A stretch of 64,000 nt of DNA from NCBI RefSeq assembly GCF_000372745.1, contig NZ_KB889562.1:201321-265320 (forward strand), written 5' to 3'. How positions within the stretch are numbered: the first letter of the stretch is position 1; each line of letters opens with the position of its first letter. The notes below the pieces were generated by a model. The model was not told the DNA's origin. It did no database searches and worked only from the letters and a program-made list of their open reading frames with translations. This DNA is from Embleya scabrispora DSM 41855 (GTDB lineage Bacteria > Actinomycetota > Actinomycetes > Streptomycetales > Streptomycetaceae). The translations under genes were made by a program, and so were the position numbers. Positions 1 to 64,000 of this stretch are shown in pieces.

Positions 1-627
1 GGTCCGCCGCTCGGCTATCGCGAGGCGCTCGGTCGCGGACGGCCCGAGCAGCCTGGTACCGAGCCGGGTGAGCAGCCAACCCACGCCGGCCAGGTAGTAG
101 AGAGCCCCGACGATGACGAGCGCACCCAGGGGAATCAGCCACCAGTGCTCGGCACCGCCCGCGAAGGCGAGCCCGCCGAACGCCACGCCCGTATCCGTGG
201 CCGGCGACATGATCATCGCGATTCCCACGAACACCCAGTGGCCCGTGAGTGCGAGACCGAGCCAGGCCAGGTCGACCCGCAACACCAGCCACAGCGCAGT
301 GCGCCATCGGTCCCCCCACCCCTGGGACCGGGTGACCGCGATGTCGCTCTCGTCCCCGGGGCGCAGCAGCAGCCGGGCCAGGAAACCCTCGAACCGGCGC
401 GCCTCGGCGAGCAGCCCGAACACGATCAGGATCGGAATCGGGACGACCAGCAGCGCGAGCCCGTCGGCCGGCCCGCTGTCGCCTTCCAGACCCGGGTACA
501 CCAGGGCGACCGCCACGCCCAGGGCCAGCGCCGTGAACAGGTGGAAGGCCCGCGTGTAGGTGGAGGCCGTGACGAGCGGCCGGGTGAGGCGGGTGAGCCA
601 AGTGCGAAGCGGCGCGATCCGGGACAT
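1..627 (-). CDS. sensor histidine kinase, N-terminal part (cut by window edge)
   Basis: Open frame on the minus strand from an ATG at 625-627 to the window edge without a stop; about 209 residues are visible. The protein opens MSRIAPLRTWLTRL and has about four hydrophobic segments (near residues 28-45, 57-75, 112-138 and 160-185), then the stretch LLGPSATERLAIAERR. In actinobacteria this arrangement is typical of the membrane 'Sensor' domain (PF13796-like) that precedes a HisKA_3/HATPase kinase module. The kinase core lies outside the window, so the kinase assignment is an inference from the N-terminal half. It is divergent from the FtsW-like gene, with about 190 bp between them. Confidence 0.65.
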   Translation of the reverse strand, partial: MSRIAPLRTWLTRLTRPLVTASTYTRAFHLFTALALGVAVALVYPGLEGDSGPADGLALLVVPIPILIVFGLLAEARRFEGFLARLLLRPGDESDIAVTRSQGWGDRWRTALWLVLRVDLAWLGLALTGHWVFVGIAMIMSPATDTGVAFGGLAFAGGAEHWWLIPLGALVIVGALYYLAGVGWLLTRLGTRLLGPSATERLAIAERRT

Positions 628-814
628 GCCGCCATCCTGCCGGGTCGCCGTGTGCACGACCTCCCCCGCCCGGGGGAGACCGTCCCCACGGTTGGGGGAA
701 TTGGCGCAGGGTCCCGAAATCGCAGTCGTGACGCGCCGCCACCACCGGCGGTACCCACCGCAAAGCAGCCGACCCTCCGGTTACCCAGGGTCACTTGTGG
801 GCATCCCAGAGCGC

Positions 815-2191
815 ATGTCCAGATGGCGGCGGCGCAAGACGGTGGCGGGAGAACCCCTGCCGCCCACCCGACGCAACACCGAGTTCCTGCTGCTCGTCTT
901 CGCGGTCCTGGTCCCCGTCCTCGCGTATGCGAACGTCGGCCTGACCAAGGACGGCTCGGTTCCTCCGGATACCGCCGGATACGGACTCGGGCTCGGCTTC
1001 CTCGTGTTGGTCGCCCACATTCTGGTGCGCCGCTTCGCGCCGTATGCCGACCCGGTGCTGCTGCCGATCGCCGCACTGCTCAACGGCCTGGGGCTGGTGC
1101 TGATCTACCGACTCGACCTGGAGACGTCGAAGGCGCAGGCCGCGCCCTCGCAACTGGTGTGGTCGGCCGTCGGGGTGATCCTGTTCGCGGTGGTGATGAT
1201 CGCCGTGCGCGATCACCGCACCCTGGGCAAATACGCGTACCTCGCGGCCGCCGTGGCCCTGTTCCTGATGATCGTCCCGGTCTTCTTCCCGGCCATCAAC
1301 GGCGCCAAGGTGTGGATCCGACTCGGCCCCTTCTCGCTGCAGCCCGGCGAGTTCGCCAAGATCATCCTGGTGGTCTTCTTCGCGTCCCACCTCGCCACCA
1401 CGCGCGAGACGCTGATGATGATCGGCCGTCGGTTCTGCGGCGTGAACCTGCCGCGCGGCCGCGACCTCGGCCCGGTCGTCGCGGTGTGGCTGACGTCGGT
1501 CGGCATCCTGGTCCTGGAGCGCGATCTGGGCACGTCCCTGCTCTACTTCGGCGCATTCGTGGTGATGCTCTACGTCGCGACCGCCCGCATCGGCTGGATC
1601 CTGGTCGGCCTCATCCTGATCGCACTCGGCGCGTTCGCGGTCGGCTCGGCCGAACCCCACGTGCACAGCCGCGTGCAGGACTGGCAGGACCCGTTCGCGA
1701 GCATCCACGCGGGGCTCGGACCGGGCCAACTGGCCCAGTCGTTGTTCTGTTTCGCGGCCGGCGGTCTGCTCGGCGCCGGCCTCGGCCTGGGGCACTCGAT
1801 CCTGGTCGGCTTCTCCGCCAAGAGCGACTTCATCCTGGCCACCGTCGGCGAGGAACTCGGACTGACCGGCATCGCCGCGCTGTTCGTGCTCTACGCGCTG
1901 CTGGTCGCACGCGGCTTCCGGGCCGGCCTGACCGCGCCGGACCCGTTCGGCTCGCTGCTCGCCCACGGCCTCTCCGCCGTGCTGGCCATCCAGGTGTTCG
2001 TGGTCGCGGGCGGAGTGACCGCGCTGATCCCGCTCACCGGCATGACCATGCCCTTCCTCGCCCAGGGCGGCTCGTCCGTGGTCACCAACTGGGCGCTGAT
2101 CGCACTGCTGATGAAGGTCAGCGACCGGGGTCGCCGACCACCCGCGCCGATCGAGGAGCCCAGCGCGCTTCCCGAGAAGGTGCTCGCGTGA
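815..2191 (+). CDS. FtsW/RodA/SpoVE-family peptidoglycan polymerase
   Basis: Polytopic SEDS protein of 458 residues, expected to polymerise lipid II into glycan strands at the membrane with a partner class B PBP. About ten hydrophobic helices follow a short basic N-terminus. Family hallmarks seen are WIRLGPFSLQPGEFAK, ERDLGTSLL with the essential Asp (about residue 237), and GEELGLTG near the C-terminus. ATG 815 is preferred; an in-frame GTG at 797 would add six residues, and the frame runs open further upstream without family similarity. The stop overlaps the start of the PBP gene (GTGA), so the two are translationally coupled. The pair resembles the rodA/pbpA-like pair of actinobacteria; whether it acts in division, sporulation or polar growth cannot be read from sequence. 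Confidence 0.9.
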   Translation: MSRWRRRKTVAGEPLPPTRRNTEFLLLVFAVLVPVLAYANVGLTKDGSVPPDTAGYGLGLGFLVLVAHILVRRFAPYADPVLLPIAALLNGLGLVLIYRLDLETSKAQAAPSQLVWSAVGVILFAVVMIAVRDHRTLGKYAYLAAAVALFLMIVPVFFPAINGAKVWIRLGPFSLQPGEFAKIILVVFFASHLATTRETLMMIGRRFCGVNLPRGRDLGPVVAVWLTSVGILVLERDLGTSLLYFGAFVVMLYVATARIGWILVGLILIALGAFAVGSAEPHVHSRVQDWQDPFASIHAGLGPGQLAQSLFCFAAGGLLGAGLGLGHSILVGFSAKSDFILATVGEELGLTGIAALFVLYALLVARGFRAGLTAPDPFGSLLAHGLSAVLAIQVFVVAGGVTALIPLTGMTMPFLAQGGSSVVTNWALIALLMKVSDRGRRPPAPIEEPSALPEKVLA

Positions 2192-3654
2192 TCGTCACCG
2201 CCCGGCGAGCCGCCGGATTCTGTCTGCTGCTGCTCCTGGCACTGCTCGGCAACGCCACCTGGCTCATGGCGCACCAAGCCGACGCCTACGACCACATGGC
2301 GGGCAACCGCCGCCCACAGATCGTCCGTTACCAGCAGCCGCGCGGCGACATCCTGGTGGCCGGCCGACCGGTCACCGGTTCGCCGTACACCGCCACATCC
2401 TTCGACCCGGCCTACGGTCGCAGCTACACCGACGGCCCGCTCTACGCCCCGGTCACCGGCTTCGCGTCCCGGCTCTACGGCGCCACACTGCTCGAAGGCG
2501 TCGAGGACGACCTCCTGGCGGGCACCGACCCGCGTCTGGGCGCGTGGCCGGTGATCACCGCGATCACCCGAAGGCGCGGCCCCGCCGGCAACGTGGCCAC
2601 CACGATCGTGCCCGCCGCACAGCAGGCCGCGTTCGCCGGTCTCGCGAACACCGGCAACAAGGGCGCGGTGGCCGCGCTCGACCCCGCCACCGGCGCGATC
2701 CTGGCCCTGGTGAGCACACCGTCCTACGACCCGGGCAGGCTGGCCGGTGGCGACAAGGCGACCCGGAGCGCATGGACCGCCCTGGACACCGACCCCGACC
2801 GGCCGATGCTCAACCGCGCGTTGCGCGAGACCTATCCCCCGGGCTCCACCTTCAAGGTGGTCACCGCCGCGGCGGCGCTTTCCTCGGGCATGGTGACCGA
2901 TCCGGACGAGCCGACCGACTCGCCCGATCCCTATCCGCTGCCCGAATCGCAGGCCGGACTCGGCAACGCGGTGTCCGGCTGCCGCGACGCCTCGCTGCGC
3001 TACGCGCTGGCGATGTCCTGCAACACCGTGTTCGCCAAACTCGGGGTCGACATGGGTGCCGAGGTGATGCGCCGGCAGGCCGACGCGTTCGGCTTCGACC
3101 ACCCGAAGCTGCGGATTCCGGTCGCGGTCACCGAGAGCGTGTTCCCGAAGCATCCGGATCGCCCGCAGACCGCGCTGTCCTCGATCGGCCAGTTCGACAC
3201 CCGGGCCACCCCGCTCCAGATGGCGATGGTCGCGGCGGGCGTCGCCAATGACGGCGAGGTGATGCGGCCGTACCTGGTCGAGCGGCTCACCCGCCGCGAC
3301 GGCAGCATCGTGCACGTCACCGACCGCGAGCCCCTGACCCGCGCGGTCTCCCCGCCGGTGGCCCGCCGACTACAGACGATGATGGAGGACGCGGTCGCCA
3401 CCGGCACCGGCGGCAACGGGCGGATCGACGGCGCCGTCGTCGGCGGCAAGACCGGCACCGCCCAGCACGGCGAGAACAACCGGGCCGTGCCCTACGCGTG
3501 GTTCATCGCCTACGCGAAGGCCGACGCCGGACCCGCCGTGGCGGTCGCCGTCGTGGTCGAGGACGGCTCGGCCGACCGTGCCGACGTCACCGGCGGCGGC
3601 CTCGCCGCCCCGATCGCCAAGGCCGTGATGTCCGCGGTGCTGGACGCCCGATGA
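2188..3654 (+). CDS. class B penicillin-binding protein (transpeptidase)
   Basis: Membrane-anchored D,D-transpeptidase of 488 residues, starting at GTG 2188 overlapping the SEDS stop. One N-terminal anchor helix (about residues 8-25) is followed by a short non-penicillin-binding region containing RGDIL, then the transpeptidase domain. The three active-site motifs are present: STFK with nucleophile Ser at about 220, SCN at about 277 and KTGT at about 421. The length and lack of PASTA repeats match the PbpA type rather than FtsI or PonA. It should cross-link glycan made by its coupled SEDS partner. No frame defects. Confidence 0.93.
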   Translation: MIVTARRAAGFCLLLLLALLGNATWLMAHQADAYDHMAGNRRPQIVRYQQPRGDILVAGRPVTGSPYTATSFDPAYGRSYTDGPLYAPVTGFASRLYGATLLEGVEDDLLAGTDPRLGAWPVITAITRRRGPAGNVATTIVPAAQQAAFAGLANTGNKGAVAALDPATGAILALVSTPSYDPGRLAGGDKATRSAWTALDTDPDRPMLNRALRETYPPGSTFKVVTAAAALSSGMVTDPDEPTDSPDPYPLPESQAGLGNAVSGCRDASLRYALAMSCNTVFAKLGVDMGAEVMRRQADAFGFDHPKLRIPVAVTESVFPKHPDRPQTALSSIGQFDTRATPLQMAMVAAGVANDGEVMRPYLVERLTRRDGSIVHVTDREPLTRAVSPPVARRLQTMMEDAVATGTGGNGRIDGAVVGGKTGTAQHGENNRAVPYAWFIAYAKADAGPAVAVAVVVEDGSADRADVTGGGLAAPIAKAVMSAVLDAR

Positions 3655-3696
3655 TCCGCCGCCGGGCTCGCCTCGCGAACGGCTCCCGCGCGGCGG

Positions 3697-4305
3697 TCAG
3701 CTCTTGCGCAGCCCGGCCAGCACCCGGTCGATGACCTGGCCCACCTCGCGCCGGGCGTTCGCGGGGTCCGCCGCACGCGCGGTGTACATGCTCGCCTCGG
3801 AGATCAGCGATGCCAGCAGCCGGGCCAGCGGCCGCACCGGCAACTCGTCGATCTCGCCGTTGTCCATCGCCCTCCGCAACCAGGCGGCCAACAGCCCGTG
3901 TCCGTGCTCGTCCACGAGCGCGTCCCACGACCCGGGCCCGAGCACCGCCGGTCCGTCCACCAACACGATCCGCTGGAAGTCCCCGGTCGTGCACACGTCC
4001 AGGAACGATTGGAATCCGTGCCGCAGCTGATCCCACGGTTCGCTGGGGTGGTCCCGGGCATGACGCATCTCGTGGGCGACCAGCGCCTCGGCCGCCTCGG
4101 CCGCGACGGTCGCCATGACCGCGCGAAAGAGATCGGCCTTGTCCTTGAAGTGGTGATACAGCGCGCCCCGGGTCACTCGGGCTCGGGCCACGATCTCCTC
4201 GGTGCCGGTCTGCGCATAACCCTGGGTCGCGAACAGCTCGCGTGCCGCGGTCAGCAGCGCCGCACGGGTGTCCGCGACATGTTGTGCCCGACGCGTGACC
4301 GCCAT
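3697..4305 (-). CDS. TetR-family transcriptional regulator
   Basis: A 202-residue one-domain-plus-ligand-pocket repressor type. The N-terminal helix-turn-helix is clear: LLTAARELFATQGY, then TGTEEIVARARVTRGALYHHF (residues about 17-55, split here only to describe it). The C-terminal domain (about 80-200) resembles the large TetR_C group with YFHF/YHHFKDKADLF-type linkers but gives no ligand clue. It is divergent from hpnH, and a palindrome (4320-4336) lies just upstream of its own ATG, so autoregulation and possibly control of hpnH is plausible. Its 3' end faces the PBP gene 42 bp away. Confidence 0.88.
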   Translation of the reverse strand: MAVTRRAQHVADTRAALLTAARELFATQGYAQTGTEEIVARARVTRGALYHHFKDKADLFRAVMATVAAEAAEALVAHEMRHARDHPSEPWDQLRHGFQSFLDVCTTGDFQRIVLVDGPAVLGPGSWDALVDEHGHGLLAAWLRRAMDNGEIDELPVRPLARLLASLISEASMYTARAADPANARREVGQVIDRVLAGLRKS

Positions 4306-4319
4306 ACAACCCCCACGTT

Positions 4320-4336
4320 ACGTACAGCCTGTATGT
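4320..4336. promoter_or_regulatory. candidate TetR operator
   Basis: Imperfect palindrome ACGTACAG-C-CTGTATGT (8-1-8 with one mismatched pair), 14 bp upstream of the TetR start codon and about 110 bp upstream of hpnH. Size and position fit a TetR-dimer site. Binding is inferred from position only. Confidence 0.5.
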
Positions 4337-4445
4337 TGAAGATGTTGTCATCATCGGGCACACCCGGGCAACGACGCCACGCCGAGTCGAGTTTCAGCGG
4401 ACGCCGACGCCCCCGGGTTCGGGGATAGAGAGGAAGCGAACGGTC

Positions 4446-5450
4446 ATGGGCCTGCCGCTGAACCTGGCTGTGAAAATCGGCACTCACCTGGTCAAGCAGA
4501 AGATCAAGCGAGTCGACAAGTTCGCGATGATCGTGGAGGTCGAGCCGCTGTTCGCCTGCAACCTCAAGTGCGGCGGGTGCGGCAAGATTCAGCAGCCACA
4601 CGACGTGTTGCGCAAGCGCATGTCGGTCGAGCAGGCCGTCGCGGCCGTCGAGGAATGCGGCGCGCCGATGGTGTCGCTGGCCGGCGGTGAGCCGTTGATG
4701 CACAAGCAGATCGATCTGATCGTCGAAGAACTGCTCAAGCGCAAGAAGTTCGTCATCATCTGCACCAACGCCGTGCTGCTGCCCAAGCACCTGCACAAGT
4801 TCAAGCCGAACAAGAACTTCGCGTGGATGGTGCACATCGACGGCCTGCGCGAGAAGCACGACCAGGCGGTGGACAAGGAAGGCGTCTTCGACGAGGCGGT
4901 GGCCGCGGTCAAGATGGCCAAGGCCGCGGGATTCCAGGTCTACACGAACAGCACGTTCTTCAACACGGACTCCCCCGAGAGCATCGTCGACGTGCTCAAC
5001 TTCCTCAACGACGACCTCAAGGTCGACCGGATCCAGATCTCCCCGGCCTACGCCTACGAGAAGGCCCCGGTACAGAACCGCTTCCTGGGGGTCGAGCAGA
5101 CCCGGAAGCTGTTCGCCTCCGCCTTCTCCGGCGGCAACCGCAAGAAGTGGCGGCTCAACCACTCCGCGCTCTTCCTCGACTTCCTGGAGGGCAAGCGCGA
5201 CTTCGAGTGCACGCCGTGGGCCATCCCCTCCTACTCGCTGCTCGGTTGGCAGCAGCCCTGCTACCTGATGGGCGACGGCTACGTGCAGAGCTACCAGGAG
5301 TTGCTCACCGACACGGAGTGGGGGAATTACGGCCGCGGCAAGGACCCGCGCTGCGACAACTGCATGGCGCACTGCGGCTACGAGCCCACCGCCGTCCTGG
5401 CCACCATGGGCTCCCTCAAGGAAAGCCTGCGCGCGGTCGTCGCGGGCTGA
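4446..5450 (+). CDS. hpnH: adenosyl-hopene transferase HpnH (radical SAM)
   Basis: Radical SAM enzyme of 334 residues that joins the 5'-deoxyadenosyl group to diploptene, the first step of C35 hopanoid side-chain formation. The [4Fe-4S] motif CNLKCGGC gives Cys38, Cys42 and Cys45; MVSLAGGEPLMHKQ follows as the SAM-binding GGE motif. The C-terminal region keeps the HpnH-type cysteine cluster DPRCDNCMAHCGYEP. The start is ATG 4446 behind a GAGAGGAAG ribosome site. Length and motif order match HpnH throughout. It stands alone: no squalene/hopene cyclase or other hpn gene lies within the window. A strong hairpin follows the stop. Confidence 0.95.
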   Translation: MGLPLNLAVKIGTHLVKQKIKRVDKFAMIVEVEPLFACNLKCGGCGKIQQPHDVLRKRMSVEQAVAAVEECGAPMVSLAGGEPLMHKQIDLIVEELLKRKKFVIICTNAVLLPKHLHKFKPNKNFAWMVHIDGLREKHDQAVDKEGVFDEAVAAVKMAKAAGFQVYTNSTFFNTDSPESIVDVLNFLNDDLKVDRIQISPAYAYEKAPVQNRFLGVEQTRKLFASAFSGGNRKKWRLNHSALFLDFLEGKRDFECTPWAIPSYSLLGWQQPCYLMGDGYVQSYQELLTDTEWGNYGRGKDPRCDNCMAHCGYEPTAVLATMGSLKESLRAVVAG

Positions 5451-5458
5451 CCGCCCCC

Positions 5459-5489
5459 GGGGGTCGACGGACGAGGTTCCGTCGACCCC
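5459..5489 (+). terminator. hairpin after hpnH
   Basis: Inverted repeat GGGGTCGACGG / CCGTCGACCCC separated by 8 nt, starting 9 nt after the hpnH stop. No U-tract, as usual for high-GC actinobacterial terminators. Confidence 0.6.
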
Positions 5490-5500
5490 GGGCTTCGGTC

Positions 5501-5528
5501 GGGAACATCGGTACAGCGGCTGGCGCTG
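5501..5528 (+). repeat. left copy of 28-bp inverted repeat (Tn3-type end?)
   Basis: GGGAACATCGGTACAGCGG followed by CTGGCGCTG. The reverse complement recurs at 9359-9386 with a single mismatch (27/28). The GGG-rich outer end and the transposase/resolvase debris next to each copy suggest a transposon terminal repeat. No 5-bp target duplication is evident outside the two copies. Confidence 0.6.
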
Positions 5529-6262
5529 AGAACGATCTTGGTGTGCGTGCTGGAGCAGCTGTACCGGGCGCTGGTCAGCCGCGCGATCTTCGCTCCCCCT
5601 CGCACCGCTTCTCCAACCCGCGGGCCCGGCTGCTGGACGGCAAGCCGTGGCCGGCGGGGCGCGAGGGCGTACTGGCCGGCCTGAGCCTGGAGGCTCCCGT
5701 CGAGGAACATCCGGCGGAGCCGGTGCGGGTGCTGGACGCGGCGTGGAAGCAGATGGCCGAACACCTCGAAGAGGCCGGCGCGGATGCGAAGGTCAGCATC
5801 GAGGTGCAGCCCGACGGGCGGGCCAAGCTGAACGTGGACGCACTCGGGCCGCTCGGGGTGCCCAAGTCGCCGGCCTGGCTGCGCAAGCGGGTCGAGAAGA
5901 TGCTCCCGAAGATCGACCTGCCGGACCTGTTGTTCGAGGTCGACCCGGTCGATGACACCTACCGGCGGCAGATGGGCAAGCAGCTCAGCGTCCAGGAGTC
6001 CCGCCACACCCTCGCCCGGGACATCTGCCACGGCAAGCGCGGCACCATCCACCAGGCATACCGGGACGGAATGGAAGATCAACCAGGGTCACTGGGACTG
6101 GTGTTGAACGCCGTCGTGCTCTGGACGACGAAGTACATCGACGCCGAGGTCGCCCGGCTGCGCGCCGAGGACAAGGAGATCAGCGATGAGGATGTCGCCC
6201 GCCTGTCCCCGCTGAAGTTCAAGAACCACAACGTCGTGCGGGGCGCGGGAGTGCCGCAAGGT
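5529..6262 (+). pseudogene. Tn3-family transposase remnant (tnpA)
   Basis: Translated pieces match the Tn3 TnpA middle and C-terminus: VLEQLYRALVSRAIFAPP in one frame, then after a 1-2 nt indel near 5595-5602 FSNPRARLLDGKPW and LPKIDLPDLLFEVD in another, then directly RRQMGKQLSVQESRHTLAR and GALGLVLNAVVLWTT-like sequence near the C-terminus, ending around LSPLKFKNHNVV where the frame is lost. The stretch between LLFEVD and RRQMGKQL, which in intact TnpA (about 1000 residues) holds most of the DDE catalytic core, is missing. The N-terminal third is also absent, replaced by the 28-bp repeat. Non-functional. Confidence 0.8.
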
Positions 6263-6310
6263 CATCGGCCTCGCCACCGCGGAAGTTCGCCTGGCATGAC
6301 CTGCTGCCCG

Positions 6311-7213
6311 TCAGTCCGGCAGCCAGTGCAGCTCGTGCGCCAGGGTTTTGGCGACGGCACGGACGCGGCGGTGCAGCGGCGACTGCTCGCGTGGGAGGAC
6401 CAGGTGGATCGTCAGGCCGGGCGCGCCTCGCAGCGGTCGCCAGGTGAGACCGGCCGGTTGTGCCGTGGCTGCGGCTTCTCCGGCCGGGGCGAGGGTGACC
6501 CCGTCGCGCAGGTCGCGCTGAGACATGTCGAAAGAGACTGCGGGCGTGTGGAATCGGGGGTGTGGTCGGGTGTCTCGGAACAGTGCGGACAGCTGATCGT
6601 GGATCACGGGATTGGCCGCACGGTCCGGAAGTCGCAGCGGATACGCGGCCGCGTCGGCGATCTCGACCTCCGGGTGTTCGGCCAGCGGATGGTGCTGCGC
6701 CAGCTGGACCCCGACGCGCTGACGCCGCAGCAGGAACCGGCGCACGCCACGGCCCGGTTGTTCACCGCGGGTGATCCCGGCATCGATGCGGCCGTCGGCG
6801 ACCGCGGGGGAGATCTCCGGTGTCGCCATCGGGACCGCGCCGACCTCGAGTCCGGGACTGCTGTGAATCAGCTTGTCCACCAGGGCCGGTGCCGTCTCGG
6901 CCCCGGTGCTGAGGCTGTATCCGATGCGCAGCGTGCCCAGTTCACCGGCCGCCGCGCTCCGGGCGGTGTCCCATGCCCGGTCCAGCGCCGCCAGCGCGGG
7001 CGGCGCGGACTCCGCCAAAGCCGCACCGGCCGTGGTCAATACGACGCTACGCGTGTTGCGGACCAGCAGGGCCGTACCGAGTTCCGCCTCCAATCGGCGC
7101 ATCCGGGCGCTGAGTGCGGGCTGTGCGATACCGATTCGGGCGGCCGCGCGGGTGAAGTTCAACTCCTGCGCCAGCACCAGGAAGTACCGCAGGCTGACCG
7201 TGTCCGGTGCCAC
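6311..7213 (-). CDS. LysR-family transcriptional regulator
   Basis: A 300-residue LysR protein. The winged HTH is at the N-terminus (SLRYFLVLAQELNFTRAAAR, then QPALSARMRRLEAELG), and the rest is the periplasmic-binding-like effector domain. GTG 7213 is chosen because GGGGAGGG lies 4 nt upstream and the LysR homology begins at once; an upstream in-frame extension has no similarity. It is divergent from the DUF1330 gene, the usual layout for a LysR gene and its target. It lies within the inverted-repeat-bounded region, so it is likely cargo of the decayed element. Confidence 0.88.
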   Translation of the reverse strand: MAPDTVSLRYFLVLAQELNFTRAAARIGIAQPALSARMRRLEAELGTALLVRNTRSVVLTTAGAALAESAPPALAALDRAWDTARSAAAGELGTLRIGYSLSTGAETAPALVDKLIHSSPGLEVGAVPMATPEISPAVADGRIDAGITRGEQPGRGVRRFLLRRQRVGVQLAQHHPLAEHPEVEIADAAAYPLRLPDRAANPVIHDQLSALFRDTRPHPRFHTPAVSFDMSQRDLRDGVTLAPAGEAAATAQPAGLTWRPLRGAPGLTIHLVLPREQSPLHRRVRAVAKTLAHELHWLPD

Positions 7214-7401
7214 GTGCCCTCCCCGCCGATTGATAACGATCCGTTCTGAGTCTATCCCGTACCGGTCTTTCCCCCGACCGCACATCAAGCCCTAGCCTGC
7301 GCGTATGACGATCCAATTGACCGCAGTACCGGTCGGCGGGATCGATCGATCCGGGTGTCGATTCGAAGTCGGACGTGTCCGGCCGAACACAGGAGGTTTC
7401 C

Positions 7402-7695
7402 ATGGCCAAGGGCTACTGGGTCAGTGTCTACCCCGCCATTTCCGACCCTGAGGCGCTGACCGCCTACGACAAGCTGGCCGGTCCGGCTGTCCAGGCTGGG
7501 GGCGGGCGCCTCCTGTCCCGTGGCGATCGAGTCGTCGCCCACGAGGCCGGAATCACGCAACGCGCCGTGCTGATCGAGTTCGACAGCCTCGAACAGGCCG
7601 TCGCGGCATACGAGAGCGAGGCATACCAGAAGGCGCTGGTGGCCCTCCCCGACGGCTACGAGCGCGACTTCCGCATCATCGAAGGCATCGACTGA
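7402..7695 (+). CDS. DUF1330 family protein
   Basis: Small 97-residue alpha/beta-barrel-type protein of the DUF1330 (dimeric ferredoxin-like) family; function unknown. It starts MAKGYWVSVYPAISDPEAL and keeps the core YDKLAGPAVQAGGGRLLSRG and RAVLIEFDSLEQAVAAYES. ATG 7402 sits 5 nt after a perfect AGGAGG. It is divergent from LysR and followed by the EthD-like remnant and the PhzF gene, suggesting a small catabolic or detoxification cassette. Members often occur beside oxidoreductases, but no substrate can be assigned. Confidence 0.88.
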   Translation: MAKGYWVSVYPAISDPEALTAYDKLAGPAVQAGGGRLLSRGDRVVAHEAGITQRAVLIEFDSLEQAVAAYESEAYQKALVALPDGYERDFRIIEGID

Positions 7696-7875
7696 CCGGC
7701 GGGCCCAGCCATCGCCGAGCATCCGTCACCTGAAACGCACACGGTGCCGAACGACGACTCACGAGACGAGTTCGAAGCCATGCCCCGCGTCCCAGCAGGT
7801 GCGCTGCTCGCGCGCATGATGCCCGGGCGAACTGCCCGCGTGCGGTCACCGCACCGTTGCGGCGCCGGCCTCCCT

Positions 7876-8163
7876 CACCGAACGCATTCCAAACCCGCCG
7901 ACCCTGACCACTTCCGCGACCGCTACGTGACCAACCACCTTCCACTGGTCACGAAATGGCCCGGCCTGCTTGCGTGGCGCCACAGCTTCGACGTGGCGGC
8001 GACCAAGGGAGAAGCGCCGTATTTCGCGGTCTTCGAAGGCGACTTCGCCGACGCCGCCGCCATGGCCGCGGCGCGGGCGTCGCCGCACGGCCGGCGGGTG
8101 GCCGCCGGTGTCGCCAACTACGCCACCGGCGGTGCGGTCATCATCCACTATCCGGTGCAGGAC
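7876..8163 (+). pseudogene. EthD-like domain protein, start and end lost
   Basis: The reading frame contains a good EthD/DUF-type ferredoxin-like fold sequence: PADPDHFRDRYVTNHLPL, LLAWRHSFDVAATKGEAPYF, then NYATGGAVIIHYPV. In this family the PADPxHFxxxY motif sits about 10 residues from the start, but here the sequence before it has no similarity and no start codon with a ribosome site nearby (nearest in-frame starts lie about 130 bp upstream). No stop follows the natural C-terminus IIHYPV; the frame runs on into the PhzF gene. I read it as a decayed gene; a working fusion with a new N-terminus is the alternative. Confidence 0.55.
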
Positions 8164-8285
8164 GGCACCGGCCGAGGCAGGACGGTACGCTCCGGGACGC
8201 GTTCGGTCGGCCGTCGCGGCCGGGTCCGGCCATCGGCGGAACGCCGTTCGCGGTCGCCGGTTCGTCGAGCGTCAAAGGTGGGCCG

Positions 8286-9167
8286 ATGTCCTGGCCGGAT
8301 GTCACGGTGGTTGATGCGTGCGTGCGGCGCGACGGCCGGGGCGGCAGCCCCACGGCCGTCACCGACGACGACCCGGCGGCGACGGACGCGGACCGGCGTG
8401 CGGTCGCTGCTGCGGCCGGCACCTCGCACGCGGCGTTCCTCGGCCCGGGGCGGACGCCGGACGGTGGCCGGCCGGTCCGGTTCTTCACCGCCACCGCCGA
8501 ACTGTCCGGCTGCGGCCACGGCACCGTTGCCGCGCAGGCCGTCCGGTTGACCCGCACCGCGCTGGGCGAGCTGAACGACCGCCAACACACCGGCGGGCGC
8601 ACGTTCGACACCGTCGCGATCCGCCGCCCCGCCGGCATCGAGGTGTGGTTCGACCAGGGCCTCGTCGCGCTGCGTCACCCGGAACCGGACGAGCGCGCCG
8701 CGATCGTCGCCGCGCTCGGGCTCACCGCGGACGACCCGCATCCGACCGACGCGCCACGGATCGCCGCGCCCGGCGCACCACGCATGCTGGTACCGGTCCA
8801 CGACCGGTCGGCGCTGCTCCGAGTCCACCCACACCTCGGCAGGCTGACAGCGGCGTGCCGGCGGTACGGGCTCCTCGGCTGTTTCGTGTACGCACCGCCG
8901 GTGGGCGACCGACCGGGTGCGGCGCGGATGTTCGCGCCGGCGATCGGTGTCGACGAGGACGTCGCCAACGCCAACAGCACCGGCTGCCTGGCCGCCCACC
9001 TACTCGACACGACAGGGGCACAGACGGTCGCGATCGAGGTGGAGCAGGGTGACAGCCTCGGTCGACCGGCCGTCGTGCTCGCTTCGGCCCGACGCGGGCC
9101 GGCGGGCATCACGACCCGGGTCGGCGGGTTGGCGGTGGTCCGCGACGGACACCGAGGCGACAACTAG
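8286..9167 (+). CDS. PhzF-family isomerase/epimerase-like protein
   Basis: Protein of 293 residues with the duplicated diaminopimelate-epimerase-like fold of the PhzF family. Seen are the N-terminal VDACVRRDGRGGSPTAV (the GNP/GSP loop), FFTATAELSGCGHGTVAA with the catalytic Glu at about residue 72, and the second-half match ANANSTGCLAAHLL. ATG 8286 follows AAAGGTGGG. Substrate unknown; family members catalyse isomerisation (phenazine path) or have roles not defined. It is the last intact gene before the truncated resolvase and lies inside the inverted-repeat region with LysR and DUF1330. Confidence 0.85.
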   Translation: MSWPDVTVVDACVRRDGRGGSPTAVTDDDPAATDADRRAVAAAAGTSHAAFLGPGRTPDGGRPVRFFTATAELSGCGHGTVAAQAVRLTRTALGELNDRQHTGGRTFDTVAIRRPAGIEVWFDQGLVALRHPEPDERAAIVAALGLTADDPHPTDAPRIAAPGAPRMLVPVHDRSALLRVHPHLGRLTAACRRYGLLGCFVYAPPVGDRPGAARMFAPAIGVDEDVANANSTGCLAAHLLDTTGAQTVAIEVEQGDSLGRPAVVLASARRGPAGITTRVGGLAVVRDGHRGDN

Positions 9168-9212
9168 GCACCGCGTCCCGCTGACGGCCGCCACCGGCAG
9201 CCCGAAGGAAGG

Positions 9213-9360
9213 ATGGACCAGACCCGCCCGCACTGCCGCGTCGTCTTCACCGTCTACGAGATGAAGCGCCTCGGCCGCGACGCCGCCGAACTCACCGCAC
9301 TCGCCGACCACCTCACCGCCCGCGGCCTGGTCCCGGAGATGCTCGCCGGACCCCTGCCCA
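9213..9360 (+). pseudogene. serine resolvase/recombinase fragment
   Basis: About 45 codons matching the catalytic-domain interior of actinobacterial serine recombinases: VVFTVYEMKRLGRDAAEL followed by ALADHLTARGLV and EMLAGPLP. In intact relatives this sits around residues 60-110 and is followed by the FFAAMAETERE helix. Here similarity stops abruptly where the right 28-bp repeat begins (9359). The upstream half with the catalytic Ser is also absent. Consistent with the tnpR part of a dead Tn3-type element. Confidence 0.7.
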
Positions 9361-9386
9361 GCGCCAACCGCTGTACCGATGTTCCC
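9359..9386 (-). repeat. right copy of 28-bp inverted repeat
   Basis: Reverse complement reads GGGAACATCGGTACAGCGG then TTGGCGCTG, differing from the copy at 5501-5528 at one base. One more G (complement of 9387) gives GGGG at the outer end. It truncates the resolvase fragment. Confidence 0.6.
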
Positions 9387-9479
9387 CAAGCCCGGACCCC
9401 TACGTACCGATGCCGCCGCGTCCGGGGCCGCTCGGCCATGGCGGCACCGCGACGGCGCGGCGGCGTCGGCCGATGGCGG

Positions 9480-9854
9480 TCACGGGTTGCGCTGGGTCAA
9501 TCCGTAGAAGTTGCCCTCGTTGTCGCGGAAGGTGGCCCACCAGCCCCATTCCTGCTGGGCGGGCTTGTCCGGGAAGTCGATGCCCCTGGCGACCAGTTCC
9601 CGGTACGTGCTCTGCAGGTCGTCGCACGTGAACAGCACGTTGTTGAGCGAGCCGACCTTCTCCATGTCGAAGCGGTGGCTGAACAGGATCAGCGTGATGC
9701 CGTCACCCGGAGCGCGGACCTCGATCCAGCGCGGGCTGCCGGCTTCGCCCATCGGCGTGTCCATGACCTCCTCGAAGCCCATCTTGTCGACCCAGAAGCG
9801 CTTCGCCGCGTCCTGGTCGCTGACGTTCAGTGAGACCTTTCCGACCTGCAACAT
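9480..9854 (-). CDS. VOC/glyoxalase superfamily protein
   Basis: Single-domain 124-residue vicinal oxygen chelate protein. It opens MLQVGKVSLNVSDQDAAKRF and keeps the second-half motif WWATFRDNEGNFYGL typical of bleomycin-resistance/glyoxalase folds. ATG 9854 is preceded by GAGGGAG; a longer frame upstream has no similarity. It lies just outside the right inverted repeat and is convergent with that region. Next upstream on the same strand is the thioesterase gene, about 40 bp away. No specific reaction can be assigned. Confidence 0.85.
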   Translation of the reverse strand: MLQVGKVSLNVSDQDAAKRFWVDKMGFEEVMDTPMGEAGSPRWIEVRAPGDGITLILFSHRFDMEKVGSLNNVLFTCDDLQSTYRELVARGIDFPDKPAQQEWGWWATFRDNEGNFYGLTQRNP

Positions 9855-9893
9855 GCGCACTCCCTCGGCAGGCGCCACCGGCCCTCGGCGGCA

Positions 9894-10769
9894 TCACGAC
9901 CGGTGTTCGACCGGCTCGCCGAACAGTGCCTCCTGACTCACCGTCGCAAACAGCGCGCCCGCCGCGTCGAAGATCCGGCCGTGCACCGTGCCGTGCGCGG
10001 CGTGCAGCGTGGTGCCCTCCTGGTCGTAGAGCCACCACCGGTCCGCGCGGAACGGGCGATGGAAGCGAATCGAGTGATCCAGGCTGGCCCGGGGAATCCA
10101 GCGCCGGCCCAGGGCCGCGGCGTGCGGCAGTACCAGCGTGTCCAGGATGCTCAGGTCGGTCGCGTAGGCGACGGCGCACGCGTGCAGCAGTGGGCGATCG
10201 GGCAGTTCGCCGTCGGCGCGGCACCACAGCGCGTTGTGCGGTGGTCGCGCCGTGGACGTCTCGTCGGCCCAGGTGGGCGGCTCGATGAAGCGCAGGTCCA
10301 CCGGGTTGCGCCGGACCAACTGCGGCCGGCGCAACGGTCCGTTCAGCGCGTCCAGCCGCTGCGCGAGAGTGGGCAGCGTCGTCGGGTCGGGCACGGTGGG
10401 TGCGCTGGGCGCGTGGTCGAACGGCGACTCGGGCCGGGTCACCCGGAAGGACGCGACCAGGTGCACGACCACCTTGTCCGCCTGGAGCACGTCGACCTGA
10501 CGATGGCTCAGTGTCCGGCCCTGCAGGGTCCGGATGACCCGGTAAATCAGCGGCAGCGTGGAGTCGGCCGGTCGCAGGAACGACGCGTGCAGCGAGTGGG
10601 GCACCCGGTCGCCGTCGACGGTGGCCCCGGCGGCGGCAAGCGCCTGCGCGACCAGCCAGCCGCCGAAGACTCGAAAGGCGTCCGGATCAGGGCTTTTCCC
10701 CTCGAATAGATCGGACTTGAGTCGGGTTGGCTCAACTTCTTCGACGAATTGGGTGACGGCGCTGCTCAT
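9894..10769 (-). CDS. acyl-CoA thioesterase, TesB/type II
   Basis: Protein of 291 residues with two hot-dog domains in tandem, the TesB (thioesterase II) layout, hydrolysing acyl-CoA to fatty acid and CoA. N-terminal half: VFGGWLVAQALAAAG, then the substrate-loop SLHASFLRPAD and GRTLSHRQVDVLQ. C-terminal half: RRWIPRASLDHSIRFHRPF and WWLYDQEG. The ATG at 10769 is used because the N-terminal MSSAVTQFVEEVEPTRL is typical in length; no strong ribosome site is visible. It is divergent from the MFS gene with about 57 bp between. Confidence 0.87.
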   Translation of the reverse strand: MSSAVTQFVEEVEPTRLKSDLFEGKSPDPDAFRVFGGWLVAQALAAAGATVDGDRVPHSLHASFLRPADSTLPLIYRVIRTLQGRTLSHRQVDVLQADKVVVHLVASFRVTRPESPFDHAPSAPTVPDPTTLPTLAQRLDALNGPLRRPQLVRRNPVDLRFIEPPTWADETSTARPPHNALWCRADGELPDRPLLHACAVAYATDLSILDTLVLPHAAALGRRWIPRASLDHSIRFHRPFRADRWWLYDQEGTTLHAAHGTVHGRIFDAAGALFATVSQEALFGEPVEHRS

Positions 10770-10826
10770 GACTGCTAGTACAGCAAGGAGAGCCGCGACA
10801 TCGACAACGAGGGGCACGGTGGGCAC

Positions 10827-12068
10827 GTGGCGTGGGGTGCGGTAAAGGTGCTGAGGGATCGCAACGCGGGGCTGTACCTGAGCGGAGTGGTGATCTCCAG
10901 CTTCGGCAGCAGCGCGATGTCTCTGGTCGCGGGGGTTTGGGCCAAGACGCTGACCGGTTCCGACAGCGTGGCGGCGTTGATGGCGCTCGGGGTGTTCGCA
11001 CCGACCCTGCTCGGCCCGCTGCTCGGCGCGGCCGCGGACCGATGGCCGGCCAAACGTCTGCTCCTGGCCGTCAATCTGGTGCTCGCGGCGCTGTTGACCC
11101 TCACCCTGACCGTGCGTTCGGGCGATCAGGTGTGGATCCTGTTCGCGGTGATGTTCGGTTACGGCATCGGCTTCGTGCTCCTGGACGCCGCCGAGTCGAC
11201 CGCGCTCACGGCCGGCGTCGCGCCGGGCATCCTGGGCGATCTCAACGGGATGCGGCTCAGCGCGGCCGAGGGCATGAAGCTGATCGCCCCGCTGGCGGGC
11301 GCGGGTCTGTTCGCGTGGTCCGGCGGACACACCGTCGCCCTGTTGGACGCGGGCACGTTCGTCCTCGCCGCCGGCGTCTTCGCGCTGATGCGCTTCGATC
11401 AGCCGGTCCGGGCGAAGGCCGAGACCGGGTGGTGGGGGCAGGCCACGGCCGGCGCGGGTTACCTGTGGACGCATCGTCCGCTGCGCCGCCTGGTGTTCTC
11501 CGGCGGCCTGGCGATGCTGGTGTCCGGGGTCAGCGGCGGAGCGATCTACGCCGTGGTGGACCGGGGACTCGGCCGCTCACCGGCGTTCGTGGGCGTGCTG
11601 TACACCGCGCAGGGCGCCGGATCCGTGGTGGTCGGGCTGTGCGCGGGCACCCTGATCCGCCGGCTCGGTGCGCGCGGGTTCGCGGTGCTGGGTCTGGCGC
11701 TGTTCGCGGTCGGGGTGGGCTCGCGGGTGATCGAGTGGCTGCCCGTGGTCCTGGCCGGGAGCGTGGCGATCGGCTTCGGGCTGCCGGCGGTGCACGTGGC
11801 GGCGATGACCGTGTTGCAGCGGGAGACGCCGGGGCACCTGGTGGGCCGGGTCGCGGCGACCGCGGGGACGATCATGTTCGCGCCGACGGCCTTCGCCATC
11901 CTCGGCGTCGCGGGTCTGTTGACGGTGCTGGACTACCGCGTCATCCTGCTCGGCACGGCGGCTCTGGGCGGCGCGGTCGCGCTGTACTGCGCGGCGGGTC
12001 GCGGCGAGCGCGGGCCGGACCGGGAGCCGACGCCGGTGGAGGGTGCGCAGGATTCGCGCCACGTGTGA
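10827..12068 (+). CDS. MFS transporter
   Basis: A 413-residue major facilitator with about 12 hydrophobic helices. The loop 2-3 motif is GAAADRWPAKRLLL (residues about 68-81), and the helix pattern RNAGLYLSGVVISSFGSSAM at the N-terminus resembles the MFS_3/enterobactin-exporter-like group. Substrate unknown. GTG 10827 is taken as the start because it lies 9 codons ahead of the first helix; nearby alternative GTG/ATG codons exist. Divergent from tesB; it ends 50 bp before a small hypothetical gene. Confidence 0.85.
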   Translation: MAWGAVKVLRDRNAGLYLSGVVISSFGSSAMSLVAGVWAKTLTGSDSVAALMALGVFAPTLLGPLLGAAADRWPAKRLLLAVNLVLAALLTLTLTVRSGDQVWILFAVMFGYGIGFVLLDAAESTALTAGVAPGILGDLNGMRLSAAEGMKLIAPLAGAGLFAWSGGHTVALLDAGTFVLAAGVFALMRFDQPVRAKAETGWWGQATAGAGYLWTHRPLRRLVFSGGLAMLVSGVSGGAIYAVVDRGLGRSPAFVGVLYTAQGAGSVVVGLCAGTLIRRLGARGFAVLGLALFAVGVGSRVIEWLPVVLAGSVAIGFGLPAVHVAAMTVLQRETPGHLVGRVAATAGTIMFAPTAFAILGVAGLLTVLDYRVILLGTAALGGAVALYCAAGRGERGPDREPTPVEGAQDSRHV

Positions 12069-12117
12069 CGCACGCATGTCCTAGGTCGAAGGCTGCTCGC
12101 CACCTACGATGATCCGC

Positions 12118-12372
12118 ATGTATGAACCGGCGGAAATCCCGGCTGAGCTGGTTGCCCTCCAGCGGGACCGCGACCATGCGGCCGACGTCGTCACGACGTT
12201 CGCGCGCGAGAACCCCGGGCGGCTGGACGCCGAACTGACCCGTCAGTGGTCGGCGGCGGTTCGAGCGGAACGCAACGCCATACACGCGCTGCACGCGCAC
12301 CCGATGATGGTGCTCGGACCGAACCGGTTCAAGATCATGCGGGCACTGCGCGCCGCCGCCAAGCTGACCTGA
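12118..12372 (+). CDS. small conserved-looking hypothetical protein
   Basis: Protein of 84 residues beginning MYEPAEIPAELVALQRDRD; an in-frame ATG three codons earlier (12109) is equally possible. Predicted to be helical and soluble: a QRDRDHAADVVTTFARE helix, a WSAAVRAERNAIHALHAHP helix and a basic end. Strong G/C third positions support coding. I do not recognise a characterised family. It follows the MFS gene on the same strand without a clear terminator between. Confidence 0.65.
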   Translation: MYEPAEIPAELVALQRDRDHAADVVTTFARENPGRLDAELTRQWSAAVRAERNAIHALHAHPMMVLGPNRFKIMRALRAAAKLT

Positions 12373-12509
12373 CGACGGCCCGATCCGAACAGGGGCAAGA
12401 AAGCGTCGGACCGGACCGTCGAAGGACGTAGGTTACGCGGCCGCGCCGACAACCGGCGTCGACGTCGCGGACCGGTCCGCGTTCGGCTCCCGGCGTCGGG
12501 TGTTCGTGC

Positions 12510-12965
12510 TCACACCGACAGGCTTCGCTCGAACCGCATGCGGTCCGCGCCGGGGCCGTCCAGGTCCGCGACCGGGCCGTGCACGGTGAACCCCATCGCC
12601 GTGTGATAGCGGATCGAACCGGTGTTGACCGGGCCGGTGATCGCGCGCACCACCGTGCGCCCGTCCGCGCGCGCGAGAGCGAAGAAGCGCTCGTACAACT
12701 CCCGCGCCAACCCGGAGCGGCGCAGATCGGGCCGGACGCCGGCGAAGTGGATGTACGCCTGGTCCGGGTGCGCGGGCGAGAGCAGCCCGATCAGGAAGCC
12801 GCCGAGCCCGGCCTCGTCCTCGGCGACCAGGCTGGTCGGGTGGAAGTGGTCGAGGAACAGGCGGGGCAGCATGCCGGTCATCGGCCGGCCCCACCAGGCG
12901 TCCAGGACCGCGACGATGGCGTCGTAGTCGTCGGCGCGGGCGGTGCGGATCAGCGGTGCGGTCAT
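12510..12965 (-). CDS. GNAT family N-acetyltransferase
   Basis: Acetyl-CoA-dependent N-acetyltransferase of 151 residues. The N-terminus IRTARADDYDAIVAVLDAWW is typical; motif A (acetyl-CoA pyrophosphate loop) reads FAGVRPDLRRSGLARELY (about residues 78-95), and the C-terminal part has NTGSIRYHTAMGF. ATG 12965 overlaps the stop of the upstream AraC gene (ATGA), so the two are coupled and the regulator may control it. Acceptor unknown. Confidence 0.88.
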   Translation of the reverse strand: MTAPLIRTARADDYDAIVAVLDAWWGRPMTGMLPRLFLDHFHPTSLVAEDEAGLGGFLIGLLSPAHPDQAYIHFAGVRPDLRRSGLARELYERFFALARADGRTVVRAITGPVNTGSIRYHTAMGFTVHGPVADLDGPGADRMRFERSLSV

Positions 12966-13930
12966 GCGGTGGCGCTCTCGGGGCAGAAGGTCCGACGGTA
13001 GTTCTGCGGCGTGGTGCCGCGCCGGCGCAGGAAGTGGTGGCGCAGCGTCGCCGCGCTGCCGAAGCCCGAGCGCTCGGCGACGATGTCGATCGGCAGGTCG
13101 GTCTGCTCCAGCAGTTCCTGGGCCAGCAACACGCGCTGCGCGGTGAGCCATTCGTAGGGTGTGGTGCCGGTCTCCTGCTGGAACCGGCGGGCGAAGGTAC
13201 GCGGCGACATCAGCGCGTGCTCGGCCATCTGATCGACCGTCACCTCCCGGGCCAGGCGCTCCTCCATCCACAGGAGGGTGGCCTGGAGCGGGCTGCCGGA
13301 ACGCTCGGGCAGCGGCCGCGCGATGTACTGCGCCTGGCCGCCCTCGCGGTGCGGCGGCACGACCATGCGGCGGGCGATCGCGTTGGCCACCCGGGTGCCG
13401 TCCTCCAGTCGGACCAGGTGCAGGCACGCGTCGATGCCGGCGGCGGTACCGGCGCTGGTGATCACCCGCCGGTCCTCGACGTAGAGCACGTCCGGCTCGA
13501 CGACGGCCTTCGGATACAGGCGGGCGAGGCGATCCGTGTACTTCCAGTGCGACGTGCAGCGCCGGCCGTCCAACAAGCCGGCCCGGGCCAGCGTGAAGGC
13601 GCCCGTACAGACGCTCATGATCCACGCGCCCCGGGCCTCGGCGGCCCGCAGCGCGGCTAGGAGCAGCGGATCGGGCGTCACGTTCTCGTCGTGCTCGGCG
13701 GACGCGGGAATCGCGACCAGATCCGCGTGCGCGACCCGGTCGAGGCCGTGCTCGACGTACAGGTCGTAGCCGGCCTTGGCCCGGACCCGGCCGGGGGTGA
13801 CCGCGCACACCGCGAAGTCGTAGACCGGGCAGCCCTCCTCGCTCCGGTCGATGCCGAACACCTCGCACAGCACCCCGAGTTCGAAGGGCGCGACCCCGTC
13901 CTGAACGATCACGACCACATTGCGCAGCAT
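12962..13930 (-). CDS. GlxA-type AraC-family regulator
   Basis: A 322-residue regulator with an N-terminal DJ-1/PfpI-like domain (MLRNVVVIVQDGVAPFELGV, nucleophile-elbow region IMSVCTGAFTLARAG) and a C-terminal AraC HTH pair (SPRTFARRFQQETGTTP and GFGSAATLRHHFLRRRGTTP). This is the GlxA/FtrA layout. ATG 13930 gives the natural N-terminus; an upstream TTG at 14011 would add 27 residues with no similarity. Translationally coupled to the GNAT gene. The effector is unknown; the DJ-1-like domain is usually non-catalytic in this group. Confidence 0.9.
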   Translation of the reverse strand: MLRNVVVIVQDGVAPFELGVLCEVFGIDRSEEGCPVYDFAVCAVTPGRVRAKAGYDLYVEHGLDRVAHADLVAIPASAEHDENVTPDPLLLAALRAAEARGAWIMSVCTGAFTLARAGLLDGRRCTSHWKYTDRLARLYPKAVVEPDVLYVEDRRVITSAGTAAGIDACLHLVRLEDGTRVANAIARRMVVPPHREGGQAQYIARPLPERSGSPLQATLLWMEERLAREVTVDQMAEHALMSPRTFARRFQQETGTTPYEWLTAQRVLLAQELLEQTDLPIDIVAERSGFGSAATLRHHFLRRRGTTPQNYRRTFCPESATA

Positions 13931-14031
13931 GTGGCCAGCATGCCGGCAGTCCGGCCGAGATGGCAGGATATTGCGCACATAAGGCAGTCCTGCCACTCGA
14001 TGCATGTGCAAGCATCGGGCAGTCTTGAGGC

Positions 14032-14145
14032 ATGACAGTTCTGGCGGTTTTCCTGGTGATCACGATGGTTCTCGGTGGTCTGTCGGCCCTGGGCCGATCG
14101 GCCGACACGCGCGATCGGGACAAGTCCCGGTCGTGGCACCACTGA
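14032..14145 (+). CDS. tiny membrane protein (37 aa)
   Basis: Short frame of 37 codons starting ATG 14032 just after TTGAGG. The product MTVLAVFLVITMVLGGLSAL is one membrane helix followed by a charged tail GRSADTRDRDKSRSWHH. Third codon positions are mostly G/C. It lies between the divergent AraC gene and a strong 16-bp hairpin. Similar single-helix mini-proteins are common in actinobacteria, but I cannot name a family. Confidence 0.5.
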   Translation: MTVLAVFLVITMVLGGLSALGRSADTRDRDKSRSWHH

Positions 14146-14196
14146 ACGGCACGCGGGCCCGGCGGCGCTCGGGGCCGACGACGCTTCGGGTGAAAG

Positions 14197-14237
14197 ACCG
14201 CGCGCCCGGCCCAAGGGACATGGGCCGGGCGCGCGGT
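14197..14237. terminator. bidirectional hairpin terminator
   Basis: Perfect 16-bp stem ACCGCGCGCCCGGCCC / GGGCCGGGCGCGCGGT with a 9-nt loop, between the tiny membrane gene (+) and the secreted Lys-rich gene (-). Confidence 0.75.
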
Positions 14238-14297
14238 GTGTTCCGGAACGAACGGGAGCGCTCGCTCGCGGAGCGCCTGATCGGGCGGAGCGCTCGA

Positions 14298-14663
14298 TCA
14301 GTTGCGGCGCTTGAGTGCCCGCCAGACGAAGAAGATGATGATCGCGACGACGATGATGCCGATGATCGCGAAGATGAACTTGCCGGCCTTCTTGAAGAAG
14401 CTCTTCTTCTTTTTCTTGGCCTTCTTCTTGGCCGGGTGGCTCTGCTGCGCCGCGGCCTGGTGCGATGTGCTTCGGGCCGAGGTATCCGCGACCGTCTGCA
14501 CGCCGGTCGAGGTGAGCACGGTCGACACCGTCGCGGACGAGACCTGGCGCACCTGCGCCTGAGCCGGCGCGGACGCGGCCTGCGCGGGCACGGCGGTCAG
14601 CACGGCCGCGAACACCGCGAGCAGGATCGGACCGGCGAGACGCCGGAGAAGACGATGAACCAT
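14298..14663 (-). CDS. secreted/membrane-anchored Lys-rich small protein
   Basis: Protein of 121 residues. N-terminal signal peptide: MVHRLLRRLAGPILL then AVFAAVLTAVPAQA, likely cut after AQA. The middle is Ala/Ser/Thr/Gln-rich; a basic block (AKKKAKKKKKSFFKKAGK, about residues 77-94) is followed by one hydrophobic helix IFAIIGIIVVAIIIFFVW and an RALKRRN tail, resembling a sortase-type or stop-transfer end but without LPxTG. ATG 14663 is chosen because it begins the signal peptide; the open frame extends upstream without signal features. Function unknown. Confidence 0.75.
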   Translation of the reverse strand: MVHRLLRRLAGPILLAVFAAVLTAVPAQAASAPAQAQVRQVSSATVSTVLTSTGVQTVADTSARSTSHQAAAQQSHPAKKKAKKKKKSFFKKAGKFIFAIIGIIVVAIIIFFVWRALKRRN

Positions 14664-15168
14664 CTGACAAGCCCCCATTTCAACCCGCGGAACACACGCC
14701 TCGCGGTATCGCCATGGCCCCGTGGTGGACCGATAGGCGCGCGAATCTACCCGACACGCCGGTGTCCACGCGCCACGAAGGGTCAAGATTTGGTTCGGAG
14801 CCGACCCATGCGACACGTGTCAACGACCATTCCGGTACGCTGACGATTCATCAGGTTGTGGCAGCCCGGTTGCCGGTGAGGGGTGACCGGGCTTCCCAAT
14901 CCCGCCCACCCGCCTCGCGGGCGCGGCCACCGCCCGAACCGCATCCGGTGGCGGCCCACGGCGTCACCGGACCACCGCGTTGCCGTCGCTGTCGACCCGC
15001 CCGGTCCAGCCGCGGTCGCCGGTCTCGATCCCGCGTCCGATCCACATCCGGTGGTCCGCCGCGCCGCACACCGCGGGTCCCCTGCCGGTTGTGATCTTGC
15101 CCGCTTGGGGTCGTCGCGGTCGTCGTGGGTCTCGATTCCTGCGCGGCGTTGGGATATCCCAGGGTGTC
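14664..15168. other. intergenic stretch without a supported gene
   Basis: Divergent promoter region between the secreted small protein and the enoyl-CoA hydratase gene. A 35-codon GC-biased minus-strand frame (14964-15071) has no recognisable similarity. No palindrome or RNA gene was recognised. Confidence 0.5.
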
Positions 15169-15948
15169 ATGGCGGACAAGGTGCTTCTCGACTACGACGG
15201 ACCCATCGCGACGATCACGAACAACAACCCGGACAAGCACAACGCGTTCGACGACGACATGGATCAGCTGCTGTGGCAGATCCTCGGCGAATTGCGGCAG
15301 CGGCCCGAGGTGCGGGCGGTGATCTGGCGCGCGGAGGGCAGGTCCTTCTCCTCCGGGCGCGACGTGTCCTCGATCGGGGGTCACCGGGTCGAGTTGACGC
15401 ACCATCAGCTGATGACGCGTGGGCATCGCGGTGTGCAGCAGTTGTTCGAGTTGGACGCTCCGGTGCTGGTGGCCTGCCAGGGCTGGTCGATCGGCGCGTC
15501 CTTCCAACGCGCGCTGTTGTGCGACATCCGGGTGGCCGCCGAGGGCGCTCGGTTCATGCTGCCGGAAACCACGCACGGGGTGATTCCGGACACCGGCGGC
15601 GTGGCTCGGCTCCACCAGATCTGTGGGCCCGGGGTGGCCGCCGACATGGTGCTCACCGGCCGCCCGATGCACGCCGCCGAGGCCTACGCGCACGGCATCG
15701 TCTCGCGCGTGGTGCCCGCCGCCGAACTGGACGCCACGGTGCGCGAGATGGCCGAGCGAATCGCGGCCGCGCCGGCGGTGACCGTCAAGATGGCCCGGCG
15801 CGTACTCGGCCACCTCGCCGAACCCGCCGTGCGCGCCTCGATGGCCGAGGAACTGATCGCGCAGACCTTCGTCAACAAGTCGGACGACTACGCCGAGTTC
15901 CGCGCCGCCCGCGCCGAACAGCGGCCCGCCCACTACACCGGGAGCTGA
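15169..15948 (+). CDS. enoyl-CoA hydratase/isomerase family protein
   Basis: Crotonase-fold protein of 259 residues. CoA/oxyanion-hole elements: SFSSGRDVSSIGG (about 62-74) and CQGWSIGASFQRALLCD (about 103-119). One catalytic carboxylate region is present (LPETTHGVIPDTGG); the second Glu of classical hydratase (in AMEMVLTG of the rat enzyme) corresponds to Asp here (AADMVLTG), so the reaction may differ. ATG 15169. It ends 5 bp before the SDR gene, so both are one operon, probably acting on the same acyl-CoA. Confidence 0.88.
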   Translation: MADKVLLDYDGPIATITNNNPDKHNAFDDDMDQLLWQILGELRQRPEVRAVIWRAEGRSFSSGRDVSSIGGHRVELTHHQLMTRGHRGVQQLFELDAPVLVACQGWSIGASFQRALLCDIRVAAEGARFMLPETTHGVIPDTGGVARLHQICGPGVAADMVLTGRPMHAAEAYAHGIVSRVVPAAELDATVREMAERIAAAPAVTVKMARRVLGHLAEPAVRASMAEELIAQTFVNKSDDYAEFRAARAEQRPAHYTGS

Positions 15949-15953
15949 CCCCC

Positions 15954-16850
15954 ATGACCGAGGCATCCGACGGCATCATCGGCCTGCCCGAACCGCCCGC
16001 CCTGGGCGCCGGCGCGCTGCCGGCCGGGACCTACGCGGACCGTACGGTGTTCGTCACCGGCGGCGGCACCGGCCTGGGCAAGGCGATCGCGATCGAGTTC
16101 GCCCGACTGGGCGCGAATCTGGTGGTGGCCAGCCGCAAGGAGGACCATCTGGACGCGGCCCGCGAGGCACTGACCGAGGCCGGCGCCAAGGTGCGGACCG
16201 TGGCCTGCGACATCCGCGAGCCGGCCGAGATCGCGGCGGCCTTCGACGCGGCCGTCGACGCGTTCGGGCTCCCGGACGTGCTGATCAACAACGCGGCGGC
16301 CAACTTCCCGGTGCCGGCCGAGGAGATGTCCCCCAACGCGTGGCGCACCGTCGTGGACATCACCCTCAACGGCACCTATTTCTGCGCGCGCGAGTTCGCC
16401 CGCCGACACCTGGCGGCCGGCACGCCCGGTTCGATCGTCAACATCGGCGCGTCCTACGCCTGGACCGGCGGCCCCGGCTTCGCCCACAGCGCGGCGGCCA
16501 AGGCGGGCGTGAAGAACATGGTCGAGACCCTGGCCGTCGAGTGGGGCCCGTACGGAATCCAGGTCAACGGCCTGGTCCCGGGCCTGTTCCCGCACGAGGA
16601 CATGACCGCCGACATCAAGGGCAACCTGGCCGGCACCCACGACAAGGATCCGTGCCAGCCCGCGATGCGCGTCGGCCGACCGCGCGAACTGGGCTGGGCC
16701 GCGACCTTCCTGGCCTCGCCCTACGCGCGCTTCATCTCCGGCCACACCCTGGTCGTGGACGGTGCCAACTGGCAGCGCCGCGGCCTGGTCAACCCGCCGG
16801 TGGTCACCGTGCGGCAACAAATGGGCAAGGGCCCGTTCGAGCTGCCGTAG
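15954..16850 (+). CDS. SDR oxidoreductase, 2,4-dienoyl-CoA reductase-like
   Basis: A 298-residue short-chain dehydrogenase. Cofactor motif TGGGTGLG (35-42), NNAA motif, and the catalytic region IGASYAWTGGPGFAHSAAAK. The usual Tyr of YxxxK is Ser here (HSAAAK); the same substitution marks the DECR branch of SDRs, so this is a family trait, not damage. An RK pair follows the second strand (ASRKEDHL), favouring NADPH. About 25 residues precede the Rossmann fold, also usual in the branch. Immediately downstream of the hydratase gene, pointing to oxidation of unsaturated or branched acyl-CoA. Confidence 0.87.
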   Translation: MTEASDGIIGLPEPPALGAGALPAGTYADRTVFVTGGGTGLGKAIAIEFARLGANLVVASRKEDHLDAAREALTEAGAKVRTVACDIREPAEIAAAFDAAVDAFGLPDVLINNAAANFPVPAEEMSPNAWRTVVDITLNGTYFCAREFARRHLAAGTPGSIVNIGASYAWTGGPGFAHSAAAKAGVKNMVETLAVEWGPYGIQVNGLVPGLFPHEDMTADIKGNLAGTHDKDPCQPAMRVGRPRELGWAATFLASPYARFISGHTLVVDGANWQRRGLVNPPVVTVRQQMGKGPFELP

Positions 16851-17083
16851 GCCCCATCGGTCGCTCCGCCGGCAAACGCCCCGGCGCTTCGACACTTCGG
16901 TGCCGCGCCCCCGGCAGGCCGGGTTCTCCGGTTCGCCGGTAAGCAAACCGCCATATTGCATAAATCCGTGATATCTGCGCGCAAAGATGGACAATACGTT
17001 GGTCGGGTCGGTCGCGATTTCCCGGCGCGACCGGCCCGAGGTCACGTCCGTGCTGTTCGCCGCCCAGTGTCTCGGAGCCCCGC

Positions 17084-18223
17084 ATGTCCGATCGGCGTCT
17101 GCCCTTCCGCGCCCGCAGACACGGTGCGAGCGAACCCCCCGAACCGCCGGAGCGCTCGATGGACCCGCGGGCGGCGGACTCTCCGGAGCCGCCGCCCGTC
17201 GAACACAGCCTGATCGACGCGGCGATCTACGTGGACGGGGTACGGGTCGCCTCGCCGAGCACGCTCGCCGACACCTACCGCGAACTGCACGTCCGGCCTG
17301 GCGCCATGGCCTGGATCGGCCTCTACCGCCCCTCCGAGAGCCAACTTCTCTCCGCCGCGGACGAGTTCGACCTGCACGCGCTGGCCATCGAGGACGCCAT
17401 CGTGGCCCACCAGCGGCCCAAGCTCGAACGCTACGGGGAAACGTTGTTCGTGGTGCTGCGCGCGGCCCGCTACCTCGACGACCTCGAGGAGGTCGACTTC
17501 GGCGAGCTGCACGTCTTCCTCGGTGCCAACTTCGTGGTCACCGTCCGCCACTCCGAGTCCCCCGACCTGCGCGCGGTCCGCCGCTGGGCCGAGGACCGGC
17601 CCGAACTCCTGCGCCAGGGCCCGGAAGCGGTGCTGTACGCGATTCTGGACAGCGTCGTGGACGCCTACGCCCCGGTCGTCGGCGGCCTGCAGAACGACAT
17701 CGACGAGATCGAGGCGGAGGCATTCCTCGGCGCCCCGAACGTGTCCCGGCGGATCTACGAACTCTCCCGCGAGGTGATCGAGTTCCAGCGCGCGACCCGC
17801 CCGCTCCTGCTCATGCTCACCGACCTGTCCACCGGTTTCGACAAGTACCACGTGGACCAGGAGCTGCGCCGCTACCTGCGCGACGTCCAGGACCACGCGA
17901 CGATCGCCGTCGAACGCGTGGTCGGCTTCCGACAACTGCTCGAAGGCATCATGCGAGTCAACGCGATCGTGGTGACCCAGGCCCAGAACGAGGAGATGAG
18001 GCAGCTCACCGCGGCCAGCAACGCGCAGAACGAGGAGGTCAAGAAGATCTCCGCGTACGCCGCCATCCTGTTCGCACCGACCCTGATCGGCACCGTGTAC
18101 GGGATGAACTTCGACGACATGCCCGAACTGCACTGGACCCTCGGCTACCCCTTCGCGGTCGGCCTGATGGTCGTGGTCTGCGTCGTCCTCTATCTCATCT
18201 TCAAACGCCGGAACTGGCTCTGA
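17084..18223 (+). CDS. corA: CorA-family Mg2+/Co2+ channel
   Basis: A 379-residue CorA-type divalent cation channel. A long acidic-basic cytoplasmic domain (about 1-315) leads to two C-terminal membrane helices; the signature YGMNF (GMN at 340-342) closes helix 1, and the chain ends FKRRNWL as in CorA proteins. The N-terminal 40 residues are Pro/Glu-rich and not conserved. The ATG at 17084 fits; a later internal ATG (17159) is possible. It lies alone on the plus strand, with a 230-bp AT-richer leader upstream. Confidence 0.92.
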   Translation: MSDRRLPFRARRHGASEPPEPPERSMDPRAADSPEPPPVEHSLIDAAIYVDGVRVASPSTLADTYRELHVRPGAMAWIGLYRPSESQLLSAADEFDLHALAIEDAIVAHQRPKLERYGETLFVVLRAARYLDDLEEVDFGELHVFLGANFVVTVRHSESPDLRAVRRWAEDRPELLRQGPEAVLYAILDSVVDAYAPVVGGLQNDIDEIEAEAFLGAPNVSRRIYELSREVIEFQRATRPLLLMLTDLSTGFDKYHVDQELRRYLRDVQDHATIAVERVVGFRQLLEGIMRVNAIVVTQAQNEEMRQLTAASNAQNEEVKKISAYAAILFAPTLIGTVYGMNFDDMPELHWTLGYPFAVGLMVVVCVVLYLIFKRRNWL

Positions 18224-18325
18224 GCAGCACACCGGAGCGGAAACCTGTCGCGTTCTGTCAGGTATGCCGTCCAGGATCGTTCTCGCAAGGACGACGCAAA
18301 AGAACACCACCGGAGGAGCTCCACC

Positions 18326-19066
18326 ATGGCGCACATCGTTCTCGTTCCCGGTTACTGGCTCGGCGCGTGGGCCTGGGACCGGGTGGCCGAACCGCTGCGG
18401 GCCGCCGGGCACGACGTGCTCGCGGTGACCTTGGCGGGCCTGACGGACGAGGCCGCCGACGCCGCCGGCATCGACCTCGCGGCGCAGACCGACGCCCTGG
18501 TCGAGGAGATCACCTCGCGCGACCTCACCGACGTGGTCCTGGCCGCCCACTCGGGTGGCGCTTTCACCGCCTACGCGGCACTGGGGCGGATCCCGGACCG
18601 GATCGCCCGGATCGTCTACGTGGACTCCGGCCCGGTGGCCGAGGGCGTCTCGCTCCTGGACCTGACCGATCCCACCGACCGGGCCCGGATCGAGGCCGAG
18701 GTGGCCGAACGAGGCGACGGTCGATACACCTACCCGTGGGATCCGACGAAGGCGCCCGAGATGCTCGACGGACTCACCCCCGCCGACCTCGAGATGTTGC
18801 GCACCCGCGCGGTGGCGCAGCCGTACGCGGTCGCGGCCGGTGGCGAGCGGGTCGGCGACCCGGCCCGGCTCAAGGTGCCCGCGCACATGATCACGTGCCT
18901 GTACCCGGCCGAGCAGGTCGAGGCCATGATCGCGCAGGGGCACCCGTTCATGGCCGAGTTCGCGCTGGCCGAGGACAGGAGCGTGCACGGACTGCCGACC
19001 GGTCACTGGCCGATGTTCTCCCGCCCCGAGGAACTGGCCCGGTTGTTGTCGGACATCGCTTCCTGA
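18326..19066 (+). CDS. alpha/beta hydrolase (esterase-like)
   Basis: A 246-residue alpha/beta hydrolase of the EstA/hydroxynitrile-lyase-like group. Opens MAHIVLVPGYWLGAWAWDRV; nucleophile elbow AHSGGA with Ser76; acid region near ITCLYPAEQVE; catalytic His in LPTGHWPMFS near the C-terminus. ATG 18326 follows GGAGGAGCTCCACC. Substrate unknown. A 13-bp hairpin terminator follows the stop. Confidence 0.88.
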   Translation: MAHIVLVPGYWLGAWAWDRVAEPLRAAGHDVLAVTLAGLTDEAADAAGIDLAAQTDALVEEITSRDLTDVVLAAHSGGAFTAYAALGRIPDRIARIVYVDSGPVAEGVSLLDLTDPTDRARIEAEVAERGDGRYTYPWDPTKAPEMLDGLTPADLEMLRTRAVAQPYAVAAGGERVGDPARLKVPAHMITCLYPAEQVEAMIAQGHPFMAEFALAEDRSVHGLPTGHWPMFSRPEELARLLSDIAS

Positions 19067-19093
19067 ATTCGAGCGCGGAGCCGGCAAACCGGT

Positions 19094-19125
19094 GCGCGGG
19101 GGTGGGTTCAGCCCCACCCCCGCGC
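19094..19125 (+). terminator. hairpin terminator
   Basis: Perfect 13-bp stem GCGCGGGGGTGGG / CCCACCCCCGCGC with a 6-nt loop, after the hydrolase gene. Confidence 0.7.
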
Positions 19126-19211
19126 GGGGTGCCTCCCCAGTGACCTGCGCGCTCGTCGCCCGACACACTGGTGCAACCAGCAGCGCACGGTACATCCACG
19201 GGAGGACCCTC

Positions 19212-20525
19212 ATGAGCACGCTCACGCCGCACAGCGCCGATCCACCGGCAAGGGGTCGGTGGTTGGGCCGGGCGCTGCTGTCCGCCTGGCGTGGCTTCGT
19301 GCTGGTCTTCCTCTCCGTACCGGCCCTCGCACTGTTCATCACCTGCGTCGTGTTCATGGCACTCGTGCCGCTGGGCGTCGGCCTGCTGTTCTTCTTTCCG
19401 CTGATACTGCTGCTGCGCGCCACCGCCAACCTGACCCGGACCGCGATGGGCTCGTGGTCCGACGTCCCGATCGCGGTCCCCTACCGGCGGTTGCCGCAGG
19501 GCAGGGGCGTGACCGGGCTGTGGCGGCGGACCCGGCAGGCGATCACCGAGGGGGCCACCTGGCGGGACCTGCTGTGGGCACTGTTGTACCTGCCGTCGAG
19601 CCTGCTGCTCGCGTGCCTGCCGATGATGCTGATCGTGAACGGCCTGCACGGCGTGCTGATGCCCTTCCTGTGGGAGGTGGCCTACCGACACGTCGACCCG
19701 CAGTGGTACACGTTCATCAAGGTGGACAGCTCGCAACGGGCCGGCCTCGCGCTGCCGTGGGGCCTGGTCCAGATGATCGCCGGCCTGGCCCTCGCCCCCT
19801 GGTTCGCCCGAGTCAACGCACTGTGGAACCGGTCCCTGCTCGCCCCCACCAAGGAGGCCGAGTTGGCGCTGCGGGTCCAGCACCTGACCGAGAGCCGGAC
19901 CGACGCCGTGGACGCCTCGGCGGCCGAACTGCGCCGGATCGAGCGCGACCTGCACGACGGCGCGCAGGCCCGCCTGGTCGCGATGGGCATGAACCTGGGC
20001 GCCGCGGAGGCGCTGCTGAGCACCGACCCGGAGGCCGCCCGCACGCTGCTCGCGGAGACCCGTGCCGCCTCCGCCAAGGCCCTGCACGAACTGCGCGACC
20101 TGGTCCGGGGCATCCACCCGCCGGTGCTCTCCGACCGCGGTCTGGGCGACGCGGTGCGCGCGGTGGCCCTGGAGAGCCCGCTCGACGTCAACGTCAACGT
20201 CACGCTGCCCGCCCGGCCCGAGCTTCCGCTGGAATCCGCGGCCTACTTCGCGGTCACCGAGGTGCTCACCAACGCGGCCAAGCACTCCGGCGGACAACAC
20301 GTCGAGATCGATCTGACCTACGTGGACGGCAAGTTGCGGATCACCGTCACCGACGACGGCGTCGGTGGTGCCGACCTGATGAAGGGCACCGGTCTGCGCG
20401 GCATCGAGCGGCGACTCGATACATTCGACGGAACGCTCGCCCTCGACTCCCCCGAGGGCGGCCCGACGACTGTGATCATGGAGCTGCCGTGCGACTTGTC
20501 CTCGCGGAAGACCTCGCTCTCCTGA
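19212..20525 (+). CDS. sensor histidine kinase (NarL-system type)
   Basis: A 437-residue membrane kinase. Four or more helices fall in residues 20-210 within a 'Sensor'-type domain; a dimerisation helix follows with ERDLHDGAQARLV (phospho-acceptor His at about 248), then the HATPase_c domain with VTEVLTNAAKHSGG (N box) and VTDDGVGGADL (G box). ATG 19212 is preceded by GGGAGGACC. The response regulator gene begins inside its 3' end (20489), a 37-bp overlap, so both proteins are made together. Stimulus unknown. Confidence 0.92.
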   Translation: MSTLTPHSADPPARGRWLGRALLSAWRGFVLVFLSVPALALFITCVVFMALVPLGVGLLFFFPLILLLRATANLTRTAMGSWSDVPIAVPYRRLPQGRGVTGLWRRTRQAITEGATWRDLLWALLYLPSSLLLACLPMMLIVNGLHGVLMPFLWEVAYRHVDPQWYTFIKVDSSQRAGLALPWGLVQMIAGLALAPWFARVNALWNRSLLAPTKEAELALRVQHLTESRTDAVDASAAELRRIERDLHDGAQARLVAMGMNLGAAEALLSTDPEAARTLLAETRAASAKALHELRDLVRGIHPPVLSDRGLGDAVRAVALESPLDVNVNVTLPARPELPLESAAYFAVTEVLTNAAKHSGGQHVEIDLTYVDGKLRITVTDDGVGGADLMKGTGLRGIERRLDTFDGTLALDSPEGGPTTVIMELPCDLSSRKTSLS

Positions 20526-21139
20526 GGGACGGGCTCGTCCGCCTGCTCCAGGCCCACGGCTTCGAGATCGTCGCCGCCGTGGACAACGGTCCCGAACTGC
20601 TCAGGGCCCTGGTGGAACACAAGCCGGACGTCGCGGTCGTCGACGTCCGGCTGCCGCCGACCTTCACCGACGAGGGCCTCCAGGCCGCCCTGGAGGCCCG
20701 TCGGCGTGTTCCGGGGCTGCCGATTCTGGTGCTGTCGCAGTACGTCGAGCAGCTGTACGCCCGCGAATTGCTCGCGGACGGCACCGGTGCGGTCGGCTAC
20801 CTGCTCAAGGATCGGGTGTTCAACACGGACGAGTTCGTGGACGCGGTCCGCCGAGTGGCGTCGGGGGGCACCGCGATGGACCCCGAGGTGATCTCGAAGC
20901 TGCTCGCCCGCAATGTGCGGGACAAACCGCTGGCGCAGCTGACACCGCGCGAGCGCGAGGTGCTCGAGCTGATGGCCGAGGGCTGTTCGAACGCGGCCAT
21001 CGCGGGGCGGCTGTTCGTCTCGGAGGGTGCGGTGAGCAAGCACACCACGAACATCTTCGCGAAGTTGTCGATCGACACGTCGGACGAGACGAATCGGCGC
21101 GTACTCGCCGTGCTGGCCTATCTCAACGGGAGCAACTGA
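20489..21139 (+). CDS. NarL/FixJ-family response regulator
   Basis: A 216-residue response regulator: receiver domain with phospho-acceptor Asp52 (VVDVRLPP) and Lys in YLLKDRV, followed by a LuxR HTH (TPREREVLELMAEGCSN, then EGAVSKHTTNIFAKL). GTG 20489 lies within the kinase gene and is the only start that keeps the full receiver (RLVLAEDLALLRDG). It forms a two-component system with the overlapping kinase. Confidence 0.92.
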   Translation: MRLVLAEDLALLRDGLVRLLQAHGFEIVAAVDNGPELLRALVEHKPDVAVVDVRLPPTFTDEGLQAALEARRRVPGLPILVLSQYVEQLYARELLADGTGAVGYLLKDRVFNTDEFVDAVRRVASGGTAMDPEVISKLLARNVRDKPLAQLTPREREVLELMAEGCSNAAIAGRLFVSEGAVSKHTTNIFAKLSIDTSDETNRRVLAVLAYLNGSN

Positions 21140-21280
21140 CACGCAGTCGACGGGGCCGGGACGCTTGTGGCAGGCCGGGGAACCTCCGACGAAGGCGACC
21201 GGACGAGGCAGTCGACCACACGGGCGATCGGTGGAAACGCTCTCACGACGGACGACCGGGTCGGGTCGCCGCGCGGGCGG

Positions 21281-21484
21281 TCACGAACCGGTGGTCAGCC
21301 GCAACAACCGGTCCCGTTCCTCCTCCACGATGCGCTGCGCGCGCAGCACGACGGCCTCGGGCACGCCGTCCGGCAGTTCTCCGAAATCGCGGAATCGGCG
21401 GAGGTCGCGTGGACGAACACCGGTGATGTCGTAGGCCTTCAACGCGGCGAGCGACACGGCGTAGTCGTCGAGTGTGCGAGGCAT
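21281..21484 (-). CDS. small hypothetical protein (67 aa)
   Basis: ATG 21484 follows AGAAGGAGA. The 67-residue product MPRTLDDYAVSLAALKAYD is predicted to be helical, with an RDLRRFRDFGELPDGVPE middle and a charged EEERDRLLRL end. A longer upstream frame exists but has no ribosome site. Not a family I can name. Convergent with the response regulator gene. Confidence 0.6.
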   Translation of the reverse strand: MPRTLDDYAVSLAALKAYDITGVRPRDLRRFRDFGELPDGVPEAVVLRAQRIVEEERDRLLRLTTGS

Positions 21485-21957
21485 GGTCTCCTTCTCGCGC
21501 GCTGGGAGGTCCGATGCGGGCACCTCGGGCGAGCCGGCGTCGGCCGGATCAGGGCTGCTGTCGTACACGCTGCCCCCGTCTGATGTTGTCAACGTCATTG
21601 CGGCGGTGCAGGTTCCCGGTACCAATCTTCCGGACGGGAAGGCGCGGGTCGCTCCCCCGTACGGATGAACTTCACGACGCCTTCCGCAGGAGGCGCCGCA
21701 CTTCTGTACTCCCCTCGCCACAGCGCACGAGCCGCACGCACTCGACGAAGGCTGATCACCACACGGTGTTCGAGGAAGCACAGATTGTCATGACGCGGGG
21801 CACAAAGCCAAGCATCTTTTGCTACCGGTTCGAATCCGACGCCTTTCGCACGGTTCCGCGCCCGGGCCCGGGGAACAAGCGCGCACGATGATACGTTCGG
21901 CCTGGTAAGTGTTTTGACCCTGAATTGCCCGTTGAGCAAGTCGAACAAGGAGCGTGC
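21485..21957. other. intergenic stretch, leader region of CNNM genes
   Basis: About 470 bp of lower GC without a supported gene. It should contain the promoter of the leader ORF and CNNM operon. A GGTTCGAATCC T-loop-like string occurs at about 21825, but no cloverleaf can be drawn around it. Confidence 0.5.
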
Positions 21958-22044
21958 GTGTCCGCCCAAGAGACGGACCCCCCTAGTACCGGTCCCTCCC
22001 GAGACTGTGATCGAAGCCGCGACGTCCGGGAGGCGGTCTCATGA
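21958..22044 (+). CDS. candidate leader peptide of the CNNM operon (28 aa)
   Basis: GTG 21958 lies 5 nt after AAGGAG; the frame runs 28 codons and its TGA overlaps the ATG of the next gene (ATGA). The peptide starts VSAQETDPPSTGPSRDCD and is rich in acidic residues, Ser, Arg and Pro, without membrane or known-domain features. Acidic/Pro clusters at the N-terminus recall MgtL-type leader peptides that respond to Mg2+ in enterobacteria. It may couple or regulate translation of the transporter gene; see the hairpin entry. Confidence 0.5.
   Translation: MSAQETDPPSTGPSRDCDRSRDVREAVS
21995..22033 (+). promoter_or_regulatory. hairpin masking the CNNM ribosome site
   Basis: CCTCCCG (21995-22001) can pair with CGGGAGG (22027-22033), which is the Shine-Dalgarno of the gene starting at ATG 22041. 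The whole hairpin lies inside the 28-codon leader ORF, so a ribosome translating the leader would open it. Confidence 0.45.
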
Positions 22045-23468
22045 CCGCGGCTCTGGGCATAGCCGCGATCGTCGTGCTGACCCTCGGTACCGGTTTCTTC
22101 GTCGCCCAGGAGTTCGCCTACGTGGCGGCCGATCGCAGCCTGCTGCGCCGCCGTGCCGAATCCGGCGACAAGGCCGCGGCCCGGGCGATGACGGTGATGG
22201 GGCGACTTTCGTTCATGCTGTCCGGTGCCCAGTTGGGCATCACCGTGACGGCCCTGCTGGTCGGCTTCATCGCCGAACCCGCGCTCGCGGCGGTGATCTC
22301 CCCCCTCCTGGACCTGATCGCCGTCCCCGACGGCGTGGTCCCGGTGATCTCGCTGATCCTCGGCTTCGCGGTGGCCACCGCGATCCAGATGGTGCTCGGT
22401 GAGCTGGTCCCCAAGAACTGGGGCATCGCCGAACCCGAACGGGTGGCGATCCTGCTCGGCCGACCCACGCTGGTCTACCTCAAGGTCGCCGGCCCGCTGA
22501 TCCGCCTCTTCGACACGCTGGCCAACCGCATCGTGCGGGCGATAGGCATCGAGCCGGTCGAGGAGCTGCACGGCGGCGCCACCACCGAGGAACTCGCGCA
22601 CATCGTCGACGAGGCCGGCCGGGACGGCGACCTCGACCCCGCTCTGTCCGGGATCCTGCGCCGCGCGATCGCCTTCGGCGACCTGACCGTGGATCAGGTG
22701 ATGGTGCCGCGTCCGGACGTGGTCCGGGTGCGGGCCGAGACCACCGCCGCCGAGTTGATCGAGCTGGTCGCCGAGTGCGGCCACTCGCACTATCCGGTGG
22801 TCGGCGAGCGGGTGGACGACGTACTGGGCGTGGTCGGGGTGGCCTGCCTCCTGGAGGTGGCGCCCGAGGACGCCGCGCACGTGAGCGCCGGGTCGATCGC
22901 GCGCCCCGCGCTGCTCGTCCCGGACACCGCCGGGCTGGCCTCGCTGCTCGAACAGCTACGGGCCGCGCACGAGGAGTTCGCGGTCGTGCTGGACGAGCAC
23001 GGCGGCCTGGCCGGGATCGTCACCTACGAGGACGTGGCCGAGGAACTGGTCGGCGAGATCGCCGACGAGAGCGACGACGAGGACCCCGTCGACACCGAGC
23101 CCGAGGACGGCTGGTGGCGGCTGGACGCGGGGCTGCGCGTGGACGAGACCGAGCGGATCGTCGGCGCGGAGCTGCCGGACGGCCCGTACGACACCCTCGG
23201 CGGCCTGGTCATCGCGCACCTGGGCCGACTGCCCGAGGTGGGCGATCGGATCAGGGTGCCCGACCCCGACGAGGTGCGCGCCGGGCGCACGCCCGACGAG
23301 GACGACGAACCGATCCGCTACACCGAGATCGAGGTGCTCGAGGTCGAGCGGCACGTGCCGGCGCTGGTCCGGATCCGCGTACTGACCTCGGCCCCCGCGT
23401 TCCCCCGGGACGCTTCCGAATGGAGCGCCGAGGGGCGCTCCAAGCGCAACACAGAGGTGACCGCATGA
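22041..23468 (+). CDS. CNNM/CorC-type transporter (hemolysin-like, DUF21-CBS-CorC)
   Basis: A 475-residue membrane protein. DUF21/CNNM domain with about four hydrophobic segments (residues 1-150; FFVAQEFAYVAADRS and VLGELVPKNWGIAEPE are family motifs), a CBS pair (about 205-335; VMVPRPDVVRV, VLDEHGGLAGIVTYEDVAEE) and a C-terminal CorC_HlyC domain (about 350-445; LGGLVIAHLGRLPEVGD). The family is linked to Mg2+/Co2+ efflux or homeostasis. ATG 22041 overlaps the leader ORF stop; its stop overlaps the start of the next gene. Confidence 0.9.
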   Translation: MTAALGIAAIVVLTLGTGFFVAQEFAYVAADRSLLRRRAESGDKAAARAMTVMGRLSFMLSGAQLGITVTALLVGFIAEPALAAVISPLLDLIAVPDGVVPVISLILGFAVATAIQMVLGELVPKNWGIAEPERVAILLGRPTLVYLKVAGPLIRLFDTLANRIVRAIGIEPVEELHGGATTEELAHIVDEAGRDGDLDPALSGILRRAIAFGDLTVDQVMVPRPDVVRVRAETTAAELIELVAECGHSHYPVVGERVDDVLGVVGVACLLEVAPEDAAHVSAGSIARPALLVPDTAGLASLLEQLRAAHEEFAVVLDEHGGLAGIVTYEDVAEELVGEIADESDDEDPVDTEPEDGWWRLDAGLRVDETERIVGAELPDGPYDTLGGLVIAHLGRLPEVGDRIRVPDPDEVRAGRTPDEDDEPIRYTEIEVLEVERHVPALVRIRVLTSAPAFPRDASEWSAEGRSKRNTEVTA

Positions 23469-24532
23469 CCCCGTCCCTGGCCTCCGGGGGTGGCCTGGGC
23501 TCGCTGGAACTGGGCCTGTGGCCGGCGCTGGCCGTCACCATCGCGCTGCTCGTGGGCAACGCGTTCTTCGTCGCGGCCGAGTTCGCGATGGTGGCCGCGC
23601 GCCGGCATCGCCTGGAGGCGCTGGTCGCCGAGCGCAAGCGCGGCGCGAAGTCGGCGCTGGCCGGCGTGCGCGAGCTGTCGCTGATGCTGGCCGGCGCCCA
23701 GCTCGGTATCACCATGTGTTCGCTGGGCCTGGGCATCGTCTCCGAACCGGCCATCGCGACCATGCTCGACCCGCTCTTCGACGCGGTCGGCATGCCGGCC
23801 GCGGCGGGGCACGCGGTGGCGTTCACGATCGCGCTGGTGGTCGTGGTGATCCTGCACATGGTGCTGGGCGAGATGGCGCCCAAGTCCTGGGCGATCGCCG
23901 GCCCGGAGAAGGTCGCGCTCGTGCTCGCGCCGTCCTTCCGCGGCTACACCCGGGTGGTGCGGCCGCTCTTGCTGGCGATGAACGGGGTCAGCAACGCGAT
24001 CCTGCGGCTGGCCCGGGTCGACCCCAAGGACGAGCTGTCCCATCCCAAGGACGCGGAGGGACTGCGCCGCCTGGTCGGCGAGTCCCGCCGACTCGGCCTG
24101 ATCGACGGTTCGTCGCACGACGTGCTCTCCGGCACGCTGCGCACGCACACCGAACCGCTGGCCCGACTGGTCGTGCCGACCGCCGAGATCGACTCGGTGC
24201 CGGCCGACGCGGGACCGGACGAGATCGTCGCGATGTCCCGGCGCAACGGCCGCAACCGGCTGCTGGTGCGGAGCGAGGACGGCACGCTGTTCGGCGTGGT
24301 GCACATCCGCAAGGTGCTCACGTCGCGCACCCAGAGTTCCGGCAACACCGCCGGCGAGTTGGCCACTTCGGTGCTCACTCTGGGCGTGGACACCCCGATC
24401 CAGCGTGCCGTGGCCGCCCTTCAGGAACGCCGCGCGTCGCTGGCCCTGGTACACGCCGCCGACGGCACCCTGCTGGGCCTGGTCGGCCTCGACGACCTCC
24501 TGGGCAGCGTCCTGGGCGCGAGCGCGGCGTAG
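23465..24532 (+). CDS. second CNNM-type protein lacking CorC domain
   Basis: A 355-residue paralogue coupled by ATGA to the previous gene. DUF21 domain (about 15-200; FFVAAEFAMVAARRHRLE, VLGEMAPKSWAIAGPE) and a CBS pair (about 215-350; VVHIRKVLTSR, LVGLDDLLGSVLG), ending without the CorC_HlyC domain. Such long/short CNNM pairs are common in actinobacteria and may form heterodimers; that is an inference. A strong hairpin follows the stop. Confidence 0.9.
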   Translation: MTPSLASGGGLGSLELGLWPALAVTIALLVGNAFFVAAEFAMVAARRHRLEALVAERKRGAKSALAGVRELSLMLAGAQLGITMCSLGLGIVSEPAIATMLDPLFDAVGMPAAAGHAVAFTIALVVVVILHMVLGEMAPKSWAIAGPEKVALVLAPSFRGYTRVVRPLLLAMNGVSNAILRLARVDPKDELSHPKDAEGLRRLVGESRRLGLIDGSSHDVLSGTLRTHTEPLARLVVPTAEIDSVPADAGPDEIVAMSRRNGRNRLLVRSEDGTLFGVVHIRKVLTSRTQSSGNTAGELATSVLTLGVDTPIQRAVAALQERRASLALVHAADGTLLGLVGLDDLLGSVLGASAA

Positions 24533-24540
24533 CGCGCGAC

Positions 24541-24583
24541 GCGCGAGGTCCCGCCCGACTCCGGTCGCGGCGGGGCCTCGCGC
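24541..24583. terminator. hairpin terminator
   Basis: GCGCGAGGTCCCGCC / GGCGGGGCCTCGCGC, 15-bp stem with one G-T type mismatch, between the CNNM operon and the convergent epoxide hydrolase gene. Confidence 0.65.
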
Positions 24584-24625
24584 CCGACCACCCCTCCCGT
24601 GCCGCCGGGGTCGAAGTGGCCCGGC

Positions 24626-25774
24626 TCAGCCGCGGATCAGGCGGAAGAAGCGGCGGACCTCCTCGACGAAGGTTTCCGGTTGTTCGAAGGCCGCGAAATG
24701 GCCGCCTCGGTCGAGTTCGTTCCAGTAGCGCAGATCGGTGAAGCGGTTGGCGGCCCAGCGGCGCGAGGAACGGATGATCTCCCGCGGGAAGATCGAGCAG
24801 CCGGTCGGGACGCCGACCTCGGACAGGTCGGGGTCGCGGTAGCTCTCCCAGTACAGCCGGGCCGAGGACGCGGCCGTGTCGGTGAGCCAGTACAGCATCA
24901 CGTTGTCCAGCATGTGATCGCGGGACAGCACGTTTTCCGGATGGCCGTCGCAGTCGGTCCACTGCTGGAACTTCTCCACGATCCAGGCCAGTTGGCCGAC
25001 CGGCGAGTCGGCCAGCCCGTAGCCGAGCGTCTGCGGCCGGGTGGACTGGATCTTGCTGTAGCCCGCACCCCACTCGGAGTGCGTGCCCAGGTCGGCCAGC
25101 GCCTGCCGTTCGGCCGGCGTCGGATCCTTCATCGCCTCCGCGTCCGGCATCGCCACCGGCATGTTCAGGTGGATGCCGAGCACATGCTCGGGGTCCTGCC
25201 GACCGATGGACGCGGTGACCATCGACCCCCAGTCGCCGCCCTGCGCGCCGTAGCGCGGGTAGCCCAGGTCGGCCATCAGCGCGGCCCACGCCCGGGCGAT
25301 CCGGTCGATCCCCCAGCCGGTCTCGGCCGGCCGGTCACTGAAGCCGTAGCCGGGCAGCGAGGGCAGCACCACGTGGAACGCGTCGGCCGCGTCGCCGCCG
25401 TGCGCGGTGGGGTCGGTCAACGGGTCGATCACGTCCATGAATTCGACGATCGACCCGGGCCAGCCGTGGGTCAGGATCAGCGGCAGCGCGTCCGGATGCC
25501 GCGAGGGCGCGTGCAGGAAGTGGATACCCAGGCCGTCGAGTTCGGCCTTGAAGTGGGCATGGGCGTTCAGCCGCGCCTCGGTCTTGCGCCAGTCGTAGGT
25601 GGTTCGCCAGTACTCGGCCAACTCGCGCGTATAGGCCAGCGGGATGCCCTGCGACCAATCGTCCACCGGCTCGGCCTCGGGCCATCGGGTGCGCGCCAGG
25701 CGCACCCGCAGGTCCACCAGGTCGGCGTCGGGTACGTCGATTCGAAACGGCGTGATGTGCGACGGGGTGGGCAT
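24626..25774 (-). CDS. epoxide hydrolase (alpha/beta-hydrolase fold)
   Basis: A 382-residue protein with the N-terminal EHN domain (about 1-110) and the hydrolase fold. HGWPGS (103-108) supplies the oxyanion hole, GGDWG the nucleophile Asp181, and GGHFAAFEQP the catalytic His359; cap-domain tyrosines are likely around TLGYGLADSP. It resembles juvenile-hormone/microsomal-type epoxide hydrolases common in Streptomyces. ATG 25774. Substrate not assignable. Confidence 0.9.
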   Translation of the reverse strand: MPTPSHITPFRIDVPDADLVDLRVRLARTRWPEAEPVDDWSQGIPLAYTRELAEYWRTTYDWRKTEARLNAHAHFKAELDGLGIHFLHAPSRHPDALPLILTHGWPGSIVEFMDVIDPLTDPTAHGGDAADAFHVVLPSLPGYGFSDRPAETGWGIDRIARAWAALMADLGYPRYGAQGGDWGSMVTASIGRQDPEHVLGIHLNMPVAMPDAEAMKDPTPAERQALADLGTHSEWGAGYSKIQSTRPQTLGYGLADSPVGQLAWIVEKFQQWTDCDGHPENVLSRDHMLDNVMLYWLTDTAASSARLYWESYRDPDLSEVGVPTGCSIFPREIIRSSRRWAANRFTDLRYWNELDRGGHFAAFEQPETFVEEVRRFFRLIRG

Positions 25775-25807
25775 CGACCGGCAACTCCATCCGTGGCGGC
25801 GATCGGT

Positions 25808-26098
25808 TCACGGAGACGATTGCGGGCCACGACCGTCGTCGACGATCGGCGCGACCGGGTCGGGGCTCCTGTCGTGCGTCTCCAGGTTGGTACTCAACCC
25901 GATCACCAGGGCCCCGCACCAGAGCGCCGCGACCACGGACAGCACGAGTTTGGTCATCGGCGTCCATCGGGTGACCATCCACATCAGCACCGCGCCGATC
26001 GGCGGCAGGACCACGAGCAGGAGCAGGATCCACCGCTGTTTGGTGAACCAGGGGCGTTCGTTCTCGATGCGCCGCTGCCGGTGGCTGGTGCGTATCAC
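25808..26098 (-). CDS. small two-helix membrane protein
   Basis: A 96-residue protein starting at GTG 26098 behind GGGGGCGG. Basic N-terminus, then two hydrophobic helices (WILLLLVVLPPIGAVLMWMV and VLSVVAALWCGALVIGL) and an acidic/Pro tail SPDPVAPIVDDG. The double-helix layout WFTKQRWILLLLVVLPPIG is common in unannotated actinobacterial proteins. Function unknown. It is 33 bp upstream of the epoxide hydrolase gene on the same strand. Confidence 0.7.
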   Translation of the reverse strand: MIRTSHRQRRIENERPWFTKQRWILLLLVVLPPIGAVLMWMVTRWTPMTKLVLSVVAALWCGALVIGLSTNLETHDRSPDPVAPIVDDGRGPQSSP

Positions 26099-26509
26099 TG
26101 GTTCCGCCCCCTAGGGACACCCGACGGACCGCCCGCGGGTGGGTCGCACGACGTCTGCCCGGCCGAGCGCGGCTCAGTCCCGCCGGATCGCGGGCCGGCC
26201 CGACTGGGCGCACCGGGTTCCTCCCGCGTCGACGCGCGTGCTCGGCGTGGGGCCGAACGGGTGAAGTCCGCGCCGGAAGTGCCCGGTCGGCTTCCGTCCG
26301 GGCCCGCGGACCGGACAGGTTGTTGATTTCGTCCGCCTCCGGAAGGCCCCGATGAACCGTCACCTCCGCACCGGGGTCACGACCGGGCCCTGCCCGGATC
26401 ATGCCGCCGGCCTCGTACGACTTCCCGTCGGGCCTTTAGGGTCGCGCGCGTTCACGACAGTATGGGCGGTGACGTGCCGGGCCGTCAGGACGAGACAGGG
26501 GTTGCCGCC
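26099..26509. other. intergenic stretch of about 410 bp
   Basis: Divergent region between the small membrane gene and the PPOX gene. Frames on both strands are open because of high GC but show no similarity or ribosome site. Nothing else recognised. Confidence 0.5.
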
Positions 26510-27031
26510 ATGACCGATCTGGATACCGCGGCCCCGGCCTTCATCGCCATGGCGCACTCGATCGTGTGGGCGTCGATCGCCACCGTGGACAGCGCGGGTC
26601 GGCCGCGAACCCGGATCCTGCATCCGTACTGGGTGTGGGAGCACGGGCGGTTGACCGGTTGGGTGGCCACCGCGCCCACCCCGACCAAGCGCGCGCACAT
26701 CGCCCGCAATCCGTTCGTGTCGTGCAACTACTGGTCGCCCTCACACGACACGTGCGCGGCCGAGTGCCGCGCGGATCTGCTCTTCGAGCCGGAGATCCGC
26801 GAGCGGGTGTGGAATCTGTTCCGGGACACCCCCGAGCCGCTGGGCTACGACCCGGCCGGGATCGGGGTGCCCGGCTGGGAGCACCCCCTGTCGCCGGGCT
26901 TCGCGGTGATGCGCCTGTCGCCGTGGCGGCTGCGGATCTTTCCCGGCGCGGTGCTTCGGGGCGGGGCCACCGAGCCGGTGCTGACCTGGCAGGAGCCGCG
27001 ACCGGAACTGACGCCACAGGGTTCCAACTGA
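26510..27031 (+). CDS. pyridoxamine 5'-phosphate oxidase-like (PPOX) flavin-fold protein
   Basis: A 173-residue split-barrel protein. IVWASIATVDSAGRPRTRIL and TPTKRAHIARNPFVSCNYW match the FMN/F420-binding split-barrel family. These bind FMN, F420 or haem and act on small molecules; the ligand here is unclear. ATG 26510 is preferred; the frame upstream is open but unlike the family. A TetR operator and gene follow closely, so co-regulation is possible. Confidence 0.82.
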   Translation: MTDLDTAAPAFIAMAHSIVWASIATVDSAGRPRTRILHPYWVWEHGRLTGWVATAPTPTKRAHIARNPFVSCNYWSPSHDTCAAECRADLLFEPEIRERVWNLFRDTPEPLGYDPAGIGVPGWEHPLSPGFAVMRLSPWRLRIFPGAVLRGGATEPVLTWQEPRPELTPQGSN

Positions 27032-27048
27032 ATCCATCGGGTAAATAA

Positions 27049-27066
27049 TGAGACATAGATGTCTCA
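27049..27066. promoter_or_regulatory. TetR operator (perfect palindrome)
   Basis: TGAGACAT-AG-ATGTCTCA, 8-bp arms with a 2-bp centre, 20 bp upstream of the TetR ATG at 27086. It likely overlaps the promoter of the TetR-MFS unit. Confidence 0.65.
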
Positions 27067-27085
27067 CCTGGGCTAGAGTTGATCC

Positions 27086-27637
27086 ATGCCCACCGACAAC
27101 GAGCACGTGCTGCGCGCCGCCGTCACCCTGCTGCTCCGGCGACCCGCGTCGTCCATGGACGAGATCGCCCGAGCCGCCGGGATCAGCCGGGCCACGCTGC
27201 ACCGGATGTTCCCGGGCCGGCCGGCGCTGATCGCCGCGCTCGGCGCGCAGGCGTCGGCGCAGATCGGCCGTGCGATCGACGCCGCCGACCTGACCGCCGG
27301 CGAGGACGTGCCGGCGGTGCTGCGCGGTCTGGTGGACCGCCTCATGCCGTGCGCCGAATATCTGGCGTTCCTGTACGGGGAGAGCTCACTCGTCGGTGAT
27401 CCGGGCCTGGAGCAGGCCTGGAGCGTGATGGACGAGCAGGTCGCCGCCGCGGTCCGGCGCGGCCAGGAGAACGGCTCGATGCGGGTGGACCTCACCGCGC
27501 AATGGGTCTCCGAGGCGCTGTTCTCGTTCGTCGCCGCCGCCGGCTGGGCGGTCCACGAGGGCCGGCTCGCCGGCCGTGACGCGGCCCGCTCGGTGGCCGA
27601 ACTCCTGCTCGGCGGCGCCGCCCGCCGCCCCGGCTGA
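27086..27637 (+). CDS. TetR-family regulator of the adjacent efflux gene
   Basis: A 183-residue TetR protein: HTH at residues 20-45 (SMDEIARAAGISRATLHRMF), ligand domain following with a conserved GESSLVGDPGLEQAW region. An 18-bp perfect palindrome precedes the gene, and the DHA2-type MFS gene follows on the same strand 128 bp later, the classic drug-pump repressor layout. Confidence 0.9.
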   Translation: MPTDNEHVLRAAVTLLLRRPASSMDEIARAAGISRATLHRMFPGRPALIAALGAQASAQIGRAIDAADLTAGEDVPAVLRGLVDRLMPCAEYLAFLYGESSLVGDPGLEQAWSVMDEQVAAAVRRGQENGSMRVDLTAQWVSEALFSFVAAAGWAVHEGRLAGRDAARSVAELLLGGAARRPG

Positions 27638-27764
27638 TCCGGGTCCGGCGCGAATCGGCCTCCGCGGCCCGCCCACGCCGCCGCCTCGGCGCCGGCAACC
27701 GTTCCACCGCGACTCCCCGGCTGCTCCACACAGCCGACCCGTCTCTTTGCTTGGAATCCTGATC

Positions 27765-29333
27765 ATGGCCAGTGGCACGACTTCCTCAACCCCCGTTCAT
27801 ACCGGCACCGGCAGCTCCGAAAAGGGTGCGCCGGGCCGTTGGATCGCCCTGGGTGTACTGACCCTTTCGGTGCTGCTCGTGGCGATCGACGCCACGGTCC
27901 TCGGCCTGGCGATCCCGTTCCTCAGCGAGGACCTCGAACCGACCGGCACCCAGTTGTTGTGGATCGGCGACGTCTACTCGTTCGTCATCGCCGGTCTGCT
28001 GGTCACCGCCGGCACCCTGGGCGACCGGATCGGCCGCAAGAAGCTGCTGCTGTGGGGCTCGGCCGCGTTCGGCGCGCTGTCCGTGGTGGCCGCCTACGCG
28101 CCCAGCGCCGAGGCGCTGATCGCGGCCCGCGTCGCGATGGGCGTGGCCGGTGCGTCGCTGATGCCGTCCACCCTCGCACTGGTCCGCAACATCTTTCCGG
28201 ACGCGCGCGAGCGCAGTTTCGCGATCGGTGTGTGGGGCGCGATGTCGATGGCCGGCGCCGCGTTCGGCCCGGTGGTCGGCGGCTTTTTGCTCGAACACTT
28301 CTGGTGGGGCTCGGTCTTCCTGATCAATCTGCCGGTGATGGCGGTGCTGATCGTGGTCGGCATCAAGATGCTGCCGGAGTCGCGCAATCCGAACCCGGGC
28401 CCGTGGGACATGCTCAGCGCGACGCTGTCGCTGGTCGGCATGATCGCCACCGTCTACGCGATCAAGGAGGCCGCCACACACGGCCTGCTGCGCTGGGACG
28501 TGTGGGCGGCGCTGGTGATCGGCGTGGGCGCACTGGTGTGGTTCGGCCGCCGGCAGTTGTCGCTGCCGGTGCCGCTCCTGGACATGCGGCTGTTTCGCAA
28601 CCGGGCCTTCAGCGGCTCGGTGCTCGCCGACCTGCTCTCGGTGCTCGGCATGTCCGGGCTGATCTTCTTCCTGTCCCAGTTCCTGCAACTGGTCCAGGGC
28701 CGCAGCCCGTTGCAGGCCGGCCTGGCCGAACTGCCGGCCACGGCCGGGGCGATCGTCTCGGGTCTGCTCGCGGGTCTGGCCGCACGCCGGCTCACCCCGC
28801 GCGTGGTGGTGACGAGTGGGCTGACCGCGATCGGCCTCGCCCTCGGCGCGCTGACCGTGCTGTCCGAGGACACGCCGTACCTCTACCTGGGCGGTGTGCT
28901 GCTCCTGGTCGGGGCCGGCGCGGGCTTCTCGTTCACCGTCACCGCCGACCTGATCCTGGGCAGCGCGCCGAAGGAGAACGCGGGCGCGGCCTCGGCGGTC
29001 TCGGAGACCGCGTACGAATTGGGCGCGGCGCTGGGCATCGCGCTGCTGGGTTCGGTGGTCACCGGGATCTACCGTGGCCACGTGGCGATACCCGAGGGCG
29101 TTTCCGCGGACGTGGCCTCCGACGCGCGCGAGTCGCTCGCGGGCGCCGCGGAGGCGGCCGGGACGGTGCACGGGCAGGTCGCGGCGGACCTCACCCACTC
29201 GGCGAACGACGCGTTTTTGGAGGGGCTGCGGATCGCGGCCGGCGCGGGCGCGGCGGTACTGCTCGCGGCGGCCGTCGCGGCCTGGTTCATGCTGCGCGGC
29301 GCGCGGACGGCCGAATCGGACGTCGAGCACTGA
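27765..29333 (+). CDS. MFS drug exporter, DHA2 (14-helix) family
   Basis: A 522-residue MFS exporter of the EmrB/QacA type. Motif A is GTLGDRIGRKKLLLWG after helix 2; motif C-like GAAFGPVVGGFLLEHFWW follows in helix 5 and marks antiporters. About 14 hydrophobic helices. Proton-driven export of a hydrophobic or cationic drug is expected; specificity unknown. ATG 27765 is used (a TTG five codons earlier is less likely). Controlled presumably by the upstream TetR. A 20-bp perfect hairpin follows directly. Confidence 0.92.
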   Translation: MASGTTSSTPVHTGTGSSEKGAPGRWIALGVLTLSVLLVAIDATVLGLAIPFLSEDLEPTGTQLLWIGDVYSFVIAGLLVTAGTLGDRIGRKKLLLWGSAAFGALSVVAAYAPSAEALIAARVAMGVAGASLMPSTLALVRNIFPDARERSFAIGVWGAMSMAGAAFGPVVGGFLLEHFWWGSVFLINLPVMAVLIVVGIKMLPESRNPNPGPWDMLSATLSLVGMIATVYAIKEAATHGLLRWDVWAALVIGVGALVWFGRRQLSLPVPLLDMRLFRNRAFSGSVLADLLSVLGMSGLIFFLSQFLQLVQGRSPLQAGLAELPATAGAIVSGLLAGLAARRLTPRVVVTSGLTAIGLALGALTVLSEDTPYLYLGGVLLLVGAGAGFSFTVTADLILGSAPKENAGAASAVSETAYELGAALGIALLGSVVTGIYRGHVAIPEGVSADVASDARESLAGAAEAAGTVHGQVAADLTHSANDAFLEGLRIAAGAGAAVLLAAAVAAWFMLRGARTAESDVEH

Positions 29334-29335
29334 GG

Positions 29336-29381
29336 GTCGAGGGGCCGGCGGCGGGGTCGATCCCGCCGCCGGCCCCTCGAC
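29336..29381. terminator. strong hairpin terminator
   Basis: Perfect 20-bp stem (29336-29355 with 29362-29381) and a 6-nt loop, starting 2 nt after the MFS stop. Confidence 0.8.
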
Positions 29382-29477
29382 GTGGAGCAGGCCCTCCAGC
29401 CATCGCCAACCGATGGGGCGGGACGCCCTGAACGACGTCTCTCGGCACCCGGTCGGCCCGCGTCGCGGGACTGCCGC

Positions 29478-29954
29478 TCAGAGCACCTTCGCGAAGCACA
29501 TGCTGTTCTCGTGGTCCTTGTAGTACCCGAACCCGCGTATCGGTTCGTAGCCGCACGAGCGGTACAGCGCTATCGCCTCGGGCTGCTTGTCGCCGGTCTC
29601 CAGGACCAGGCGCAGCCGGCCGGCCGCGCGGGCGGACTCCTCCAGGTGCGCGAGCATCACCCGGGACAGGCCGCGCCCGCGCGCGTGCGGCACCACGTAC
29701 ATGCGCTTGAGTTCGGCGTCGCCCGCCCGCAGGCTCGGATCGTCGTCCGCGGCGCCGCGGGCCCGCCAGCCGCCGCTGGCCACCGGGGCGTCGTCCTGGT
29801 AGGCCACGCAGAACAGGCCCTCCGGCGGCAGGAAGTCGGCCGGGTCGACCGCCGACTCGTCGGGGTCGCCGTAGCGCTCCACGTATTCCTGCTGCACATC
29901 GGCGACCAGCTTGCGCACGTCGGGGTGGTCGTACCCCAGAGTCTTGATCTCCAC
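29478..29954 (-). CDS. GNAT family N-acetyltransferase
   Basis: A 158-residue acetyltransferase. Motif A reads KRMYVVPHARGRGLSRVML (about 84-102), followed by LEESARAAGRLRLVLETGDK and the C-terminal YRSCGYEPIRGFGYYK. This pattern (ETG + YRSxGY) is typical of GNATs acting on small molecules or amino groups of antibiotics; acceptor unknown. ATG 29954. Divergent from the phosphodiesterase gene. Confidence 0.88.
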   Translation of the reverse strand: MEIKTLGYDHPDVRKLVADVQQEYVERYGDPDESAVDPADFLPPEGLFCVAYQDDAPVASGGWRARGAADDDPSLRAGDAELKRMYVVPHARGRGLSRVMLAHLEESARAAGRLRLVLETGDKQPEAIALYRSCGYEPIRGFGYYKDHENSMCFAKVL

Positions 29955-30093
29955 GGGAAAACGCTAGCCCGTGCGTTGGAGCGGGTCGGCGGCAGGTCGA
30001 TCGGGGAAATGCTTGACCTTGTCGCCTATCGGCGATGGACTGTGCCTCCCCGGGTGACACGTGTCGCGTCGCCCTGCCCGCAGGAGGATTGCC

Positions 30094-30936
30094 GTGCGTA
30101 TCCCGCGCCAGACGCTGGTCCAGTTCAGCGACGTGCACCTGGTCCCGGAGGGTGAGCTGCTGCTCGACCGGCTGGACACCGCCGAACAGCTGCGCCAAGC
30201 GCTCGCGGCGGTCGAGGCGGCCGACCTCGCCCCCACCGCCCTGCTGTTCACCGGCGACCTCGCGGACACCGGCGACCCGCGGGCCTATCGGCGACTGCGG
30301 GCGCTGCTGGCCGAGGCCGGGCCGCGGATCGGCGCGCCGGCGCTGTACGGGATGGGCAACCACGACGACCGCGCGGCGTTTCGCGAGGGGCTGCTCGGCA
30401 CGACCGCGTCCACCGACCCGCACGACTTCGTGCACACGGCCGGCGAAGTACGGGTGATCATGCTGGACAGCACCACACCCGGCAGCCACTCCGGCGACCT
30501 GACGGAAGATCAGCTGCAGTGGCTGCGCGCCGAGTTGGCCACGCCGGCGGCCGGCGGCACGGTGCTCGGCCTGCATCACCCGCCGATTCCCACCCCGCTC
30601 GCGTTCCTGGAACGGCTCTCGCTGCGCGACCCGGCCCGGTTGGGCGCGGTGATCGCCGGGACCGACGTGCGGATCGTGCTGACCGGCCACAATCACCACG
30701 CGACCTGCGGGGTGCTGGCCGGGGTGCCGGTGTGGGCGGCTCCGGCCGTCGCCTACCGCGCCGACGTGTTCCCGCCGGCGGGCATGTACCAGGGGGTGGC
30801 CGGCGTCGGCTACACCCGGGTGGACCTGTACGAGGACTGCGCGACGGCGACCTTCGTCCCGGTCGCCCCGATCGAGCCGGTGTACGCGTACGAGCGAGCC
30901 AAGGTGGACCGCTACCTCGCGGCGCACGAGGGCTGA
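30094..30936 (+). CDS. metallophosphoesterase (CpdA-like phosphodiesterase)
   Basis: A 280-residue dimetal phosphoesterase. All five metal motifs are visible: FSDVH (Asp13, His15), TGDLADTGD (Asp55), GNHDD (Asn89, His90), LHHPP and TGHNHH. The arrangement matches class III cyclic-nucleotide phosphodiesterases; actinobacterial relatives act on cAMP or phospholipids/nucleotides in vitro. GTG 30094 lies 6 nt after AGGAGG and is preferred to an upstream GTG at 30061. A hairpin follows. Confidence 0.88.
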   Translation: MRIPRQTLVQFSDVHLVPEGELLLDRLDTAEQLRQALAAVEAADLAPTALLFTGDLADTGDPRAYRRLRALLAEAGPRIGAPALYGMGNHDDRAAFREGLLGTTASTDPHDFVHTAGEVRVIMLDSTTPGSHSGDLTEDQLQWLRAELATPAAGGTVLGLHHPPIPTPLAFLERLSLRDPARLGAVIAGTDVRIVLTGHNHHATCGVLAGVPVWAAPAVAYRADVFPPAGMYQGVAGVGYTRVDLYEDCATATFVPVAPIEPVYAYERAKVDRYLAAHEG

Positions 30937-30956
30937 GCGCGGTTCGGCCGGTGGGA

Positions 30957-30986
30957 TCGAGGCGGCGCCCCGCGTCGCCGCCTCGA
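30957..30986. terminator. hairpin terminator
   Basis: TCGAGGCGGCG / CGCCGCCTCGA, perfect 11-bp stem, 8-nt loop, between convergent phosphodiesterase and VOC genes. Confidence 0.6.
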
Positions 30987-31061
30987 CCCCGTCCGGCGGC
31001 CGTGGCCCCGCCGAAAGCCGCCGGACAGGGCCTGGACCGCCGGCCGGACCGCGCTCACGGC

Positions 31062-31469
31062 TCAGACCTGCGGGCGGTACGTCCCGAAGCTCCACAGGTT
31101 GCCCTCCGGGTCGCGCACCGTGTAGCCGCGGCCGCCGTAGTCCTCGTCCTTCGGCTCACGCACCACGGTCGCGCCCGCCGCCACCGCCCGGGCGCAGTGC
31201 GCGTCCACGTCGCCGTCGACGATGCCGTAGACGGCCGAGCCGCCGACCGGCCAACGCAGTTGGTCGCCGCAGCCCTCGGGCAGGTTGGTGCCGAGCATGA
31301 TCATGCCGTTGCCGAACGCCAGCTCCGCGTGCGCGACGGTGTCGTCGTCGCCGGGAACCACCAGGACCGCGCTCATCCCGAACGCGTTCTCGAGGAAGGT
31401 GATCGCCGCCGTCGCGTCGTTGTAGCGCAGCGTCGGGACCAGGTCGGAGACGAGGGCCTTGTCGCTCAT
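31062..31469 (-). CDS. VOC-family protein (PhnB-like)
   Basis: A 135-residue glyoxalase-fold protein. Typical PhnB/DUF1428-like pattern: TLRYNDATAAITFLENAFG, HAELAFGNGMIMLG, and the C-terminal GYTVRDPEGNLWSFGTY. Metal ligands cannot be assigned with certainty. ATG 31469 behind AGGAGTGC. An AraC gene lies upstream on the same strand (143 bp), a recurrent pairing in actinobacteria. Confidence 0.87.
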   Translation of the reverse strand: MSDKALVSDLVPTLRYNDATAAITFLENAFGMSAVLVVPGDDDTVAHAELAFGNGMIMLGTNLPEGCGDQLRWPVGGSAVYGIVDGDVDAHCARAVAAGATVVREPKDEDYGGRGYTVRDPEGNLWSFGTYRPQV

Positions 31470-31612
31470 GGTGCACTCCTTGATGCCGGATGTTGCCGAG
31501 GCCGCCGGACGCGGTGCGTTGCCTCCGGGGCCTGCCGGGTAGTCGACTCCAGCTTCCGGCGAGTGACCTCGTGCGGTATTGGATAAACGGGAACGGTCGG
31601 CGCGCCGGCCGG

Positions 31613-32473
31613 TCAGCCCACCAGGCCGCCGCCGGCGGGCATCCGGTCGGCCAGATAGGCGCGGGGAGTGCAGCCCGCGAGCACCTTGAACTCGCGGTTG
31701 AAGTGCGCCTGGTCGTAGTAGCCCGCCTCGGTCGCGATCTCCGCCCAACCGCGCGGCGGCCCGTCGAGCAGCTCGATCGCATGCCGAAAGCGCAGCACCC
31801 GGGCCACCGTCTTGGGCGGCAGTCCGAGCGTCTCCCGAAAGCGTGCGCCCAGGTGGCGCCGGCTCCAGCCGGTCTCCCGGGCGAGGGCGGTGACCTCGAT
31901 CCGGCCCGCGCTCGCCCTGATCAGCTCCCAGCAGCGGACCACCTCGGGCAGCGGTACGGGGCCCTGCTCGCGGCGACGCAGCAGGATCCGGTCCAGGTGC
32001 GCGAACCGGGCGGACCAGTTCGGCGCGGACCGCAACCGGTCGACCAGCGCGCCGGCGTCCCACCCGGGCAGGTCGTCGAGGTGCACGACCCGGTCGGCGA
32101 TCTCCGCGAGCGGCAGGCCGAGCAGCGTGTAGGCGCCCAGCGGGGTGAGGTCGATCTGGATGCCGGCCTGGTGACCGTCGTGCTCGACGATCGCGGGCCC
32201 GTCGTGCAGGCCGGCCACGAACGAGCTGGTGGTCCCCGGGCCGTACCCCGGGTCGCGTGGGGACCACACCCGCACCGGGGCGAAGCCGATGACGACGGTG
32301 ATCGATCCGGTCGCCGGCTCGCGGCGGCGCAACGGCGCGAGGGTGTGTTCGTCGTACCCGCGGTAGGCGTCGATCAGCGTCGCGAGCGCGGGATGCGGGG
32401 GCCCGGACCCGATCTCCATGGACCCGAGCGCGGAGGTGTGTCGGGTCACGTGCACAGTGTCCGTGGGGACCAT
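31613..32473 (-). CDS. AraC-family regulator
   Basis: A 286-residue regulator. The N-terminal two-thirds is a sensory domain with TSSFVAGLHDGPAIVEHDG and the GIQIDLTPLGAYTLLGLP region seen in DUF6597-type AraC proteins; the C-terminal HTH pair covers VTALARETGWSRRHLGARF and IATEAGYYDQAHFNREFK. ATG 32473 is chosen over an upstream in-frame start (32557) because the extension is unlike the family. It probably regulates the VOC gene downstream. Confidence 0.87.
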   Translation of the reverse strand: MVPTDTVHVTRHTSALGSMEIGSGPPHPALATLIDAYRGYDEHTLAPLRRREPATGSITVVIGFAPVRVWSPRDPGYGPGTTSSFVAGLHDGPAIVEHDGHQAGIQIDLTPLGAYTLLGLPLAEIADRVVHLDDLPGWDAGALVDRLRSAPNWSARFAHLDRILLRRREQGPVPLPEVVRCWELIRASAGRIEVTALARETGWSRRHLGARFRETLGLPPKTVARVLRFRHAIELLDGPPRGWAEIATEAGYYDQAHFNREFKVLAGCTPRAYLADRMPAGGGLVG

Positions 32474-32525
32474 GCTTTCCAGTCTCACACCCGGCACCGA
32501 CAATGCACCGACCAAGGAGTGTCCG

Positions 32526-32978
32526 ATGCGCATCGCGATCTCGGCCGACCAGATCAAGGGCTGTGGCGTCTATCTCGCCGACGAACTGCGGAAGCGCGGT
32601 CACGAGGTGCTGCCCTTCGGCGCCTTCGACCCGCACCACCGGCCGGAGTTCGCCGACGACTGGGCGCCGGTGAGCGCGGCCGCCGCGCGGGAGGTGACCG
32701 CGGGTCGGGCCGATCAGGCGATCGTGTGCTGCTGGACCGGTACGGGCGCCTCGATCGCGGCGAACAAGGTGGACGGGATCCGGGCGGCGCTGTGCACGGA
32801 CGCGGCCACGGCGTCCGGTGCGCGGCGCTGGAACCACGCCAACGTGCTCGCGCTGAGCCTGCGGTTGACCTCCGGGCCGGTGCTGATCGAGATCCTGGAC
32901 GCGTGGTTCGCCACCGCCGAGAGCCAGGACATCGCCGACGTGCTCAACGTGGAGCGCGTGGCGGACATTCGGGCCTGA
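32526..32978 (+). CDS. RpiB/LacA/LacB-family sugar-phosphate isomerase
   Basis: A 150-residue isomerase-fold protein. It starts MRIAISADQIKGCGVYLADE; the active-site loop is VCCWTGTGASIAANKV (Cys68/69 aligns with the catalytic Cys of RpiB), and RRWNHANVLALSLRLT matches the phosphate-binding segment. ATG 32526 follows CCAAGGAGTG. Expected to isomerise a pentose/hexose 5/6-phosphate; the exact sugar is not clear because the extra Trp in the active-site loop deviates from E. coli RpiB. It overlaps the convergent HAD gene by 35 bp at the 3' ends. Confidence 0.85.
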   Translation: MRIAISADQIKGCGVYLADELRKRGHEVLPFGAFDPHHRPEFADDWAPVSAAAAREVTAGRADQAIVCCWTGTGASIAANKVDGIRAALCTDAATASGARRWNHANVLALSLRLTSGPVLIEILDAWFATAESQDIADVLNVERVADIRA

Positions 32979-33702
32979 CCCCGCCCGGGTCCGCTTCACC
33001 CGCGGCGGCCCGATCGAGGTAATCGGGGAGGTCGGCGAAGTGGTCGATCACCCCGATCGCCTCGGCCAGCCCCGTGGGGCGTCCGGTCGGCGCGATCAAC
33101 ACCGCCTGCATGCCGTACACGTGTGGCGCGGTGGCGTCCTTGGTCGGGGTGTTCCCGACGAACATGATCTGCTCGCGGGCGATGTTGCCGCACGCGCGTT
33201 CGACCTCGGCGTAGAACTGCGGATTCGGTTTGCGCAGGCCGATCGTGCTGGACAGCACGACGGCGTCGAAGCACGCCTCGATGCCCGCCTCGGCCAGCGT
33301 CCGCCGGCGCACCGACTCGGGGCGCTGGGTATCGCAGGCGAGCACGCACACCAGGTCGCGGCGATCGCGAATGCGCCGCAACGCCTCGGCGGCCCGGCGG
33401 ATGACCCGCGAATCGGGGATGTGCTCGAAGACCGGCTCGACGACCGCCTCGGGGTGTGGCACGCGCGCTCCGCACAGGGCGGCGGCATGCCGGATCTCGT
33501 CGGCGAACGCGGTGTGCGTGTCCCGGACCCGGTCGCCCTCGCGGGTGATGCGGTGCACGTGCTCGAAGGCGGCGACGAACGTGTCCGGGACGTCGGTGCC
33601 GGGCATCCGGCGCAGCACCTCCAGGACCGTGTGGCCGTCCGGACCCGGCCCGGGGACGGCCAGGGTGTCGCCGAAGTCCAGGGCCAGGGCGCGAAGGGTC
33701 AT
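32944..33702 (-). CDS. HAD-superfamily hydrolase
   Basis: A 252-residue haloacid-dehalogenase-fold phosphatase. Motif I LDFGDTL (nucleophile Asp9), motif II Thr/Ser in VVLSSTIG, motif III Lys in RKPNPQFY, motif IV GNTPTKDATAP. The second motif-I acid is shifted (D-F-G-D-T), a variant seen in several HAD branches. A GTG two codons upstream (33708) is an equal start. 3' end overlaps rpiB-like gene; the sharing of a sugar-phosphate substrate is only a guess. Confidence 0.85.
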   Translation of the reverse strand: MTLRALALDFGDTLAVPGPGPDGHTVLEVLRRMPGTDVPDTFVAAFEHVHRITREGDRVRDTHTAFADEIRHAAALCGARVPHPEAVVEPVFEHIPDSRVIRRAAEALRRIRDRRDLVCVLACDTQRPESVRRRTLAEAGIEACFDAVVLSSTIGLRKPNPQFYAEVERACGNIAREQIMFVGNTPTKDATAPHVYGMQAVLIAPTGRPTGLAEAIGVIDHFADLPDYLDRAAAGEADPGGVRPECPPRAPR

Positions 33703-33732
33703 GATCACGTGGGTCCCCGGAAGGGGCCGGGC

Positions 33733-35027
33733 CTATTCCTTCCCGGGCGGGGTCGATGCGGGGTCCGGGGACTGCGGCTCGGGGTCGGTCAGGCTTCGGG
33801 ACAGGAACCAGGCGAGGGCGCACAGCACGATCAGTGGGGCCAGGGCCGCGCGCAGGGTGGTGAGTTCGGCGAGGGCGCCGATCGCGGGGGTGGCCACGCC
33901 GCCGATGCTGACGGCCAGGCCCAGGGTGACGCCGCTCGCGGTGCCGACGCGGTTGGGCAGGTAGTCCTGGCCGAGGGTGACGTGCAGGGAGAACGGGACG
34001 TAGAGGGCGATCGCGGCGGCCGCGATGAAGAGGTACAGGGCCGGGCCGGGCCGGGCACGAGCACGATGCCGGCGGTGGCCGGGACGGAGGCGGCGTACGC
34101 GCGGCGCAGGGTGCGGATGCGGCCCCGGCGCGCGGCGAGTCGGCCGCCGAGCACGGTGCCGATCGCGCCGCCCGCGAAGAGGGTGAACAGGGCGATGGAG
34201 CCGGCCGTCGAGCCGCCGGCCGTGTGCTGTTCGGCGTACAGCGCGATGAAGGTGCTCAGGCCGATGAAGACGATCGAACGGCAGACGATGACGGCGGACA
34301 GCCGGGCGAACCTCGGCCAGTCGTCCGCAGGGCGCACGCCGCCGCCGGCGCGGGTCGCGGCCGCGTGTCGGGCCAGTCCGCGGATCACCGACGCGGTCAC
34401 CAGGACCCCGGCGACCGCGGGCAGCAGCAGCCACGGGGTGGCGCCCAGGCCGCCCGCGGACAGGATCGGCGAGGCGACGACCGGCGCGAGCGCGAAGCCG
34501 ATGTTGCCGCCGAGCGAGTACCAGCCCATCGCGACGTGGCTGCCCCGGCAGGCCACCCGGGCCAGCCGGGCCGACTCCGGGTGGTAGGCGGCGACGCCCA
34601 TCCCGGACAGCGCGATCGCGAGCCAGGTGAGCACGTACGAGTCGGCGGGCCCGGCCAGTGCGATGCCCAGGCCCGCGCCGGTCGTGCTGACCGGGATCAA
34701 CCACGGCATGGTCCAGCGGTCGGTGAGGGCGCCGAACAGCGGCTGCACGATCGAGGAGAGCAGCGTGGCGGCGAGCACGATTCCGGAGGCGGCGACGTAG
34801 CCGTAGTGCCGTTCGGCCACCAGGAACGGGACCAGGCAGGGCACGGCGCCCTGGTAGAAGTCCACGGTGGCGTGGCCGATCGCCATCATCGGGATGGCTC
34901 GACGCTCGGCGCGGGTCACGGGGGTCGACGGCGCGGCGACGCGAGCATGCGCGGCCGGCGCCGGATGCTCGGCGAGGGCGGCGGGGTCGAGGGCGCCGGG
35001 GGGTTCGACGGGTACGGGATCGCTCAC
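33733..35027 (-). pseudogene. Fsr-like MFS transporter, frameshifted by a 5-bp repeat
   Basis: The two parts form one MFS protein. From GTG 35027 the frame encodes MAIGHATVDFYQGAVPCLVP and about nine helices as far as ATAGIVLVPGPA; the rest (LYLFIAAAAIALYVPF to TPPGKE) lies in another frame ending at 33733. The break is at three tandem copies of CCGGG (34041-34055). With two copies the protein would be continuous, 429 residues, with the usual 12 helices. The type resembles fosmidomycin-resistance (Fsr) exporters. Sequencing error, true mutation or phase-variable switching cannot be told apart here. Divergent from an AraC gene 51 bp away. Confidence 0.8.
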
Positions 35028-35078
35028 CCGTCGATGATCGAAGCCGACGGGTCCGGCGGACTTCCGATAATCTGCCAG

Positions 35079-35843
35079 ATGATGCCGATCTCCCGCCAAC
35101 CCCTTGCCGAGCCGCCGACCGGGCTGAGCACGATCACCCGCCACCTGCCCGCGGGCGGTGGCGTGACCGCGCATCGGCACGACGTGCACCAGATCGTCCA
35201 TGCCGGTCGCGGCGTGTTGTCGGTGATCACCGACGCCGGCAGCTGGGTCGCGCCGGCCACCCGCGCGTTGTGGATCCCGGCCGGCACCGTGCACCGACAT
35301 CGCGCGCACGGGCAAACCGTCCTGCACGCGGTGGGCATCCCGGCCGACAACAACCCACTGGGCCTGGATCGGCCCGCCGTGCTCGCGGTCGGTCCGCTGC
35401 TGCGCGAGCTGATCATCGCCTACAGCCGGCCCGAACTCGTGGACACCGACGAGGGTTCCCGAATCCTGGCGGTGCTCCTGGACCAGCTCCGGCACAGCCC
35501 GCAGCAGGCGCTGCACCTGCCCGTCGGCCGGGACTCGCGTCTGGTCGCGGTGTGCGAGCTGCTGCGCGCCGATCCCGCCGACCAGCGCACGCTCGCCGCG
35601 CTGGGCGCCGACGTGGGGGCCGGAGAGCGCACGCTGACCCGGCTGTTCGCCGCCGAGATGGGCATGACGTTCCCGCAGTGGCGCACCCAGTTGCGCCTGC
35701 ACCACGCGCTGCGCCTGCTCGCCGAGGACGTGGCGGTGACCACCGTCGCGCACCGCTGCGGGTGGTCCTCGGCGAGCGCGTTCATCGACGTGTTCCGCCG
35801 CGCGTTCGGACACACCCCGGGAGCACACCGCGCGGCCGGCTGA
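35079..35843 (+). CDS. cupin-AraC regulator next to MFS gene
   Basis: A 254-residue AraC protein with an N-terminal cupin (HRHDVHQIVHAGRGVLSV, TRALWIPAGTVHRHRAHG; residues about 30-75) and a C-terminal HTH pair (TLAALGADVGAGERTLTRLF and VAHRCGWSSASAFIDVFRR). Regulators of this type usually stand divergent from an MFS gene they control, as here. Two adjacent ATGs (35079, 35082) are possible starts. Ligand unknown. Confidence 0.9.
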   Translation: MMPISRQPLAEPPTGLSTITRHLPAGGGVTAHRHDVHQIVHAGRGVLSVITDAGSWVAPATRALWIPAGTVHRHRAHGQTVLHAVGIPADNNPLGLDRPAVLAVGPLLRELIIAYSRPELVDTDEGSRILAVLLDQLRHSPQQALHLPVGRDSRLVAVCELLRADPADQRTLAALGADVGAGERTLTRLFAAEMGMTFPQWRTQLRLHHALRLLAEDVAVTTVAHRCGWSSASAFIDVFRRAFGHTPGAHRAAG

Positions 35844-35970
35844 GGCGGCGCGACCTCGTTTTTCACCGACCAGGTTGCTTGGACCACCCCGGTGGGTGAT
35901 CCACACGCCGGAAAAGCGACCCGACCGGGCGCTCGCGTCACCCGATCGGGTCGGCCCCGCGGTCCGCCGC

Positions 35971-36747
35971 TCACTTGGCCGGCGGAATGCCCTTGATGAT
36001 CGCGAAGCGCGCGCCGAAGATGTCGCTCAGCATCGCGATCCGGCCGACGTCCGGGATGTCGTACGGCGCCGTCAGCTCGGTCGCGCCCAGTTCGATCGCC
36101 CTGGCGAACGACGCGTCACAGTCCTCGACGCCGATGTAGATCTGCCACTGCGGGGCGGTCTGCCCGGGATCGACCTCCATCACGCCGCCGTGCATGGCGT
36201 CCACGTCCTCGCCCGGGTAGGCGAGGCTGTAGATGCCGGCGGGCGAGGGGAAGTCCTGGTAGTTCCAGCCGAACACCGAGTGGTAGAAGCCGGTGGCCGC
36301 GACCCGGTCGGCGGTGTACAGCTCGGTCCAACACAGCGCACCGACGTCCTGGACCAGTTCCAGGCCCTTGTTCGTGCCCTGCTGCCACGCCATGAAGCCC
36401 ACGCCGGTGGAGTCGACGTACCCGGCCATCCGGCCCATGTCCATGACGTCCATCGGCGGGAGCAGCACCCGACCGCCGGCCTGCTCGACCGCCTTGGTGG
36501 TGGCGTCGATGTTCGGGGCGTGGAAGTACACGGACCACGCGGGGGGCGCGCTTTGGTCCATCAGCGGGGCGAACGCGGCGACGCTCTTGCCGTCCTTGCG
36601 CAGGATCCCGTAGCCGCCGGTCTCGGGACCGGTGATCTCCAGATCCCACCCGAACAGGTCGCCGTAGAACGCGCCGGCCGCCGGAAGGTCGGGCACCCCG
36701 AGGTCGATCCAGAGCGGGGCGCCGGGGGCAAAATCGGTCGTGAGCAT
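35971..36747 (-). CDS. two-domain VOC protein (27-kDa antigen/CFP30B-like)
   Basis: A 258-residue protein with two glyoxalase domains. Domain 1: LWIDLGVPDLPAAGAFYGDLF to DSTGVGFMAWQQ; domain 2: LCWTELYTADRVAATGFYHSVF to SDIFGARFAIIKG. The pattern with FGWxxxx after each first helix matches actinobacterial proteins akin to Rv0577/CFP30B. Binding of a small hydrophobic ligand is likely; enzymatic activity is not established. ATG 36747 behind GGAGAG. Confidence 0.88.
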   Translation of the reverse strand: MLTTDFAPGAPLWIDLGVPDLPAAGAFYGDLFGWDLEITGPETGGYGILRKDGKSVAAFAPLMDQSAPPAWSVYFHAPNIDATTKAVEQAGGRVLLPPMDVMDMGRMAGYVDSTGVGFMAWQQGTNKGLELVQDVGALCWTELYTADRVAATGFYHSVFGWNYQDFPSPAGIYSLAYPGEDVDAMHGGVMEVDPGQTAPQWQIYIGVEDCDASFARAIELGATELTAPYDIPDVGRIAMLSDIFGARFAIIKGIPPAK

Positions 36748-37025
36748 GGCTGGTCACTCTCCAGTGGGTCGATCGCGGTGCGGATCGCGGTGTCGCCTGT
36801 ACAGAGGTGGACCGGACCGGGCCGAAGAACTCATCGCTCCACGACCGTGCGGCATTCCGCGCCTTCATACGATCTTCCCGAATGCCCCATTCACCGGGAT
36901 TGACACAGTCGGCGAAAACCGAGACGCGCGCCGGCCCCGAACGGCCGCGAGCAAGGCTCGGGTGACACGCGACCCGGCCGCCTCCCGGCGACGGGTCGGC
37001 CGGTACGACTGCGGGCCGCCTCCGG

Positions 37026-37646
37026 CTACGTCGTCGGCACCGCCGTGGGCGTGCCCGCGCCCGCAGTCGGCGCCGTCGGCAGGAGCGCCTGGCAAATCTT
37101 CAGCGCCTCGGCGACCTTCGGATCGGACCGGTCCAGTGCGGCGGCCCCGCCCGCCGGCAACTCGACTCGATGATCCTTGAGGCAGCCCGCGAATGCCTGC
37201 GCGGCCGAGTCGGCACCGCGCCTGGGGCCGTCCGTACCGCCGCCCGGCCCCCTCGTGGGCCGCCACTTCGCGCACGCCTCCTCGGCCTTGCGGTAGGCCG
37301 GATCGGTCGCGCGCGGAGCGGGCCGCCCGCTCGGGAACCCGGTGGGCCGTTCGCCGGCCGGTCGACTCGGGCGAGCCGACGGGCGACCGGACGGGCGGCC
37401 CGCGCCCGGGGGACGGGTGCCGCCGTCCGGTCGACCCGTCGGTACCTCGACCCCGTTCGCACGCAGGCAGTCGGTGTACGCCTTGCCGGCGTCCCCACCA
37501 CCGCTCGCCGCGTTCGACGGGGCCGAGGCACTCGTGCTCTTGTTGTCGCCGCTCCCCCCACATCCGGCGAGCAACAACACGAGTGCCGAGGCGGCGACCG
37601 GCACCACCGTTGTGGTCCACACCGGTCGAGCCGGGTACCTCGTCAT
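37026..37646 (-). CDS. putative lipoprotein, Pro/Arg/Gly-rich
   Basis: A 206-residue secreted lipoprotein. Signal peptide with lipobox LLLAGC (Cys about 29), Ser/Ala-rich linker, then two copies of a short motif with conserved Cys: KAYTDCLRANGVEVP (about 55-69) and AFAGCLKDHRVELPAG (about 150-165), separated by a GRPSGRPSARPSRP low-complexity region and AYRKAEEACAKW. The twin CLxxxGV/CLKDHRV motifs suggest a disulphide-linked small fold found in actinobacterial lipoproteins. ATG 37646 behind GGAAGGAC. It is divergent from the MacA-like gene, which is often preceded by such a lipoprotein gene. Confidence 0.8.
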   Translation of the reverse strand: MTRYPARPVWTTTVVPVAASALVLLLAGCGGSGDNKSTSASAPSNAASGGGDAGKAYTDCLRANGVEVPTGRPDGGTRPPGAGRPSGRPSARPSRPAGERPTGFPSGRPAPRATDPAYRKAEEACAKWRPTRGPGGGTDGPRRGADSAAQAFAGCLKDHRVELPAGGAAALDRSDPKVAEALKICQALLPTAPTAGAGTPTAVPTT

Positions 37647-37745
37647 GACGTCCTTCCCACGACCCTCGGGGTCGGCGCCGGACGGCGCACCGCCCATCCA
37701 CCCCGGACTCAAGCACGGCGGGGTGGCCGCAGCCCGCGCGCCGGC

Positions 37746-37890
37746 TGGGAGTTGCCTGGGAGCCGGACCCCGGCCCGGGCGCGGCCCCGCCCGAACCGGC
37801 GCGCGACTTGTCGCGATCGGGCTCGATTTCGGCGGGTCCGAACACCGGCCGCGGGCCCCGGGCCGATGTTGCGCTCCCAGACAACTCCCA
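37746..37890. repeat. long inverted repeat in divergent intergenic region
   Basis: 18-bp arms TGGGAGTTGCCTGGGAGC (37746-37763) and GCTCCCAGACAACTCCCA (37873-37890), one mismatch, with a GC-rich 109-bp interior that itself shows weaker symmetry (CGGCCCGGG/ CCCGGGCCG). It lies between the lipoprotein and the adaptor genes. No target-site duplication seen. Confidence 0.55.
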
Positions 37891-37937
37891 GGTGCCGGAC
37901 AGCCTTCGAGGACGTGCCCGGACCAGGCTGTGCCCCC

Positions 37938-39463
37938 ATGAGGCGTGTACGACTCCGACGCAAGTCGGTTCTGATCAACCTGACCCTGGCCACCGCGATG
38001 GTGACCGGTGCCGGCTTCGCCTACGCGGCCGTGGACGACGGTGGTGGATCCTCCCGCGCCGCCAGGACGCGCACCGGGAAGGTGACCAAGGGGACGGTAC
38101 TGGCCACGGTGTCCGCGTCGGGGTCGTTGAGCTCCCCCTCGGATGTGGGCGTCGGCTTCACCGCCGCCGGCAAGGTCACCACCCTCGCGGTCAAGGTCGG
38201 CGACACCGTGACCGCCGGCCAGGTCCTCGCGCAGATCGACCCGACCCAGGCGCAGGAGGCGCTGGACGCGGCGAAGGCGGCCGTCACGGTGGCCCAGGCG
38301 AATCTGACCAAGGCCCGGGCGGGCACTTCGGTCCAGCAGAACGGCGGCGGCGGCAACAGCGGTGGCGGCAATCAGGGCACGAACGCCCAGAACACGGTCC
38401 TGCGCGGCTCGACCGGCGGCGGCGCCACGAGCGGCGGCAACGGCACCGACGCTGTGCCCACCGCCACGTCCACGACGGCGCCGCCCCGGACCACGTCGTC
38501 CCCCGTCACCCAGCCGCACCCGACCATCACCGTCACCGTCACCAAGACCCCGACGGCCACCCCGTCGCCGAGCACGACGGTGGACGCGGCGGCGGTAAGT
38601 CAGGCCGAGTCGGCCCTGATCACGGCGAACAACAAACTCGCCGACGCCCAACGGGCCCTGGACGGCTGCGTACTCAAGGCGCCGTCGGCGGGCATCGTGG
38701 CCTCGGTGTCCGGGAAGGTCGGCGACACCGTCTCCGCGAGCGGGTCCGGCGGATCGAGCGGATCCGGCGGCACGAGCGGCGGCGGCCAGGGCGGTTCTTC
38801 GTCCGCGTCGTCGTCGAGCACCGCCGCGACCGGTTTCGTGGTGATCGCCAACCCGACCGGCATGGAGACCCGGGTGTCCTTCCCGGAGGCCGATGCCGCC
38901 AAGGTCAAGGCGGGTCAGCCGGCCACGGTGACGCTCAACGTGAACTCCGCGATCCGGCTGAACGCCAAGGTGGTCAGCGTGAATCCGCTGCCGGACAGCG
39001 GCTCGACCTCGGGTTCGGTCAAGTACGGCGCGACGATCGCGCTGGAGGGTGACGTGTCCGCGCTGCGCACCGGACAGACCGCGAACATCTCGGTGGTCGT
39101 CGCCGAGGCCGACAACGCGTTGCAGGTGCCCTCGGCCGCGGTCTCCGGCACCGGCGCGACGGCCTCGGTACGGGTACTGGTCGACGGGGTCGAACAGCGC
39201 CGCACGGTGACCGCGGGCGTGGTCGGCGACCAGACCACGCAGATCGTCTCCGGTCTGGCCGAGGGCGACGAGATCGTGATCGGCACCGTCGCCACGACCG
39301 GCGGTAGCGGCTCCACGTCGGGGCGGTCCGGCCAGTCCACCCGAGGCGGCACGGCCGGCGGCGGGGTGCCCGCCCCGGGCGTCGGCAACTTCCCCGGCGG
39401 CGGCGCGATCGGCGGCGGCGCGGCAGGCGGGTCCGGCGGCGGCGTCCCGCGCGGCGGTTCGCG

Positions 39464-39467
<4 letters not shown>
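37938..39467 (+). CDS. HlyD/MacA-like efflux adaptor
   Basis: A 509-residue membrane-fusion-type protein. One N-terminal signal/anchor helix (about 10-30), lipoyl-like half-motifs (VSASGSLSSPSDVGVGFTAAGKVTTLAVKVGDTV and CVLKAPSAGIVASVSGK in separate pieces), beta-barrel strands (TRVSFPEADAAKVKAG) and a C-terminal macroglobulin-like part (VLVDGVEQRRTVTAG). The coiled-coil hairpin is interrupted by a long Gly/Ser/Thr/Pro linker (about 135-215). Gly-rich tail. ATG 37938. It ends coupled to the ATPase gene (ATGA). Confidence 0.88.
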
Positions 39468-40314
<847 letters not shown>

Positions 40315-40318
<4 letters not shown>

Positions 40319-41535
40319 ACCCCGTCGAGGTACTGCGCTTCGCCGTCCTGGGTCTGGCCGCCAACAAGATCCGCACCGCGCTGACCATGCTCGGCGTACT
40401 GATCGGCGTCGGCGCGGTGATCCTGCTGGTCGCCGTCGGCAACGGCTCGTCCAAGTCCGTCCAGGCATCGATCCAGCGGCTGGGCACCAACCTGCTGACC
40501 GTCTCGCACACCGCCGGCGGTGGCCGCTTCGGCGCCGCCGGGCAGGGCGGTGCGCTCAAGGACCTCACCCCGGACGACGCCCAGGCGCTCGTCGACAAGA
40601 CGCTGGCCCCGCACGTGGAGTCGGCCGCGCCGGTGCAGACCACGTCGCAGAGCATCACCTACGCCGGCCAGTCGGTGACCGTGTCCCAGATCGTCGGCAC
40701 CACGCCGGACTGGTTCGCCACCACCAACCACGACCTCGGCCGGGGCGCGCTGTTCGGCACCGAGGACGTGACCGCCCGCCGCAAGGTCGCCGTCCTGGGC
40801 AGCACCACGGTGGAGAACGTGTTCGGTACGGAGAACCCGATCGACCGGGAAATCCTGATCGGCGGCATACCGTTCCGGGTCGCCGGCGTGCTGGAGACCA
40901 AGGGCGGCAACGGCGCGGCCGACTCCGACGACACGATCGTGTTGCCGGTGACCACGCTGCGCGACAGCCTGACCGGCTACGGCTCGTTGTCCTCGATCGC
41001 GGTCCGGGCCACCTCCTCCACCGACACCGCGCTCGCCCAGGACGAGGTCACCTCGATCCTGAACAACCGGCACCGGATCACCGGTTCCGCGCAGAGCGAC
41101 TTCCGGATCACCAACCAGCAGTCGCTGCTGAGCGCCAACGACGAGACCAACAAGACCTTCACCGTGCTGCTCGCGGCGGTCGCGGCGATCTCGCTGCTGG
41201 TCGGCGGGATCGGGATCACCAACATCATGCTGGTGACCGTCGCCGAGCGGACCCGCGAGATCGGCATCCGCAAGGCGATCGGTGCCCCGCGCGGCGCGAT
41301 CCTGGGCCAGTTCCTCGCCGAGTCGACCCTGCTGTCCGTGCTCGGCGGCGGTCTGGGCGTGGCCGCCGGACTGTTCGCGGCGCGCTTCGAGGTGGTCGGG
41401 ATCACGCCGGTCGTGGTGCCGAGTTCGGTGATCGGATCGTTCGCCGTGTCGGTGGCCATCGGCCTGTTCTTCGGCGGCTACCCGGCCGCGCGTGCCGCCG
41501 CGCTGCGGCCGATCGAGGCGCTGCGGCACGAGTAG
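40315..41535 (+). CDS. ABC permease (MacB-type)
   Basis: A 406-residue permease with four helices and a large extracytoplasmic MacB_PCD domain between helix 1 and 2. Helix 1 is preceded by LAANKIRTALTMLGVLIGVG; the C-terminal FtsX domain includes GGIGITNIMLVTVAERTREIG and IRKAIGAPRGAILGQF. GTG 40315 overlaps the ATPase stop. With the adaptor and ATPase it forms a MacAB-like mechanotransmission exporter; no outer-membrane partner is expected in an actinomycete. Confidence 0.93.
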
Positions 41536-41595
41536 GCCGGAGGAACAGCCCGACGAGCCCCGCCGTTCCCGCGTCCCAGGAGGAGACCCGAGACC

Positions 41596-42441
41596 ATGAC
41601 GCCCAAGCACGACGCCGGCCGGCACGACACCCGGCCGCTGAACCCCGTCCCCGACGAGCCGCGGCCCGACTCCGAGGCCCTCGACCCCCGTTCCCGCCTC
41701 CCCGCGCCCGGTGACCGCGAGTCGGCGGCGGACACGGCAACCGAGACCGGGTTCGTCGCCGGCTTCCGAACCGAGGCGGAAGCCGGCGACGAGCCCCACT
41801 CCGACGAGTCGCCGGAGGACATCCTCGGCCGCCCGCCGGCCGCGCGCGACGTCGCCGCCGAACTCGCCGCCCCGCCCCGGCGCAGGTTGCCCCTGCTCAC
41901 CCTGGCGCTGGGCGCGGGCGTGTTCGCGTCGGTCGGCTTCCTGGCCGGCGTCGAGGTGCAGAAGGACCACGGCGGCGGGCCGAACCAGGCCGCCGGGCCC
42001 GCCGCCGGTGCGGCGCAGGGCGCGAACCCGTACGGCGTCCGGGCAGCGGGTGGCGGTGCGGCGGGCGGCGGTGCGGCCACGACCGGCGGCCAACCGGGCA
42101 CCGGTCGCACCGGCGGCGGCACGGGCGGCACCGGCGCCGCAGCGGACCTCACCACGGGCACCGTGAAGGTTGTGGACGACTCTTTCATCTACGTCTCAGA
42201 TTCAGCCGGCAACATCGTCAAGGTGAAAACCGACGCCGATACCAGGATCCAGGTCGTCCGCGACGGCAAAACCGTCGACCTCAAGCCCGGCGACGCCGTC
42301 GTGGTACGCGGCGCCACCGGCGCCGACGGCTCGGTGACCGCCACCTCGGTCACCGAGGGCACCGGCGCGGCCGGACGTCCCGGAGGCGGCTTCGCCGCGG
42401 CCGGCGGCGGGGCGGGCACCGGCACGGGCGGAGCGGGCTGA
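41596..42441 (+). CDS. membrane-anchored DUF5666-like protein
   Basis: A 281-residue protein: acidic/Pro-rich cytoplasmic part (1-98), one helix (LLTLALGAGVFASVGFLAGV, about 100-119), a Gly/Ala/Thr-rich linker, and an extracytoplasmic OB-like domain (about 185-265) reading LTTGTVKVVDDSFIYVSDS then KTDADTRIQVVRDGKTVDL and GDAVVVRGATGADGSV, the DUF5666 pattern. ATG 41596 follows AGGAGGAG. It lies between the export genes and the response regulator, so it may sense or present the exported cargo; role not known. Confidence 0.75.
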   Translation: MTPKHDAGRHDTRPLNPVPDEPRPDSEALDPRSRLPAPGDRESAADTATETGFVAGFRTEAEAGDEPHSDESPEDILGRPPAARDVAAELAAPPRRRLPLLTLALGAGVFASVGFLAGVEVQKDHGGGPNQAAGPAAGAAQGANPYGVRAAGGGAAGGGAATTGGQPGTGRTGGGTGGTGAAADLTTGTVKVVDDSFIYVSDSAGNIVKVKTDADTRIQVVRDGKTVDLKPGDAVVVRGATGADGSVTATSVTEGTGAAGRPGGGFAAAGGGAGTGTGGAG

Positions 42442-42442
42442 C

Positions 42443-43174
42443 GTGGCAGCGCCCGCGGAGGTCGGCGCCCCGGCCCGCCTGCTGGTCGTCGACGACGAGC
42501 CCAACATTCGCGAACTCCTGTCCGCCAGCCTGCGCTTCGCCGGCTTCGAGGTCGACTCGGCGGCGGACGGCGCGGACGCGCTGGCGGCGGTGGCACGTTG
42601 TCGGCCGAGCCTGGTCGTGCTCGACGTGATGCTCCCGGACCTGGACGGCTTCGAGGTGGTCCGCCGGCTGCGCGCCGACGGTACGCACCTGCCGGTGTTG
42701 TTCCTGACCGCCAAGGACACCACCAAGGACAAGATCACCGGGTTGACCCTGGGCGGGGACGACTACGTCACCAAGCCGTTCAGCCTGGAGGAGTTGATCG
42801 CCCGCATCCACGCGGTGCTGCGCCGGGTGGACGGCGGCGCGGGCGTACCGACATCCTCGAACCGGATCGTGGTCGCCGACCTCGAACTCGATCCGGACGG
42901 CCACGAGGTGCTGCGCGGCGGCCGACCGGTGCCGCTCTCGCCCACGGAGTTCAAGCTGCTGCGCTACCTGATGCTCAACACCGGCCGGGTGGTGTCCAAG
43001 ACCCAGATCCTGGACCACGTCTGGCAGTACGACTTCGGCGGCGACCTGAGCATCGTCGAGTCCTACATCAGCTATCTGCGACGCAAGGTCGAACTCGACG
43101 TCGGCGGTTGCAAGTTGATCCACACCGTGCGCGGCGTCGGCTACGTGCTGCGCCGCCCGCAACCGACGATCTGA
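42443..43174 (+). CDS. OmpR-family response regulator
   Basis: A 243-residue regulator: receiver with VVDDEP and phospho-acceptor Asp61 (VVLDVMLPDLDGF), conserved Lys in DDYVTKPFS, and winged-helix domain (LSPTEFKLLRYLMLN, VSKTQILDHVWQYDFGGD, IHTVRGVGYVLR). GTG 42443 starts 1 bp after the DUF5666-like gene stop. Co-transcribed with the exporter and the kinase that follows 10 bp later; probably responds to an envelope signal linked to the exporter. Confidence 0.95.
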   Translation: MAAPAEVGAPARLLVVDDEPNIRELLSASLRFAGFEVDSAADGADALAAVARCRPSLVVLDVMLPDLDGFEVVRRLRADGTHLPVLFLTAKDTTKDKITGLTLGGDDYVTKPFSLEELIARIHAVLRRVDGGAGVPTSSNRIVVADLELDPDGHEVLRGGRPVPLSPTEFKLLRYLMLNTGRVVSKTQILDHVWQYDFGGDLSIVESYISYLRRKVELDVGGCKLIHTVRGVGYVLRRPQPTI

Positions 43175-43184
43175 CGGCGCGTCG

Positions 43185-44651
43185 ATGCGCCTCCCGCACC
43201 CGAGCCGATCCTCGCTGCGCGTTCGGGTCCTGATCATCGCGATGGCCCTGGTCGCCGTCGCGTTGCTGGTCAGCCAGACGGTCGTGGTGGGTTCGCTGCG
43301 CGGCTATCTCACCGATCAGGTGGACCGGCAACTGGGCCAGGCCGCACGCGGGATGGCGTTCCGCCTGCCGGAGGGCCCCGGCGAGCAACGCGGCGGCCCC
43401 TCGGGCAACCGCGGCCGGGCACCGGGAGTCCTGCCGAGCCGGATCGTGGCCGAGTACCTGTATCCGGACGGCGGTACCCGCCAGCGAATCCGCTCGCCGG
43501 GCACCGAGGAGGAGCTGGGGCCGCGGTTGCCGAGGCTGGATATCGCGGCCGTCCTGGCGCTGAACCGGCGCCCGTTCGAGACCGATTCGGTGACCGGCGG
43601 CGCGCGCTGGCGGGTGCTCGCGGTGCCGATGGCAGGCGGCGAGGGCAGCGTGGTGCTGGCCCAGCCGATGAACGACGTCCGGGCCACGGTGGATCGCATG
43701 CGCACGGTGTGCCTGGTGATCGGCCTGACCTGCCTGGCCGTACTGGCGGCAGCCGGCTGGTTCGCGCTGCGCGGCGGCCTGCGTCCGCTGCGCCGGATCG
43801 AGGAGACGGCGGCGGCGATCGCGGCCGGCGACCTCTCGCATCGAGTCCCGGTGCCCGCGCCCGGAACCGAGATCGGCCGGCTGTCCACATCGATCAACGG
43901 CATGCTCGCGCAGATCGAGACCGCGTTCGCGGCCCGGGCCGAATCGGAGACCCGGATGCGCCGCTTCGTCGCCGACGCCGGCCACGAACTGCGCACCCCG
44001 CTGGCCAGCGTGCGCGGCTTCGCCGAGTTGTACCGGATGGGCGCGCTCACCGATCCGGCCGAGGTGGCCCGCACCATGCGCCGGATCGAGGACGAGGCGA
44101 TCCGGATGGGCGGCCTGGTCGAGGACCTGCTGCAACTGGCCCGCCTGGACGAGCAGCGCCCCCTCTGCAACGAGCCGGTGGACCTGCGCATCCTGGCCGC
44201 CGACGCGGTGCACGACATCAAGACACTGGCCCCGGACCGCTCGGTGACCCTCACCGGGCTGGACGGCGGCGCGGCCCATCCGGTGACCGTCCTCGGCGAC
44301 GAGTCGCGACTGCGCCAAGTGGTGGCCAACCTGGTCTCCAACGCGCTGACCCACACCCCGGCCGAAACCGCGATCCGCATCGCGGTGGGCCGAACCCGCG
44401 CCCCGGACCCGTGCGCGGTCCTGGAGGTCACCGACGCCGGCCCCGGCCTGGCCCCCGCCGACGCCCAACGCGTCTTCGAACGCTTCTACCGCGTCGACTC
44501 CTCCCGCAGCCGAGCCGCGGGCGGCGGCTCGGGCCTGGGTCTGGCCATCGTCGCCGCCCTGGTCAACGCCCACGGCGGCCGGGTCGAGGTACGCACGTCC
44601 CCCGGCGCGGGCGCAGCCTTCCGGGTGCTGCTGCCGGCGCCGCCGGGGTGA
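43185..44651 (+). CDS. sensor histidine kinase (OmpR-system type)
   Basis: A 488-residue kinase: helix 1 (about 13-37), an extracytoplasmic sensor (about 38-170), helix 2 (about 172-195), HAMP (about 196-250), HisKA with FVADAGHELRTPLASV (His267), HATPase_c with LVSNALTHTP and DAGPGLAP, GSGLGLAI. Its extracytoplasmic part is Pro/Gly-rich and resembles kinases of MacAB-like loci in streptomycetes. Ten bp after the regulator gene. Confidence 0.95.
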   Translation: MRLPHPSRSSLRVRVLIIAMALVAVALLVSQTVVVGSLRGYLTDQVDRQLGQAARGMAFRLPEGPGEQRGGPSGNRGRAPGVLPSRIVAEYLYPDGGTRQRIRSPGTEEELGPRLPRLDIAAVLALNRRPFETDSVTGGARWRVLAVPMAGGEGSVVLAQPMNDVRATVDRMRTVCLVIGLTCLAVLAAAGWFALRGGLRPLRRIEETAAAIAAGDLSHRVPVPAPGTEIGRLSTSINGMLAQIETAFAARAESETRMRRFVADAGHELRTPLASVRGFAELYRMGALTDPAEVARTMRRIEDEAIRMGGLVEDLLQLARLDEQRPLCNEPVDLRILAADAVHDIKTLAPDRSVTLTGLDGGAAHPVTVLGDESRLRQVVANLVSNALTHTPAETAIRIAVGRTRAPDPCAVLEVTDAGPGLAPADAQRVFERFYRVDSSRSRAAGGGSGLGLAIVAALVNAHGGRVEVRTSPGAGAAFRVLLPAPPG

Positions 44652-44751
44652 CCCTCGGGCCGCGCGGGGCGGCCTCCCGCACAGCCGACCCGACCACGCC
44701 GGCGGATCGGCTCGCAGGCCGGCGCAACGTGGGCGCAGGGATACGTCGCGG

Positions 44752-45162
44752 TCAGTCCTGCGCGGGCATCGCCGACATGTCCATGTACACGACCTCCCAC
44801 AGGTGCCCGTCCGGATCCTGGAAGCTGCGCCCGTACATGAACCCTTCCTCCATCGGGTCGTTCGACGTGCCCGCACCGGCCGCGAACGCCTTCTCGACCA
44901 ACGCGTCGACACCCTCGCGGCTCTCCGCGCTCAGACACACGATCGCCTCGGTGGTCCGCGTCGCGTCGGCGACCTCCTTCTTGGTGAAGGTCTTGAAGAA
45001 GGGCTCGGCGAGCACCATCAGGTGGATCGTGTCACTGATCGCGAACGAGCTCGCGTTCTCGTCACTGAACTGCGCGTTCCGCTCGAACCCGAGCGCGGCG
45101 TAGAACGCGGTCGCCTTCGCGAGGTCCTTCACCGGCAGATTCACAAAGATCATCGTGGCCAT
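44752..45162 (-). CDS. VOC-family protein
   Basis: A 136-residue glyoxalase-fold protein of the type MATMIFVNLPVKDLAKATAF, with an internal AIVCLSAESREGVDALVEKA region and the C-terminal SFQDPDGHLWEVVYMD. Close in layout to 'lactoylglutathione lyase-like' proteins of actinobacteria with unknown substrate. ATG 45162. It is convergent with the kinase gene. Confidence 0.88.
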   Translation of the reverse strand: MATMIFVNLPVKDLAKATAFYAALGFERNAQFSDENASSFAISDTIHLMVLAEPFFKTFTKKEVADATRTTEAIVCLSAESREGVDALVEKAFAAGAGTSNDPMEEGFMYGRSFQDPDGHLWEVVYMDMSAMPAQD

Positions 45163-45383
45163 GATGCGGTCCCATCTCGTACGTCTCGGTCCGTTGCAGG
45201 GGTAGACGCCCCCACCGACCGAAACTCATCGCTCTCGCGGCACCGGATTCGGCCGGCCAACCCGTGGACGGGCAACTGCGGACACGGCCGGGCCGGTGTG
45301 GGCTCCTCCGCCCGCGTCCCCGTACCCGCGCCGGAAAGTACCCGAACCGCGTCATCCGCTCCACCGAGATCCGCCGGACAGGG
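45163..45383. other. intergenic stretch
   Basis: About 220 bp between the VOC gene and the fragment at 45384-45566; no gene or motif recognised. Confidence 0.4.
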
Positions 45384-45566
45384 CTAGTCGTCCGAAACCT
45401 CTCCATTGCCCGCTGCCTCACTCTGGACTGCGGCAACGTCCGCGGCGGTTCCGAGGACGGTGAGTCTCGGCTGCGCCTCCCCGATGCGGTCGGCTTCGGT
45501 GTAGGGCAGGACGTATACCGCTACATCCGCGCCGCCCGGCGTGTGACCGATCTCCGCCAACCACGT
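45384..45566 (-). pseudogene. 3' fragment of an unknown gene (60 codons)
   Basis: An open stretch ending at TAG (45384-45386) reads TWLAEIGHTPGGADVAVYVL, then PYTEADRIGEAQPRLTVLG, and ends VSDD. Third positions are strongly G/C, so it looks coding, but it has no start codon and its 5' end abuts the RHS fragment in a different frame. Possibly the C-terminus of a gene displaced by recombination with RHS sequence. Family unknown. Confidence 0.45.
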
Positions 45567-45568
45567 CC

Positions 45569-45675
45569 CGGGTTGTAGGTGATATCCGAGGTGTACCAGG
45601 ATTTACCGGACATGCTGATCGGAAGCCCGGCCGCGTTGTACCGGAAGATGACCTTTTCCGACTCCAGCCCGCCCG
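45569..45675 (-). pseudogene. RHS-repeat protein fragment
   Basis: About 35 codons: EKVIFRYNAAGLPISMSGK and SWYTSDITYNP, the YD/RHS pattern RYxxAGLPxSMxGxxWYxxDxxYxPFG of actinobacterial RHS-core proteins. Broken off after TYNP, where FG would follow, and joined out of frame to the 45384-45566 fragment. Confidence 0.6.
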
Positions 45676-45689
45676 CCGCCGGCAGCGCC

Positions 45690-46833
45690 CGGGACACCTC
45701 CGGCGCTGTCTCCGACCTCAACGGCAAGCCGGGCGGCTCCATCCCGTGCCAGTTCACGTGGACAAGAGCGCGCCCAACGCGCCCTCGGTGACCTCGCCGC
45801 AGTATCCAGGCGGCAAGGCCGGGGACTGGGCGGAAGGAGCCAAGTACGGCACGACGGGCGAGTTCACCCTCGGCGCCAACGGCAGCAACGACACCGTCGA
45901 GTACGCGTACAGCTTCGACACCACGTCGTTCGTGAACCGCATCAAACCGCTCGACGCGGGCGGGGCGGCGATCGTCCGCTTCATCCCGACCCATGCCGGG
46001 CCCAACGTGCTCTACGTCAAGGCGAAGGACGCCACCGGCAACCTCTCCACGCAGACCGCCTACACCTTCTTCGTCGAGCCGCGGGACACCGTCGACGGTC
46101 GGATGGACCTCACCGGCGACCAGCGTCCCGACCTGCCGGCCATCGACGGTGCGGGCAACCTGCGTGTGTTCCCCTCCTTCTCGGGTGGTCGACTCGGCCA
46201 GTCGCTCGACGGCGCCGACCTGGTCGGCGGCGCAGTGCCGGCGGGCTACTGGAAGAACGCGTTGATCACCCATCACGGCGACTACTGGGGTGGGGACGGT
46301 TTCCAGGACCTGATCGCCCGGATGCCCGACGGCAGGTTGTGGGTCTACCCGGGCAGCGGTCGCGGCGGCGTGGACGTCGCGAAACGAATGGAGTTGTCGC
46401 TTCCGAGCGGATCACCCGCATCCGCGACCTTCACCCGGATCCTATCGGTCGGTGACATCACCGGCGACGGTCACCCGGACCTGTTCGCGATCGCCGGCGC
46501 GGACCTGTGGTTCTTCGACGGCTACACCGGCGCCGCGATGAGCGGCGCGCGCAAGGTCAAGGTGGTCGCAACGCGATGTTCACCATGACCGCCGAACCCG
46601 ACGGCGGCTTCAACGACGACTTCGCCAGTTGGCAGACCCCGAACGGCACCTGGTGGGCGGACAACACCGGTGCGGCGGTGGCCGGCGATGTCGACGGTGA
46701 CGGTCGTGAGGATGTGGCGATCATGTACAACTACGCGGACGGCGCCACTCGGGCGATGACCTTCAAGAGCCGCCCCGACGGTGGCACCGACGGTGAATTC
46801 CGGAGTTGGGGCGCCCCACCGGGCACCTGGTAG
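45690..46833 (+). pseudogene. secreted FG-GAP/VCBS-repeat protein remnant
   Basis: Three frames in succession belong to one former protein. First: VSDLNGKPGGSIPCQFT, then a one-base loss near 45761 shifts to VDKSAPNAPSVTSPQYP with an Ig-like part, DLTGDQRPDLPAID, a full FG-GAP block (DGFQDLIARMPDGRLWVYPG) and GDITGDGHPDLFAI; a second break near 46560-46580 moves to NAMFTMTAEPDGGFNDDF, then GDVDGDGREDVAIMYNY and a terminal SWGAPPGTW stop. The N-terminus and the start are missing. FG-GAP calcium loops (DxTGDGxPD) are well kept, so decay is recent. Confidence 0.75.
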
Positions 46834-46865
46834 TCGCCCGGCATCGAAAGGAGCCGAGAATCCGA

Positions 46866-46908
46866 AAGGGGGCGGGGGCTCGACGCGACGGCGTCGGCCC
46901 CGCCCCTT
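46866..46908. terminator. hairpin terminator
   Basis: AAGGGGGCGGGG / CCCCGCCCCTT with a one-base bulge around an inner GACGCGACGGCGTC, after the FG-GAP remnant. Confidence 0.5.
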
Positions 46909-46910
46909 CT

Positions 46911-46944
46911 GACGGATACCGCTACCTGACGGATACCGCTACCT
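46911..46944. repeat. 17-bp perfect tandem duplication
   Basis: GACGGATACCGCTACCT occurs twice back to back (46911-46927, 46928-46944). Intergenic. Confidence 0.8.
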
Positions 46945-47217
46945 CACGTCCCCGTCGGACGAGCCCCAGGGCCGCGCCAGTGGGATGAGCCGTGCGAGTG
47001 ACCCACTCGCGTCCGTGCCGGCGGCGCGCTCGAGGTGCGCCCGGCCGGGGCTTCCGGGCACGGTCGACCCGGAGGTGACGGCGGGATGTCCGGTCGGTAC
47101 GGTTTGCCTGCCGTCGAGACCCGGGCCGCGGCCCGGTGCGGCGTCCGGGACCGGCCGCCGTGCTCGACGGCGCCGCCGTCGGCGGCCGCATCGCCGCATC
47201 GCGGAAGAGCACAGGGG

Positions 47218-49164
47218 ATGGTCATGGTGGCGTCGAGGGTTCGCCGCGGCGCACCGCGGGCCGCCTTCGGTCCGCACCCGGACGCCGGTCCTGCGGCGCT
47301 GCTCGCGCGGGTCGTGGTCACGGCGGTCACCTGCGGGTTCTTCTTCGGCGGCTTCGTGGGTCTGGTCGAATCGACCCGATTGTCGACCGGCGCCAAGGCG
47401 ATCGCGCTGGGACTTCTGCTCGCGCTGGTCACCCTGCATCTGCGCAACTGCGTACGCCCGGCGGACGGCTCGCGGCCGACCGGGTGGGTGTGCACGCTCG
47501 GTGCGCAGGCCGTGCTCACCTATCTGCCGATGACCTGGTTCCACGAGACCTGGTACGGCAACCCGGGCTTCTTGGCCGGCGCCGCGCTGCTCCTGCTGCG
47601 ACCCGCCTGGGCGCGCTGGGCCGGGTTCCTGGCGGTGGTGGCCGTCCAGGTGCCGGTCGGCCTGGCGGTGCGGCCGACCGTGGTGGAAGCGCTGTACCTG
47701 GTGGTGGGGCAGGCCGTGCTGGTCGGCCTGGCGGTGTACGCCCTGGCCGGGCTGGCCGACCTGGTGGCCGCGCTGGCCGCGACCCGCACCGCGCTCGCCG
47801 ACGCCGAGGTCGCCCGCGAACGGCTGGGCTTCGCCCGGCAGCTGACCGACGGCGTCGGGGCGAGCCTGAACCGGATCCTGGACCGCGGCGACGCGCTGCT
47901 CGCCGGACTGCGCGAGCACCCCGAGCGTGCCCGTCCGGAGCTGGCCGACGCGCTGGCCGAGGCCAGGGGCGCGATGACCTCGGCCCGGGCCTTCGCGCAC
48001 GCGCACAAGAACACCGAGAGCACCGCGCCGCCCGCGATCACCGACGAACCGACGCCGCGCGCGGTCGCGGTGCTGCGGGTGGTGATCCTGGTGCTGATCA
48101 TCGTGCCGCTGCCGCTGCGGGTGCTGGCCGCGAGCGACTACTCGCCCGGCCGCCGGGCACTGTTCGCAATCCTGCTGGTCGCCTTCGTCGCGCTGTACAT
48201 CCGCAACTGCTCGCCGGCCCCGGGTGGGCGACCCCGGTGGTGGCAGTGGACGTTCGCGGCGCAGATCGCGCTCGCCTACGCGCCGCTCGTGGTGTTCGAC
48301 GCCCGGGTCTGGTCGGTGGGGCTGTTCCTGGCCGGGCTCGCGCTGGTACTGCTGCGCGGCCCGTGGCGGGTGCTCGCCGTGGCCGGGTTCGCCTGCCACG
48401 ACCTGTACTTCGGCACCTGGAGCCTGACTGCCCTCGACCACGTGTACCACGTGGTGTGGATCCTGGAGCGCGCGGCGCTGGTGTACGGGCTGGTCCGGAT
48501 GGCCGACCTGGCGCGGGCGTTGTGCGTGGCCCGGGTCGAGTTGGCCGCCGCACATGTGGCCCGCGAGCGGCTGCGGTTCGGGCACGACCTGCACGACCTG
48601 CTCGGCTTCAGCCTGTCCGCGCTGGTACTCAAGAGCCAACTGGCGCTGCGCCTGGCCGAGCGCGATCCGGAGTCGGCGGCGACCCAGCTCGCCGAGGGCC
48701 TGGCGATGGCCCGACAGGCGCTGGCCGACGTGGGCACGGTCGCGGGCGGGTATCGCGGGATGTCGTTGGCGGTGGAGGCGCGCGCCGCCCGGGACGTGCT
48801 GGCCGGGGCCGGAATGGTGGTGGAGGTCGCCGTCGACGTGGGCGAGTTGCCCGCCGGCACCGACACCGTGCTGGCGACCGTACTGCGCGAGGGCGCCACC
48901 AACGTGTTGCGGCACAGCGCCGCGAGCCGGTGCGCGATCACCGCGACGGTCGAGTCGGACGGTACGGTCGTCCTGGTCCTGACCAACGACGGCGTCCGCG
49001 CCGGCGCCGGTCCCGCGCCGATCGGGGCGGGGCTGGGGCTGCGTTCGCTCGACGGGCGGCTGGCGACCCTGGGCGGGACGCTCACCGCCGGCGTCGTCGA
49101 CGAGGCGTTCCGCTTGTCCGCGCGGGTGCCCGGCCAGGGGCGGACAGCGCCCGCGGATGCGTGA
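47218..49164 (+). CDS. fused double sensor kinase with one degenerate half
   Basis: A 648-residue protein built of two homologous halves. Each has several hydrophobic helices and an LHLRNC/LYIRNC motif (TLHLRNCVRPADG near 60, ALYIRNCSPAPGG near 325), then a helix resembling HisKA_3. Half 1 ends RERLGFARQLTDGVGASLNR, where Thr210 replaces the phospho-acceptor His, and lacks an ATPase domain. Half 2 has RERLRFGHDLHDLLGFSLSA (His459) followed by a HATPase_c domain (LREGATNVLRHSAASRC, LTNDG). ATG 47218 or 47224 is the likely start; the open frame upstream lacks similarity. No response regulator gene adjoins it. Confidence 0.8.
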   Translation: MVMVASRVRRGAPRAAFGPHPDAGPAALLARVVVTAVTCGFFFGGFVGLVESTRLSTGAKAIALGLLLALVTLHLRNCVRPADGSRPTGWVCTLGAQAVLTYLPMTWFHETWYGNPGFLAGAALLLLRPAWARWAGFLAVVAVQVPVGLAVRPTVVEALYLVVGQAVLVGLAVYALAGLADLVAALAATRTALADAEVARERLGFARQLTDGVGASLNRILDRGDALLAGLREHPERARPELADALAEARGAMTSARAFAHAHKNTESTAPPAITDEPTPRAVAVLRVVILVLIIVPLPLRVLAASDYSPGRRALFAILLVAFVALYIRNCSPAPGGRPRWWQWTFAAQIALAYAPLVVFDARVWSVGLFLAGLALVLLRGPWRVLAVAGFACHDLYFGTWSLTALDHVYHVVWILERAALVYGLVRMADLARALCVARVELAAAHVARERLRFGHDLHDLLGFSLSALVLKSQLALRLAERDPESAATQLAEGLAMARQALADVGTVAGGYRGMSLAVEARAARDVLAGAGMVVEVAVDVGELPAGTDTVLATVLREGATNVLRHSAASRCAITATVESDGTVVLVLTNDGVRAGAGPAPIGAGLGLRSLDGRLATLGGTLTAGVVDEAFRLSARVPGQGRTAPADA

Positions 49165-49185
49165 ATTCGCCCGGATGTGGCCGAA

Positions 49186-49222
49186 ACAACGGGCCCGGAC
49201 CGAGAGTTCGGCTGCCCGTTGT
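49186..49222. terminator. hairpin terminator
   Basis: ACAACGGGC / GCCCGTTGT, 9-bp perfect stem with a 19-nt loop, 20 bp after the kinase stop. Confidence 0.5.
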
Positions 49223-49309
49223 CGTCCGTCGATGGTGGGATGGGGTATCACTGCATTGGCGATCGCACGTCACACGACATGCGCACGTCGCGCCGGCGCA
49301 CGCCGGGCT

Positions 49310-49325
49310 TCTACAGTCCTGTAGA
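49310..49325. promoter_or_regulatory. palindrome upstream of terD
   Basis: TCTACAG-TC-CTGTAGA, perfect 7-bp arms, about 78 bp before the terD start, at a position likely overlapping its promoter. The core TACAG/CTGTA also occurs in the operator at 4320-4336 with a different spacer. Confidence 0.45.
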
Positions 49326-49402
49326 TTTACCCATCGGGCGGCCGTCGCGTGATCACCCGATCCGCCTGTACCCCGATATGCACGAGGGAAGGAAGCACTG
49401 CC

Positions 49403-49978
49403 ATGGGAGTCAGTCTCGCCAAGGGCGGCAACGTATCCCTGTCCAAGGCCGCGCCCGGCCTCACCGCGGTGGCGGTGGGTCTCGGATGGGATGCGCGCAG
49501 CACGACCGGTGCGGACTTCGACCTCGACGCGAGCGCACTGCTGCTCGGCAACGACGGTCGGGTGCTGTCCGATCTGCACTTCGTCTTCTACAACAACCTG
49601 ACCAGCCCCGACGGCTCGGTCCAGCACACCGGCGACAACCTCACCGGTGAGGGCGAGGGCGACGACGAGACCGTCAACGTCGACCTGGCGTCCGTGCCGG
49701 CCGACGTCCAGCGGGTCGTCTTCCCGGTGTCCATCCACGACGCGGTGGCCCGGGACCAGTCCTTCGGCCAGGTGCGCAACGCGTACATCCGGGTCGTCAA
49801 CCGCGCGGACAACAACGAGCTCGCGCGCTACGACCTCACCGAGGACGCGTCCACCGAGACCGCGATGGTCTTCGGTGAGCTGTACCGCAACGGCAACGAG
49901 TGGAAGTTCCGCGCGGTCGGCCAGGGCTACGCCTCGGGTCTCGCCGGCATCGCGAAGGACTTCGGCGTCAACGTCTGA
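49403..49978 (+). CDS. terD: TerD-family protein
   Basis: A 191-residue TerD protein: [15 protein letters not shown], the calcium-binding core [34 protein letters not shown] and the [11 protein letters not shown] loop, and the C-terminal [20 protein letters not shown]. Length and motifs match tellurium-resistance/stress TerD proteins, cytoplasmic Ca2+-binding proteins of streptomycetes linked to development. ATG 49403 behind GGAAGGAAG. Monocistronic with a strong hairpin behind. Confidence 0.94.
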
Positions 49979-50028
49979 GCCGATTCCCGGGATCGCACCC
50001 GGGTGTACGACCCGCACGCGCCGTGCAG

Positions 50029-50058
50029 CAGGGCCGCATCGTCTTCGATGCGGCCCTG
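50029..50058 (+). terminator. hairpin terminator after terD
   Basis: CAGGGCCGCATCG / CGATGCGGCCCTG, perfect 13-bp stem with a TCTT tetraloop. Confidence 0.75.
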
Positions 50059-50170
50059 ACGTCGAATCGGGGGAACGATTCGACCCGGGCGGCGGTTGAT
50101 CCTGAACCAGGGCACGAAACAGCACGGCGGCGGTGCCACCACCGCCCCGTACCGAACAAGGAGTGGCGTC

Positions 50171-50290
50171 ATGGCCGGTCTCGACAAGCTGATCAAGAAG
50201 GCGACCGACTACGCCAAGAAGAACCCGGACAAGGTCAAGTCCATCGTGGACAAGGTGAAGAAGCAGGCGGACAAGCGCAAGGGTCACTGA
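50171..50290 (+). CDS. Lys-rich small protein (39 aa), MT0933-antitoxin-like
   Basis: ATG 50171 lies after ACAAGGAGTGG. The product MAGLDKLIKKATDYAKKNPD then KVKSIVDKVKKQADKRKGH is a basic amphipathic helix pair. The DKLxxKAxxxxxxNPDKV pattern resembles the N-terminal half of the MT0933-like 'antitoxin' family of actinobacteria, although those are usually longer and less basic. No toxin gene adjoins. Function unknown. Confidence 0.65.
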   Translation: MAGLDKLIKKATDYAKKNPDKVKSIVDKVKKQADKRKGH

Positions 50291-50412
50291 CCCCGACGCC
50301 CACCGGGCGCGCGGCCGCCTCCCCCGCCTGCCGCTACGGGAGCGGCCCGCCGCCCGAGGGCTCGGCACCCTCGGGTGTGCCGTTCGAGGGTTCGGCGCCC
50401 GGGGTCTCGCCG

Positions 50413-51195
50413 TCAGGGGGGTTCGGTGCCCGGAGGTTCGGCGCTCGCGGATTCGGTGTCGTCCGGGTGGAGGGTCGCGGCCGGGTTCGCGCTCTCCGCC
50501 CCGTGCAGCCGCCGCGCCAGCGCGTCGAAGCCCGCCGCGAACGCGCTCGTGCTCGGCGCGGGCCCGGGACCGCGCAGTCGTCCGGCGAGCGCCGAGCCCA
50601 ACCCGGCCATCCGGGTCACCTCGTCCGCCATCGTCTCCACGTCGTCCGGCCACGGATAGTCCGGCTGCGCGAGATACAGCGCGACCAGCCCGTGCAGCGC
50701 CGCGAGCATCTGTAGGGTCAACCGGGTCGGGTCGCCGACCAGGACACCCGCGTCCAGACACGGCTGGATCGCCTCGCCGACATAGGCCAGGCACGCGTCC
50801 GCCGCGGTCCATCCGGTCTGCGCATCGGACCTCGGCCGCATCATCAACAGGCGGTACTGCACCGGGTGTTCGAGCCCGAAGCGAACGAACGCCGCACCGC
50901 GCCGGCGCATCGACTGGTACGGGTCCTCGACGCCGGCTCCCTCCTCGCGCATCCGCCGCCCGAGGTCCTCCCACACCGCGAGGCAGACCGCCTCGACCAG
51001 GTCCTGCTTGTTCGCGAAGTGCAGGTATACCGACGGAGTCGTCACGCCCACCCGCGCGGCCACCGCGCGCAGCGTCAGCGCGGACTCCTCGCCGGCCTCC
51101 TCCAGCAGCGCGGTCGCCGCGCGCAGGATCTCGTCGCGCAGCAGCGCCCCGTCTCCGGGACGGGCGCGAGTGCGGGATCGGCTGGTGGCAGGCAC
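50413..51195 (-). CDS. TetR-family regulator
   Basis: A 260-residue TetR regulator with HTH LTLRAVAARVGVTTPSVYLHF (seen at residues about 42-63 in two parts) and a TetR_C domain of the WHG/MftR-like kind (HPVQYRLLMMRP, LTLQMLAALHGLVALYL). The C-terminal 35 residues are disordered. GTG 51195 is preferred; a TTG at 51231 lies inside the palindromic operator and is unlikely. It is divergent from the thioesterase gene across that operator. Confidence 0.87.
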   Translation of the reverse strand: MPATSRSRTRARPGDGALLRDEILRAATALLEEAGEESALTLRAVAARVGVTTPSVYLHFANKQDLVEAVCLAVWEDLGRRMREEGAGVEDPYQSMRRRGAAFVRFGLEHPVQYRLLMMRPRSDAQTGWTAADACLAYVGEAIQPCLDAGVLVGDPTRLTLQMLAALHGLVALYLAQPDYPWPDDVETMADEVTRMAGLGSALAGRLRGPGPAPSTSAFAAGFDALARRLHGAESANPAATLHPDDTESASAEPPGTEPP

Positions 51196-51215
51196 GAGCC
51201 CAGTTGACAGCCGTC

Positions 51216-51248
51216 GAGTTGACGTTGTCAACTTGACAACGTCAACTC
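51216..51248. promoter_or_regulatory. 33-bp perfect palindrome, TetR operator pair
   Basis: GAGTTGACGTTGTCAA-C-TTGACAACGTCAACTC. Each 16-bp arm itself contains the palindrome TTGACnnnGTCAA, so two repressor dimers could bind side by side. It fills the region between the divergent TetR gene and the thioesterase gene. Confidence 0.75.
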
Positions 51249-51264
51249 AGGTGAGGGGTTCGGG

Positions 51265-51714
51265 ATGAGCACTACGTCGTCGACTGCGGGACCGACCGGT
51301 CTGGAGCAGCTCCAGGCACTGCGGGACCACGGCATGCCCACGGGAATCGGTCCGTTCATCGGCATGGAGCCGGAAGAGGTCGAGGACGGCCGGGTCGTGT
51401 TCAGCGCGTCCGCCCGCCCCGAGTTCGCCAACCCGATCGGCACCATGCACGGCGGCATCGCGGCCACCCTGCTCGACTCCGCGATGGCCTGCGCGGTGCA
51501 CACCACGCTGCCGCCCGCCACCGGCTACACGTCGCTGGACATCTCGGTGCGCTACCTGCGCCCGGGCCCGCTGGACGGCAGCAAGCTGCGTGCCGAGGGC
51601 CGAGTGATTCACCGGGGTCGCACCGTGCGCACCGCCGAGGCCGAACTCACCGACCACCAGGGTCGGTTGCTCGCCACCGCAACCACGACCTGCCTGATCA
51701 TGCCGCCGGCCTGA
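51265..51714 (+). CDS. PaaI-like acyl-CoA thioesterase (hot-dog fold)
   Basis: A 149-residue hot-dog protein. NPIGTMHGGIAATLLDSAMA (about 58-77) carries the conserved HGG and the acidic catalytic Asp; YTSLDISVRYLRPG and EGRVIHRGRTVRTAEAEL follow. Family members hydrolyse aryl- or acyl-CoA. ATG 51265 lies 16 bp after the operator, behind GGGG. Likely the target of the divergent TetR. Confidence 0.88.
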   Translation: MSTTSSTAGPTGLEQLQALRDHGMPTGIGPFIGMEPEEVEDGRVVFSASARPEFANPIGTMHGGIAATLLDSAMACAVHTTLPPATGYTSLDISVRYLRPGPLDGSKLRAEGRVIHRGRTVRTAEAELTDHQGRLLATATTTCLIMPPA

Positions 51715-51720
51715 GGCCCG

Positions 51721-51843
51721 CTACGGCTCCGGCGGCGAGGCATCGGACCGGGCGCCCGCCGCCGGGGCCTCGGGCCGGCGCGGCATGAACTCGTAGCCGA
51801 ACGGGCCGCTGTCCCATCCGCCCACCAGCAGTGGATCACGCAT
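51721..51843 (-). CDS. small ORF coupled to LysR (40 aa)
   Basis: ATG 51843 overlaps the 3' end of the LysR gene by 8 bp and the frame runs 40 codons to TAG (51721). The product MRDPLLVGGWDSGPFGYEFM then a Pro/Ala-rich tail is GC-biased in third positions. The position suggests translational coupling. Not a family I recognise; may be spurious. Confidence 0.4.
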   Translation of the reverse strand: MRDPLLVGGWDSGPFGYEFMPRRPEAPAAGARSDASPPEP

Positions 51844-52756
51844 CGGCGGCGCCGATCCGCTCGACTCCCGCCGGAAGCCGAGCCGGGAGCAGGAACGCGC
51901 GCAGTTCCTCCCGGAAGGCGCGCGCCGCGTGGGTGAGCGCGGCGTCGCTGCGATGCGCGAGCGCGATGGTGCGGGACAGGCCCGGCGGGGTGAGCGGTGT
52001 CGCGATCAGGCCCGGCCGCCCGGCCAGCACCATGCTCGGCACGATGGCCGGCCCCAGGCCCACCTCCACGAACCGCAGCACCGCGTCCATCTCGCCTCCC
52101 TCGATCGCGAACTCCGGCTCGAAACCCGCCTCGTGACACGCCGTCAAAGTCGCCTCGCGCAGGTCGTAGCCGTCCCGGAACATCACCAGGCGCACCCCGC
52201 GCAGCGCCTCGATCGGCACCGTAGCGCCGGCCACCGGCGGCGTTCCCGCGAGCACCAGATCCTCGCGCAGCAGCGGCTCGGTGGTCAGCGCCGCGCCCAC
52301 CCCCTGCGGCGGCACCACGATCAGGGCCAGATCCAGGTCGCCGCGCAGCAGCGAGCGCACCAGGTCGCGCGAGCCGTTCTCGTCGACCAGGAGCCGGATG
52401 CCCGCGTAGCGCTCCTGGAAGCTGCGCAACACCTCGGCCAGCAGGCTCGCCGACAACGACGGCGTCGCGCCGATCCGTACCCGGCCCGAGCGCAGCCCGA
52501 CCAGCTCGGCCACCTCCAAGTACGCCACGTCCACGTCCGCCAGGATCCGCCGCGCGATCGGCAACAGCCGCTCCCCTGCCGGGGTCAACGCGATGTTTCC
52601 GCGCACGCGCGTGAACAACTCGGCACCCAACTCGTGCTCCAGGGCCCGAATCTGCTTGGACAACGACGGCTGGGCGACGTGCGTGCGCGCCGCCGCGCGG
52701 GTGAAGTGCCGGGTCTCGGCGACCGCGACGAAGTAGACGAGCTGCTGAAACTGCAT
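51836..52756 (-). CDS. LysR-family regulator divergent from sdhCAB
   Basis: A 306-residue LysR protein: HTH QLVYFVAVAETRHFTRAAAR and QPSLSKQIRALEHELG, followed by the effector domain (VRIGATPSLSASLLAEVLR; LLVDENGSRDLVRSLLRGDL). ATG 52756. Its divergent position and an ATAGC-N5-GCTAT box in the shared intergenic region point to control of the succinate dehydrogenase operon. Confidence 0.9.
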   Translation of the reverse strand: MQFQQLVYFVAVAETRHFTRAAARTHVAQPSLSKQIRALEHELGAELFTRVRGNIALTPAGERLLPIARRILADVDVAYLEVAELVGLRSGRVRIGATPSLSASLLAEVLRSFQERYAGIRLLVDENGSRDLVRSLLRGDLDLALIVVPPQGVGAALTTEPLLREDLVLAGTPPVAGATVPIEALRGVRLVMFRDGYDLREATLTACHEAGFEPEFAIEGGEMDAVLRFVEVGLGPAIVPSMVLAGRPGLIATPLTPPGLSRTIALAHRSDAALTHAARAFREELRAFLLPARLPAGVERIGAADA

Positions 52757-52770
52757 ACGTCAAGCCTCGC

Positions 52771-52785
52771 ATAGCCACCGGCTAT
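52771..52785. promoter_or_regulatory. LysR-type box before sdhC
   Basis: ATAGC-CACCG-GCTAT: perfect 5-bp arms with 5-bp spacer, a T-N11-A LysR motif, 15 bp from the LysR start and 60 bp from sdhC. Confidence 0.55.
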
Positions 52786-52844
52786 CGAAACGAGGCATTT
52801 CCGGTCTTGGACGGCATGACCTTGGCCCGCCTACCGTCGAACAC

Positions 52845-53558
52845 ATGGCGACCCTGACCCGCGCTCCCGCATCCGCCGGGCGGCGCAGGCAGGGAGCGTC
52901 GCACCGCTCGACCGTCGTGATGAAAATCGCGATGGCGATCAGCGGTGCCGTGCTCCTTGCCTATCTGACCGCCCACATGCTGGGCAATCTGAAGATCTTC
53001 TTCGGCGAGTCGAGCTTCGACCACTACGCCCACTGGCTGCGCACCATCGGCGAACCGCTGGTCCCGCACGAGGGCACGCTGTGGATCATTCGTGCGGCAC
53101 TGACGGCGAGCGTGGTCGTGCACATGGCGATGGCGATCCTGCTCACCCGGCGCGCCCGCCGGGCCCGGCCGGTCAAGTACGCGCACCGCCCACCGGTGCA
53201 GGGCTCGTACGCGGCTCGCACGATGCGCTGGGGCGGTGTGATCATCGCCCTGTTCGTGGTCTACCACCTGCTCGACCTCACCGTCGGGGTGGCCAACCCG
53301 GTCGGCGCCTCCGGGAAGCCGTACACGAACGTCACCGCCGACTTCGAGCACTGGTACATCACCGCGATCTACACGGTCGCGGTCGTCGCGGTCGGCTTCC
53401 ACCTGCGGCACGGCGTGTGGAGCATGACGCGCACCCTCGGTCGGCAACGACCGGGGACCGAGCGGCTGATCGCCCGGATCTCGACCGGCTACGCCGTACT
53501 GATGACGGTCGGATTCCTGTCCGTGCCGTTCGCCGTGACCGTGGGAATCGTGGGGTGA
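52845..53558 (+). CDS. sdhC: succinate dehydrogenase cytochrome b subunit
   Basis: A 237-residue five-helix cytochrome b558-type membrane anchor of succinate dehydrogenase/fumarate reductase. Hydrophobic helices around 28-48, 80-105, 122-145, 165-185 and 205-235, with histidines in or near them (HMLGNL, HYAHWL, VVHMAM, VVYHLLD, GFHLRHG) able to ligate two haems. ATG 52845. The stop overlaps the start region of sdhA (GTGA). It anchors SdhAB and passes electrons to menaquinone. Confidence 0.92.
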
Positions 53559-53563
53559 ACGTG

Positions 53564-55554
<1,991 letters not shown>

Positions 55555-55558
<4 letters not shown>

Positions 55559-56301
55559 AACTCACCCTGCGCATCTGGCGGCAGAAGGGTCCCGCGGATC
55601 GGGGCGGCATGGTCGCCTACGACGTGCCGGACGCGTCGGCGGACATGTCCTTCCTGGAACTGCTCGACGTGCTCAACGAGCGGCTCACCGAGAGCGGCGA
55701 GGAGCCGGTGGCCTTCGACCACGACTGCCGCGAGGGCATCTGCGGCGCGTGCAGCCTGGTCATCGACGGAGTTCCGCACGGGCCGCAGAAGGCCACCACG
55801 ACCTGCCAGTTGCACCTGCGGCACTTTCGCGACGGGCAGACCATCGACGTCGAGCCGTGGCGTGCGGCGGCCTTCCCGGTGGTCAAGGACCTGGTGGTGG
55901 ACCGCTCCGGCCTGGACCGGATCATCGAGGCGGGCGGCTATGTGACCGCACCCACCGGCTCGGCCCCCGAGGCGCACGCGACGCCCATTGCCAAGGCCGA
56001 CGCGGACGCCGCGTTCGAGGCCGCGACCTGTATCGGCTGCGGCGCGTGTGTGGCGGCGTGCCCGAACGGCTCGGCGATGTTGTTCACCGCCGCGAAGGCC
56101 ACCCACCTGGGCCTGTTGCCGCAGGGCAGGGTGGAGCAGGACACGCGCGTGGAGGCGATGATCCACGCCCACGACGAGGCGGACTTCGGCGGCTGCACCA
56201 ACACCGGCGAATGCACCGCGGTGTGCCCCAAGGGCATCCCGCTGGGCGTCATCGGCCGCTTCAACGGCGACGTCCTCGGTGCGCTCTGGCGGGGCCGCTA
56301 G
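55555..56301 (+). CDS. sdhB: succinate dehydrogenase iron-sulfur subunit
   Basis: A 248-residue iron-sulfur protein. The [2Fe-2S] cysteines are in [10 protein letters not shown] (58, 63, 66) and TTTCQLH (84); the [4Fe-4S]/[3Fe-4S] cysteines in [13 protein letters not shown] and [22 protein letters not shown] 55555 overlaps the sdhA stop (GTGA). Order sdhC-sdhA-sdhB and the five-helix anchor match the second (b558-type) Sdh of actinobacteria, distinct from the sdhCDAB operon. Confidence 0.95.
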
Positions 56302-56357
56302 GGTTGCGGTGCTCGTCGCCGCATGGCGCCGCACCGAACCGGCCTCCGGCCGATCGG

Positions 56358-56422
56358 CCTCAAACGCCGGCCGGGCTACTTCGCCTCATGCGCCGGCGGG
56401 GCTGCTTCGCCGGCGTTTGAGG
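56358..56422. terminator. palindromic repeat/terminator after sdhB
   Basis: CCTCAAACGCCGGC (56358-56371) and GCCGGCGTTTGAGG (56409-56422) form a 14-bp perfect stem; the interior repeats a CGCCGGC-GGGCT-CTTCGCC unit. CTCAAACGCCGG-type palindromes are scattered between Streptomyces genes. Serves both sdhB and the convergent FadR-type gene. Confidence 0.7.
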
Positions 56423-56428
56423 TCGGTG

Positions 56429-57205
56429 TCAGGCCGATGTGATGGGTGCTTCGCCGCGACCCCGCAAGGGGTAGTCCTGCGCCGCCTCCAAGTGCCGTAC
56501 CGACTCGCGGTAGACCTCGCTCTCGTCGCCCGCCTCGATCAGCGCGATCAACCGCTCGTGATCACGCAATCCCGCGCGTCGAACCCGCTCCCCCGTGTCG
56601 GCCAGCGCCGCCTGGGCCCACTCCCGCTCCTGCTGCGCCCACAGCACCTCGACCGCACCGAGCAGGATCTTCATCGTCTCGTTGCCGCACAACAGCACCA
56701 GCGCCTCGTGGAAGTCGCGCCCGGCCCGGATGTAGGCCGGCCCGTCCTCGACCGCGCGTTCCATCCGCGCGTGCACCTCGCGCAACCACGGCAACACCTC
56801 GGTGGCCCGGTCCGGACGCGCCGCGCACAACGCCGCGCAGACCGGTTCCAGCCGGCGCAGCGCCTGGGCGAGGTCGTCCAGGCGGACCTGGCGCGCGTGC
56901 ATCACCATGCCGAACATGTGTGCCGCGTCCGCGGGTTGCGGCACGTGTACCACCGCACCGCCGGTGTTGCCGCGTTTGACGGTGATCAGGCCCTCGGTCT
57001 CCAGGATCCGAAACGCCTGCCGCAGCGTGGTGCGGCCGACGCCGAACTCGGCGATCAGGTCGTCCTGCTTGGGCAGCATGTCCCCGTCGCGCAGCGGACC
57101 GTCCAGGATCCGGCGGCGCAGCCGGCGGGCGAGTTCGTCCGCGATGCCGGCGTTGCGCAGGGATCGTTCGGTGCCGGCACGGACCGGCTGCGCCGCCGGG
57201 TTCAC
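56429..57205 (-). CDS. GntR-family regulator, FadR/FCD subfamily
   Basis: A 258-residue regulator: winged HTH (DELARRLRRRILDG, KQDDLIAEFGVGRTTLRQAF, LITVKRGNTGGAVV) and an all-helical FCD ligand domain (about 95-240; DFHEALVLLCGN and LRDHERLIALIEAGD carry the metal-binding His/Asp). GTG 57205 overlaps the aldo/keto reductase stop (GTGA), so it is coupled to that gene. Ligand likely a carboxylate, as in the family. Confidence 0.9.
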   Translation of the reverse strand: MNPAAQPVRAGTERSLRNAGIADELARRLRRRILDGPLRDGDMLPKQDDLIAEFGVGRTTLRQAFRILETEGLITVKRGNTGGAVVHVPQPADAAHMFGMVMHARQVRLDDLAQALRRLEPVCAALCAARPDRATEVLPWLREVHARMERAVEDGPAYIRAGRDFHEALVLLCGNETMKILLGAVEVLWAQQEREWAQAALADTGERVRRAGLRDHERLIALIEAGDESEVYRESVRHLEAAQDYPLRGRGEAPITSA

Positions 57206-58137
57206 GCCGGTACCGCCGCTGCGAGTTCGGCGATTTCGGCGACCTGGGTCGCGGTCAGTTCGACGACCGCGGCGGCGTTGGCCGATGCCTGCTCGGGGCG
57301 GGTCGCGCCGACCAGGACGGAGGCGACCTCGGGTTGCGCGGCCAACCAGGACAGCGCGAGTTGGAGCAGGGTCAGGTCCTGGCTCTCGGCGTAGGCGGTG
57401 AGCCGTTCGACGATGGCGAAGTTCTCGTCGGTGGCCACGTTCCGGGCGAAGGACGGGATGGCCGCGAACCGGCTGTCCCGGGGGAACTCCTCGCCGTGCC
57501 GGTACTTGCCGCTGAGCAGGCCGGACGCGAGGGGGAAGTACGGGATGACGCCGACGCCGAAGTGTCGGGCGGCGGGCACCATGTCCCGCTCGACGGTGCG
57601 CTCCAGCAGGCTCCACTCGATCTGCGCGGCGACGAAGCGGGTGGAGCCGGCGAGGTGTGCGGCGTCGGCGAGTTGCCACGCGGCCAGGTTGGAGGTGCCC
57701 ACATAGCGCACCTTGCCCGCCCGGACCAGGTCGTCGAGCGCGCCGAGCGTTTCCTCGATCGGGGTCTCTGGGTCGGCGTAGTGCTGGTAGTAGAGGTCGA
57801 TGTGGTCGGTGCCCAGGCGCCGGAGGCTGCCTTCGCAGCTGCGCACGATGTGCCGGCGCGAGGAGCCGCGGCCGTACGGTCCCTCGGCGACCTTGGCGCC
57901 GAACTTGGTCGCCACCACCACGTCCTCGCGGCGGTCGCCCAGCGCCTTGCCCAGCAGCACCTCGGACCGGCCGCCGCCGTACATGTCGGCGGTGTCGAAC
58001 AGGGTCACTCCCGCGTCGAGCGCGGCGCCGACCACCTTGTCGGCGCCGTCCTGGTCGATCCGCATGCCGAAGTTGTTGCAGCCGAGGCCGATCGCGGAGA
58101 CCTTCAGACCCGATTTGCCCACAGTGGTGTACCGCAC
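57202..58137 (-). CDS. aldo/keto reductase (voltage-channel beta/YghZ-like)
   Basis: A 311-residue NADPH-dependent AKR. RYTTVGKSGLKVSAIGLGCN at the N-terminus, active-site Asp/Tyr in FDTADMYGGGRSE, catalytic Lys in VVATKFGA, His in LYYQHYADP, and NADPH-binding VLVGATRPEQASANA near the end. GTG 58137 follows GGGAGCTGAG. First gene of a coupled pair with the FadR-type regulator; its upstream region holds a CATAGC/GCTATG inverted repeat. Substrate unknown; the sugar-enzyme gene is divergent. Confidence 0.92.
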   Translation of the reverse strand: MRYTTVGKSGLKVSAIGLGCNNFGMRIDQDGADKVVGAALDAGVTLFDTADMYGGGRSEVLLGKALGDRREDVVVATKFGAKVAEGPYGRGSSRRHIVRSCEGSLRRLGTDHIDLYYQHYADPETPIEETLGALDDLVRAGKVRYVGTSNLAAWQLADAAHLAGSTRFVAAQIEWSLLERTVERDMVPAARHFGVGVIPYFPLASGLLSGKYRHGEEFPRDSRFAAIPSFARNVATDENFAIVERLTAYAESQDLTLLQLALSWLAAQPEVASVLVGATRPEQASANAAAVVELTATQVAEIAELAAAVPA

Positions 58138-58165
58138 GCTCAGCTCCCGTCGTCTTGTTCGCCCA

Positions 58166-58203
58166 TCATAGCCATGATAGCTATGACACATCGTCAGCTG
58201 ACG
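58166..58203. promoter_or_regulatory. operator-like palindromes between AKR and StrS-type gene
   Basis: TCATAGC-CATGATA-GCTATGA (58166-58186) and the perfect 12-bp palindrome CGTCAGCTGACG (58192-58203). Half-sites CATAGC/GCTATGA recur at the marR start (59530-59550). Confidence 0.55.
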
Positions 58204-58252
58204 CTTCGTCAGCCGTGCTGCGATCGCGACATCACCACGAGGGTAGGCACTC

Positions 58253-59458
58253 ATGCGCAAGATCCCGTACGCCGGCAGCGTGCACGACCAGAGCGAGATC
58301 GACGCGATGTTGGCGGTGCTGAACGGGCCGCCCTCGGCGATGGGCATCGGGCGCAACGTGGCGGCCATGGAGACCCGCGTGGCGCAGTTGTTCGGCAAGC
58401 GCAACGGCCTGATGTGCAACTCGGGTTCCTCCGCGCTCTACCTCGCGATCGAATTGTTGCGACTGTCCCCCGGCGACGAGATCATCACCTCCACCCTGAC
58501 CTTCTCCACGGACATCGCGCCGATGGTCAAGGCCGGTCTGGTGCCGGTGCTCGCGGACGTCGAGCCGGACACCTACCAGATCGACCCGGCCCGGATCGAG
58601 GCCCTGATCGGCCCGCGCACCCGGGCGATCCTGACCCCCAACCTCGCGGGCAACGCCCCCGACTGGGACGTGATCCGCACGATCGCGGACCGGCACGGCC
58701 TCAAGGTGATCGAGGACTCCTGCGATGCGCTCGGCGCCACCTTGCGCGGGACGCCGACGGGTACCCGCGCGGACATCTCGGTGACCAGTTTCGCGATGTC
58801 GCACATCATCACCTGCGCGGGCAACGGCGGCATGGTGCTGACCGACGACGAGGACCTGCGCGATCGGGGCCTGATGCTGCGGCGTTGGGGCCGGCGCAGC
58901 GAGTTGCAGCTGTTCGGCTCCAAGCGCGGCAACCGCGACTTCTTCGAGGAGATCGACGGCGTGCTGTACGACAACCTGTTCATCTTCGACGAGATCGGCT
59001 GGAACTTCGAGCCCTCCGAGCTGGGCGCCGCCTTCGGTCTGGCCCAACTCGCCAAGCTGCCCCGGTTCCTGGCCACCCGCCGGGAGCACTTCGCGGCGCA
59101 TCACGCCTACTTCGACGCGCGTCCCGAGTTCACCGCGCCGCGGCAGACGGAGGGCCTGGAGACGGGGTGGCTCAACTTCCCCATCCTGCTGAACGAGGGA
59201 TTGCCCTTCACCCGCGGCGAGATGCAGGCCTGGCTGGAGGAGCGCGGGGTGTCCACCCGCACGGTGTGGTCGGGCAACATCCTGCGCCAGCCGGGCTTCA
59301 AGGACATCGCGCATCGCGCCGACCCGGCCGGCTACCCGAACGCCGACCGGGTGATGGAGCACGCGCTGATCGTGCCGATGAACCACCGGATGGACGCCGA
59401 GGACGTGGCCTACATCCACGAACAGGTGGACGCGTTCCTGGCGACCCGCCGAGTGTGA
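58253..59458 (+). CDS. DegT/DnrJ/EryC1/StrS-fold enzyme with His at the PLP-lysine position
   Basis: A 401-residue PLP-fold protein of the sugar aminotransferase family. Opens RKIPYAGSVHDQSEIDAM; the PLP phosphate region NSGSSALYLAIE (56-67), EDSCDALGA with the PLP-N1 Asp, then SVTSFAMSHIITCAGNGG. The SFxxxK Schiff-base Lys is His184 here, as in ColD/RfbH-type sugar 3-dehydratases, which use PLP or PMP for C-3 deoxygenation. So a dehydratase role is favoured over transamination. ATG 58253 has no strong ribosome site. No glycosyltransferase or NDP-sugar dehydratase gene is adjacent. Confidence 0.85.
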   Translation: MRKIPYAGSVHDQSEIDAMLAVLNGPPSAMGIGRNVAAMETRVAQLFGKRNGLMCNSGSSALYLAIELLRLSPGDEIITSTLTFSTDIAPMVKAGLVPVLADVEPDTYQIDPARIEALIGPRTRAILTPNLAGNAPDWDVIRTIADRHGLKVIEDSCDALGATLRGTPTGTRADISVTSFAMSHIITCAGNGGMVLTDDEDLRDRGLMLRRWGRRSELQLFGSKRGNRDFFEEIDGVLYDNLFIFDEIGWNFEPSELGAAFGLAQLAKLPRFLATRREHFAAHHAYFDARPEFTAPRQTEGLETGWLNFPILLNEGLPFTRGEMQAWLEERGVSTRTVWSGNILRQPGFKDIAHRADPAGYPNADRVMEHALIVPMNHRMDAEDVAYIHEQVDAFLATRRV

Positions 59459-59490
59459 GACCGTCGGCCGGGGAATGTAGTTGCCTTGGG

Positions 59491-59550
59491 GATATTACAC
59501 TTTGCAATATCTTTTGCTCAGATATTCCGCATAGCAACTACTCGCTATGA
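59491..59550. promoter_or_regulatory. AT-rich promoter/operator region of the MarR gene
   Basis: An unusually AT-rich block holding GATATT-N9-AATATC (59491-59511), another GATATT (59521), and CATAGC-N8-GCTATGA (59530-59550), the latter ending 7 bp before the ATG at 59558. Position fits autorepression. Confidence 0.5.
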
Positions 59551-59557
59551 TAGGGGC

Positions 59558-60073
59558 ATGCACACTCCCCCAAGAGCCGCATCCCCCGCCCCGACGACCG
59601 CCCCCATCACCCCCTTCGACGATCCGCGCATCACCGCCATGGGACTGCTCGTGGAGGTCTACACCGGCCTGATGGACCGACTCGGCCCGCAGTTGGGCGA
59701 GCACGGCCTGTCCACGGTCGACTTCAACGTGCTGGTGCGACTGTCCCGCTCGGCCGAGCAGCGTTTGCGGATGAGCGATCTCGCCGCCCAGACGTCACTG
59801 TCCACATCCGGCGTGACCCGGGTGGTGGATCGCCTGGAAAAGGAAGGACTGGTCGCCCGGGAGAACTGTCCCACCGACCGCCGGGCACTGTTCGCGGTGC
59901 TCACCCGCGACGGCGCGGACCGGATCGGCGGCGTGCTGCCCGGCCATGTCGACCTGTTGCAGACCTGGCTGATCGACCCGTTGACCGAGGGTCAGCTCGC
60001 CGGTCTGCTGGACGGACTGCGGATGGTGCGCGACACCGCCAACCCGGGTGCCCGTGCGGGCATCACGTCCTGA
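59558..60073 (+). CDS. MarR-family regulator
   Basis: A 171-residue MarR protein. The winged HTH is clear: LSTVDFNVLVRLSRSAEQ, RMSDLAAQTSLSTSGVTRVV (recognition), DRLEKEGLVARENCPTDRRA (wing). N-terminal 25 residues are Pro/Thr-rich. ATG 59558 is chosen because the upstream frame runs into the AT-rich operator. The CATAGC/GCTATGA site overlapping its start and a similar one before the AKR/StrS-type genes suggest a small regulon. Confidence 0.9.
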   Translation: MHTPPRAASPAPTTAPITPFDDPRITAMGLLVEVYTGLMDRLGPQLGEHGLSTVDFNVLVRLSRSAEQRLRMSDLAAQTSLSTSGVTRVVDRLEKEGLVARENCPTDRRALFAVLTRDGADRIGGVLPGHVDLLQTWLIDPLTEGQLAGLLDGLRMVRDTANPGARAGITS

Positions 60074-60202
60074 CACCGCGGCCACCGAGTAGCTCAGTAC
60101 GCTCAAACCCGTGGCCGCGGGGGTCACGGGAAGCGCGCACACGAGACCCCGAACAACCCACTCGCTGACGGAGGAAGCCGCCAGGAAAATCCCCGGGAGA
60201 AC

Positions 60203-60239
60203 GGTCCGGCCCCGGCCGCCGAGCGGCTGGGGCCGGACC
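60203..60239. terminator. hairpin terminator
   Basis: GGTCCGGCCCCGGCCGC / GCGGCTGGGGCCGGACC, 17-bp stem with one mismatch and a 3-nt loop, between convergent marR-type and nucleotidyltransferase genes. Confidence 0.75.
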
Positions 60240-60262
60240 CGTTCGACCCGAAGGGGACGCGC

Positions 60263-61009
60263 TCAGCCGTCGCCGCGCAGCTCCCTGGCCGCCTCGGACA
60301 GGTCCTTGGCGGTGTCGATCGCGCGCCAGTAGGCACCCTGCGGAATCGGGAAACCGGCCAGCCGCTGGGCCCGGGCGAGCCCGGGGAACGTGGTGCGCTC
60401 GTGGTCGCCGACGTCCGGCAGCAGTGCGGTGAACTCGGGCGCGAACACGTACACGCCCGCGTTGATCAGGTACGGCGAGGGCGGCGCCTCGATGAAGTCC
60501 AGGACGTGGCCGTACTTGTCGGTCTCCACCACCCCCCACGGAATCCGGGGCCGGGCCAGCGCGAGCGTGGCCAGCGCGGTGCGCTCGTGGTGGAAGGCGG
60601 CCATCTCGGTGAGCGAGAACCGGGTCCAGATGTCGCCGTTGGTGGCGTACCACGGCTCGTCCGGACGCGGCAGCGCGGCGGCGGCGAACTTCAACCCGCC
60701 GCCTCGCCCCAGCGGCTCGGTCTCCACGACGGTCTCCACGCGCACCGGCAGATCGGCGCTCTTGAGCCAGTCCTGGAGCACCTCCGCGAGGTGCCCGCAG
60801 GAGACCACCACATCGCGCACGCCCTCGGCGGCCAGCCAGCGCAACTGGTGTCCGATGATCGGGGTGCCGGTGCCGGGGATCTCCACCATCGGCTTGGGTC
60901 GATCGTCGGTATAGGGGCGCAGCCGGGACCCCTGCCCGCCGGCGAGGATCACGGCCTGCGTCACCGCGCGAGCCCCCGGATGGGTGGTTGAGTGTGGTGC
61001 GGAAGTCAT
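60263..61009 (-). CDS. sugar-1-phosphate nucleotidyltransferase
   Basis: A 248-residue NTP-transferase. N-terminal signature AVILAGGQGSRLRPYTDDRP with KPMVEI, substrate loops LGRGGGLKFA and WYATNGDIWTRF, and INAGVYVFAPEF. It resembles short mannose-1-phosphate guanylyltransferase/glucose-1-phosphate cytidylyltransferase-like enzymes; the nucleotide cannot be fixed. ATG 61009 or GTG 60964 may be the start. No downstream sugar-processing gene in the same direction. Confidence 0.88.
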   Translation of the reverse strand: MTSAPHSTTHPGARAVTQAVILAGGQGSRLRPYTDDRPKPMVEIPGTGTPIIGHQLRWLAAEGVRDVVVSCGHLAEVLQDWLKSADLPVRVETVVETEPLGRGGGLKFAAAALPRPDEPWYATNGDIWTRFSLTEMAAFHHERTALATLALARPRIPWGVVETDKYGHVLDFIEAPPSPYLINAGVYVFAPEFTALLPDVGDHERTTFPGLARAQRLAGFPIPQGAYWRAIDTAKDLSEAARELRGDG

Positions 61010-61135
61010 GGGCGCATTATCGCGCCCTCACATCCCCCTCGACTTCCAAGGGAGGTACCACTCGTTCGGGAACCCCGAGGGCCCTAGGTTCATCTCATGG
61101 ACGACTGCACTTCGAACACCGGGGGGAACAGCAAA

Positions 61136-61864
61136 GTGCGCACCAGGACTGTCCGCACGGGCGTGATCGCGGTACTCGTCGCGCTGACCGTCGGGGCCGG
61201 CGTCGCCGGCTGCGGCAACAACGACAGGTCGCCGCTGGACACCGTTCGCGCGCTCGAGAGCGCCAAGCCGACGCCGACGAGCGGGCCGACCGGTCGACCG
61301 ACGAGCACCCCGACCAAGCCGCCGCGCCGCACCACCGCGCCACCCACCGACGGCGCCTCGGCGTCCGCGAGCTCCTCGGCCACAGCCTCGCCGAGCACCT
61401 CCTCGACCGGCACCTCGGCGCCGGCGACCGGAACGACCGGGCCCTACATCAACGACCCGTGCCGCTTCTTCACCGCGGCCGAGGTGGCCACGCTGCTCGG
61501 ACTGCCGGTGGTCAAGGCGGAGGTCGACCAAAAGCTCAAGAGCTCGAGCAGCTCGTTCTGCGATTACCGGGACGCGCGAGGGTTGTCCATGATGACCGTG
61601 ATGATGTCCTCCTCCGATGCCAAGTACAGCACCGCCGAGCAGGCCGCCAAGGGCACCATCGACGGAGGCGACAACCCCACGGCCCTGCCCGGGGTGGGCG
61701 ACGCGGCCTTCACCTACCGCGACTCGACCGCCAACGGCGTGGTCTGGGCCAAGCTGCTCGGCGACACCTACCTGGACGCCGACGTCTACGTCGGCCGCAG
61801 CGACAAGGACGTGTCGGCCGACGTCCTGGCCGGCATCGCCCGGACGATGGTCGGCCGGCTGTGA
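61136..61864 (+). CDS. putative lipoprotein, DUF3558-like
   Basis: A 242-residue lipoprotein. Signal peptide VRTRTVRTGVIAVLVAL with lipobox GVAGC (Cys about 27), a long Thr/Ser/Pro linker (about 45-105) and a C-terminal domain with conserved Cys pair and elements NDPCRFFTAAEVATLLG, SFCDYRDARG, ALPGVGDAAFTYRD, the DUF3558 pattern of actinobacterial lipoproteins. GTG 61136 follows GGGGGGAACAG; an ATG at 61097 would add 13 residues. Coupled to the next lipoprotein gene. Confidence 0.8.
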   Translation: MRTRTVRTGVIAVLVALTVGAGVAGCGNNDRSPLDTVRALESAKPTPTSGPTGRPTSTPTKPPRRTTAPPTDGASASASSSATASPSTSSTGTSAPATGTTGPYINDPCRFFTAAEVATLLGLPVVKAEVDQKLKSSSSSFCDYRDARGLSMMTVMMSSSDAKYSTAEQAAKGTIDGGDNPTALPGVGDAAFTYRDSTANGVVWAKLLGDTYLDADVYVGRSDKDVSADVLAGIARTMVGRL

Positions 61865-62451
61865 CCGCGCGCGTCGGGCCCGCCGCCACCCTGGTGGGGG
61901 TGGTGGGCCTGGCGTGCCTGCTCGGCGGCTGTGACGACTCGGACGCGCCGCCTCGGCACGCGGCCGTCTCCGCACCCGCGCCCGGCGACAACGCGGGCGC
62001 ACCACCGCGGCCCACCCCCTCCCCGGTGAGCAGCGGCACCTCACCCGCCGACAGTTGCGACCTGCTCTCGCCCACCCGGGTCGAGGAGGTGCTCGCGGTC
62101 GGCCCCGTGCACACCAGGCCCGCGGACGCCGGGCGTACCTGCGAATACCTCGACTCCGGAGGCCGGCGCGTACTGTCGGTCACCGTCGGGCAGTTGCCGC
62201 AGGCGATGGTCGGCGGACCGCTGGACACCGCGCGCTCGACCGCCACCGGTCCCGGCCCGCACGAGGCGCTGCCCGGGATCTCGGACGCGGCGGTGCTCTA
62301 CCGCGATCCCGCGCGCGGCGACGGCATCGCCTTCGCCCGCGCCCGCGGCGATCTGGTCACCTCGGTGGACATCACCATCCCGGTCGTCGATCGCGAGCGG
62401 CTGGTCGCGCTGGCCCGCACCGCGGCGGCGGCGCTGGACGCGCCCGGCTGA
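61861..62451 (+). CDS. putative lipoprotein, DUF3558-like paralogue
   Basis: A 196-residue lipoprotein whose GTG overlaps the stop of the previous gene (GTGA). Lipobox LLGGC (Cys about 24), short Pro linker, and a domain matching that of its neighbour: ADSCDLLSPTRVEEVLAVG, RTCEYLDSGGRRVL, ALPGISDAAVLYRD. The two are tandem paralogues exported together. Function unknown. Confidence 0.8.
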   Translation: MTARVGPAATLVGVVGLACLLGGCDDSDAPPRHAAVSAPAPGDNAGAPPRPTPSPVSSGTSPADSCDLLSPTRVEEVLAVGPVHTRPADAGRTCEYLDSGGRRVLSVTVGQLPQAMVGGPLDTARSTATGPGPHEALPGISDAAVLYRDPARGDGIAFARARGDLVTSVDITIPVVDRERLVALARTAAAALDAPG

Positions 62452-62562
62452 GCGGGCGGGTTCGGGGTAGGCACCGGCAACCTGGTGCCCGAGACGTCGT
62501 CCCCGGCGCGTAGGGTCCGGGGTCAGGGCGGCGCCTGCCGCGGCCGGGAGGAGGGCTCACCC

Positions 62563-63027
62563 ATGACGGATCGGGATCCGCACGCCGTCGTGCTGCTCAC
62601 GAACCGCATCAGCTCACGGATCAGCACGAGCGGCGGACCGGCCCTACCCCTGCGCGACGCGTTGCGCGTGTACACCGAACACGTGGACACCGGCGTCGCG
62701 GCCCGCTACGCGACCGTGGTGGCCGACCTCGCGGACGCCGACGTGGCCCTGCTGCGCCTGCCCGAGGACCATCAGGGCGCCGAGTTGGACCGGATCGTGG
62801 ACATCGCCGCGTCGGTGCCCACGGTCGCGGTGATCGATCTGTATCGGCCGGCCGCGGTGGCCGATCTGGTGGGCTACTGCGCCGCGTTGCTGGGCACCCG
62901 GGGTGCGGACGACGAGGGTGTGCTCGATGTCGTCTTCGGCCGCTACGCGCCCGCCGGCCGGCTCGTCGACGACCTGCCCGCGGACGCGGAGCCGCTCTTC
63001 GAAATCGGACACGGCCTGTCCTACTGA
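62563..63027 (+). CDS. stand-alone GH3 C-terminal-domain-like protein
   Basis: A 154-residue protein with ATG 62563 behind GGGAGGAGGG. The last part VFGRYAPAGRLVDDLPAD then LFEIGHGLSY matches the end of the GH3 beta-glucosidase C-terminal domain (GRYxPxGRLPxxLP...PLFxxGHGLSY), and ALLRLPEDHQGAELDRIVDI fits the preceding alpha/beta part. The catalytic TIM barrel (about 350 residues) is missing and no upstream remnant is present. It may be a domain relic or a repurposed binding module. Confidence 0.65.
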   Translation: MTDRDPHAVVLLTNRISSRISTSGGPALPLRDALRVYTEHVDTGVAARYATVVADLADADVALLRLPEDHQGAELDRIVDIAASVPTVAVIDLYRPAAVADLVGYCAALLGTRGADDEGVLDVVFGRYAPAGRLVDDLPADAEPLFEIGHGLSY

Positions 63028-63056
63028 TCCTCGACTGTCGATAAATTGACGGCCCG

Positions 63057-64000
63057 TCAGTGTGTTTTTCGGGTGATGTTCAACACGTCCACCGCGCCCT
63101 TCGCGTCGCCGATGGTGGCGAAGTCGACCGCGACGAAGTTCACCTGCGCACCGCGTTCGCGTTCGCACCGACGGGTGCGATCCAGCAGGAAGGGCCGCGA
63201 GTTGACCTGGCCGGCGTCGATCCGGCTGCCGCCGGTGGAGGTGATGAAGTTGTTCAGCAGGAACAGCCGCTTGCCCACGTCGCCGCGATTGGGCGAGCAG
63301 TTCATCTCGGCCGGGCTCGCGTAGGCGTAGGGCGTCTCCATCCCGTACTTGTAGAAGTTGCGGTACCACGGGACGGGCCCGTCGGCGCGTTCGGCGAAGA
63401 CCACCAGGCGGCGGTTCTTCTCGATCATCGAGCCGAGCGTGGGCCACGGCTCGCCCGGGTCGGCCGCCGGCGTGAACAGCAGTCGCTCCAGGCCCGCCTC
63501 GCGGAACGCCCATTCGGTCTGCTGTGCGGTGATCGCGTCCTGCACGATCATGGTGACCACTTCCTGCGGGTTGCGATCCATCCACTGGCCCACCGCGCGC
63601 AGCGTCTCCACCATCGGCAACGCACCGCCCCGGCACACCGAGTGGCACAACCACAACCCGGGTCTGGCCGGCGCGACGTCGTTGACCACCCCGGCGACGA
63701 TCTTGCGCGACTCGGGATCCAGGTCCGACTCGGCGAGCCGGCCGGCCACCTCCTCGGGTGCCTCCCACGTGTACGAGTCCACCAGCAGGGCGCGCACGCC
63801 GGCGTCCAACTGGGTGACGATGTCCGCGTCCTGGAGCGGGCTGAGGAAGCGGGCCGCGGTGGAGGACATCGAGTTGTGCGTGGCCAGGTAGGCGACCTGG
63901 TCGTAGCGCCGGTTGCACAGTTCGGTCATCCCGTTGCAGCGCTTGGCGTCGGAACCGGACCCGGAGGTGGGCACCGGAACGAAGATGGTCAGCGCGATCG
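63057..64000 (-). CDS. PI-PLC X-domain-like protein (5' end outside window)
   Basis: About 314 residues are visible from the window edge to the stop at 63057. The sequence begins IALTIFVPVPTSGSG, probably after or within a signal/anchor helix, then CNRRYDQVAYLATHNSMSST (catalytic His region 1), DAGVRALLVDSYTWE, LWLCHSVCRGG (second His) and EVVTMIVQDAIT. This is the order of PI-PLC X domains in secreted PLCXD-type proteins. The start lies beyond position 64000. Phosphodiesterase action on phosphoinositides is inferred from the family. Confidence 0.75.
   Translation of the reverse strand, partial: IALTIFVPVPTSGSGSDAKRCNGMTELCNRRYDQVAYLATHNSMSSTAARFLSPLQDADIVTQLDAGVRALLVDSYTWEAPEEVAGRLAESDLDPESRKIVAGVVNDVAPARPGLWLCHSVCRGGALPMVETLRAVGQWMDRNPQEVVTMIVQDAITAQQTEWAFREAGLERLLFTPAADPGEPWPTLGSMIEKNRRLVVFAERADGPVPWYRNFYKYGMETPYAYASPAEMNCSPNRGDVGKRLFLLNNFITSTGGSRIDAGQVNSRPFLLDRTRRCERERGAQVNFVAVDFATIGDAKGAVDVLNITRKTH

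What the first reader, a model, noticed from the sequence alone, without database searches (positions are those of the whole stretch)
47218..49164. Histidine kinase fused from two half-copies, one inactive
Both halves carry the same helix pattern and an LRNC/IRNC motif, but the first half has Thr at the phospho-acceptor position and no ATPase domain, so it seems to be a duplicated sensor. A single-chain double sensor could act as a pseudo-dimer. No partner regulator is adjacent.
Basis: partly seen in the sequence, partly recalled or inferred. Interest (0 to 1): 0.5.

Follow-up and report, generated by a model that had tools for sequence, protein, structure and literature searches.

The report
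Double-sensor kinase with dead first half
This bacterial gene encodes one sensor protein made of two copies of the same sensor, of which only the second looks able to act as a kinase; the layout recurs in related bacteria, so the dead first copy is probably a working second sensor rather than debris.

Summary
ORF 47218-49164 encodes 648 aa whose halves align over about 210 residues (score 260; best of 3000 shuffles 108). Half A has Thr210 at the phospho-acceptor site and no ATPase domain; half B has His459 and a DesK-like ATPase domain.

It is not a one-off. None of the 22 first halves keeps the His-acid dyad; all 22 second halves do. Of 9 relatives fused from two kinases, all 9 keep His in both halves. 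The duplication is older than the genera sampled. Half A's membrane sensor is the most constrained part (dN/dS 0.17), so half A is no relic.

Outside the window's genus most of these proteins have a NarL-type regulator gene beside them; the window's has none.

A conventional B:B homodimer is not excluded.

The parts
47218..49164 (+). CDS of the double-sensor HisKA_3 histidine kinase, 648 aa (start perhaps 47224, 646 aa)
47305..47811 (+). half A membrane sensor (residues 30-198), about six predicted helices; lowest dN/dS of the five parts compared
47812..48009 (+). half A degenerate DHp (residues 199-264), two-helix hairpin kept in the models, catalytic dyad lost
47845..47847 (+). Thr210 codon, at the phospho-acceptor His position of half A
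48010..48057 (+). linker (residues 265-280) where an ATPase domain would be expected; poorly conserved
48058..48555 (+). half B membrane sensor (residues 281-446)
48556..48753 (+). half B DHp, HisKA_3 (residues 447-512)
48592..48594 (+). His459 codon, predicted phospho-acceptor, followed by Asp460
48760..49137 (+). half B ATPase domain (residues 515-640), DesK-like

Best explanation
This is a membrane histidine kinase of the HisKA_3 (DesK) type with two sensors in one chain. Shown by sequence: half A is a membrane sensor plus a DHp hairpin without the His-acid dyad and without an ATPase domain; half B is a complete kinase. Inferred: A senses a signal (possibly the main one, given its constraint) and passes it on through its DHp hairpin, which pairs with B's hairpin inside the same chain. 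The working unit is then an asymmetric pseudo-dimer with one acceptor His and one ATPase. B autophosphorylates on His459 and hands the phosphate to an unlinked NarL-type regulator. My split: double sensor with an inactive but functional first half, about 0.9; A:B intramolecular pairing, about 0.5; the orphan regulator at G000:C90 as partner, about 0.15.
For: Self-alignment. The same layout in 22 proteins of 21 genomes. First-half site in these 22: T3, D5, N2, R7, S1, H4, and none of the four His is followed by an acidic residue; second-half His-Asp in 22 of 22. Among 9 two-kinase fusions the first half keeps His-Asp/Glu in 9 of 9. The tree puts 21 of 22 A halves in one group (81/91, unstarred) and 20 of 22 B halves in two starred groups, with several matching sub-branches; the AU test does not reject all 22 A halves as one clade (p 0.348). 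dN/dS against G020 and G004, which are close to each other: A sensor 0.17, A DHp 0.41-0.47, B sensor 0.31-0.37, B DHp 0.25-0.27, B ATPase (residues 515-605) 0.32-0.34. DHp hydropathy profiles of A and B correlate at 0.82 over 77 columns. A- and B-hairpin lengths co-vary (Spearman 0.80, n 22, not corrected for phylogeny). Single-sequence AlphaFold gives both hairpins block pLDDT of about 72-92, and the region spanning both matches compact helix-bundle chains (second model).
Against: Mean pLDDT is 53 and 50, pTM 0.34 and 0.36. A one-chain prediction offers A no partner but B, and no control fold was run. The VIA rows give only first and last aligned residues, and Z of this size is common for helical bundles (notes). 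In a DesK complex, a CA domain is described as touching helix 1 of the other protomer (PMC5231405, passage); in an A:B pair that would bring B's ATPase to a site without His, so the pair must work in cis or be inactive. The co-variation of hairpin length comes mainly from one clade of six proteins. A's DHp is the least constrained part in dN/dS, and 4 of 22 A halves still have His at the site.
Confidence: 0.5

Rival explanations
1. Conventional homodimer: two chains pair B:B (and perhaps A:A), autophosphorylation is in trans, and half A is an extra stacked sensor and dimerisation module.
For: His and ATPase both sit in B in 22 of 22, as a B:B dimer needs; B's DHp aligns with DesK without gaps; a passage on the DesK complex describes a CA domain touching the other protomer's helix 1 (PMC5231405). 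Whether DesK autophosphorylates in trans I did not read.
Against: Does not by itself explain why A keeps a DHp hairpin, or why A- and B-hairpin lengths co-vary; both monomer models seem to pack A with B.
Confidence: 0.38
2. Half A is a decaying remnant of a fused second kinase without present function.
For: ATPase and catalytic dyad lost; A DHp evolves faster than B DHp.
Against: A sensor dN/dS 0.17, the lowest of the five parts compared; layout present in 21 genomes of several families.
Confidence: 0.07
3. Assembly or frame artefact joining two genes.
For: Long stop-free frames are common in this G+C-rich DNA.
Against: Same joint, in frame, in G004 and G020 (80% identity) and the same layout in 19 further proteins.
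Confidence: 0.01

Closest known systems
DesK of Bacillus subtilis (HisKA_3 kinase, PDB 3gie, 3gig, 5iuj and others)
   Same: B half aligns through DHp and ATPase domain, E 1.7e-16, with His459 at H188 and Asp460 at D189 (D189 as dyad partner: PMC6798134, passages)
   Different: the DesK chains solved hold one DHp; here two sensor-DHp units share one chain; the phosphatase Gln of HDxxxQ is Phe here (position +5 of His, motif in PMC6798134 passages)
Engineered EnvZ[AAB] (Qin et al. 2000, seen only as a citation in PMC8971529 and PMC10359499; [quoted passage not shown]
   Same: two DHp and one ATPase domain in one chain
   Different: man-made, built from EnvZ[223+]; here each DHp has its own membrane sensor and the first lacks the dyad
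TodS double sensor kinase (PMC4861429, passages)
   Same: two sensor plus autokinase modules in one chain
   Different: both TodS His (190 and 760) and an internal receiver Asp are needed in a phosphorelay; here the first module is dead and no receiver is found
ChrS pseudokinase variant of Corynebacterium glutamicum (PMC9491836, passages)
   Same: a sensor kinase without working ATPase domain that still affects signalling
   Different: separate protein arisen by a frameshift in an evolved strain, not a fused half
Fusions of two kinases in relatives (G028, G201, G334, G011, G094, G644, G049)
   Same: same sensor and DHp family, two units in one frame
   Different: both units keep His; ATPase domains in both (in G049 the second is cut by the frame end)

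Membership tests
HisKA_3 / DesK-type histidine kinase | HisKA_3 DHp with His followed by an acidic residue | tested here: met
   Pfam HisKA_3 63 bits for the protein, 49.9 for half B alone (cut-off 24); His459-Asp460. HisKA_3 found in 22 of 22 members of alignment A4
HisKA_3 / DesK-type histidine kinase | HATPase domain after the DHp | tested here: met
   Pfam HATPase_c is below cut-off (14.4 bits; HATPase_c found in 13 of 22 and HATPase_c_2 in 5 of 22 family members at E 0.01), but residues 442-638 align to DesK at E 1.7e-16 and E558, N562, D591 and G607 are invariant in the family
HisKA_3 / DesK-type histidine kinase | HDxxxQ phosphatase motif | tested here: not met
   position +5 is Phe; across 22 B halves it is F5, Y5, L5, S4, H1, R1, M1. 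I do not count it as required for being a kinase of this type
HisKA_3 / DesK-type histidine kinase | active as homodimer | not testable with these tools
   single-chain models only
EnvZ[AAB]-like single-chain kinase | DHp-DHp-ATPase order in one chain | tested here: met
EnvZ[AAB]-like single-chain kinase | the two DHp form one intramolecular bundle | tested here: inconclusive
   both low-confidence models are compatible with it
TodS-like double sensor kinase | two active kinase modules and an internal receiver | tested here: not met
   first module lacks His and ATPase; no receiver domain among the Pfam matches

The most novel reading that the evidence does not exclude
The first half is a built-in decoy partner: A pairs with B inside the chain and, because A lacks the acceptor His, this pair is the off state. 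A signal at A's sensor releases B, and two B halves of different chains pair and fire in trans. These bacteria would then switch a kinase by swapping partners between an internal dead copy and an external live one.
Probability: 0.2. Interest if true: 0.75.

Novelty: new variant of a known kind. Interest (0 to 1): 0.5.

Why it matters
Whether histidine kinases need a symmetric dimer, and how the two protomers share work, is hard to test in symmetric natural dimers. A natural family with one live and one dead DHp in a single chain, each with its own membrane sensor, makes the question testable in native proteins. It is also a ready two-input kinase. Ten paper searches (seven of them aimed at tandem, fused, duplicated or pseudo-dimeric kinases) listed no paper whose title or abstract start describes it; I saw listings, and passages of eight papers. 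The library lacks most subscription journals.

Tried and rejected
Recent duplication in this genome: rejected. In the tree A halves group with A halves and B halves with B halves, not by protein, G658 being unresolved; no second close copy in G000 (next best match 36% over 357-638).

Origin from the two-kinase fusions: not supported. Sixteen of their 18 units fall in one 17-row group (with one single kinase) apart from the A halves; the two of G644 lie elsewhere.

Partner regulator: the closest match in G000 is C158:165269-165868 (50% to the G196 regulator), but it sits beside its own kinase L002. The C90:76618-77202 regulator has no kinase detectable with this family's profiles in the 14 kb fetched (6.6-6.8 kb on either side) and falls inside the starred group of the family's regulators, but on a long branch (1.58) and in a tree whose bootstrap had not settled. 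It keeps the phospho-Asp position but has His-Asp where most compared relatives have Glu-Asp. Weak.

Spread beyond the class: with profile A4 at E 1e-80, 7 of 396 genomes of the phylum draw matched, and only the window's own match spans both halves; the threshold was strict. Viral contigs: none. Named genomes: 2 distant single-DHp kinases only. Foldseek against PDB: 27 matches at E 0.001 with the three-row model, all DesK, none with the single-sequence model. Paper searches gave EnvZ[AAB] and TodS as the nearest. NCBIfam: no model reached its cut-off.

Rows left out: G049_654 (units near-identical to G049_1221) from the tree and the counts; G031 (half A cut by the contig end) and G516 (one unit found) from the two-half set; G004 and G020 from the identity averages and the hydropathy correlation; L041 and two short L068 pieces from the tree. 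In some searches only matches along both halves, plus a few examples, were opened.

Full report
Observation. The ORF at 47218-49164 was translated and its halves compared with each other. The local alignment spans residues 56-264 against 309-513 with score 260. Half A was shuffled in three ways, 1000 times each; the best shuffle scored 108. Pfam sees HisKA_3 in B strongly and in A weakly (below the curated cut-off), and a weak HATPase_c in B only; the B half matches solved DesK chains at E 1.7e-16. Thr210 stands where His459 stands in B.

A family, not an oddity. A search of 297 genomes of the same family with the protein, then profile searches of 394 family genomes and 394 class genomes, brought up proteins matched along both halves. 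I fetched 40 regions and scored sensor, DHp and ATPase parts separately. Twenty-two proteins from 21 genomes have sensor-DHp-sensor-DHp-ATPase with no ATPase between. In the family draw 9 of 394 genomes carry it, plus G031 where the contig end cuts half A. In the class draw 13 of 394 do. The window's genome is counted in both. These are lower bounds, because the lists were capped and matches covering only one half were mostly not opened.

The rule for the dead half. In the 22 proteins the A-half site is T3, D5, N2, R7, S1, H4; the four with His are followed by Thr, Ala, Ala and Gly, so 0 of 22 keep the His-acid dyad, while 22 of 22 B halves do. The dyad's role is taken from PMC6798134 (passages: D189 next to H188 in DesK). 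As a contrast, 9 fusions of two kinases keep His in 9 of 9 first and 9 of 9 second units; the residue after it is acidic in 9 of 9 and 8 of 9. In one of these nine, G049, the second ATPase is cut by the frame end. Loss of the ATPase and loss of the dyad thus go together; because the A halves are related, these are not 22 independent events.

Age. In the tree of 74 units 21 of 22 A halves form one group (81/91, not starred); the exception, G658, is unresolved. An AU test does not reject all 22 as one clade (p 0.348). Fourteen B halves form one group (96/86, starred) and six more, with the single B half of G031, another (100/98, starred) that holds the window's; the B halves of G658 and G720 lie outside both. 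Several sub-branches of A and B match (G583 with G169, G010, G014, G080 and G168; G446b with G509 and G600), so the halves seem to have travelled together; others, such as G665 and G720, do not match or are unresolved. An earlier tree of 51 units shows the same split for the window's genus and G196.

Selection. Against G020 and G004, which are close to each other, the A sensor has dN/dS 0.17, the A DHp 0.41-0.47, the B sensor 0.31-0.37, the B DHp 0.25-0.27 and the B ATPase (residues 515-605) 0.32-0.34 (Nei-Gojobori-type counts on aligned codons, no error bars). Across the family, without G004 and G020, mean pairwise identity is 0.30 for the A sensor, 0.26 for the B sensor, 0.31 for the A DHp and 0.47 for the B DHp. 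Half A is therefore maintained, its sensor most of all, while its DHp is the most relaxed part.

Structure. Two AlphaFold runs were made: the protein alone, and with two distant kinases as alignment. Both are poor overall (mean pLDDT 53 and 50, pTM 0.34 and 0.36), yet the two DHp hairpins are the best parts. About six helices precede each DHp; an even number is needed to put both DHp on the same side (inference). The second model gave, for example, 125 residues between 198 and 505 at 2.5 A (6mrt_A) and many chains with a BRIL fusion over about 204-513; that 9tau and BRIL are four-helix bundles is recalled. The tool warns that Z under about 13 is common for helical bundles, and a monomer prediction has no other partner to offer, so this is support and not proof.

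Mechanism. Shown: two sensors, one usable DHp, one ATPase. Inferred: either A pairs with B in the chain (about 0.5) or two chains pair B:B (0.38). A passage of PMC5231405 describes, for the DesK:DesR phosphotransferase complex, a CA domain touching the other protomer's helix 1; if that geometry holds here, an A:B pair is inactive or must act in cis. This leads to the decoy-partner reading given as the novel case. Position +5 after His459 is Phe where DesK has its phosphatase Gln (motif from PMC6798134 passages), so phosphatase activity may be low.

Partner. Of the 40 regions, 34 hold a NarL-type regulator match. Of the 19 two-half proteins outside the window's genus, 15 have it within about 200 bp of the kinase match, 11 of these tail to tail; 2 have it 1.3 and 2.6 kb away, and 2 have none in the region fetched. 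The three complete ones of the window's genus have none. The simplest reading is that the kinase lost its neighbour. G000:C90 is a candidate, weakly supported. Precedent for an unlinked orphan pair: OhkA-OrrA in Streptomyces coelicolor (PMC9739842, passages).

Known kinds. It is a HisKA_3 kinase by sequence. Its order of catalytic parts equals the engineered EnvZ[AAB] (PMC8971529 passages; the original paper was not read). It differs from TodS (PMC4861429 passages), where both kinases are needed. None of the papers listed by my searches was seen to describe this layout. I rate it a new variant of a known kind.

Noticed in passing
L068-L081, L157: Relatives in other genera include fusions of two kinases in one frame; many single and double ones lie beside a YcaO-winged-helix gene (homologues in 13 of 20 regions). 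In L068 AMP-ligase, acyl-CoA dehydrogenase, SARP-like, cyclase and NarL-type regulator genes lie with it (Pfam). G201 (L069) and G334 (L157) carry two double kinases in a row.
   Followed up: partly
window 45746-46833: An FG-GAP repeat ORF of 280 aa seems to go on in another frame (108 aa, also a weak FG-GAP match), just upstream of the kinase; perhaps a broken gene.
   Followed up: no
L170 6619-7203 (G000:C90:76618-77202): Regulator of this family without a detected kinase neighbour, with His-Asp in the phosphorylation pocket where most compared relatives have Glu-Asp, near ABC exporter-like genes (named from reading the translations, not from a search).
   Followed up: partly
22 B halves and both units of 9 two-kinase fusions: The Gln of the HDxxxQ phosphatase motif is absent in all of these HisKA_3 units, which hints at weak phosphatase activity.
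   Followed up: no
G014, G080, G168, G010, G169, G583: DHp hairpins are shortened in both halves: A by 11-13 residues and B by 2-6 relative to the usual 35.
   Followed up: partly
L063 (G004), C-terminal end of the kinase frame: After about residue 619 (window protein numbering) the G004 frame no longer resembles G020 (alignment), so that copy may be changed or mis-sequenced at its end.
   Followed up: no
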